From Clostridia bacterium (GTDB lineage: Bacteria; Bacillota; Clostridia; UBA1212; UBA1255): a stretch of DNA of 32,156 nucleotides. Shown piece after piece: positions 1 through 32,156 of the stretch. The DNA lies in NCBI GenBank assembly GCA_017620915.1, contig JAFZSK010000069.1, positions 1 through 32,156 on the forward strand. The letters are read 5' to 3'. The notes beneath the pieces were generated by a model. The model saw only the letters and a list, made by a program, of their open reading frames with translations, searched no databases and was not told where the DNA came from. Each line of letters starts with the position of its first letter. Position 1 is the stretch's first letter. A program made the translations under genes and the position numbers.

Positions 1-2466
1 ATCTTCAGGGTCATGAAATTCACGGCGGCATCCTTTACACCCGGGGTCTTTTTGGCGGCAGTTTCCATCTTGTTCGCACAGTTCGCGCAGTCCGTCCGCG
101 TCAAGCGAATCAAAACGGCCGGCGACCACTTTAACGCCTTTGACCACCGGCGCGCCGTCGATCAGTTTGTCCGATCCGGCTTTGGCGGAAGCCATCTTGG
201 CGGTCTCGAGTTCTTTGACCGCGCTCTTGTACTGCTCGGCAAGCTGACGCGCTTTAGCGGGCGCTTCGGCTTTGGCGGCTTTCAGCACTTCTGCAGTGTC
301 GGTCAATGCAGCTTCTTCCTCCAGGAACAGCTTGCGCGCCTGCTCGCCCGTGACCGCTTCGATACGGCGCACACCGGCGGCAACTGCGCTCTCGTGCACT
401 ATCTTGAACAGACCCACCGAAGCGGTGTTGCGCACATGTGTACCGCCGCACAGTTCTTTGCTGTAATCACCCATAGATACTACGCGCACCACATCACCGT
501 ACTTCTCATCAAACAGCGCGGTAGCGCCGGACTTGCGGGCGGCGTCCAGATCCATTAGATCGGTGACAACATCATAATCTTCGTAAATAGCGTCGTTGAC
601 CAGCGCTTCGGTGCGGGCAATTTCATCTGCCGTCATCGCTTGCAGATGGTTGAAGTCGAATCTCAGGCGGTCGGCGTTGACCGAAGAACCCGCCTGGTGC
701 ACGTGATCGCCCAGCACGGTGCGCAGCGCCTTCTGCAGCAGGTGCGTTGCGGAATGGTTCCGGGCAGTGGCCAGTCGGGCGCGACGGTCAACCGCCAGCG
801 TCGCAGTATCTCCCGCCTCCAGTGAACCGCGGGTGCATTCGCCGATGTGGCGGAACACTCCGTCTTTAGATTTAGTGGTATTGTGCACGGTGAACACGCC
901 GGTATCGGTAGAGATCGTGCCTTTGTCCCCGGCCTGGCCGCCGCTCTCGCCGTAGAACACGGTCTTGTCCGTGATGATCACGGCGCGGTCGCCTTCCTCC
1001 AGCGCGGGCATCTGCGTGCCGTCTTCTTTGAGGATATATACGAGTTTAGCCTGTTCGGTCAGCGCGTCGTAGCCGTCAAATACCGTGGCTTTGCAGTCCT
1101 TCGGGATCACGAGCTGCTCGCCCGCGGCCCACGAACTCTCGCGGTCTTTGATGGCGTCCCGGGCCATGGCGCGCTGATTGTTCATTTCGGTGCGGAAGCC
1201 CGCTTCGTCCACTTCCATGCCGTTCTCGCGCAGGATGTCCCGGGTGAGGTCCAGCGGGAAACCGTACGTATCATGCAGGCGGAACGCGGTCTTTCCGGCC
1301 AGCACCGGAGTCTCGCCCGGTTTAGCCGCGGCTTTTATCTCGTTCATAGCGCCGGCCAGCAGATTCATACCCTGCTCGAGAGTCATATCGAAGCGCTTTT
1401 CCTCGATGCGGATGACCTTCTTGATATAATCCTGCTTCTCCGCGATCTCCGGGTACGCGCCGCCGGACAATTCTACCACCACATCCGCCAGATCCGACAG
1501 GAAGCATTTGCGGATACCCAGCTTGCGTCCGTGACGCGCGGCGCCGCGCAGCAGTCTTCTCAGCACATAGCCGCGACCTTCGTTGGAAGGCACGACGCCG
1601 TCGCCGATCATCATAACTGTTGACCGAATGTGGTCGGTGATGACGCGGATAGAAACGTCGGTGGCCCAGTCGGCGCCGTACGTTTTGCCGGACCATTCGC
1701 ACACGGTGTCCAGGATCTTGCGCACTGTATCGACTTCGAACAGATTGTCCACGCCCTGCATCACGCACGCGAGCCGCTCCAGGCCCATGCCGGTGTCTAT
1801 ATTGGCGCTCTTCAGTTTGGCGTAACTGCCGTCTTCCTGGCGGTCAAACTGCGTGAACACCAGATTCCAGACTTCGATGTACCGGTCGCAGTCGCAGCCC
1901 ACGCCACAGGTAGGTTTGCCGCAGCCGTACTTTTCGCCGCGGTCGAAATGGATCTCCGAGCAGGGACCGCAGGGGCCGGTGCCGTGCTCCCAGAAGTTGT
2001 CCTCTTTGCCCATTCGAATAATGCGTTCCGCGGGCACGTGCTCCTGATTGTGCCAGATGTCGAACGCTTCATCATCGTCTTTATATATCGTGACCCAGAG
2101 CAGATCTTTCGGAATAGCCATGACCTGCGTAAGAAATTCCCAGGCCCAGGCGATGGCTTCTTTTTTGAAGTAGTCGCCGAAAGAGAAGTTGCCGAGCATT
2201 TCAAAGAACGTGCCGTGGCGCGCGGTCTTGCCCACATTGTCAATGTCCGGCGTGCGAATGCATTTCTGACAAGTGGTAACGCGGCGGCGGGGCGGTATCT
2301 CTGCGCCGGTGAAATAGGGCTTCAGCGGCGCCATGCCCGCGTTGATGAGCAGCAGACTCGGGTCGTTTTTAGGTACCAGCGAAAAGCTGGGCAGACGCAG
2401 ATGTCCTTTGCTTTCAAAGAAACTCAGATACTTCTCTCTGATCTCGTTAAGGCCTAATTTTTCCAT
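1..2466 (-). CDS. alaS: Alanine--tRNA ligase (AlaRS), 3' end outside the window
   Basis: Cytoplasmic class II synthetase that charges tRNA-Ala and edits mischarged tRNA. From the start at 2466 the protein begins MEKLGLNEIREKYLSFFESK, the usual Firmicutes AlaRS start. The class II core with its motif-2 region (RTPDIDNVGKTARHGTFFEM) follows. The editing domain shows the zinc-site motif HSATH near residue 570 and CGGTH near residue 673, and a coiled-coil follows. A second in-frame ATG lies at 2478, but the GGAAAGGA ribosome site sits almost on top of it and suits 2466 better. About 822 codons are in the window; AlaRS is usually about 870-880 residues, so only the C-terminal C-Ala end should be missing. 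Past about position 72 the open frame turns into an unlikely Cys/Arg-rich sequence while the +1 frame reads naturally, which suggests a frameshift (see findings). Expression is controlled by the T-box leader just upstream. Confidence 0.96.
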   Translation of the reverse strand, partial: MEKLGLNEIREKYLSFFESKGHLRLPSFSLVPKNDPSLLLINAGMAPLKPYFTGAEIPPRRRVTTCQKCIRTPDIDNVGKTARHGTFFEMLGNFSFGDYFKKEAIAWAWEFLTQVMAIPKDLLWVTIYKDDDEAFDIWHNQEHVPAERIIRMGKEDNFWEHGTGPCGPCSEIHFDRGEKYGCGKPTCGVGCDCDRYIEVWNLVFTQFDRQEDGSYAKLKSANIDTGMGLERLACVMQGVDNLFEVDTVRKILDTVCEWSGKTYGADWATDVSIRVITDHIRSTVMMIGDGVVPSNEGRGYVLRRLLRGAARHGRKLGIRKCFLSDLADVVVELSGGAYPEIAEKQDYIKKVIRIEEKRFDMTLEQGMNLLAGAMNEIKAAAKPGETPVLAGKTAFRLHDTYGFPLDLTRDILRENGMEVDEAGFRTEMNNQRAMARDAIKDRESSWAAGEQLVIPKDCKATVFDGYDALTEQAKLVYILKEDGTQMPALEEGDRAVIITDKTVFYGESGGQAGDKGTISTDTGVFTVHNTTKSKDGVFRHIGECTRGSLEAGDTATLAVDRRARLATARNHSATHLLQKALRTVLGDHVHQAGSSVNADRLRFDFNHLQAMTADEIARTEALVNDAIYEDYDVVTDLMDLDAARKSGATALFDEKYGDVVRVVSMGDYSKELCGGTHVRNTASVGLFKIVHESAVAAGVRRIEAVTGEQARKLFLEEEAALTDTAEVLKAAKAEAPAKARQLAEQYKSAVKELETAKMASAKAGSDKLIDGAPVVKGVKVVAGRFDSLDADGLRELCEQDGNCRQKDPGCKGCRREFHDPED

Positions 2467-2521
2467 AAGTTTTGACATTTCCTTTCCGTTTCACCGGGTA
2501 TTCCGGGCCGGCCGTCAACAT

Positions 2522-2557
2522 AAAAAAACACTTCATCCCCGAACAAGGGACGAAGTG
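2522..2557 (-). terminator. T-box intrinsic terminator of the alaS leader
   Basis: On the minus strand CACTTCGTCCC (2557-2547) pairs with GGGGATGAAGTG (2540-2529) across a short loop, and seven T residues follow (2528-2522). The CGTCCCT segment in the 5' arm is the part that should instead pair with the T-box AGGG when uncharged tRNA-Ala is bound, so terminator and antiterminator exclude each other. Confidence 0.93.
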
Positions 2558-2808
2558 TGATCTGACTTCGCGGTACCACCCTTTTTCCCGGACAATACTT
2601 TCCTGTTCGGGCTCTTTTTATGCTGTTTACGGTGCCTTCCGCCGGGCCATTTCCTGCCCGGAGCTCCCCGGCCGCTTCGCACACTCAGGATCGAGGATTC
2701 GCACCGTCCATCCCCTCTCTGTGAGTTACCTGATGTGGCTACTTATCCGGTTCAACGCCAGATTCTGTTCGATGGCTGCCGGCATATAGCCGATGATCGT
2801 CTGCCATC
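2522..2808 (-). promoter_or_regulatory. T-box riboswitch leader of alaS
   Basis: The leader runs from a start site near 2808 to the terminator. It contains the canonical 14-base T-box AGGGTGGTACCGCG at 2582-2569 and the upstream GGTGCGAATCC element near 2703-2693. T-box leaders read the charging state of a cognate tRNA: uncharged tRNA pairs with a specifier codon in Stem I and with the T-box bulge, stabilising the antiterminator. The downstream gene is alaS, so the expected specifier is a GCN codon; a GCC in GTAGCCAC near 2742 is a candidate, but Stem I was not folded and the specifier is not proven. Confidence 0.93.
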
Positions 2809-2814
2809 AACGGT

Positions 2815-2843
2815 ATTATATTTAATAATAAACAAAAAGTCAA
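2815..2843 (-). promoter_or_regulatory. Promoter of the alaS T-box transcript
   Basis: Minus-strand -35 TTGACT (2843-2838) and -10 TATAAT (2820-2815) are separated by exactly 17 bases. The -35 box begins only a few bases beyond the thiT stop codon, so alaS has its own promoter but could also receive read-through from thiT. Confidence 0.85.
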
Positions 2844-2847
2844 TATG

Positions 2848-3678
2848 TTACTTGTTTTCTTTACTTCTGCTTCGGGCGATCACTATCAGCGCCACTGCGA
2901 CCGCTAATGCCGCAGCGGTGACAATTATCATCAGCACCCAGTTGACCTGGCCAAGACCGGTAAGATACCAGTTGCCTGTTTCGGCGTTCTGGAGTTTACT
3001 GAATACCAGCACGATGTCAAATATCAGGGCGACAGTGATGATTGCCACCGCGATCAATTCAAGTACCGGTACTTTGTTTTTAGTTGTCCGTGCGAGCCGC
3101 ACCGGCGTCGCGAACCGGAAGTCCAGCGCAGAGCCCACGAAATAGATCACAATGCACATGACAAGTGTTTCGGGGATCATGTATGTGGCGTTGTACGCCA
3201 GCGAATAAGCGATGGCGCCGCGGGTGGGAATCGACAACCCGGCCCACACGGTAGCGCCGGAGATCACGTGGCAGATGTAGCGAAGCAGGCATACCATTAC
3301 TGCCCCGGCCAGCAGTTCGTCGACTTGATCACGCAAGATTTTATTGAGTTTGCCGCGGAACAGCCCGCCCAGGCCGATCACCGCGAACGCCACGATATAG
3401 TCCAGCAAAATGACGGCCAGCACGGATTGCCAGGTCGAGACCCAACTGAGCGTTTTCAGGCCCAGCAGCTGCTGTATGCCGCCGTATACGGTGGCCGAAA
3501 TGAGCCCATAGCCGAGACCGTGGCGGTACGAAATAAGCATTACCGGGAACATCGACGCAATGGTGACGGAGCCGCCGTACGGCAGATCGATGATCTTAAT
3601 GAGTGAGAGCACAACGCCCATGGCGATCAGCAGCGCGCTTTCCACGAGGCGCTGAGTGGCAGAAATCTTTTCGGTCAT
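2848..3678 (-). CDS. thiT: ThiT-like thiamine transporter (ECF S component) with a C-terminal extension
   Basis: Predicted integral membrane substrate-binding (S) component of an energy-coupling-factor importer for thiamine. The segment LPYGGSVTIASMFPVMLISY (about residues 32-51) followed by HGLGYGLISATVYGGIQQLLG matches the ThiT signature, and several hydrophobic helices follow. A TPP riboswitch directly upstream independently supports a thiamine role. Typical ThiT proteins are about 190 residues; this one is 276. The extra C-terminal part, after about residue 200, contains two further strongly hydrophobic helices and a basic tail (ARSRSKENK). No EcfA or EcfT gene is in the window, so it would use a shared module encoded elsewhere. 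Start ATG 3678 is set by AAAGGAG within the riboswitch expression platform. Confidence 0.88.
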   Translation of the reverse strand: MTEKISATQRLVESALLIAMGVVLSLIKIIDLPYGGSVTIASMFPVMLISYRHGLGYGLISATVYGGIQQLLGLKTLSWVSTWQSVLAVILLDYIVAFAVIGLGGLFRGKLNKILRDQVDELLAGAVMVCLLRYICHVISGATVWAGLSIPTRGAIAYSLAYNATYMIPETLVMCIVIYFVGSALDFRFATPVRLARTTKNKVPVLELIAVAIITVALIFDIVLVFSKLQNAETGNWYLTGLGQVNWVLMIIVTAAALAVAVALIVIARSRSKENK

Positions 3679-3722
3679 AAAAAAACTCCTTTCACAGGTC
3701 GTGCCATGCCGCAGTGAAGGAG
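3679..3722 (-). promoter_or_regulatory. TPP riboswitch expression platform: terminator hairpin containing the thiT ribosome site
   Basis: On the minus strand CTCCTTCAC (3722-3714) can pair with GTGAAAGGAG (3695-3686) with one bulged A, and seven T residues follow (3685-3679) immediately before the thiT ATG. The 3' arm contains the Shine-Dalgarno sequence AAAGGAG. One hairpin could therefore stop transcription and also hide the ribosome site when TPP is bound. Confidence 0.75.
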
Positions 3723-3728
3723 CCGGAA

Positions 3729-3818
3729 CCGCTTCCCTACGGTAGGATTACCTACACAGGTTCGAGGGGACCGGAGCGGCAGGGCCGTCCATCTCAGCAG
3801 TAAGCGCCCCCAGCGGAC
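3729..3818 (-). promoter_or_regulatory. TPP (THI-box) riboswitch aptamer
   Basis: Read on the minus strand, the region has the conserved THI elements in order: GGGGGCGC, CTGAGA (3798-3793), CTCGAACCTG, GGTAATCCTACCGTAGGGAAGC. These form the pyrimidine- and pyrophosphate-sensing arms of the TPP aptamer. TPP binding normally turns the downstream gene off, which fits feedback control of the ThiT-like importer. Confidence 0.95.
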
Positions 3819-3824
3819 AACGCT

Positions 3825-3853
3825 ATTTTAATACGCGGACAATTGAAATGCAA
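3825..3853 (-). promoter_or_regulatory. Promoter of the thiT transcript
   Basis: Minus-strand -35 TTGCAT (3853-3848) and -10 TAAAAT (3830-3825) with a 17-base spacer place transcription start just before the TPP aptamer. Confidence 0.72.
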
Positions 3854-3887
3854 CTGTTTTTTATATATAATGCGTTGACGAGGGAGG

Positions 3888-3923
3888 TTTTTTGAACATG
3901 GGGTCAGACCACGTGTGCAATAA
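3888..3923 (+). repeat. GGGGTCAGAC dispersed repeat, copy A
   Basis: Contains ACATGGGGTCAGACCACGTG, an imperfect palindrome with the GGGGTCAGAC core found at four other places in the window. It overlaps the translation start of the methyltransferase gene: its ATG at 3898 is the probable start codon and its core encodes MGSDH. Confidence 0.85.
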
Positions 3924-4572
3924 TATTGAATACAGATTCATGCTGCCGGCGAGCGGACGGGAGATAAGCTTGCGGGCTTCCGGTGATATGTTTTCTCCTT
4001 CCGGACCGGACCGCGGCACTTTGGCGATGCTGGAATATTCAGATTTTGCATCGGGTCAAAAAGTGCTGGATCTGGGCTGCGGCACAGGGATAGTAGGGTT
4101 CTGTGCGCTGGAAGCCGGGGCGTCGGTGACGATGTGCGATGTGGCTCCGGAAGCGGTTGCCGCGGCCAACGCCAACCTGAAAGCTAATTTTGATATTGCC
4201 GCCGCCGGCCGTGCGCGAGTGGTGCTCTCGGACGGTTTTGACGCTGTTTCGGACAATGACTTCGACGTGATCTTGTCCAATCCTCCGTACCACACGGATT
4301 TTTCCGTGGCAAAGCGGTTTATTGAAGGCTCGTTTTATCACCTCACGGCCGGCGGACGGCTGCTGATGGTGACCAAAAGGCTAACGTGGTACAAGTATAA
4401 ACTGACATCGATATTCGGCGGCGTGAAGGTGCGCGAAGCCGGAGGTTATTACGTGTTCATCGCCGAAAAGCGGCAAAGCAAGCCGTTTTCTGCTGTTCAA
4501 AAGGTAAAAAAACTACAAAAACGCCAGGAGGAGCGTGCCAATGCTGATCTACGCCGTAAACCGAAAAACTGA
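3898..4572 (+). CDS. Class I SAM-dependent methyltransferase (RsmC/TrmN6-like)
   Basis: Predicted cytoplasmic RNA (or glutamine) N-methyltransferase of about 224 residues. It has FSPSGPDRGTLAML before the Rossmann core, SAM motif I VLDLGCGTGIVG (near residues 58-69) and the N6/N5-methyltransferase catalytic motif NPPYH (near residue 126), as in RsmC-like 16S rRNA guanine methyltransferases. The substrate cannot be fixed from sequence. A ribosome site AGGGAGG at 3881-3887 lies 10 bases before ATG 3898; a TTG at 3892 is possible but too close. The first codons come from repeat copy A. The 3' end overlaps the next gene by 32 bases, suggesting translational coupling, and its tail is Lys/Arg/Gln-rich. 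Confidence 0.85.
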   Translation: MGSDHVCNNIEYRFMLPASGREISLRASGDMFSPSGPDRGTLAMLEYSDFASGQKVLDLGCGTGIVGFCALEAGASVTMCDVAPEAVAAANANLKANFDIAAAGRARVVLSDGFDAVSDNDFDVILSNPPYHTDFSVAKRFIEGSFYHLTAGGRLLMVTKRLTWYKYKLTSIFGGVKVREAGGYYVFIAEKRQSKPFSAVQKVKKLQKRQEERANADLRRKPKN

Positions 4573-5095
4573 CACGGGGTCAGACATGTTTTTAAACACG
4601 GGGTCAGACCTCGCGTTCGTAAAACAGGTGTTCGAGCTGACACTGGCCGGAGGATGGACGCAGGAAGGGCGAGATACTTTTGCACGGCTGATCGAAGCAG
4701 CGGCGGTGTTCCCCATGTTCCGTTATTTCAGGGCGTATGATGAAGTCCTGAAGCGGACGGCGGGCGTGCTGGCAGCGGACAATGAACTGTCTCACATTTC
4801 GCTGCTGTTCGTCCATCCGGATTACATGGGGCAAGGCATAGGCAGCCGCCTGATCCGGCTGGCGGAACGGGCAACGACTCAACGTGGCCTTACGGTCAAC
4901 GCCGAACCGACGGCCGTAACGTTTTACGAAAAAAAAGGCTTCAGAGCCTGCACAGGCGCGTTTGAGACCCGAGACGGCATAACGACCCTCCGGATGTTCA
5001 AGCCGCTTAAAACACTCCGTACGCGTCCGCTGAAAGTCAACAAAAAGGGCAGCCCCGGAGCGGGAACTGCCCTTCATGCTGATGACCGGACTTGA
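4541..5095 (+). CDS. GNAT-family N-acetyltransferase carrying an in-frame repeat insertion
   Basis: Predicted acetyl-CoA-dependent acetyltransferase of 184 residues. The acetyl-CoA loop is GQGIGSRLIRLAE (motif A) after SLLFVHPDYM, and the family's C-terminal FYEKKGFR follows. The substrate is unknown. AGGAGGA at 4526-4532 selects ATG 4541 rather than GTG 4535. Soon after the start, two tandem repeat copies encode TDTGSDMFLNTGSDL, where related proteins would run straight from the first strand into a helix like FVKQVFELT. The domain should end near FKPLKTLR; the remaining codons run antisense through the tRNA-Leu terminator and into the tRNA itself, so the original stop has probably been lost. 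The gene is probably co-transcribed with the methyltransferase. Confidence 0.82.
   Translation: MLIYAVNRKTDTGSDMFLNTGSDLAFVKQVFELTLAGGWTQEGRDTFARLIEAAAVFPMFRYFRAYDEVLKRTAGVLAADNELSHISLLFVHPDYMGQGIGSRLIRLAERATTQRGLTVNAEPTAVTFYEKKGFRACTGAFETRDGITTLRMFKPLKTLRTRPLKVNKKGSPGAGTALHADDRT
4571..4616 (+). repeat. GGGGTCAGAC dispersed repeat, tandem copies B1 and B2
   Basis: Two direct copies, ACACGGGGTCAGAC at 4572-4585 and ACACGGGGTCAGACC at 4596-4610, are separated by ATGTTTTTAA. They start at the stop codon of the methyltransferase and lie inside the GNAT reading frame, each giving the peptide TGSD. Confidence 0.88.
5042..5074 (-). terminator. Intrinsic terminator of tRNA-Leu
   Basis: Just after the tRNA on the minus strand, AAGGGCAG pairs with CTGCCCTT across a GC-rich loop and runs into TTTTTG. 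It lies antisense within the 3' end of the GNAT gene. Confidence 0.88.
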
Positions 5096-5160
5096 ACCGG
5101 TACGGATGTTGGTCCGATGGATTTTAAGTCCATTGCGTCTGCCGATTTCGCCACATCAGC
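5077..5160 (-). tRNA. tRNA-Leu (anticodon UAA)
   Basis: The 84-base minus-strand sequence folds as a type II tRNA. The acceptor arm GCTGATG pairs with CATCAGC plus discriminator A, and the D arm holds TGGCGAAATCGGCAGACGC. The anticodon loop CTTAAAA gives UAA, a variable arm follows, and the T arm contains GGTTCAAGTCC. CCA is not encoded. It reads UUA codons (and UUG by wobble). It has its own promoter and terminator and is antisense to the GNAT gene end. Confidence 0.96.
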
Positions 5161-5170
5161 ATCGGCGCGT

Positions 5171-5200
5171 ATTATAACACCGGCAGCCCTGCGCTGTCAA
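5171..5200 (-). promoter_or_regulatory. Promoter of tRNA-Leu
   Basis: Minus-strand -35 TTGACA (5200-5195) and -10 TATAAT (5176-5171), both consensus, are separated by 18 bases and lie about 11 bases upstream of the tRNA 5' end. Confidence 0.85.
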
Positions 5201-5202
5201 GA

Positions 5203-5235
5203 TTTTAACACACGGGTCTGACCCCGTGTTCAAAA
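5203..5235 (-). repeat. GGGGTCAGAC dispersed repeat, copy C
   Basis: A palindromic copy: ACACGGGTCTGACCCCGTGT on the plus strand, flanked by TTTTAAC and TCAAAAA. It sits between the tRNA-Leu promoter and the pseudouridine synthase start and closely matches copy D. Confidence 0.88.
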
Positions 5236-5243
5236 AAACGGTT

Positions 5244-5942
5244 ATGGAAAAGATCACAAGTGAGAATATGGTATATATTGACGACGCGATCGCGGTGGCC
5301 GTAAAACCGCGCGGGTACGTGAGCGAAGCGCAGGCGCAAAACTCGTTTCCGGACGCGCTTGAGGCTCTGCTTGACCCCGAGAGGAACGGTCACAAACTGT
5401 ACCCGGTACACCGGCTGGACAAGGACACCGCCGGACTCATGGTATACGCGCGCACTCCGGACGCCGCCGCAGGACTCAGCCGCACCATACAAAACGGTCA
5501 ACTCTGCAAAGCCTACGAGGCGCTGATCCACGGTATTCCCGAACCGCCCGAGGGTACTTTAGAAGATTTTCTTTTCAAAGACAGCCGCACCGGCAAAGTG
5601 TACACCGTAAAAAAGGAGCGCAGAGGCGTGCGGAAAGCCGTACTGCGCTATAAATTGATCAAAACGTTTAACGATAAATCCGGAGACGGAGACACAGCAG
5701 GAATCGGTTCCCCGGTCAGCCTGGTGCACATCATCACCGAGACCGGACGCACGCATCAGATCCGGGTCCAGTTCGGGTCGCGGAAACTGCCGCTGTTAGG
5801 CGACCGCCGGTACGGGGCCGGGGACAATTATCCGCCCGTTGCCCTCTGCGCCACCGAACTGTCTTTCCCCCATCCGCTCACCGGGGCGTCAATGTCCTTC
5901 GTTGTCCCCTTCGACTACCCCGCTTTTGACATACTCGCCTGA
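5244..5942 (+). CDS. RluA-family pseudouridine synthase
   Basis: Cytoplasmic enzyme isomerising uridine to pseudouridine in rRNA or tRNA. The catalytic aspartate lies in VHRLDKDTAGLMVYA (near residues 53-67), the RluA signature. Other conserved stretches are YEALIHG, ITETGRTHQIRVQF and LLGDRRYG. At about 232 residues it lacks an N-terminal S4 domain, as short RluA members do. ATG 5244 was chosen because upstream GTG 5226 lies inside repeat copy C; no good ribosome site is visible for either, and ATG 5268 is also possible. The target uridine is unknown. The 3' end overlaps the convergent rhamnosidase by 54 bases. Confidence 0.88.
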   Translation: MEKITSENMVYIDDAIAVAVKPRGYVSEAQAQNSFPDALEALLDPERNGHKLYPVHRLDKDTAGLMVYARTPDAAAGLSRTIQNGQLCKAYEALIHGIPEPPEGTLEDFLFKDSRTGKVYTVKKERRGVRKAVLRYKLIKTFNDKSGDGDTAGIGSPVSLVHIITETGRTHQIRVQFGSRKLPLLGDRRYGAGDNYPPVALCATELSFPHPLTGASMSFVVPFDYPAFDILA

Positions 5943-8474
5943 ACCCACGACTTCTTCCGCGCCGCCGAACACGATCCTGCATTTCATACCGAACGGCACG
6001 CTCACCGAAAGCCGCGTCTGACCGTAAGTTGTCTTCCAGCGCACCGCCAGCCGCCCGTACGGCGTATCCGCGTAGCCCTGCGCCGACAACAGCCCGGCCG
6101 GAAAATACGGTTTTACTGTGTAGACATTGTCATCACCGCCGCCGATCAGGCCGGAACAGCCGCTACCGCCGATACCCGCGCGCGGCGCCTGAATACCCAG
6201 CAGATACGCGTAAAACCAGCGGTCAATACTGGCGTACATCGGATGATCGTGCGAGTTCATTGACGGATCTTTCTTCAGTTCAAAGCGCTCCCAGATAGTG
6301 GTGGCGCCGTTTTCAAGCATGTAGCCATAACCCGGATAATCCTCATCACGCAGCAGCCGGTACGCCAGATCGACGCGGCCGTATTCGGCAAGAATGTCGA
6401 ACAGATAGCGGGTGTTGAGGTTGCCCGTGGTGAAGTGCATATCCGCGGCTTCCAGCGCGTCGACCAGGCGATCAAACGCGGCCTTACGGCACTCTGCGGG
6501 CAATATCCCCAGCCACAGTGAAAACACCTGACAGCCCTGGGAGCCCGTTGCCACCTTCCCCGTCGCGCGGTCCAGCCACTTGTCGCAATAAGCGCGGGCG
6601 ATTGCCCGGGCAGTATTGAGCCATTTGCCCACGTCGCCGGTAAGCCCCAGCGCAGCGGCAAATTCCGCCAGCTTCAGGCAGTTGAAATACGAGTAACCAG
6701 TGGACATCAGAGACCCCGGGGTCACCGCGGAATACGCGTTCTCCGGCGCCAGACAGCTACCCTGCGGACCTGCCCAGTCACCGTAATAACTGTAATTTAC
6801 TATATAATCGTCAGAGTGCGCCAGCAGGCACTCTTCCCAGCGGCGCCAGTTGTCGTAGTGTGCGGCTACGAACGCCGTATCGCCCGAACGGCGGAAGTAT
6901 TCGTACCCCGCCACCAGGAACGACGAGCAGACCGGATCCGCCGGATTGCCGCCCACAATAAACGGCGCGGTGCAGCGTATGCCGCCCTGCGCGTCCTGCA
7001 CGTCGCACAGATCATCCACGACCTTAGGAAAGATACGGTCAATGCTGAAATTATACGGCGTCTCCTCGAACCGCACGGTGGCGTCGTTCATCCAGCCCAT
7101 CCGTTCATCGCGCTGGGGACAATCGGTCAGTATCGAATGAATATTCGCCTTCTCCGTCTGCACGCAGGCCTTATGAATGGCATTCAGTGCCGGACTGCCG
7201 CAGCGGAAATCCCCGGTCTGCGACAGGTCGGTGTAGAAAGCCAGCGCAAAAACTTTATCCGCATCCAGATATTCTCCGCACCCCGAGATCTGGCAATACC
7301 GAAACCCGTGATATGTGAACCGGGGCTCCCACCATTCCGGATCGTTGCCGTCGCCGGCGGCAATATACGTATCCGTCGCTTTCGCCTCACGCAGCGGCGC
7401 CGTGAACAGCGTGAAATCATCGTCCAGCAGCTCCGCAAATTTTAAACACATGGTCTGACCCCGTGTCAAATTTGAAGGCAGCGGGAGGCGGACGACGCCG
7501 GCCAGATTCTGGCCGAAATCCAGTATTACACCGTCGGCAGTAGAGAGTACATCGACCGGACGGTACATCTCGCGGACAACTATAGGCGGAATGGTCATAA
7601 TTTCGGCTTTTTCGCAGGGTTTTGAAGCCTTCTGTACCGGCTTTTCTTCAAAAAGGCTGATACGGGCATCGCAGATCTCGCCGTCGTAGATGCTGGTCTC
7701 GATAGTGTTATTATATGACCAGATCCAGCTGTCATCGGTGTCTATCTGCGTACGACCGGCCTTGCCCTCCAGCACGATGCGAGCGGACAACAGATTCGGC
7801 CCGTCAAATCGCGGCCGCGGAATACCTACACCGAGCAGGTACGTGCTGTCAAAGTTCCGCCAGCCGTCGGCGACCACGAACGCAAGCTCGTTGTCCCCTT
7901 TACGCAAAAGCCGCTCGAAGCCTTCCTGGAATACGAAATCACAACGCTTAGTGTAATCAGTGAACGCTGGATCCAGGCGCGCGTTGTCCACGCGCACGCC
8001 GTTGACGAACATCTCGGAATACCCGATGCCGCAATACAGCGCTAGCGCTTTAGCGGGCAGTTCCTCCAGCGCAAACCGCTTTTTGAATACTACCGGGCGG
8101 CGCTTCTTCGTATCCGGCGCGCAGATCCAGCCGAAATCCGGCTCCGCGGTATAACTGTAAAACCAGTCCTCCGCCTCCGCGATCTCGCCGTACGCGTCCG
8201 TGATCTCTAAAGAAACATAAAGTTCCGTAAACAGCGGCAGCTCCGGGCCGGTGTATGTAACAAAGGGCAGCGCCGACTTAACCGCCACCGGACCCGAATT
8301 CCAGATAAGTCCGTCCAGCGACTGGACGCATACCCGGGCCGAGACCGCCGCATTGTCACCGCGGTCGCTCTCCGCCCTCCAGCCGAACCTCGGCTTTAAC
8401 TTCGACGTGATCCTGTATCGGCCCGCGTCCCGCAACAGCGCGCCATCAAGTGAAATACCTGTGATCTTCAGCAT
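5889..8474 (-). CDS. Glycoside hydrolase family 78 alpha-L-rhamnosidase
   Basis: Predicted 861-residue enzyme releasing terminal alpha-L-rhamnose, probably intracellular because no signal peptide is seen. N-terminal beta-domains carry FGWICAPD and YDGEICDAR; a linker domain has VILDFGQNLAG. The (alpha/alpha)6 catalytic domain begins with TDCPQRDERMGWMNDA near residue 450, whose Glu corresponds to the GH78 general acid, and has GATTIWERFE near residue 729 with the likely base. NSHDHPMYASIDRWFY follows, also typical. A ribosome site GGGAG precedes ATG 8474, and the lipoprotein gene ends 26 bases upstream, indicating an operon. About 11 codons near residues 334-345 (NLTRGQTMCLK) are supplied by repeat copy D. 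Confidence 0.92.
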   Translation of the reverse strand: MLKITGISLDGALLRDAGRYRITSKLKPRFGWRAESDRGDNAAVSARVCVQSLDGLIWNSGPVAVKSALPFVTYTGPELPLFTELYVSLEITDAYGEIAEAEDWFYSYTAEPDFGWICAPDTKKRRPVVFKKRFALEELPAKALALYCGIGYSEMFVNGVRVDNARLDPAFTDYTKRCDFVFQEGFERLLRKGDNELAFVVADGWRNFDSTYLLGVGIPRPRFDGPNLLSARIVLEGKAGRTQIDTDDSWIWSYNNTIETSIYDGEICDARISLFEEKPVQKASKPCEKAEIMTIPPIVVREMYRPVDVLSTADGVILDFGQNLAGVVRLPLPSNLTRGQTMCLKFAELLDDDFTLFTAPLREAKATDTYIAAGDGNDPEWWEPRFTYHGFRYCQISGCGEYLDADKVFALAFYTDLSQTGDFRCGSPALNAIHKACVQTEKANIHSILTDCPQRDERMGWMNDATVRFEETPYNFSIDRIFPKVVDDLCDVQDAQGGIRCTAPFIVGGNPADPVCSSFLVAGYEYFRRSGDTAFVAAHYDNWRRWEECLLAHSDDYIVNYSYYGDWAGPQGSCLAPENAYSAVTPGSLMSTGYSYFNCLKLAEFAAALGLTGDVGKWLNTARAIARAYCDKWLDRATGKVATGSQGCQVFSLWLGILPAECRKAAFDRLVDALEAADMHFTTGNLNTRYLFDILAEYGRVDLAYRLLRDEDYPGYGYMLENGATTIWERFELKKDPSMNSHDHPMYASIDRWFYAYLLGIQAPRAGIGGSGCSGLIGGGDDNVYTVKPYFPAGLLSAQGYADTPYGRLAVRWKTTYGQTRLSVSVPFGMKCRIVFGGAEEVVGSGEYVKSGVVEGDNEGH
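7441..7475 (-). repeat. GGGGTCAGAC dispersed repeat, copy D, inside the rhamnosidase gene
   Basis: Plus-strand ATGGTCTGACCCCGTGT flanked by TTTTAAACAC and CAAATTTG is nearly identical to copy C at 5203-5235. It lies within the GH78 coding sequence without breaking the frame. Confidence 0.88.
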
Positions 8475-8500
8475 GTTGACAACTCCCAGTTATTATTTGA

Positions 8501-11494
8501 TCATTTTTGGACGGAGATGCGGAACCGGAGCGTTTCCGCCGGATCCGCCTGATCATAAACGAACGAATAGGCGTACGTGCCGTCGGGTTGCATTGCCACC
8601 TGATATCCGTCATAATCTTTGACGTTGGTCTCATACAGTTCCCAATCCGTGCCGTTCCACTTATATATCTCGGGGCGCGCCAGCACATCGAAACCGTATA
8701 CCACGACCGTATTCGCATTGCGCGAACCGGTCAATGTAAACTCTGCTTCGTTGGCCTCCGCCTGCACTTTCGGAATATACGTGTCGGCAATGGCCGTACC
8801 CTTTTCTACGGTCAACGCCACCGGATGCAGCACAGAATCCTCGTACACCACCGGCGCGTGGTCCTGCGCTTTGTTTGCCTTTTCACCGAAGGGCAGCAGG
8901 ATCACATCCAGTCTGATCGTATCGCCCTTCTTAAAGCTCAGTTTCTGCTGATCCAGCGTGAGGTACAGGTTGTCCAGACTGCCGTCAAAATGGTAGCGGA
9001 CTTTGAAATTACCGTCCCATTTATTGCCGCCGATAGTGATCTCTGCGTTCCGGAGCAGCAGCGCGTAGTTCATGATATCAGTGCCTTCCTTGCCCTGCCC
9101 GCCGAAGATCGCGTAATAGAACGAACCCTTGTTCAGATCATATATCTCCGACTTCTTGCCGGACGTGGGCAGGTCAATGATCTGCTGCGTACCCGAAGCA
9201 TCCAGATACATGAACTTGGAGAAATTCGTATCGCGGCTGTTGAAATGGAGCAGGTTGAACTTATTGACCGCGTCATCAATAGTGAGATCCTTCAGAAACT
9301 CTACGGAAATAGTGTAGTACGTACGGTTCTCGTCGGTCTGCGGAAACTCCACGTGCCGCAGCGTGAACTTGTACGAGCCGCAGTCGGAAATGTAGCTGTA
9401 GTCGATATCCGCGTAGGTCGGACCGGACGACCGGATATCCGCACCGGTAAATTCACTCTGGATCTTCTGACCGTCGCCGTTGACGTACGATAGCCACTTA
9501 TGTATACCGATGGAGGTGAACTGCGGCTGGGACGACCACATCACGCCGCTGCAGCCGCGGAAGTCCGGCAGCGTCCAGCCGTCCTTGCCGTATACGAAAT
9601 ACGGTGCGATGCAGTTGGATTCGGTGGTGCCGGTGGACAGATGATAATAACCGATAAAGAACTGGATCGACGAGATCTGCTTGAGCGCATGCTGCCCCCA
9701 GTTCTGGTACAGATGCAGTTCAGTAAACTGCACGTTGCTGCCCGCTTTTACCACGACCGGGAAAAAGCTGTCGCCGTACTGCGTATCCTTAGGATCGTAG
9801 AAGGGCTCTTCGATCTCGCCCTGGAAGTTCTTGCACACTTCCATCGGCACCGGCAGCAGCATATTGTTCTTATCCAGCAGGGCCGCGCATTCCAGGCAGC
9901 CGTTGTTTCCGAAGAAACGCATGTATATATTGCGGTCATGATCGTCCCCGTTTACGGAAACCGTAGAAGTGTAGTACTTATTGCGGTTCTTCTTCGCGTA
10001 CGCAGTGGAGAAATCCGTACCGTTCTTCGTAAACAGGTAGCAACCCCTGATGGAGTCATAACCTTTGAATTTCGCTTTGGAATCGGTCTCCTCCACCACG
10101 ATATCCGTGAGCGGATGACGCTCCAGATACGCCTCTTTATCGATGGCCTCAAAGTCGCTGTTCTTGTCGCTGTACAGGCGGTTGCCGATGGTGTAATCTT
10201 TGCCCTTTTTGAGCGATGTCAGCGTATCGGTGTACTGATGCATCACATAGTAGCCATTTTCTTCCGCCACGGTAACATGGTTCGAACCGCTGTCTTCTGC
10301 CGGGATGATCAGGCCAACTACGCCGTTGTCAACGATATGAAACGCCACGTACTCCACGGTGGCGGGGTCAATGGCGAGGTCACTGTGCACTCCGCCCGCG
10401 TCCCGGATCGCGATACCGTCAACAGTATCTTTCTTCACTTTCCACTCAATGCCGCACTCTCTGATGATGTCGGTGGCGGTCCCGGCCACAAAGCGGTACA
10501 CTTGATGCACTTTATCTGAATACAGATGGTACACCCGGTCCATGCGCAGGTCCAGCGATTCAAAACCTGCAGACTCAAGTTTAGTAACGGTAATACTGTC
10601 GCCCACATCGCCGTTGGGATCGAACCGCACGCCGGCCAGATAACCGTCGATCAACGGAAGCGTAATGATATATGAATGTTCTTTTCCGTCAGCGGTCAAT
10701 TCAAACGACGTTCGCTGATTTGCGTTGAAACCGCCGGTCTCACTGTCGAAATAGTAGATATCAGCTTTAGTGACGTTGTCGGTCTTTACTGTTACGCGCA
10801 GCACACCGGAGTTTTCCTTTTTGACCATGCTGGAAAAGCGCTGGCCTGCGTACGGGTCGGCAGCGTCGGTGACCGTGATCTTAATACCGTTAGAAACATA
10901 CTGCACGTCACACATATTGACTGTATCCCAGCCGCGCGTAAGGTCTCCGATCTCCACAAAATCCGTGGTCTGCGACAGAGTTGGCGAATCGCAGCCCAGC
11001 TTGAGATCCATCAGATGCACTTCGGTGTAGTAATAGCCGATGCGGTACGTGTTCTGGCGGCCCCGGGTCGGAGACAGGCGGTCCGTCCAAAGATTGCCGT
11101 CCACGTCTTTTACGTACGCGTCCATCGTATTCTCGAAGTATTTGTTGCCGTAGTAATCCGCAAAATACGAAAGGCCGCGGTTGTCCTTCTGCACCAGTTC
11201 CAGCTCGAATTTAGAGATGGAATTGACGCCGGTGAACGCCGTGCGGTCCGGGTCAGTATAATAAGCCTGCACTTCATTGGCCATACGGTTGGCGTATACG
11301 ACAGTGTCCGCCAGAGGCGTGTCGCCGGAAATATCTCTCATAGGCACCTCCGTGGGACGCATTGTCGGAACGTCCGATATAACCGGTCCTTCGGTCCGGT
11401 CTTCACCGCTTTTACTATTGCAGGCGGTAAGTATCATAACACACGCAATCAGCAGCGTGCTCGCCAGCATCAGATATTTTACGTATTTGTTCAT
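8501..11494 (-). CDS. Large lipoprotein of unknown function, next to rhamnosidase
   Basis: A 997-residue protein. It starts MNKYVKYLMLASTLLIACVM and has lipobox LTAC with Cys25, so it should be anchored outside the membrane. A Ser/Thr/Pro-containing linker follows. Around residues 210-310 the pattern IKITVTDAADPY, then FELTADGKEHSYIITLPL and VRFDPNGDVGDSITVTKLES, resembles a beta-sandwich carbohydrate-binding module. The rest is rich in aromatic residues and short beta-type segments; no catalytic motif was recognised. ATG 11494 has GGGGA six to ten bases upstream, whereas an upstream TTG at 11512 falls in a terminator T-run. The gene is followed closely by the GH78 enzyme, suggesting glycan binding or processing, which is inference from context. 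The family is not recognised. Confidence 0.85.
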   Translation of the reverse strand: MNKYVKYLMLASTLLIACVMILTACNSKSGEDRTEGPVISDVPTMRPTEVPMRDISGDTPLADTVVYANRMANEVQAYYTDPDRTAFTGVNSISKFELELVQKDNRGLSYFADYYGNKYFENTMDAYVKDVDGNLWTDRLSPTRGRQNTYRIGYYYTEVHLMDLKLGCDSPTLSQTTDFVEIGDLTRGWDTVNMCDVQYVSNGIKITVTDAADPYAGQRFSSMVKKENSGVLRVTVKTDNVTKADIYYFDSETGGFNANQRTSFELTADGKEHSYIITLPLIDGYLAGVRFDPNGDVGDSITVTKLESAGFESLDLRMDRVYHLYSDKVHQVYRFVAGTATDIIRECGIEWKVKKDTVDGIAIRDAGGVHSDLAIDPATVEYVAFHIVDNGVVGLIIPAEDSGSNHVTVAEENGYYVMHQYTDTLTSLKKGKDYTIGNRLYSDKNSDFEAIDKEAYLERHPLTDIVVEETDSKAKFKGYDSIRGCYLFTKNGTDFSTAYAKKNRNKYYTSTVSVNGDDHDRNIYMRFFGNNGCLECAALLDKNNMLLPVPMEVCKNFQGEIEEPFYDPKDTQYGDSFFPVVVKAGSNVQFTELHLYQNWGQHALKQISSIQFFIGYYHLSTGTTESNCIAPYFVYGKDGWTLPDFRGCSGVMWSSQPQFTSIGIHKWLSYVNGDGQKIQSEFTGADIRSSGPTYADIDYSYISDCGSYKFTLRHVEFPQTDENRTYYTISVEFLKDLTIDDAVNKFNLLHFNSRDTNFSKFMYLDASGTQQIIDLPTSGKKSEIYDLNKGSFYYAIFGGQGKEGTDIMNYALLLRNAEITIGGNKWDGNFKVRYHFDGSLDNLYLTLDQQKLSFKKGDTIRLDVILLPFGEKANKAQDHAPVVYEDSVLHPVALTVEKGTAIADTYIPKVQAEANEAEFTLTGSRNANTVVVYGFDVLARPEIYKWNGTDWELYETNVKDYDGYQVAMQPDGTYAYSFVYDQADPAETLRFRISVQK

Positions 11495-11510
11495 TTCATC
11501 GTCCCCGTAC

Positions 11511-11535
11511 AAAAAAAGGTCCGCCCGAAGGCGGA
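11511..11535 (-). terminator. UUCG-loop terminator between the HTH-cupin regulator and the lipoprotein gene
   Basis: On the minus strand TCCGCC-TTCG-GGCGGA is followed by CC and seven T residues. It begins 10 bases after the regulator stop and ends 17 bases before the lipoprotein ATG, leaving no space for a promoter in between. Confidence 0.9.
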
Positions 11536-11545
11536 TATTAGATAA

Positions 11546-12091
11546 TTACAACAGAATAGCCAGGAATTTTGCAGGTTTGCCGTCGAGGGATTTCATCCCG
11601 TGCGGCGCCATTGAGTCGAAATACAACGAATCGCCGGGTTCCATCACGCATTCCTGTCCGTCCACCACGATCAGAAGTTTTCCTTCCACACAGAAGTTGA
11701 ATTCCTGTCCCTCGTGGCGGTTCAGATGGATCTCCTCATCCGGCGCGCTGTCAACGGTCACCAGAAACGGCTCGGCGATCCGCCCCGCGAAATTGTACGC
11801 AAGGTGCTGATATTTGTAGCGGTTATGGCCGCGCTCTACGGAGATCCCGCGTCCGTTCTTGACGAAGCTGAACGTATGCAGCATCGGGCCGCCGCCGGAA
11901 AGCAGGTCAGTCATTTCCACGCCATAGTATTTGGCAATATCGGACAATTCGCCCATGGGCACATCCTTTTCGCCGCTCTCATATTTAGCCAGCAGTCCGG
12001 CGTCAATACCGATCCCCTCTGCCGCCTCTTCCAGCGTTATCTCCGCAATATCTCTCAAGTCCCGTATCCGGGCCGCGATTTCTTTTTCCAT
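11546..12091 (-). CDS. HTH-XRE/cupin transcriptional regulator
   Basis: A 181-residue DNA-binding protein. An N-terminal XRE helix-turn-helix (about residues 5-62: ITLEEAAEGIGIDAGLLAKYESGEKDVP) is joined to a C-terminal cupin barrel (about 110-180) with HLNRHEGQEFNFCVEGKL and ECVMEPGDSLYFDSMAPHGM, the usual cupin metal/ligand motifs. Such proteins sense small ligands and often control neighbouring catabolic or transport genes. The strong GGGGGGAAG site supports ATG 12091. It is divergent from the second HTH-cupin gene that heads the pot operon and lies upstream of the lipoprotein/rhamnosidase genes, so either side could be its target. Confidence 0.88.
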   Translation of the reverse strand: MEKEIAARIRDLRDIAEITLEEAAEGIGIDAGLLAKYESGEKDVPMGELSDIAKYYGVEMTDLLSGGGPMLHTFSFVKNGRGISVERGHNRYKYQHLAYNFAGRIAEPFLVTVDSAPDEEIHLNRHEGQEFNFCVEGKLLIVVDGQECVMEPGDSLYFDSMAPHGMKSLDGKPAKFLAILL

Positions 12092-12139
12092 TATACTTCC
12101 CCCCGCGTTATTGATTGAGCGTCGGGCGCCCGCAACTGA

Positions 12140-12169
12140 ATTATACTATTCGAATATGATAAGTTGCAA
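12140..12169 (-). promoter_or_regulatory. Probable promoter of the minus-strand HTH-cupin gene
   Basis: Minus-strand -35 TTGCAA (12169-12164) and -10 TATAAT (12145-12140) with an 18-base spacer. A perfect palindrome CGGGCGCCCG lies just downstream near 12123-12132 and could be an operator. The -35 falls in the edge of the GGCAAA-type repeat. Confidence 0.6.
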
Positions 12170-12213
12170 GTGGCAAATGACAAAAGGAAAATGGCAAATT
12201 ACAAAGAAAAAGA
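12161..12213 (+). repeat. GGCAAA-type A-rich repeat, copy 1
   Basis: The core TGGCAAATGACAAAAGGAAA followed by ATGGCAAATT is a close match, in the opposite orientation, to the block at 24233-24290. The unit is built from reiterated RTGGCAAAT-like words. It lies between the two divergent HTH-cupin genes. Confidence 0.75.
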
Positions 12214-12252
12214 AGAATGATCGAAAAAAGTTAAAAACATTATAAATTTGTG

Positions 12253-12280
12253 TTGACAACTCCGCAATGTGTGGTAAAAT
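12253..12280 (+). promoter_or_regulatory. Promoter of the pot operon
   Basis: -35 TTGACA (12253-12258) and -10 TAAAAT (12275-12280) are separated by 16 bases. They are followed by a roughly 100-base leader before the regulator start codon. Confidence 0.78.
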
Positions 12281-12288
12281 ACGTTCCG

Positions 12289-12353
12289 GAGTTTAGCTAT
12301 TCTAAACTTTTCGTTTACAAGCATTGCCCGCGGCGGACCGCCGGAAGCGATGC
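12289..12353 (+). promoter_or_regulatory. Structured 5' leader of the pot operon (two hairpins)
   Basis: Hairpin 1 pairs GTTTAG (12291-12296) with CTAAAC (12302-12307), followed by TTTTCGTTT. Hairpin 2 pairs GCATTGC (12321-12327) with GCGATGC (12347-12353), enclosing an inner CGGCG/CGCCG stem. Both lie between the promoter and the first start codon. The function is unknown; they could be an operator, an RNA stabiliser or a regulatory RNA element. Confidence 0.5.
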
Positions 12354-12383
12354 GTACAGAGTGAAGAAAGGCGGGTGGCAGAC

Positions 12384-12932
12384 ATGAACGGCATAGCGAT
12401 CGGTAAGAAGCTCAGAGCGCTCAGGATCAAGAACGGATTAACGCAGGAAGAACTGGCGAACCGTGCTGAACTTTCCAAAGGGTATATTTCACAGCTGGAA
12501 GGCGATCAGACATCCCCGTCGATCGCGACATTGATGGATATATTAGAATGTCTCGGTACCGATCCGCAGTCTTTCTTCAGCGACCGACCCGCGGAGAAGA
12601 TCGTTTTCACCGCCGAAGACTATTTCACAAAAGAAGATGCCGAGACCGGGCACACTATCACCTGGATCGTTCCCAACTGCCAGAAAAACGATATGGAACC
12701 GATCGTTCTGGACCTGGAGCCCGGCGGCCGCTCTCCTGAAGAAGACCCCCATTCGGGCGAAGAATTCGGATACGTACTCGCCGGAACAGTCGTGATACAT
12801 ATCGGCGACCGCAGCGTAAAAGCGCATAAAGGCGAAAGTTTCTACTATTCCCCGGATAAAGAACACTACATTGAAAATAGATCAAAACAAAAAGCGTCAG
12901 TGCTTTGGGTAGCCGCGCCGCCCAGTTTCTGA
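12384..12932 (+). CDS. HTH-XRE/cupin regulator heading the polyamine transport operon (PuuR-like)
   Basis: A 182-residue regulator. The N-terminal XRE helix-turn-helix has [20 protein letters not shown] (residues about 19-38) and [18 protein letters not shown]-terminal cupin (about 105-180) has [20 protein letters not shown] and [17 protein letters not shown]-cupin proteins of this layout, such as PuuR, regulate polyamine genes, and here the gene is first in a potABCD operon. That makes polyamine-responsive control likely, though inferred. ATG 12384 fits the alignment; the preceding GGCGGGTGG is a moderate ribosome site. PotA starts 23 bases downstream of the stop. Confidence 0.9.
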
Positions 12933-12955
12933 TCGGTATCACAGGAGGAAATTAC

Positions 12956-14401
12956 ATGTCCGAACACATTATCGACCTGCTCAACATCACCAAAAGCTAC
13001 GGTGATACCGAGGTTATAAAAGACCTCTCGCTTTATATCAGGAAAAACGAGTTCCTGACGCTGCTGGGTCCCTCCGGCTGCGGCAAGACCACGACGCTGC
13101 GCATCATTTCCGGATTCGAAAAACCGGATTCCGGCAGAGTGCTGTTCAACGGCGAAGATATCAACGACCTGCCGCCCCACAAACGCAAAGTCAATACGGT
13201 ATTCCAGAAGTATTCCCTGTTTCCGAACATGAATATTTACGAAAACATCGCATTCGGACTACGTATCAAAAAGTTACCGGAAGCCGAGATAAAAAAGAAA
13301 GTTAAAGCAGCACTGGAACTGGTGGAATTGTCCGGTTTTGAACGGCGGAAACCCGATTCGCTCTCCGGCGGTCAGCAGCAGCGTATCGCTATTGCCCGCG
13401 CCATCGTGAACGAACCTGAAGTATTGCTGCTGGACGAACCGCTCGGCGCGCTGGACCTCAAACTCCGCAAAGAGATGCAGGTGGAATTGAAAGCACTGCA
13501 GCGCAAGACCGGTATCACCTTTGTATACGTGACCCACGATCAGGAAGAGGCGCTCACGATGTCCGACACTATCGTAGTAATGAACCAGGGCGTGATCCAG
13601 CAGATCGGCAAACCCACCGACATATATAATGAACCCGTCAATGCTTTCGTGGCGCGCTTTATCGGCGACAGCAACATATTGTCCGGCGTGATGCTGAAGG
13701 ATTATCTGTGCGAGTTCGCGGGACACCGGTTCGAGTGCGCGGATAAAGGATTTGAAAAGGATGAAGATGTTGACGTTGTGGTGCGGCCCGAGGATATCAA
13801 AGTAGTGGCCCCTGCAGACGGCATGATCACCGGTACAGTCGTATCCGCGCTGTTCAAAGGCGTACATTACGAAATGATCGTTGTATCCCCCGACGGCTTC
13901 CACTGGAAGATCCACAGCACTCAGATCACCGAGCCCGGCAGCGAGATCGGTATGGTGATCAAACCCTTCGACATCCAGATCATGAAGATACCGTACAATA
14001 TTCTGACCGGCTGGATAATCAAAGGCGAAGATATCGATCTGGTGGATATCGGCAAGGTCAATGTCAAATATCTTCCGCAAAACGTCAATGCCGATATCAA
14101 CGGGTTCGAGGATGAAGAAACGGTCAACGTATACATCCTGCCCCAGGACATCGAAGTGCTGCCCGCGGCCCCGGTAAAAGAGCCCGAAGACGGCGACAAC
14201 ATCACCTCCGGCGAAGTGGAAACCTTCCGTTATAAAGGCGATGATTACGAGATCACCGTAAAATGCGGCGACGTGGTACTGCTCGTGCATACGTATTCTA
14301 AAGTAAACATCGGTCAGACGGTTTACCTGCATATCCCGGAGGACAAGATCCGGATCCGCAAACGTGAGGAGGTCGTAGAGATCGATGACCAAGGTAACTA
14401 A
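12956..14401 (+). CDS. potA: Spermidine/putrescine ABC transporter ATP-binding protein with two TOBE-like domains
   Basis: Cytoplasmic ATPase of the polyamine importer. Walker A is GPSGCGKTT (residues 38-46), followed by the Q-loop region [10 protein letters not shown], the ABC signature LSGGQQQR, Walker B VLLLDEP and the H-loop [13 protein letters not shown]-like domain follows ([11 protein letters not shown] to [10 protein letters not shown]). It is followed by a second region of similar pattern ending in [20 protein letters not shown]. At 481 residues it is about 100 longer than E. coli PotA (378), and the excess is this second C-terminal segment. AGGAGG at 12943-12948 selects ATG 12956. 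It overlaps potB by 17 bases. Confidence 0.95.
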
Positions 14402-15200
14402 GATACTTAAAAATATACCGCTCTACGTCTGGATCCTGGTATTCACGATCATACCGCTGCTGATGATCCTGGTATACGCGGTATTCGAGTTCACTCCCGG
14501 CGGCGTTCATTTCACGCTGGAACCGCTGAAAAATGCTGTTACCAATAAACAGTACTGGGGCGCCATGCTGAGATCGTTCAACCTGGCGGTCATTTCCACG
14601 CTGGTCTGCCTTGTGCTGGGGTATCCGCTGGCGTACTTCCTGTCTCAGTTGCCGGAAAAGAAGCGCAACTTCGTTACGCTCCTGATGCTGCTGCCCATGT
14701 GGATGAACTTTCTGATCCGTACCTACGCGCTGATGTCGCTGATCGATGAAGAAGGCATCGTCAATCTGAAAGGCACCGACGCCGCTGTTGTCATCGGTAT
14801 GGTGTATAACTTCCTGCCCTTCCTGGTATTGCCGATATATACGTCAATGATGAAAATTGACCGCAATCTGATCGAAGCGGCGCAGGACCTGGGCGGCAAC
14901 ACGTTCCACGTATTCAAGGGTGTTATTCTGCCGTTGACCCTGCCCGGCATAATATCCGGCATCACGATGGTGTTCATCCCCTGCCTCACCACCTTCGTCA
15001 TTCCCAACCTGCTGAACAGTAAGACCTGGACGATCGGCAGGTTGATCGAATATAAGTTCATGTCGGAGACTTCCGCGTACAGCGTTAGTTCGGAAGGCGC
15101 CGCGCTGTCGTTCATACTGATGATTGCCGTGTTTATATGCATGTCGATCTTCAATAAACTGGATAAAGATGATGAATCCGCGGGAGGGCTGGCATTATGA
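14385..15200 (+). CDS. potB: Spermidine/putrescine ABC transporter permease
   Basis: A 271-residue inner-membrane permease with about six hydrophobic helices. It carries the EAA loop [20 protein letters not shown], which docks on PotA. GAGGAGG at 14366-14372, inside the end of potA, supports ATG 14385. The stop overlaps the potC start as ATGA, indicating translational coupling and equal production of the two permeases. Confidence 0.95.
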
Positions 15201-16000
15201 AAGATCAGGCCGTTTCCAAAGTTTTTAAAATACTGTATATCTGCCTCATCATGCTGTTTCTGTACGCGCCGATCGCCGTAATGATACTGTTTTCATTCAA
15301 TGCAGGCGTTTCTCGTGCGAAATTTACCGGATTCTCACTGCAGCATTACGCCGGAATGACCTCGGACAACATGATGCTCACCGCACTTAAAAACACGCTG
15401 ATCATTGCGCTGATCGCGTCTGTCATCGCTACGCTCATCGGCACCTATGCCGCGTTCGTGATCGCGCGCCTGTCTCCGTTCAAAAAAAGCGTAGTTCTTA
15501 AATCGCTTAACATCCCTATGCTGAACGCGGATATCGTGACCGGTATCTCCCTGCTGCTGTTCTTTGTGTTCGTTTCGATACCACTGGGATTCTTTTCGCT
15601 GCTGATCGCGCACGTAATGTTCAACGTACCGTACGTCGCCATGTCCGTGCTCCCTAAGATCCGCCAGCTCAACAAGAGCACATACGAAGCGGCACTGGAT
15701 CTGGGCGCTCCCCCGGCGCTGGCGTTCCGCAAAGTAGTACTGCCGGAGATACTGCCCGGCGTCGTATCCGGCGCGCTGATGGCGTTCACGCTTTCGCTGG
15801 ATGATTTCATTATCAGCTACTTCACTTCCGGCGCGGATTTCATGACGCTGTCCGTATACATCAACTCCATGGCCAAAAGATCCGTACCGCTTACGGTCAA
15901 CGCGCTGTCCACGCTGCTGTTCATCGTAGTATTCGTGATACTGGTCGTGATAAACCTGCGGCCCACGGCGCGCAAGGCAAAGGCCAAAGTCAAAGACTGA
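15197..16000 (+). CDS. potC: Spermidine/putrescine ABC transporter permease
   Basis: A 267-residue partner permease with six predicted membrane helices. Its EAA loop EAALDLGAPPALAFRKVVLP is followed by the typical PotC stretch AFTLSLDDFIISYFTSG. GGGAGGG lies 9-15 bases before ATG 15197. The C-terminal tail is strongly basic (ARKAKAKVKD). PotD follows after 31 bases with its own ribosome site. Confidence 0.95.
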   Translation: MKDQAVSKVFKILYICLIMLFLYAPIAVMILFSFNAGVSRAKFTGFSLQHYAGMTSDNMMLTALKNTLIIALIASVIATLIGTYAAFVIARLSPFKKSVVLKSLNIPMLNADIVTGISLLLFFVFVSIPLGFFSLLIAHVMFNVPYVAMSVLPKIRQLNKSTYEAALDLGAPPALAFRKVVLPEILPGVVSGALMAFTLSLDDFIISYFTSGADFMTLSVYINSMAKRSVPLTVNALSTLLFIVVFVILVVINLRPTARKAKAKVKD

Positions 16001-16031
16001 TATTCCATTTCTATAAAAGGAGGACAATAAA

Positions 16032-17252
16032 ATGATTTTCAACACTGATCGAAACGCTAACGGCAAGCGCAGCATCTGCGCCAGGATCGTCTGTCTGGTG
16101 TTCGTGCTGGCAATTGCCTTCGGCATGCTGGCGGGACTCACAGGCTGCAGCTCGAAAGAAAAGCTGTACGTGTTCAACTGGGGCGATTATATTGACCCCG
16201 AAGTGGTATCGCTGTTTGAAAAAGAATATCCGCAGTACAAGGTAGTGTACGATACGTTCGATACCAACGAGACCATGTACCAGAAACTGGTCAGCACCAA
16301 CATTTCTTACGACGTGGTGATACCTTCCGATTACATGATCTCCCGGCTGATCAAAGAAGACCGCCTGATCAAGCTTGACAAGACCAAATTGACCAACTAC
16401 GGTATGATCAAGGACGATCTTAAGCAGCAGGAATTCGACCCCGCCGACGAATATTCCGTGCCGTATATGTGGGGCACGCTGGGCATCGTGTACAATAAAA
16501 AACTCGTGGGCGATGACGTTATCGACAGCTGGACCTGCCTCTGGGATAAAAAATACGAAGGCTGCATCCTGATGCTGGATTCCGTGCGAGATACGATGGG
16601 CCTCACGCTGAAGATGCTGGGCTACAGCATGAATACCACCGATGAAAAACAGATCGAAGAAGCGGGCAAAAAACTGGTAGATCAGAAAGCGCTGGTGGCG
16701 CAGTACGGTGTTGACGATATCAAACAGCCTATGATCAACGGCAACTACGCGCTCTGCGTGGAGTATTCCGGCGATGCCCTCTGGATGATGGATCAGAACG
16801 AAGATCTGGAATACGTTATTCCGAAGGAAGGCAGCAACATCTGGATCGACAGCATGGTAATTCCGAAAACGTCCAAAAATACCGAAGGTGCGTACCTGTT
16901 CATCGACTTTATGTGCCGCACCGATATTGCCGTTAAAAACGCTGAATATATCGAATACTCTACCCCGCACAAGGAAGCGCTGGACGAACTGGATGAATCT
17001 TATAAAGACAGCCACGTGTTCAACCCTTCCGCGGAAGAACTCGTCAACATGGAAGCGTTCGTGGATCTGGGCGAGACTTCAAGCCTGTACAACAAGGCCT
17101 GGGAACAGCTGAGACTTTCCAGCGGCGAAGATAATAAGAAAGAGAAGAACCTCTTCTGGATCTACATTGTGATCGCCATAGTTGTGATCGCCGCAGTAGT
17201 ATTCCTGATCATCCGCAAAAAACAGAAAGATAAGATCAAGTACGACGAATGA
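16032..17252 (+). CDS. potD: Polyamine-binding lipoprotein (PotD) with an added C-terminal membrane helix
   Basis: Extracellular substrate-binding protein of the importer, 406 residues. The signal peptide ends in lipobox LTGC with Cys39. The mature domain opens LYVFNWGDYIDPEVVSLFEK, the standard PotD/PotF start, followed by DVVIPSDYMISRLI and PYMWGTLGIVYNKK, which line the polyamine pocket in the family. Unusually, after the binding domain (ending near SLYNKAWEQLRLSS) there is a Lys-rich linker, a hydrophobic helix WIYIVIAIVVIAAVVFLI and a basic tail RKKQKDKIKYDE. This predicts a second membrane anchor. AGGAGG near 16018 supports ATG 16032. It overlaps the TPR gene by ATGA. Confidence 0.93.
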   Translation: MIFNTDRNANGKRSICARIVCLVFVLAIAFGMLAGLTGCSSKEKLYVFNWGDYIDPEVVSLFEKEYPQYKVVYDTFDTNETMYQKLVSTNISYDVVIPSDYMISRLIKEDRLIKLDKTKLTNYGMIKDDLKQQEFDPADEYSVPYMWGTLGIVYNKKLVGDDVIDSWTCLWDKKYEGCILMLDSVRDTMGLTLKMLGYSMNTTDEKQIEEAGKKLVDQKALVAQYGVDDIKQPMINGNYALCVEYSGDALWMMDQNEDLEYVIPKEGSNIWIDSMVIPKTSKNTEGAYLFIDFMCRTDIAVKNAEYIEYSTPHKEALDELDESYKDSHVFNPSAEELVNMEAFVDLGETSSLYNKAWEQLRLSSGEDNKKEKNLFWIYIVIAIVVIAAVVFLIIRKKQKDKIKYDE

Positions 17253-18025
17253 AGATAGACCGAGTACTGGACCGGCTTGATGCGCTGCTGGCCGCGAAAA
17301 ATTATACCGGGGCCGAAGCGCATCTTTTGTTCTGGCTCCGGGAGGCAGAGGCTTGTGGCGATGCCGCGGCTGAACTCACCGTGCTGAATGAACTTATGGG
17401 GTTTTACCGCAAGCAGGGCGACCGCGCACAGGCAACCAAGTACGCGAATTTCGCGCTCGACCGCTACGGAATTGACCCCGAGTTCAACGGCACGGTGTTT
17501 TTTGCCACCACCTGTCTGAATGCCGCGACAGTGTGCGAAGCGTTTGGCGAAAACGACCGCGCTCTGGAACTGTACCGCCGCTGCGAAGCGATCTATGAGC
17601 GCCGGCTGGATCCGGAGGATCTGAGGTTTGCGGGCCTGCTCAATAATATGGGCCTGGCGCTGGTCGAAGCGGGTCAATACGGTGCGGCTTATAACGCGTT
17701 CTCGCGGGCAATACAGATCCAGGAACCTCTCGGCATTTCCACCGCTCCGGACCGGGCAGTAACGTATCTTAATCTGTGCGACCTGATCGACGCAGGCTAT
17801 ATGCCGGAAAAGACGGGTTTTACCGAGCCGGCGGATCTGATCGATTCTTACATAGAGAGTGCGTACGCGCTGCTGACGGATCAGCAGACCGAAAAAAACG
17901 CATATTATGCGTTCGTATGTGAAAAATGTGCCCCGGTATTCGGGTATTACGGGTATTTCCTGTATCGGCAGTGCATAACTTCCGAGGCAGAAAAAGTAAA
18001 CGTTCAATACGCTTCCCGCGAATGA
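17249..18025 (+). CDS. TPR-repeat protein in the pot operon
   Basis: A 258-residue predicted cytoplasmic protein of helical repeats without signal or membrane segment. TPR-like units are visible around NYTGAEAHLLFWLREAEA, LNELMGFYRKQGDRAQATKY, FGENDRALELYRRCEAIYER and LLNNMGLALVEAGQYGAAYN. TPR proteins mediate protein contacts; no partner can be named with certainty. The start codon overlaps the potD stop (ATGA), so it is translated with the transporter. The next gene, a DUF4037-like protein, begins 10 bases after its stop. TPR and DUF4037 genes are, to my recollection, often neighbours in Firmicutes, which suggests they work as a pair. Confidence 0.85.
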   Translation: MKIDRVLDRLDALLAAKNYTGAEAHLLFWLREAEACGDAAAELTVLNELMGFYRKQGDRAQATKYANFALDRYGIDPEFNGTVFFATTCLNAATVCEAFGENDRALELYRRCEAIYERRLDPEDLRFAGLLNNMGLALVEAGQYGAAYNAFSRAIQIQEPLGISTAPDRAVTYLNLCDLIDAGYMPEKTGFTEPADLIDSYIESAYALLTDQQTEKNAYYAFVCEKCAPVFGYYGYFLYRQCITSEAEKVNVQYASRE

Positions 18026-18035
18026 TTTAATTAAA

Positions 18036-18995
18036 ATGGAAAGATCCGGATCGACACTATCAAAAGAATACTTCAGCAAATTCGGGCAGCCGCTGTTCGC
18101 GGATAAGTTTGCGGACTTATACGGGCTTTTGTGTTTCGGATTATGCGGACCGGGATCGGAATGCTACGGTTTTGATGATGAAATATCCCGGGATCATGAT
18201 TTTGAACCGGGATTCTGCGTATTCTATCCGGAAAATATGCTGAACCGGCGGCAGGTATTTGAACTGGAGCGGGCGTATGCGGGATTGCCGGCGGAATACG
18301 AAGGACTGAAACGCGCGCCGGTGAGAGCGTACGGCGGTGTACCGCGGCGCGGAGTTATTGGTATCAACGAATATTTCAGCCGGTATCTGGGAGAACTGAT
18401 CGAGCCTGCGAGTATCGATGACTGGCTGTACCTCTCCGAAGAGCGGCTGTGCGAGGCGCTGAACGGCGAGATATTTGTTGACAATTGCGGCGAATTCACG
18501 CGGCGGCGGCAATTATTGTCCTCCCCGCCTCCGGATGTTATAAAAAAGCGCCTGGCGGGCCGTTTATTCGAAATATCGCAGGACGGAGGGTACAACTACG
18601 TCCGCGCGCTCAAACGCGCTGACGGTATTCAGGCGCGGCTGTTTCTGGATGACTTCGTGACCGGTGCGGCGGCGTGTATTTATTTATTAAATGATATGTA
18701 CCGGCCGTACCGGAAATGGCTGCTCCGGGGTCTGTATCATTGTCCGCAGTATACCGAACTGATACCGGAATTAAACGATCTGCTGACTTCCCCGGCGGAT
18801 GGTCGATCTGAAAGTGTTGATCGTATCTCGCGCTGCCTTGCCGCGGCAGCAAGCCAAAAATATAAGTTTGAACTTCCCCGTTTTTCGGAGGGCGATTCAT
18901 CCGGTTTCGACATGCTGCAATCCGCCGCATTTATGCTGAACGAGCGGATCACGGACAATGAACTAAGAAACACGGACATTTTATACGCGTTGTAA
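18036..18995 (+). CDS. DUF4037-like protein, nucleotidyltransferase-like motif
   Basis: A 319-residue cytoplasmic protein. Near residues 38-58 it has GPGSECYGFDDEISRDHDFEPGF: a Gly-Ser followed by acidic D-D-E and D-H-D, the DUF4037 pattern. This resembles the GS...DxD active site of nucleotidyltransferase-fold enzymes. The C-terminal half is helical and ends FMLNERITDNELRNTDILYA. The substrate is unknown; transfer of a nucleotide to a protein, RNA or small molecule is possible but inferred. No clear ribosome site precedes ATG 18036, so translation may be coupled to the TPR gene. It is the last gene of the apparent pot operon and converges on fakA with a 25-base gap. Confidence 0.75.
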   Translation: MERSGSTLSKEYFSKFGQPLFADKFADLYGLLCFGLCGPGSECYGFDDEISRDHDFEPGFCVFYPENMLNRRQVFELERAYAGLPAEYEGLKRAPVRAYGGVPRRGVIGINEYFSRYLGELIEPASIDDWLYLSEERLCEALNGEIFVDNCGEFTRRRQLLSSPPPDVIKKRLAGRLFEISQDGGYNYVRALKRADGIQARLFLDDFVTGAAACIYLLNDMYRPYRKWLLRGLYHCPQYTELIPELNDLLTSPADGRSESVDRISRCLAAAASQKYKFELPRFSEGDSSGFDMLQSAAFMLNERITDNELRNTDILYAL

Positions 18996-19020
18996 CCCGT
19001 TCGGACAGCGTCCGCAAACG

Positions 19021-20763
19021 TCAATCCGCAACGAAAATATAAGAGTAAACATCCTGGCCGCCCGGAGTTAAATAAACTTCGACGCCGGGATATTTTTCAT
19101 TCAACGCCGACCAAAGCGCGGCATTGGTTGCTTCCGTCGTTTCCCGGCCGCAGAAGCAGGTCAGCACACATTTTTCATCGGAGAGCAGATGGCCGGCCAA
19201 TGACAGCGCCGCGTCGATCAGCGTCCCGGAGGAAGAAATGATCGTTTTGCCTACGAATCCGATATAATCGCCTTCATTGACGTCGATTCCGTCAAATGAA
19301 CCGCTCTTGGCCGCGACGGAGACCGAACCGGAACTGGAGTTCAAGATGGCTTCGTTCACAGTATTAACTAGTTCTTCGATGTTATCCTCGCAGGGATAAA
19401 CCGCGGCTAAACCGACATACCCCTGTCCGAGACTGCAGGATTCGATCACATGAACGCGGGAATCGGTATACAGACCGGCAGCCTGGCGGGCAGATAGAAT
19501 GATGTTTTTATTGTTCGGGAAAACGATAATATTGTCCGCGTCGATCTGTTTAAACGCGTCAATAAAGTCCTGAGCCGAGGGATTCATCGATTGACCGCCG
19601 GAAACCAGCACATCAACTCCCATTGAAGTGAACGTCTCCGCGAAACCGTCACCTGCGCTCACCGCCACTATACCGAAAAATTTTCGTAATTTTTCTATTG
19701 TACCAAAAGGCCGGGTTTCGGACGCCGCCTCAACGGACTCAACAGCCTCCGACGTGCGGGGCGTACCGTTGCCGGAATGCTCCAAAGTCATATTCTCGAT
19801 CTTAAGTTTGAGGAATTCGCCGAACCGGTGCATATATTCGAGAACGGTTTCAGGCGTAAACGTGTGCACATGCAGTTTGATCAGCGAACCGTCGCGAATG
19901 TAAACTACCGAATCGCCGCTGGCCGCCAGGAAGCGTTTGACTTCTCCGTCATCAAAGGACGAAATATCTGTCTTGGTGTTCTGGAGTCTCACCAGCAGTT
20001 CGGTACAATAGCCATATTCCATAGTGTCGTCAGCTGTAAAGAAATTTACGTTGACAGCCTCGGCGCGGTCACCTTCACCTACTTCACCGTCAATTATGCC
20101 CGCTTTATAGCCATACCTGGATCGCAGCACATCCACTTCGTCAGAAAGCGCATTCACAAACCCGTGGGCAATGAAATACAGACCTGCACCGCCGCTGTCG
20201 ATCACTCCCGCCTGTTTGAGCAGCGGCAACAGTTCCGGCGTATGCTCCAGAGACTCTTTCATGCCGATCAACAGCTGAGTAAACAGTTCGAACAGCGTAG
20301 CATCTGATTCAACTGTATCCGCGGCGTATTCTACAGATTCGCGCGCGACGGTAAGGATAGTGCCTTCGGTGGGATTGAGCACCGCGGCGTATGCGTGCCG
20401 CACACCGTTCTGCAGCGCGATCAAAAGACATTCGGCATCGGCGTATTCAGATGTACTGATAACATCAGTGATCCCTTTAAAAAACTGAGAGAGTATCACT
20501 CCGGAATTGCCCCGCGCGGCATGCAGCATGCCCTTGCTGGAGGTATTGACCGCGTCTCTGAGTCCTTCGGTCTTGCAGGCCGCCAGCGCTTTGACGCCGC
20601 CGTGCATCGTGCGCCACATATTGTCCCCGGTATCGCCGTCAGGCACCGGAAAAACGTTCAGATCATTTACATCTTTAATATGCGCCTTCAATTCGCCCGC
20701 GGCGCATTCCAGCATCACACCATATATTTCGCTGGTCAATACTCTCGCATCTCGGTAATTCAT
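19021..20763 (-). CDS. fakA: Fatty acid kinase catalytic subunit (DhaL/YloV-like)
   Basis: ATP-dependent kinase that phosphorylates fatty acids held by a FakB (DegV) protein, feeding exogenous fatty acids into phospholipid synthesis. The N-terminal DhaL domain (about residues 10-200) has the Mg-ATP motif NVFPVPDGDTGDNM, then ARGNSGVILSQFFKG and DSGGAGLYF. A middle domain contains YCTELLVRL. The C-terminal domain has VLVSGGQSMNPS and IIVFPNNKNIILSA, typical of the family. At 580 residues it is near the usual length (about 550). AAAGGAGG lies just upstream of ATG 20763; longer reading frames to the right lack support. It follows the DegV gene by 16 bases, so the pair forms an operon. Confidence 0.92.
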   Translation of the reverse strand: MNYRDARVLTSEIYGVMLECAAGELKAHIKDVNDLNVFPVPDGDTGDNMWRTMHGGVKALAACKTEGLRDAVNTSSKGMLHAARGNSGVILSQFFKGITDVISTSEYADAECLLIALQNGVRHAYAAVLNPTEGTILTVARESVEYAADTVESDATLFELFTQLLIGMKESLEHTPELLPLLKQAGVIDSGGAGLYFIAHGFVNALSDEVDVLRSRYGYKAGIIDGEVGEGDRAEAVNVNFFTADDTMEYGYCTELLVRLQNTKTDISSFDDGEVKRFLAASGDSVVYIRDGSLIKLHVHTFTPETVLEYMHRFGEFLKLKIENMTLEHSGNGTPRTSEAVESVEAASETRPFGTIEKLRKFFGIVAVSAGDGFAETFTSMGVDVLVSGGQSMNPSAQDFIDAFKQIDADNIIVFPNNKNIILSARQAAGLYTDSRVHVIESCSLGQGYVGLAAVYPCEDNIEELVNTVNEAILNSSSGSVSVAAKSGSFDGIDVNEGDYIGFVGKTIISSSGTLIDAALSLAGHLLSDEKCVLTCFCGRETTEATNAALWSALNEKYPGVEVYLTPGGQDVYSYIFVAD

Positions 20764-20779
20764 ACGGACCTCCTTTAAT

Positions 20780-21649
20780 TCAGCGTTCTTTGCCGACAAA
20801 AAACAGTGCCAGCGTACCGGGCCCGGAATGGGCGCCAATTACCATACCAACCATCGTGATCAGTTTAACTTCCGCACCGTATCTGTCGCGCAGCATATCA
20901 GCCAGCAGTTTTGCATCCGCCGGACAGTCGCCGTGGGAAATAAAAACCGTACCATGTTCTTTGTCCTCCGCCAGTTCGCCGTATTTATCCGCCATACGGA
21001 CCAGCGAATTCCGGCGGCCGGATACTTTCTGGACCGGAATAAGGTGACCGGGATCATCCATGTGCATTACCGGCTTTATACTGAGAACACCGCCGAAAAA
21101 CGCCGCGGCCGCGCTGACTCTGCCCCCGCGCCGCAGATACTTAAGATCATCGACGGTAAACCAGTGACATAATTTAAACCGCATTGTCTCGGCATATTCA
21201 AACGCTTCTTCGATGGAAGCGCCGCTGTCGCGTTTTTGGGCGGTCAGCCAGACCAGCAGACCCATTCCGGCAGAAGCGGAGCGCGTATCGGAAATAAGCA
21301 GTTTGCGTTCGGGAAACAGCGGACGGATCTCTTCCGCAACGGTCACAGCATTGGAATATGTGCTGCTGAGACCGGAGGAAAACGCCAGATACAGCAGATC
21401 GTTGCCTGCTTCCAGTATACCGGTAAAACAGTTCCGCAGCGTTTCTTTATCTACGGCGGCGGTGCGGGCAACCTTGCCTCCGCGCATCTCGCGGTAAAAC
21501 TGCTCTATGGCATACTCATCATTTCTATATTCGTGTTCCGGATCATCTTCAAAATGAAACGTCAGCGAACAATACTGAACGTCCCACTGCTTCAGGTACT
21601 CGGGGGCAATATCGCAAGCCAGGTCTGTGAACAATACAAATCGGTTCAT
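20780..21649 (-). CDS. fakB: DegV-family fatty-acid-binding protein (FakB)
   Basis: A 289-residue cytoplasmic protein of the EDD/DegV fold that binds a fatty acid and presents it to FakA. It begins FVLFTDLACDIAPEYL and has the fatty-acid contact motif AFSSGLSSTYSNA, then DTRSASAGMGLLV, WFTVDDLKYLRRGGRVSA and a C-terminal MVIGAHSGPGTLALFF with the conserved HxGPG. Adjacency to fakA supports the function. AGGAGGTG precedes ATG 21649. Its promoter is divergent from an XRE-membrane regulator gene. Confidence 0.92.
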   Translation of the reverse strand: MNRFVLFTDLACDIAPEYLKQWDVQYCSLTFHFEDDPEHEYRNDEYAIEQFYREMRGGKVARTAAVDKETLRNCFTGILEAGNDLLYLAFSSGLSSTYSNAVTVAEEIRPLFPERKLLISDTRSASAGMGLLVWLTAQKRDSGASIEEAFEYAETMRFKLCHWFTVDDLKYLRRGGRVSAAAAFFGGVLSIKPVMHMDDPGHLIPVQKVSGRRNSLVRMADKYGELAEDKEHGTVFISHGDCPADAKLLADMLRDRYGAEVKLITMVGMVIGAHSGPGTLALFFVGKER

Positions 21650-21669
21650 TTGAACACCTCCTGCGTCTG

Positions 21670-21698
21670 ATTATATAGATTGATGACTTATATGACAA
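21670..21698 (-). promoter_or_regulatory. Promoter of fakBA
   Basis: Minus-strand -35 TTGTCA (21698-21693) and -10 TATAAT (21675-21670) with a 17-base spacer. The leader before the fakB ribosome site is only a few bases long. Confidence 0.85.
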
Positions 21699-21720
21699 TC
21701 GACTCTTGAAACCGCATACT

Positions 21721-21779
21721 CTACCCGTATTTTGGCAGGTAAACCGAAATTCTACCCAAGGTAAACTGACAGTAGAGTC
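21721..21779. promoter_or_regulatory. Possible operator in the fakB/XRE divergent region
   Basis: AGGTAAACCGA (21739-21749) and AGGTAAACTGA (21761-21771) are direct repeats 22 bases apart, about two helical turns. TCTACCC also occurs twice (21722, 21753), and CTCTAC/GTAGAG forms an inverted pair at the ends. The site lies between the two divergent promoters. Confidence 0.5.
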
Positions 21780-21814
21780 GCCTTCGAAAGCATTGAAAAT
21801 ACTGGACTTTTCGC

Positions 21815-21843
21815 TTGCAATCCTCCCTGAAACATGATATACT
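21815..21843 (+). promoter_or_regulatory. Promoter of the XRE-membrane protein gene
   Basis: -35 TTGCAA (21815-21820) and -10 TATACT (21838-21843) with a 17-base spacer, about 70 bases upstream of the start codon. Confidence 0.7.
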
Positions 21844-21911
21844 GACTACTACTCCGGGCCTGGATACATTCACGCGAGCAACGCATAAAGGAAGGGGTTT
21901 TATCTGCCGGT

Positions 21912-22607
21912 ATGGAAGATCTGAAGCTGATCATTTCCCGTAATATAGCGGAACTCAGACGTTCAAAAGGCATAACTCAGACAGAACTGGCTGAGCGGCT
22001 GAACTATACAGATAAAGCCATCTCCAAATGGGAACGCGGCGAATCCATTCCGGACGCGGTAGTACTAAAACAGCTCGCGGATATATTCGGCGTTTCTATC
22101 GACTACCTGTTTGCGGAAGATCATAAGAGCTTCTTCTCCAAGCCCGGCAGCAGCATCAGCAGGTTACGGCGCCGGATCATGAACAGGAAGTTTATATTGG
22201 CGATCTGTATCGTGCTGGTATGGCTAATTGCCACACTGGTATTCATAATCTTACATTCCACGATCCGCAGCAAGTTTGACATACTGTGTTTTGCGTACGC
22301 TCTTCCCGCTTCATTTATAGTCTGGCTGGTGTTAAATTCCGTCTGGTTCTCAAAACGCCGCAACTTCCTGATCATTTCCCTGCTGATGTGGACACTGCTG
22401 CTGGCATTTTGCTATACGATGTATCTGGCCGGGATCCCGGTCTGGTATGTGATGATACTGGGAATACCGGGACAGGCGATCATTTATTTCTGGTCGCGCA
22501 TAAGACTGTTCGGCAGCCTGCGCCGGCTGGCCAAACTCAAAAACAAGGCCGAATCCGAGAACACAGTTTCCGAACAGGCGTCTATTTCATCGGACACAGC
22601 TCAGTAA
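21912..22607 (+). CDS. XRE helix-turn-helix protein with a C-terminal membrane domain
   Basis: A 231-residue protein. Residues 5-62 are an XRE helix-turn-helix with ITQTELAERLNYTDKAISKW and SIPDAVVLKQLADIFGVSID. A basic linker leads to about four membrane helices (FILAICIVLVWLIATLVFII; FAYALPASFIVWLVL; NFLIISLLMWTLLLAF; VWYVMILGIPGQAIIYFW) and a cytoplasmic polar tail. This layout suggests a membrane-tethered regulator responding to the envelope. It is divergent from fakBA, so control of membrane-lipid genes is an attractive inference. The ribosome site GGAAGGGG is somewhat distant from ATG 21912. The end overlaps the convergent gene by 26 bases. Confidence 0.82.
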   Translation: MEDLKLIISRNIAELRRSKGITQTELAERLNYTDKAISKWERGESIPDAVVLKQLADIFGVSIDYLFAEDHKSFFSKPGSSISRLRRRIMNRKFILAICIVLVWLIATLVFIILHSTIRSKFDILCFAYALPASFIVWLVLNSVWFSKRRNFLIISLLMWTLLLAFCYTMYLAGIPVWYVMILGIPGQAIIYFWSRIRLFGSLRRLAKLKNKAESENTVSEQASISSDTAQ

Positions 22608-24066
22608 TTCCCTCTCGGCGTACAATAGCAAACCCGTATTTATACTCGCGATAGTTGAAATCAAACTCAGAACGTTCCGGGTCATTGCCGTCAACATACG
22701 CAATTGTCCGCTCTCCGTCCGGAGAACCAAAAGAAATAACCAGTTTATTGACATTCCCGAACTCGATCTTTTCTGGCGTAAACCGTATATACAAGTCATT
22801 CGAGCGCAGAACGAGCACTTCACCATCTTCAACAGATACTGTAAACTCTTTATGCTTTACATCCGGTTCGATCTCGATTGCAGATTCATTTGGACCTTTA
22901 GACCAGAGACGGTTGTCAACTACCGCCAAAATATCGTATCTCGCATCCCAACTGGTACACGGTTCCGTTAGATAACGCTCCTTATATCGCTCATCATACA
23001 GATCCAGCGATCTGATATACAGCCTGCCGCCCGGTTCCAGAATCACGCCCGCTCGATATGAAGGCGAATTATACCAGAGCGAACGAATGCCGTTGTCCGT
23101 GCGGTCCTTATCCGCCACCAGCGCCGTACACGGCGTCATGCGGTACGCTTCTTTAAATGCGTTGCCCGTCTCTCCCAGAAACTCTACGCTGAGTTCTCCG
23201 TTGTCGCGCAGCTGTGCGATCGTAGCCGCTTGCAGCTCATATCCCGGTCCGATCGAACCCCAGCCGAAGCTGTTTTCCTGACCCGTAGTCGCGTGCGAAT
23301 AGTTCAGGAACGGTGATTTATAATAAACGTCCATATACCAATTCACCACACGCGGATCGGAACCGGACGTCCAGACCGGTTCCAGCGTATTACAGCCCCA
23401 CACGCCGGTTGGATATTTGGCTTCATCATACCCGTAAATCGGGTCAATTCCCAGCATCCGGAACACCGGGGTGTCAATTTGATTTTCGGGCGTTGACGCC
23501 GGGCACAGCGCATTGTTCTTTGAAGGATAATACCCACCGTTATAATACCCGCCCCAAAGCGTATACGCATCGACTGCATACTGCTCCCGGCAGATGCACA
23601 TCGCATCCAGCGCATATTTCTCGCTCATATACCGCATCGAATGCGCGTCCAACAGCCAGGAACCCGCGGACTTCGGATAATAGCCGAACAATTCACGGAA
23701 CTTTCGAAACGCCTCATCGATCAGCGCCTCCCGCTGCTCCGGCGTATAGGCGGGCAGAAAACCGGGATTCACATACCAGTCCCAGTCGTAACCGGGGCGT
23801 CCGCGCCACGGGATCCCCACGGCTTCGGTCAACTGCCGGTTCATCTCGAACCACAGCCCCAATTCCACATCTTCCGGGTCGTCCGCAAACAGCGACACCA
23901 TATCATCCCGCAAAAGCGCGTCATACTGCAGCAATACGGTGCTTTTAAGGCCGTATTTGCGGTTTGTTTTCAGCTCTTCCGCCACCGGCAGTACCAGATC
24001 CTTCTCAGGCTCCCGCGGTTCGCAGCCGCGCACGAAGTTGACGATATTCATGATCCGCTTATTCAT
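22582..24066 (-). CDS. Uncharacterised protein, possibly a NodB-fold (polysaccharide-deacetylase-like) carbohydrate-active enzyme
   Basis: A 494-residue protein without a signal peptide. It starts NIVNFVRGCEPREPEKDL and has STVLLQYDALLRDDM, LGLWFEMNRQLTEAVGI, WRGRPGYDWDWYVNPGF and FGYYPKSAGSWLLDAHSM. The order (QYD after a strand, ExxR-like acidic site, then GSWLLDAH) resembles the metal-binding strands of a NodB-like barrel, but the classic motifs are not exact. The C-terminal part is beta-rich (EFTVSVEDGEVLVLRSNDLY). I recall similar unnamed proteins from Clostridia and Paenibacillus. GGGAGG seven bases upstream supports ATG 24066. Function is not established. Confidence 0.7.
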   Translation of the reverse strand: MNKRIMNIVNFVRGCEPREPEKDLVLPVAEELKTNRKYGLKSTVLLQYDALLRDDMVSLFADDPEDVELGLWFEMNRQLTEAVGIPWRGRPGYDWDWYVNPGFLPAYTPEQREALIDEAFRKFRELFGYYPKSAGSWLLDAHSMRYMSEKYALDAMCICREQYAVDAYTLWGGYYNGGYYPSKNNALCPASTPENQIDTPVFRMLGIDPIYGYDEAKYPTGVWGCNTLEPVWTSGSDPRVVNWYMDVYYKSPFLNYSHATTGQENSFGWGSIGPGYELQAATIAQLRDNGELSVEFLGETGNAFKEAYRMTPCTALVADKDRTDNGIRSLWYNSPSYRAGVILEPGGRLYIRSLDLYDERYKERYLTEPCTSWDARYDILAVVDNRLWSKGPNESAIEIEPDVKHKEFTVSVEDGEVLVLRSNDLYIRFTPEKIEFGNVNKLVISFGSPDGERTIAYVDGNDPERSEFDFNYREYKYGFAIVRREGITELCPMK

Positions 24067-24169
24067 TTTGCATCCTCCCGCCCGGACAATTGTGTTCTGC
24101 CCAGTCTCAATACAGATTTTAGCATACTCATACTCCTACAATCAACAACTCCAGAATAGCATTCGACCG

Positions 24170-24226
24170 GCGAAACTGAGTGAATGCCACGCATTTCGTT
24201 TTCCCCGAAATGCGTGGCATCACTCG
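24170..24226. repeat. Long inverted repeat (hairpin) element
   Basis: ATGCCACGCATTTCG and CGAAATGCGTGGCAT form a near-perfect stem of about 15 pairs around TTTTCCC. It is extended by GAGTG/CACTC with one bulge. No T-run follows, so it is not a usual terminator. It directly adjoins the GGCAAA-type block and may be one compound element with it. Confidence 0.8.
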
Positions 24227-24232
24227 GGTCGC

Positions 24233-24290
24233 AGCTTGCCATTTGTCCCTTGCCCTCAATTTGCCATTTTCCCTTTGCCATTTGCCATTT
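24233..24290 (-). repeat. GGCAAA-type repeat, copy 2
   Basis: On the minus strand AAATGGCAAATGGCAAAGGG is followed by AAAATGGCAAATTGAGGG and GGGACAAATGGCAAG. The central part matches the block at 12161-12213. It contains at least five TGGCAAA/GGCAAG words. Confidence 0.75.
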
Positions 24291-24303
24291 AATATGTTAA
24301 TAT
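24275..24303 (+). promoter_or_regulatory. Possible promoter of the Lrp/aminotransferase operon
   Basis: TTGCCA (24275-24280) and TAATAT (24298-24303) have a 17-base spacer. The -35 candidate lies inside the GGCAAA-type repeat. Confidence 0.45.
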
Positions 24304-24320
24304 ATGTTTGGGTGATAACT

Positions 24321-24806
24321 ATGAATGATATCGAAATTCTGGAACTATTAGACAAAGACAGCGCACTCACCGCGGCGGACATTGCCGTCATGCTCGGCAA
24401 GAGCGAAGATGAAGTCAAAGCGATCATTGACCGTTGCAAAGCCGAAGGAATCATCGTCGGCAACAAAGTCATGATCAACTGGCGCAAGACCGACCGCGAA
24501 CTGGTGACCGCTTTGATCGAACTCAAAGTCACGCCGCAGTTCGGCCGCGGCTTCGATCAGATCGCCGAGCGCTTCTATCAGTACGACCAGGTCAAAAGCG
24601 TTTATCTGATGTCCGGCACCTACGACCTGGCGCTTCAGATCGAAGGCAAAAACCTCAACGAAGTCGCGCTGTTTGTGGCTGAGAAGCTGGCGCCAATGGA
24701 AGCCGTAGTCAGCACCGCCACTCACTTCGTGCTTAAAAAATACAAAGAAGACGGCATCATGTTCGAAGAAGCCGAAAAAGATGACAGACAGGTGATGCTG
24801 TTTTGA
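24321..24806 (+). CDS. Lrp/AsnC-family transcriptional regulator (AlaR-like)
   Basis: A 161-residue regulator. It has an N-terminal winged helix (IEILELLDKDSALTAADIAV; SEDEVKAIIDRCKAEGII) and a C-terminal RAM/ligand-binding domain with ALIELKVTP, VKSVYLMSGTYDLALQIEGK and VVSTATHFVLKKYKEDG. Lrp/AsnC proteins form octamers that sense amino acids. The stop codon overlaps the start of a class I aminotransferase gene, as in the Bacillus alaR-alaT pair, so alanine-responsive control of the next gene is likely. ATG 24321 is chosen because upstream codons translate repeat DNA. Confidence 0.92.
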   Translation: MNDIEILELLDKDSALTAADIAVMLGKSEDEVKAIIDRCKAEGIIVGNKVMINWRKTDRELVTALIELKVTPQFGRGFDQIAERFYQYDQVKSVYLMSGTYDLALQIEGKNLNEVALFVAEKLAPMEAVVSTATHFVLKKYKEDGIMFEEAEKDDRQVMLF

Positions 24807-25981
24807 AGCCCTTTGACCCGAAAGCGCAACTGAACGACGTATTGACCTCGCTGCCCCCTTCCGGTATCCGGAAATTGTTCGATATTGCCGCCGGCATGGA
24901 CGGCGTCATTTCGCTTGGCATCGGCGAGCCTGACTTCATCACGCCCTGGCACATACGCAACGCCGGCATCCACTCGCTGGAAAAAGGCCGCACTCAATAT
25001 ACCGCCAACGCCGGTCTTAAAGAGCTCCGCGCCGAGACCGCCCGGTATCTGCGCCGCCGGTTCGGATTGGAGTACGGTCCGGAGAATATATTGATAACCG
25101 TGGGCGGTTCCGAAGCCATTGACCTTACTATGCGGGCGTTTATTCGGCCCGGCGATGAAGTCATCGTGCCGCAGCCCAGCTTCGTATGCTACGGACCGCT
25201 GGCCGCCCTGGCCGGCGCCAGGCCTGTATATGTGGAGCTCAAGCCGGAAGACGGTTTTAAGCTGACGCCCGACGCGCTGAAAGCGGCATTGACGCCCCGC
25301 ACGAAACTGCTGGTATTGCCCTTCCCCAACAACCCCACCGGTTCCATCATGACCGCCGCGGAACTCGAAGCGATCGCGGAAGTGCTGCGCGGTACCGACG
25401 TAATGGTATTGTCCGACGAAATATACGGCGAGCTCACTTATACCGAAGCGCGCCACGTATCCATCGCCTCGCTGCCCGGCATGAAAGAACGCACGGTCAT
25501 CGTAGGCGGCTTCTCAAAAGCGTACGCTATGACGGGCTGGCGCCTCGGTTACGCCGTCTCACCCGTCGAAGTCAACGCCGCCCTCACCAAGCTCCACCAG
25601 TACGCCATCATGTGCGCCCCCACCACGAGCCAGTACGCCGCGCTTGAAGCGCTTTCCGCCGGGGACAACGACATCGAAGAAATGAAACGCGAGTACAACT
25701 ACCGCCGCCGCTTTATTGTCAAAGGCTTCAATGACCTGGGCCTTAACTGCGTTATGCCGGACGGTGCGTTCTACTGCTTCCCTGACATCTCCTCTACCGG
25801 CCTCTGTTCCGACGAGTTCTGCCGCCGGCTGCTGGAAGAACAGAAGATCGCGCTGGTTCCGGGCAATGCATTCGGTCGCTCAGGCGAAGGCCACGTGCGC
25901 GTCTCCTACGCCTATTCTATCGAACATATCAAACTTGCCCTGGCGGGAATTCAGAAATTCCTGGATTCTCTAATTCCCTAA
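24803..25981 (+). CDS. PLP-dependent class I/II aminotransferase (AlaT/PatA-like)
   Basis: A 392-residue cytosolic aminotransferase of fold type I. It has SLGIGEPDFITPWHI near the N-terminus, TVGGSEAIDLTMRAF, the substrate-site FPNNPTGS, the PLP-contact LSDEIYGEL, and the catalytic lysine in GGFSKAYAMTGWRLGY. PGNAFGRSGEGHVRVSYA carries the carboxylate-binding arginine. Pairing with an Lrp regulator matches AlaT in Bacillus (alanine from pyruvate), but the substrate is not certain. The start is TTG at 24803, overlapping the regulator's TGA (TTGA); AGGTG upstream fits. No ATG in this region gives a complete domain. Confidence 0.92.
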   Translation: MKPFDPKAQLNDVLTSLPPSGIRKLFDIAAGMDGVISLGIGEPDFITPWHIRNAGIHSLEKGRTQYTANAGLKELRAETARYLRRRFGLEYGPENILITVGGSEAIDLTMRAFIRPGDEVIVPQPSFVCYGPLAALAGARPVYVELKPEDGFKLTPDALKAALTPRTKLLVLPFPNNPTGSIMTAAELEAIAEVLRGTDVMVLSDEIYGELTYTEARHVSIASLPGMKERTVIVGGFSKAYAMTGWRLGYAVSPVEVNAALTKLHQYAIMCAPTTSQYAALEALSAGDNDIEEMKREYNYRRRFIVKGFNDLGLNCVMPDGAFYCFPDISSTGLCSDEFCRRLLEEQKIALVPGNAFGRSGEGHVRVSYAYSIEHIKLALAGIQKFLDSLIP

Positions 25982-26043
25982 TTCTATTCAAAGACTAGAC
26001 CTAATTCCCTAATTCTACAGAGGAAAAAGCCTAATTCTATACA
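25970..26043 (+). repeat. CTAATTC tandem-like repeats
   Basis: CTAATTCCCTAATTCTA occurs at 25971-25987 and again at about 26002-26018, with a third partial CCTAATTCTATAC at about 26030. The spacing is near 30 bases. The first copy includes the last codons and stop of the aminotransferase gene. Confidence 0.75.
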
Positions 26044-26055
26044 AGGAGAAAAGAA

Positions 26056-28533
26056 ATGAAGTGGATCTGGCTCAAAGACAGCGACGCCCGCAGCGTAAAT
26101 ACGTACGGAGAGTTCATTGACGCTTTCCGGATCACATTCGAGTGCCCCCAAAACGGCATTGACAGCGCCAAAAGCAGCGCTCCGGCGGGCGCCTTCCTCC
26201 CCGGTGACAAAATGCTCCTTCGGATCTGCGCCGACTCCCAGTACGCAGTCTGGGTCAACGGCCGCTACGCTGCCTCCGGCCAGTACGCCGACTTTCCCGA
26301 CGCCAAAGTATACGATGAGCTCGATATTTCCGAATATCTGCGCGAAGGTGAAAACGCGCTGCGCTTTATAGTTTATTATCAGGGCAACAGTTCCTCCACA
26401 TATCTGCACGGCGAACCCGGTTTTTGCTATATAGTAATAAACGGCGAACAGGTGCTGGCCGAAAGCTCTGAGCATACGCTGGGCCGGTTGTCGCCTGCAT
26501 ACCGTTCCGGCCCGATGGAAATGGTATCGGGTCAATTAGGCTACGCCTTCGAATACGACGCCTCCGCGCTGCTGGTCCTGGACCCGTACTACCCTGCTGC
26601 CGAATCAGACATGACCCTGTGCTTTACAGAATACCCTCTAAAAACGCTTCGCAGCGGCGAGGTGCCTCTCTACCCCCGCCCAATCCAAAAACTCCTTATA
26701 GGGCCTCCTGCGCCCGCTAAAATCGTTACGCAGGGACTGTTCGGCTTCAACCGCGCCGAATCCGAGCAATTGACCTCCCAGCGGCTGCAGCGCGCCGCAC
26801 TCTCTCAGCGTTACGCCAAAGAGATCATTGCCAACTTCCGCACCTTAGAGCCGCGGATCGGCGGCAAAGAAACGCCCGAAGAATCTGACGCGATACATTT
26901 TGTTCACGAGCCCGTTGCGGGCTACGCCGGCATTTACGCCGTCATCGATCTGGAGCGGGAGACCGCCGGGTATTTCCATATTGACATCGAAGCGTCGAAA
27001 GGCACTAAAGTATATATCGGGTACGGCGAACACCTGACCGATCTGCGCGTGCGCTCCTTCATTGGCGGACGTTCATTCACCGGCGTTTACACCTGCCGCG
27101 GCGGCCGCGAATCGTTTATGCACTGCTGCAACAAACGTCTGGGCCTAAGATACATGCAGATCTTTGTTACTTCGTTCGACTTCCGGCTGTTCTATGCCGG
27201 CGTGCGCAGCACGGACTATCCGCTCACGGACGTATGCGGCTTCCGCTCTTCCGACCAGCTGCACAACAAGATCTATCAGGTCAGTCTGGACACGCTCCGG
27301 CTGTGCATGCATGAGCATTACGAAGATTGCCCGTGGCGCGAGCAGGCGCTGTATTCCATGGACTCCCGCAACCAGATGCTCGCCGGCTACTATTCCTTCG
27401 GCGAATACGAATTCCCCAAAGCCAGTCTGCGGCTGCTGGGCCATAGCCTGCGTTCCGACGGCATGCTGGAATTATGCGCTCCTGCGAAAGTCCCGGTCAT
27501 GATTCCCAGTTTCTCACTTATGTGGATCGTGGAATTGTACGAATATGTACTGTATTCCGGCGATTATGCGTTCGCGGCGGAGGAATTCCCCATCGTCGCC
27601 AAGATCATCCGGGAATTCTGGACCCGTTCGAAGAGCGCGGATCAATTGCCGCCGTGCAAAAACAAAGGCGACTGGAACTTTTACGAATGGTCTGACTGGA
27701 TGATCGATTCGGTGCCGCCCCAGCTGCGCCGCGCGGACGAGGTCAATACCGACGCGCCCCTCACTCTGTTCTACGCGCTGGCACTGAACGCCGCTGCCAA
27801 ACTGGCGGCCTGGCTCGTGCGCCGGCACGCGGACAACGACGATTTCGACTACCGCCGCCATTATTCCTGGTATGAAATGCTGCACGATTCCGTCATTGTC
27901 CACTTCCACGACGCGTACTGGAATCCTGAGCGCGCGGCGTACGCGACGTACATTGTCAACGGCGAACGCGTCCACTACGCGGAACTCACCCACGCGCTGG
28001 CGCTGTATGCCGGCGCGGTGCCGGAGAAATTTGTCCCCCGCGTGGCCGAACTGCTCTCCGGCGAAGGCAAACCGCTGTTTACCGGGTACGAGGAAGAAGC
28101 AGAACGCATTGCCCCCGGATGCCCGAAAGGCTTCGTGCCCGCTACGCTGAGCCATTCGATTTTCAAATACGAAGCGCTGATGAAGTGCGGCGAAAAATAC
28201 GCAGCGTACGTGCTGAACGACATTGCGGAAAAATGGGGTTACATGCTGTATAACGGCGCCACGTCCTTCTGGGAAGTGCTGGACGGCGCCTGCGCGTTCG
28301 ACGACGCGGGCAGCCTGTGCCACGGCTGGTCAGCAATACCCGTGATCATATACGGTAAATACGTACTGGGCATCTACCCCACGCGGCCGGGTTTCGCGGA
28401 TTTCGAATTCAAGCCGCTCTCCACACCGCTGCTCAAGGCCCGCGGTCGGGTGCCACTGCCGAAAAACGAGGCGGTAACGGTGGACATTGCCCCCGGCAGC
28501 GTTCACAAATCCACCGTAAAACCAGTCAAATAA
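26056..28533 (+). CDS. Alpha-L-rhamnosidase-like six-hairpin glycosidase (GH78-related)
   Basis: An 825-residue, probably cytoplasmic enzyme without a signal peptide. The N-terminal beta-domain includes LRICADSQYAVWVNGRYAAS, a typical rhamnosidase lectin-like stretch. The catalytic helical barrel has HEHYEDCPWREQALYSMDSR near residue 425, equivalent to the DCPQRDE general-acid region of GH78. It also has GATSFWEVLDGACAFDDAGS near residue 735, with the second Glu, then LCHGWSAIPVIIYGKYVLGI. The C-terminal beta-domain has FEFKPL and GRVPLPKNEAV. The specificity may differ from rhamnose because the pocket residues differ from the other GH78 enzyme here. ACAAGGAG precedes ATG 26056. It may be co-transcribed with the aminotransferase 74 bases upstream. 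Confidence 0.85.
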   Translation: MKWIWLKDSDARSVNTYGEFIDAFRITFECPQNGIDSAKSSAPAGAFLPGDKMLLRICADSQYAVWVNGRYAASGQYADFPDAKVYDELDISEYLREGENALRFIVYYQGNSSSTYLHGEPGFCYIVINGEQVLAESSEHTLGRLSPAYRSGPMEMVSGQLGYAFEYDASALLVLDPYYPAAESDMTLCFTEYPLKTLRSGEVPLYPRPIQKLLIGPPAPAKIVTQGLFGFNRAESEQLTSQRLQRAALSQRYAKEIIANFRTLEPRIGGKETPEESDAIHFVHEPVAGYAGIYAVIDLERETAGYFHIDIEASKGTKVYIGYGEHLTDLRVRSFIGGRSFTGVYTCRGGRESFMHCCNKRLGLRYMQIFVTSFDFRLFYAGVRSTDYPLTDVCGFRSSDQLHNKIYQVSLDTLRLCMHEHYEDCPWREQALYSMDSRNQMLAGYYSFGEYEFPKASLRLLGHSLRSDGMLELCAPAKVPVMIPSFSLMWIVELYEYVLYSGDYAFAAEEFPIVAKIIREFWTRSKSADQLPPCKNKGDWNFYEWSDWMIDSVPPQLRRADEVNTDAPLTLFYALALNAAAKLAAWLVRRHADNDDFDYRRHYSWYEMLHDSVIVHFHDAYWNPERAAYATYIVNGERVHYAELTHALALYAGAVPEKFVPRVAELLSGEGKPLFTGYEEEAERIAPGCPKGFVPATLSHSIFKYEALMKCGEKYAAYVLNDIAEKWGYMLYNGATSFWEVLDGACAFDDAGSLCHGWSAIPVIIYGKYVLGIYPTRPGFADFEFKPLSTPLLKARGRVPLPKNEAVTVDIAPGSVHKSTVKPVK

Positions 28534-28598
28534 TTTTTGATCTATACTGTCAGCATATCGCGAAGCCTCACACTATATGAGTGAAAGGAGGCGAAAAG

Positions 28599-30209
28599 AT
28601 GCACGCCACGAATGAAACGCGCGACCGCCTGACCGCGGAATTTGCGGAAAAGTACATGGAAAAGCTGTTTTACTTCTGTCTGAAGAAGACGGGAAACACA
28701 GCTGAAGCCGAAGATCTGACGCAGGACATCGCAGATCAGATCATTTCCGCACTTAACAAAGGCACTGTTCCGGACAACTTTGCCGCCTGGGTCTGGCAGA
28801 TCGCGCGCAACCGTTACTCCGTATGGGCAAAACGCCGGCATGCTCACCGGGCGCTGATAAGCGGATCCGATATCGGCGACTATGAGCTGGCGGACGAGGG
28901 CGGCAGTATCATTGACGGAATGATAGATGCAGAGCAGCTGGCTCTGCTCCGGCGTGAGCTGGCATTCATCAAAAGCGATCACCGCAACATCGTTGTTGCC
29001 TACTACATCGAGGACAAAAACATTCGCGACATCGCTGCTTCGCTCTCTCTTTCGGTAAGCGCGGTCCAGCAAAGACTGCACCGCGCGCGAAAAATGCTGA
29101 AAGAAGGAATGGATATGTCAAGAGAATTCGGAATAAGAAGTTACAGACCAGAGGATATCACGTTTGCGTCGTCTGGCTCGCAGCCCAGCGGCCTGCCGTG
29201 GAGAGCGGTCAACCGCAAGATCCCCAATAACATACTGCTTCAGGCCAGCAACAACCCCTCCACGGTAGAAGAACTGTCGATGGAACTGGGCGTGTCGCTG
29301 CCATACATGGAGGAAGAAGTAGAGGCGCTTTACCATGCTACCCTGCTGGAAAAGCAGGGCGACAAATACATCACCAATTTCTTTATTCTGGATAAAGACT
29401 GCCGCATCGACTGCTATAACGCGATGCGGGCGCATGCCAAAGAACGCAGCCGTCTGATTGCTGAATTCATTGACGACAGACTGGCGGATATCCGGGCGCT
29501 GGGCATCGCCGGTGAGCATATTGACGACAATACGATCCGCTGGTGGCTGGTCCCGCATCTGATCGACTGGCTGATTGAGAACTGCGTAAAAGGGCAAACG
29601 ATATATGAGCCGCCGAAGCGTGCCAACGGCGAATCCTGGGGATTCGTGGGATATGAGCTTGCCGAGTTGCCTGAAAATACATCGATGGGCTGCAACGGCC
29701 GCGGCAACGGCACAAATATGTACTGGGCGTACAAATACGGCCACGACCTGAATATGTGGGAACAGTGCGGTGAGCCGGATTATGATACGGTGATGCTATT
29801 GTGCGACTGTATCAGGAAAAACCGCCGTATAGATTCATTTTCTGATATCGAATCAGCCGCCTGGGAAAAGATAAACGGCAGATACGCCCACGCATTCGAA
29901 GACGGATATGTTGTTCCGGACATCCTGGTGATTCGGGGCGACGCGCTGGATGCGATCCATAAAATGTTCTGCGAACACCGGAATTATCCGGCGCTTACCG
30001 CTAATTTCATGGATATTTATGAAAAACTGGAGGCAATTTTCAAGAAATACAGCCATGAGGTATTACATAAAAACCTGGGTTACAACATCAAAATGGAGAT
30101 GTACGCCACCCGGATGATGGCAATACACGATCTGCTGGATGCGAAAGTACTTGCCCTGCCGGAAGATCCGTCGAGATCCTCTCTGGGCATGCACCTGATA
30201 CTGCGCTGA
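28599..30209 (+). CDS. ECF-type sigma factor fused to a long C-terminal regulatory region
   Basis: A 536-residue protein. Sigma region 2 is at about residues 10-80 (YMEKLFYFCLKKTGNTAEAEDLTQDIADQI; AAWVWQIARNRYSVWAKRR). Region 4 is at about 115-170 (HRNIVVAYYIEDKNIRDIAA; LSVSAVQQRLHRARKMLKE). A normal ECF factor would end here. This one continues with a probable winged helix (STVEELSMELGVSLPYMEEEV ... LEKQGDKYITNFFI) and a roughly 270-residue region with many aromatic and acidic residues. Conserved-looking motifs there include GESWGFVGYEL and NMYWAYKYGHDLNMWEQCG. No anti-sigma gene is next to it, so the C-terminal part may act as the sensor. AAAGGAGG at 28584-28591 selects ATG 28599 rather than GTG 28581. 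Confidence 0.88.
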   Translation: MHATNETRDRLTAEFAEKYMEKLFYFCLKKTGNTAEAEDLTQDIADQIISALNKGTVPDNFAAWVWQIARNRYSVWAKRRHAHRALISGSDIGDYELADEGGSIIDGMIDAEQLALLRRELAFIKSDHRNIVVAYYIEDKNIRDIAASLSLSVSAVQQRLHRARKMLKEGMDMSREFGIRSYRPEDITFASSGSQPSGLPWRAVNRKIPNNILLQASNNPSTVEELSMELGVSLPYMEEEVEALYHATLLEKQGDKYITNFFILDKDCRIDCYNAMRAHAKERSRLIAEFIDDRLADIRALGIAGEHIDDNTIRWWLVPHLIDWLIENCVKGQTIYEPPKRANGESWGFVGYELAELPENTSMGCNGRGNGTNMYWAYKYGHDLNMWEQCGEPDYDTVMLLCDCIRKNRRIDSFSDIESAAWEKINGRYAHAFEDGYVVPDILVIRGDALDAIHKMFCEHRNYPALTANFMDIYEKLEAIFKKYSHEVLHKNLGYNIKMEMYATRMMAIHDLLDAKVLALPEDPSRSSLGMHLILR

Positions 30210-30226
30210 CAGCACGGGTGGATCGA

Positions 30227-31393
30227 TCACACTTTGAGTTCCGTGATTTCCTCCCACTTCAGCCCCATATTTTCCTTGCCGAAGTGACCGTAATTGGTCG
30301 TACGGCTATAAATAGGAGTTCTTAGATCCAGGAATCGGATGATCGCTCCGGGACGCAAATCGAACGTGCGCAGCACCGCGCGTTCGATACTGTCTACCGG
30401 AGCTTTTTCGGTGCCGAAGGTATCGATGCGCACCGAGACCGGATGCGCCACGCCGATGGCATAAGCGATCTGCACTTCCGCGCGGTCCGCCAGACCGCTG
30501 CCCACTACACTCTTTGCGATGTGGCGCGCCATATAGCAGGCCGAGCGGTCAACTTTCGTCGGATCCTTGCCCGAGAAACTGCCGCCGCCGTGCCGGCCCA
30601 TGCCGCCGTAGGTGTCAACGATGATCTTCCGCCCTGTCAGCCCCGAATCGCCGCACGGCCCGCCGATCACGAACCGGCCGGTGGGGTTAATAAAAAACTT
30701 TGTATGCTCATCGATCAGTTCTTCCGGAATGACCGCGCGAATGACGTATTTTTCAATATCTTTGCGCAGCTTTTCCACACAGACCTGCTCAGAATGCTGG
30801 CTGGAGACCACTACCGCCTCGATGCGAGCGGGCTTGTTGTTCTCGTCATATTCCACCGATACCTGCGCTTTGCCGTCCGGCCGGAGATAATCCAGAATAC
30901 CGCCCTTACGCACGTCGGTAAGGCGGCGCGTCAGTTTGTTCGCCAGGCTTATGGGCAGCGGCATCAGTTCGGGCGTTTCGTTGCAGGCAAAGCCGAACAT
31001 CATGCCCTGGTCGCCCGCGCCGTTCTGCAGTTCCGCACTTTCGCCGGAGCGGTTCTCATAAGACACATCCACGCCCATGGCGATGTCCGGGGACTGGCGG
31101 TTCAGGCAGTTGATCACGGCGCAGGTGTCGGCGTCGAAACCCATGTCCGAACCCACATAACCGATATCCCGGACGGTGTCGCGGACGATTTTGACATAAT
31201 CTATTATTGCCTTCGTAGTGATCTCGCCGAAAATAACTATCTGGCCCGTGGCCGCCATAACTTCGCAGGCAACGCGCGACAGCGGATCCTGTTTTATCAG
31301 CTCGTCCAGGATGCGGTCTGCAATGGCGTCGCAGATCTTGTCCGGATGCCCCTCGGTCACAGATTCGGAAGTAAATATATTTCTTTTAAGCAT
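30227..31393 (-). CDS. metK: S-adenosylmethionine synthetase (methionine adenosyltransferase)
   Basis: A 388-residue cytoplasmic enzyme making S-adenosylmethionine from methionine and ATP. It begins [20 protein letters not shown], the ATP/methionine-binding signature. [12 protein letters not shown] (MetK signature 1), [20 protein letters not shown] (signature 2, P-loop-like) and [12 protein letters not shown] follow. Length is normal. The AGG in GAACAGGCC precedes ATG 31393 by about 8 bases. No SAM riboswitch or other long leader is present: the upstream gene ends 47 bases away, so transcription probably comes from further right. It ends 17 bases from the convergent sigma-factor gene. Confidence 0.96.
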
Positions 31394-31440
31394 ATTATGG
31401 CCTGTTCCCTTTCAATTCGTAGTATATTTTATGTCCGGTA

Positions 31441-32040
31441 TCATTCCGCACCGTGCGCTTTGCGGTTCACGATCGCGGAGATATCATCATACTCCATTCC
31501 GGCGGAAATTTCAACCGCATAATGCAATTTCAAAACGATCAGATCCTCCGGCGAAAACTCCGTGATTACAGAATACCCCTGATAGAATATACTGTCGGAA
31601 TACTTGTACGAATCGTTGAGCAGCCCCAGCGCCTGCGTAAATTCTTCGGTCAACGCATGCAGCACATCCGCCTCCGAGGATTCCGCCTCGCGCACAATAA
31701 AGATCGAGCCGGAAAACAGCGCGCCGGTGGAATTGTACCACGAAACGTGGGCGTAGCCTAACGCGGGGTCATTATATTGACCGGTGATCTCATTCATTTC
31801 GGCCGCAGTAACAAATTCCAGCGTCAGTTCCGCGGCTTCGGCATTGACCACGCGCGTCACGCCCGGAAAGCCCGGTATAACCTCGATCCGCGCGATAAGA
31901 TTCTGAATGTAATACTCATATTTCTCGGCATCGGAGGAAGGCCGGACATAGAGCAGGATCGGTCGTACCCATTTGTGCAATTTACCGTCTACTGTGCCGT
32001 GCTCCGCGCCCAGCGCCACTTCTTTGTAATACGGCAGCAA
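31441..32040 (-). CDS. DUF2927-like protein, probably N-terminally incomplete
   Basis: At least 199 residues. ADVLHALTEEFTQALGLLND followed by SIFYQ, and near the end FSPEDLIVLKLHYAVEISAGM, match the DUF2927 pattern, whose function is not known. HALTEE resembles a metal-binding helix, but no complete zinc motif can be claimed. The only start in frame is TTG at 32040, with a weak AGGA upstream. The frame stays open further right through about 30 plausible codons (YTFTWPTAEPDSGYSPEFW) until a TAG near 32127-32129. The true start or a secretion signal may therefore be lost to a frameshift or lie beyond the edge. It precedes metK by 47 bases in the same direction. Confidence 0.65.
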   Translation of the reverse strand: MLPYYKEVALGAEHGTVDGKLHKWVRPILLYVRPSSDAEKYEYYIQNLIARIEVIPGFPGVTRVVNAEAAELTLEFVTAAEMNEITGQYNDPALGYAHVSWYNSTGALFSGSIFIVREAESSEADVLHALTEEFTQALGLLNDSYKYSDSIFYQGYSVITEFSPEDLIVLKLHYAVEISAGMEYDDISAIVNRKAHGAE

Positions 32041-32156
32041 TGCTTCCGCTTCCTGCCAGAACTCCGGACTGTAGCCGGAATCCGGTTCCGCGGTAGGCCA
32101 AGTGAATGTATATGCGCAAGAGTCTTCCTAAGGTCGCTGCATGCTTCATAATGTAC

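Follow-up and report, generated by a model that had tools for sequence, protein, structure and literature searches.

Repeats of the tiny Y1 transposases are mainly regarded as extragenic passengers, and the chemistry of TnpA as known is insertion. Rickettsia palindromic elements are likewise insertions. Genes of the type described below were named TIRYTs, with a shared terminal inverted repeat (TIR) consensus, GGGGWSAS; TIRtrons are described in the same work (Di Nocera, 2013; PMC3733652). Most TIRYTs belong to subclass 2.1 of TnpA-REP and have C-terminal HTH domains (PMC6006769). Here, we describe a repeat family with a TIRYT-like core that lies mostly inside genes in one rumen Clostridia genome (G000). 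The material consisted of metagenome-assembled genomes (MAGs), those of the relatives being incomplete. Genes were called with our own codon-usage caller.

The window, by which we mean the full stretch of 32,156 nt, was searched for exact GGGGTCAGAC. Five cores were obtained and no sixth (Table 1). When up to one mismatch was allowed, there were five matches against 1.29 ± 1.15 expected, and five or more were reached in 0 of 100 shuffles. The exact search and the shuffles confirmed the preliminary description of five GGGGTCAGAC repeats in both orientations, confined to 3.6 kb of the window, and each of the five does touch a coding sequence or its start, as stated there. Arms with ACAC/GTGT and A/T-rich ends were found, in imperfect form. 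In single-stranded DNA folding, copies 1, 2, and 4 were better than shuffles (z about -2.3 to -2.7), and copies 3 and 5 barely so. Copy 1 is absent from the syntenic place in the sister genome G014, and the site of copy 2 is occupied there by unrelated sequence of equal length. The spacer holding copy 4 is ~43 bp longer than in the motif-free congener G010; hence, copy 4 is compatible with insertion. Copy 5 aligned without gaps to five motif-free rhamnosidase orthologues.

Table 1. Repeat copies, open reading frames, and leader elements in the window.
Feature	Position	Strand	Remarks
Repeat copy 1	3888..3922	+	core 3900-3909; ATG at 3898 probably starts the methyltransferase ORF
Repeat copy 2	4568..4589	+	core 4576-4585; copy 3 is 24 bp away
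Repeat copy 3	4588..4617	+	core 4600-4609; encodes TGSD near the GNAT N-terminus; common to G014
Repeat copy 4	5203..5237	-	core 5216-5225; palindrome complete, located 5' of the RluA-type gene; common to G014
Repeat copy 5	7440..7474	-	core 7453-7462; within the rhamnosidase gene; in G014 too, with W position T -> A
Methyltransferase ORF (MTS domain)	3892..4572	+	start overlaps copy 1
GNAT acetyltransferase ORF	4535..5095	+	N-terminus encoded by copies 2 and 3
RluA-family pseudouridine synthase ORF	5226..5942	+	start abutted by copy 4, ORF downstream
Alpha-L-rhamnosidase ORF	5889..8474	-	copy 5 inside
TPP riboswitch	3717-3821	-	ordinary; upstream of the thiamine transporter gene
Thiamine transporter (Thia_YuaJ) gene	2848-3678	-	
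T-box leader	2543-2764	-	Rfam 113 bits

The whole genome (2.57 Mb, 121 contigs) contains 36 GGGGTCAGAC and 192 GGGGACAGAC, with 1 and 1 for the reversed-pattern controls. A large genome-wide family had been predicted, and these counts establish it; the copies are neither few nor due to a local segmental duplication, which is ruled out as the source of the window copies by the copies elsewhere in the genome. Because GGGGACAGAC outnumbers GGGGTCAGAC, the T form of GGGGWCAGAC(C) seen in the window is the minor one. The consensus first described was correct for the GGGGTCAGAC core and incomplete, since position 5 is A rather than T in the predominant form across the genome. With W for A or T, the motif string is TTTTGAACACGGGG[A/T]CAGACCCGTGTTCAAAA. 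GGGG[AT]CAG was present in all copies searched, and A and T interchange between the sister species. A literature search with the literal motif strings gave no evident repeat description among the matches listed.

The stretches around 136 copies, about 60% of all, were used as the sample. These distinct copies and their flanks give an approximate consensus of TTTTRAACA(N)GGGGWCAGACCC(N)GTGTTCAAAA, in which the right arm is less conserved than the left arm and the core. The arms are imperfectly palindromic (TTTTGAACA...TGTTCAAAA around GGGG[A/T]CAGACC). Strict arm pairing was considered and rejected: perfect stems across the core had a mean of about 3.0 vs 2.3 with shuffled arms, an excess so slight that the hairpin is not strongly kept. 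Copies are somewhat clustered rather than evenly spread, with 31 gaps below 3 kb vs 21 expected on the motif-bearing contigs. Twenty pairs lie less than 100 bp apart, about ten (half) of them at exactly 24 bp, the commonest close spacing.

No transposase had been seen in the preliminary description, which holds for the window only: a search of the genome for a Y1_Tnp/RAYT gene returned one, flanked by the motif (locus L001, 315 aa). The protein scores 74.8 bits to NCBIfam REP_Tyr_transpos, slightly below the cut-off of 80. Its ORF (1309-2256) lies between two inverted copies, AGGGACAGACC at 1279(-) just upstream and GGGGACAGACC at 2479(+) ~220 bp downstream. A putative C-terminal HTH_23 domain (residues 276-309) is weak in this protein (E = 0.071) and reaches E = 0.001 in the homologue of the congener G011. 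No solved structure was matched by the sequence of the transposase. The adjacent DNA (L001:2520-2991) is 74-78% identical in five congeners. Repeats of the GGGGACAG type occur near 9 of the 10 Y1 loci of the genus, usually inverted and with suffixes that differ by genome; none was seen at the tenth locus (L031), which adjoins a contig end. The suffix after GGGGACAG varies among the transposases of the genus (L026-L034) as AGACC, AGACTT, GTCC, and GTACC/GCACC, which suggests that repeat and transposase may co-diverge.

The core GGGGWCAG fits the GGGGWSAS consensus (PMC3733652), and the identity of GGGG[A/T]CAGACC as a TIR/REP-type element of a TIRYT (RAYT-like Y1) transposase in this rumen Clostridia genus is well supported. 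The proposal of a REP-like repeat mobilised in trans gains support from the genome-wide family and the motif-flanked Y1 gene of REP-associated type. Shared with TIRYT TIRs are the GGGGWSAS core, the inverted placement on either side of a long Y1 transposase, and the occurrence of dispersed copies, dimers, and clusters; a C-terminal HTH-like region of the transposase may be a further resemblance. Unlike them, the copies in these rumen Clostridia are mostly intragenic, are length-neutral in most conserved genes, and have a core that is kept between species. The family also resembles the REP/BIME/REPIN elements of RAYTs, being made of small imperfect palindromes dispersed in trans, with tandem and inverted arrays in the congeners G015 and G011. 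It differs from them in that the column frequencies of the 136 aligned copies contain no GTAG/GTGG tag 5' of the hairpin, and in that it is extragenic in congeners and intragenic here.

The relatives, all rumen Clostridia MAGs, differ widely in GGGGWCAGACC. There are 201 in our genome, 193 in G014 (RUG12823), 413 in G015 (RUG14148), 63 in G011 (Tb.RUG.494), 4 in G013 (RGIG10101), 1 in G012 (RGIG8345), and 0 in G010 (UBA1255); in the wider order, only two further genomes have more than 4 (36 and 11). With the same gene caller, 80 of 128 copies lie inside genes in our genome, compared with 1 of 45 in G015 and 6 of 40 in G011. The overwriting of genes discussed below is therefore not general to the family, which counts against the model proposed for it: G015 and G011, the nearest relatives that have the core, hold it almost wholly outside genes. 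In both, this core has other arms (GTGCAACGGGGGACAGACCCCGGTTGCAC and similar) and forms inverted pairs as well as tandem arrays of 45/46 bp. Loci L245-L259 of G015 consist of GTGCAACGGGGGACAGACCCCGGTTTCGACCCTGTCCCCGC... units of composite REP type, arrayed in tandem at 45/46 bp, in a genome with the very high number of 413 cores in 2.1 Mb.

Of the sampled copies, 86/136 lie in predicted CDS, with GGGGWCAGAC on the coding strand in 70 of the 86. The description of the repeats as concentrated in genes is thus right for the majority of copies and wrong as a preference: ~90% of the DNA is coding, the intergenic share of the sampled copies is 28%, and intergenic DNA is over-used. Intergenic copies in L001-L074 lie between divergent genes in 14 cases, tandem genes in 17, and convergent genes in 1, unlike usual REPs. 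GC skew of the short loci was uninformative as to replication-strand bias. Chance matches or codon bias are an extremely improbable source of the family. In codon-resampled genes, ~5 exact 10-mers and 1.2 11-mers are expected in all coding DNA, against at least 86 copies in the sample, and the motif-poor congeners have 0 to 4 11-mers. This excess excludes chance for the family as a whole, even if single cases, such as GVRH of ArgB (L009), read as natural protein.

Intragenic copies were aligned to motif-free congener orthologues, following the gap test applied to the uptake sequences of Haemophilus (PMC1626085); the comparison covers conserved genes. At 18 of 23 sites, the motif was gapless in at least one outgroup (flank identity ≥50%). 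By alignment, 31 of 43 were gapless at the motif and 12 had a gap there. In RbgA, GTGACGGGGGACAGACCCGGC stands against GTGACGGGAGACAGGCCCGGA in the motif-free relative; both encode VTGDRPG, and all differences are synonymous. In beta-fructosidase, TTGAACATGGGGTCAGACGTG vs ATAAATATGGGCTCGGACGTT corresponds to LNMGSDV vs INMGSDV. Gapless sites with the same or nearly the same residues as in motif-free relatives were also found in HisC, PriA, NifS-like, AsnB-like, and other proteins. The left arm was imposed relative to the outgroups (4.7 vs 3.1 of 9 matches, p = 0.0004).

A short palindrome translated within unrelated genes is what this family has in common with intragenic REPs and with Rickettsia palindromic elements, which a mobile repeat preferring coding DNA would resemble according to the preliminary description. 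Taken as insertion into genes, that comparison mostly fails, since 18 of the 23 testable conserved contexts are replacements of unchanged length. Ordinary insertion of such an element into coding DNA, tolerated in frame, is accordingly improbable as an account of the whole family. It is refuted for the length-neutral class, to which most conserved sites belong: in RbgA, TrmK, PriA, and beta-fructosidase the residues of the motif are already in, or close to those of, motif-free relatives, and insertion cannot produce copies that encode residues the relatives already have. For a minority of copies it survives. Indels occur at 9/26 and 13/28 copies, compared with 8/104 and 11/112 control windows, an enrichment from which it follows that insertion happens too. 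Extra segments of 5 to 17 residues at L020, L036, and L062 look inserted, G014 has a tandem 33-bp duplication, the longer spacer at copy 4 fits as well, and indels also accompany a minority of copies that lie in loops, linkers, and termini. The length-neutral majority and the enriched indels thus define two classes, one length-neutral and one insertional.

The core is conserved between species. Our genome and G014 share 29 of 35 aligned intragenic copies. In the shared copies, a set chosen by core similarity, 92/94 core third codon positions are identical, compared with 266/375 and 246/370 in the flanks, and W changes freely. Over all 34 safely aligned sites, the values are 100/110 for the core and 598/870 for the flanks (p = 1.7e-7). 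With 91-98% identity at core third positions and 69% in the flanks, the core is kept at the DNA level in genes. Such conservation with one free position, and the excess of divergent (14) over convergent (1) gene pairs around intergenic copies, would fit a model in which point mutation creates the sites and selection keeps them for a host function, for example the binding of a DNA-binding protein such as a domesticated transposase. We consider this unlikely, as most copies lie mid-gene, follow no positional logic, and occur in housekeeping and metabolic genes that are unrelated, and copy number runs from 0 to 413 among congeners.

The main rival explanation, possible but doubtful, is a drive like that of DNA uptake sequences. 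The transposon repeat may have seeded the motif, which would bias DNA uptake or recombination; near-matches in genes would be driven to perfection by substitution and then kept. The mostly gapless alignments are the signature reported for the Haemophilus USS (Redfield, 2006; PMC1626085), and near-matches perfected synonymously are seen in RbgA, HisC, and beta-fructosidase. A core conserved amid less conserved surroundings is known for the Neisseria DUS (PMC2397512), and orientation bias, here 70/86 in genes, is known for uptake sequences (PMC2346458). In common with USS and DUS, the family has a ~10-bp core, a weaker A/T-rich flank, hundreds of copies, and perhaps an in-place origin in genes. 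It is unlike them in that the core is a transposase repeat, the copies are clustered, and the phylum is different. The density is about 80-90 copies per Mb, and known DUS densities are higher. To our knowledge, no uptake sequence is known in Bacillota, so that such a drive would be unprecedented there. ComEC is present, but ComEC and one T2SSE protein are found in each of the seven congeners, those with many motif copies as well as those with few or none. Clustering, with half of the close pairs exactly 24 bp apart, and the fact that 12 of the 15 gapped alignments have a gap at the motif also speak against this drive, which leaves the coincidence with the TIRYT repeat core unexplained.

Our preferred explanation for the presence of the motif in genes is a transposase-linked process of copying or overwriting, with a probability of roughly 45%. 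For the entry into genes without a change in length, and for the upkeep of the motif, we infer the following steps. The transposase would make or expose single-stranded copies of the element. Such copies may insert in loops, linkers, gene ends, and intergenic DNA, giving tandem copies often 24 bp apart. Alternatively, they may anneal to partly matching sequence at gaps, be copied in, and overwrite host sequence where the protein tolerates the change. The same process, or selection, would then preserve the core. Under this model, the common core, the imposition of the arms, the coexistence of both classes, and the tandem arrangement of copies would be explained. Against it, there is no sequence evidence of DNA overwriting by this transposase, and we know of no such activity in a transposase of this kind. 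In addition, no Y1_Tnp gene was found in the assemblies of G014 (70% complete) and G015 (88% complete), despite their 193 and 413 copies; the locus of our transposase is not in the G014 assembly, and only a neighbouring gene was found in G015.

Ordinary repeat insertion does not explain an intragenic motif that mostly takes the place of existing sequence and is nearly unchanged across two species. In G015 and G011 the core is extragenic, yet it is intragenic, length-neutral, and conserved at the DNA level in a sister pair. It is conceivable, if rather doubtful, that the transposase-repeat core has become self-perpetuating in one rumen Clostridia lineage by biased recombination or uptake, overwriting and then preserving a 10-17 bp motif in housekeeping genes; it would then be a third independent uptake-sequence-like system and the first in Bacillota. 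The family would represent either a new way for a transposase repeat to rewrite genes without disruption, or a bridge from transposase repeats to DNA uptake sequences. Motif-free, extragenic, and intragenic states occur within this one genus and can be compared directly.
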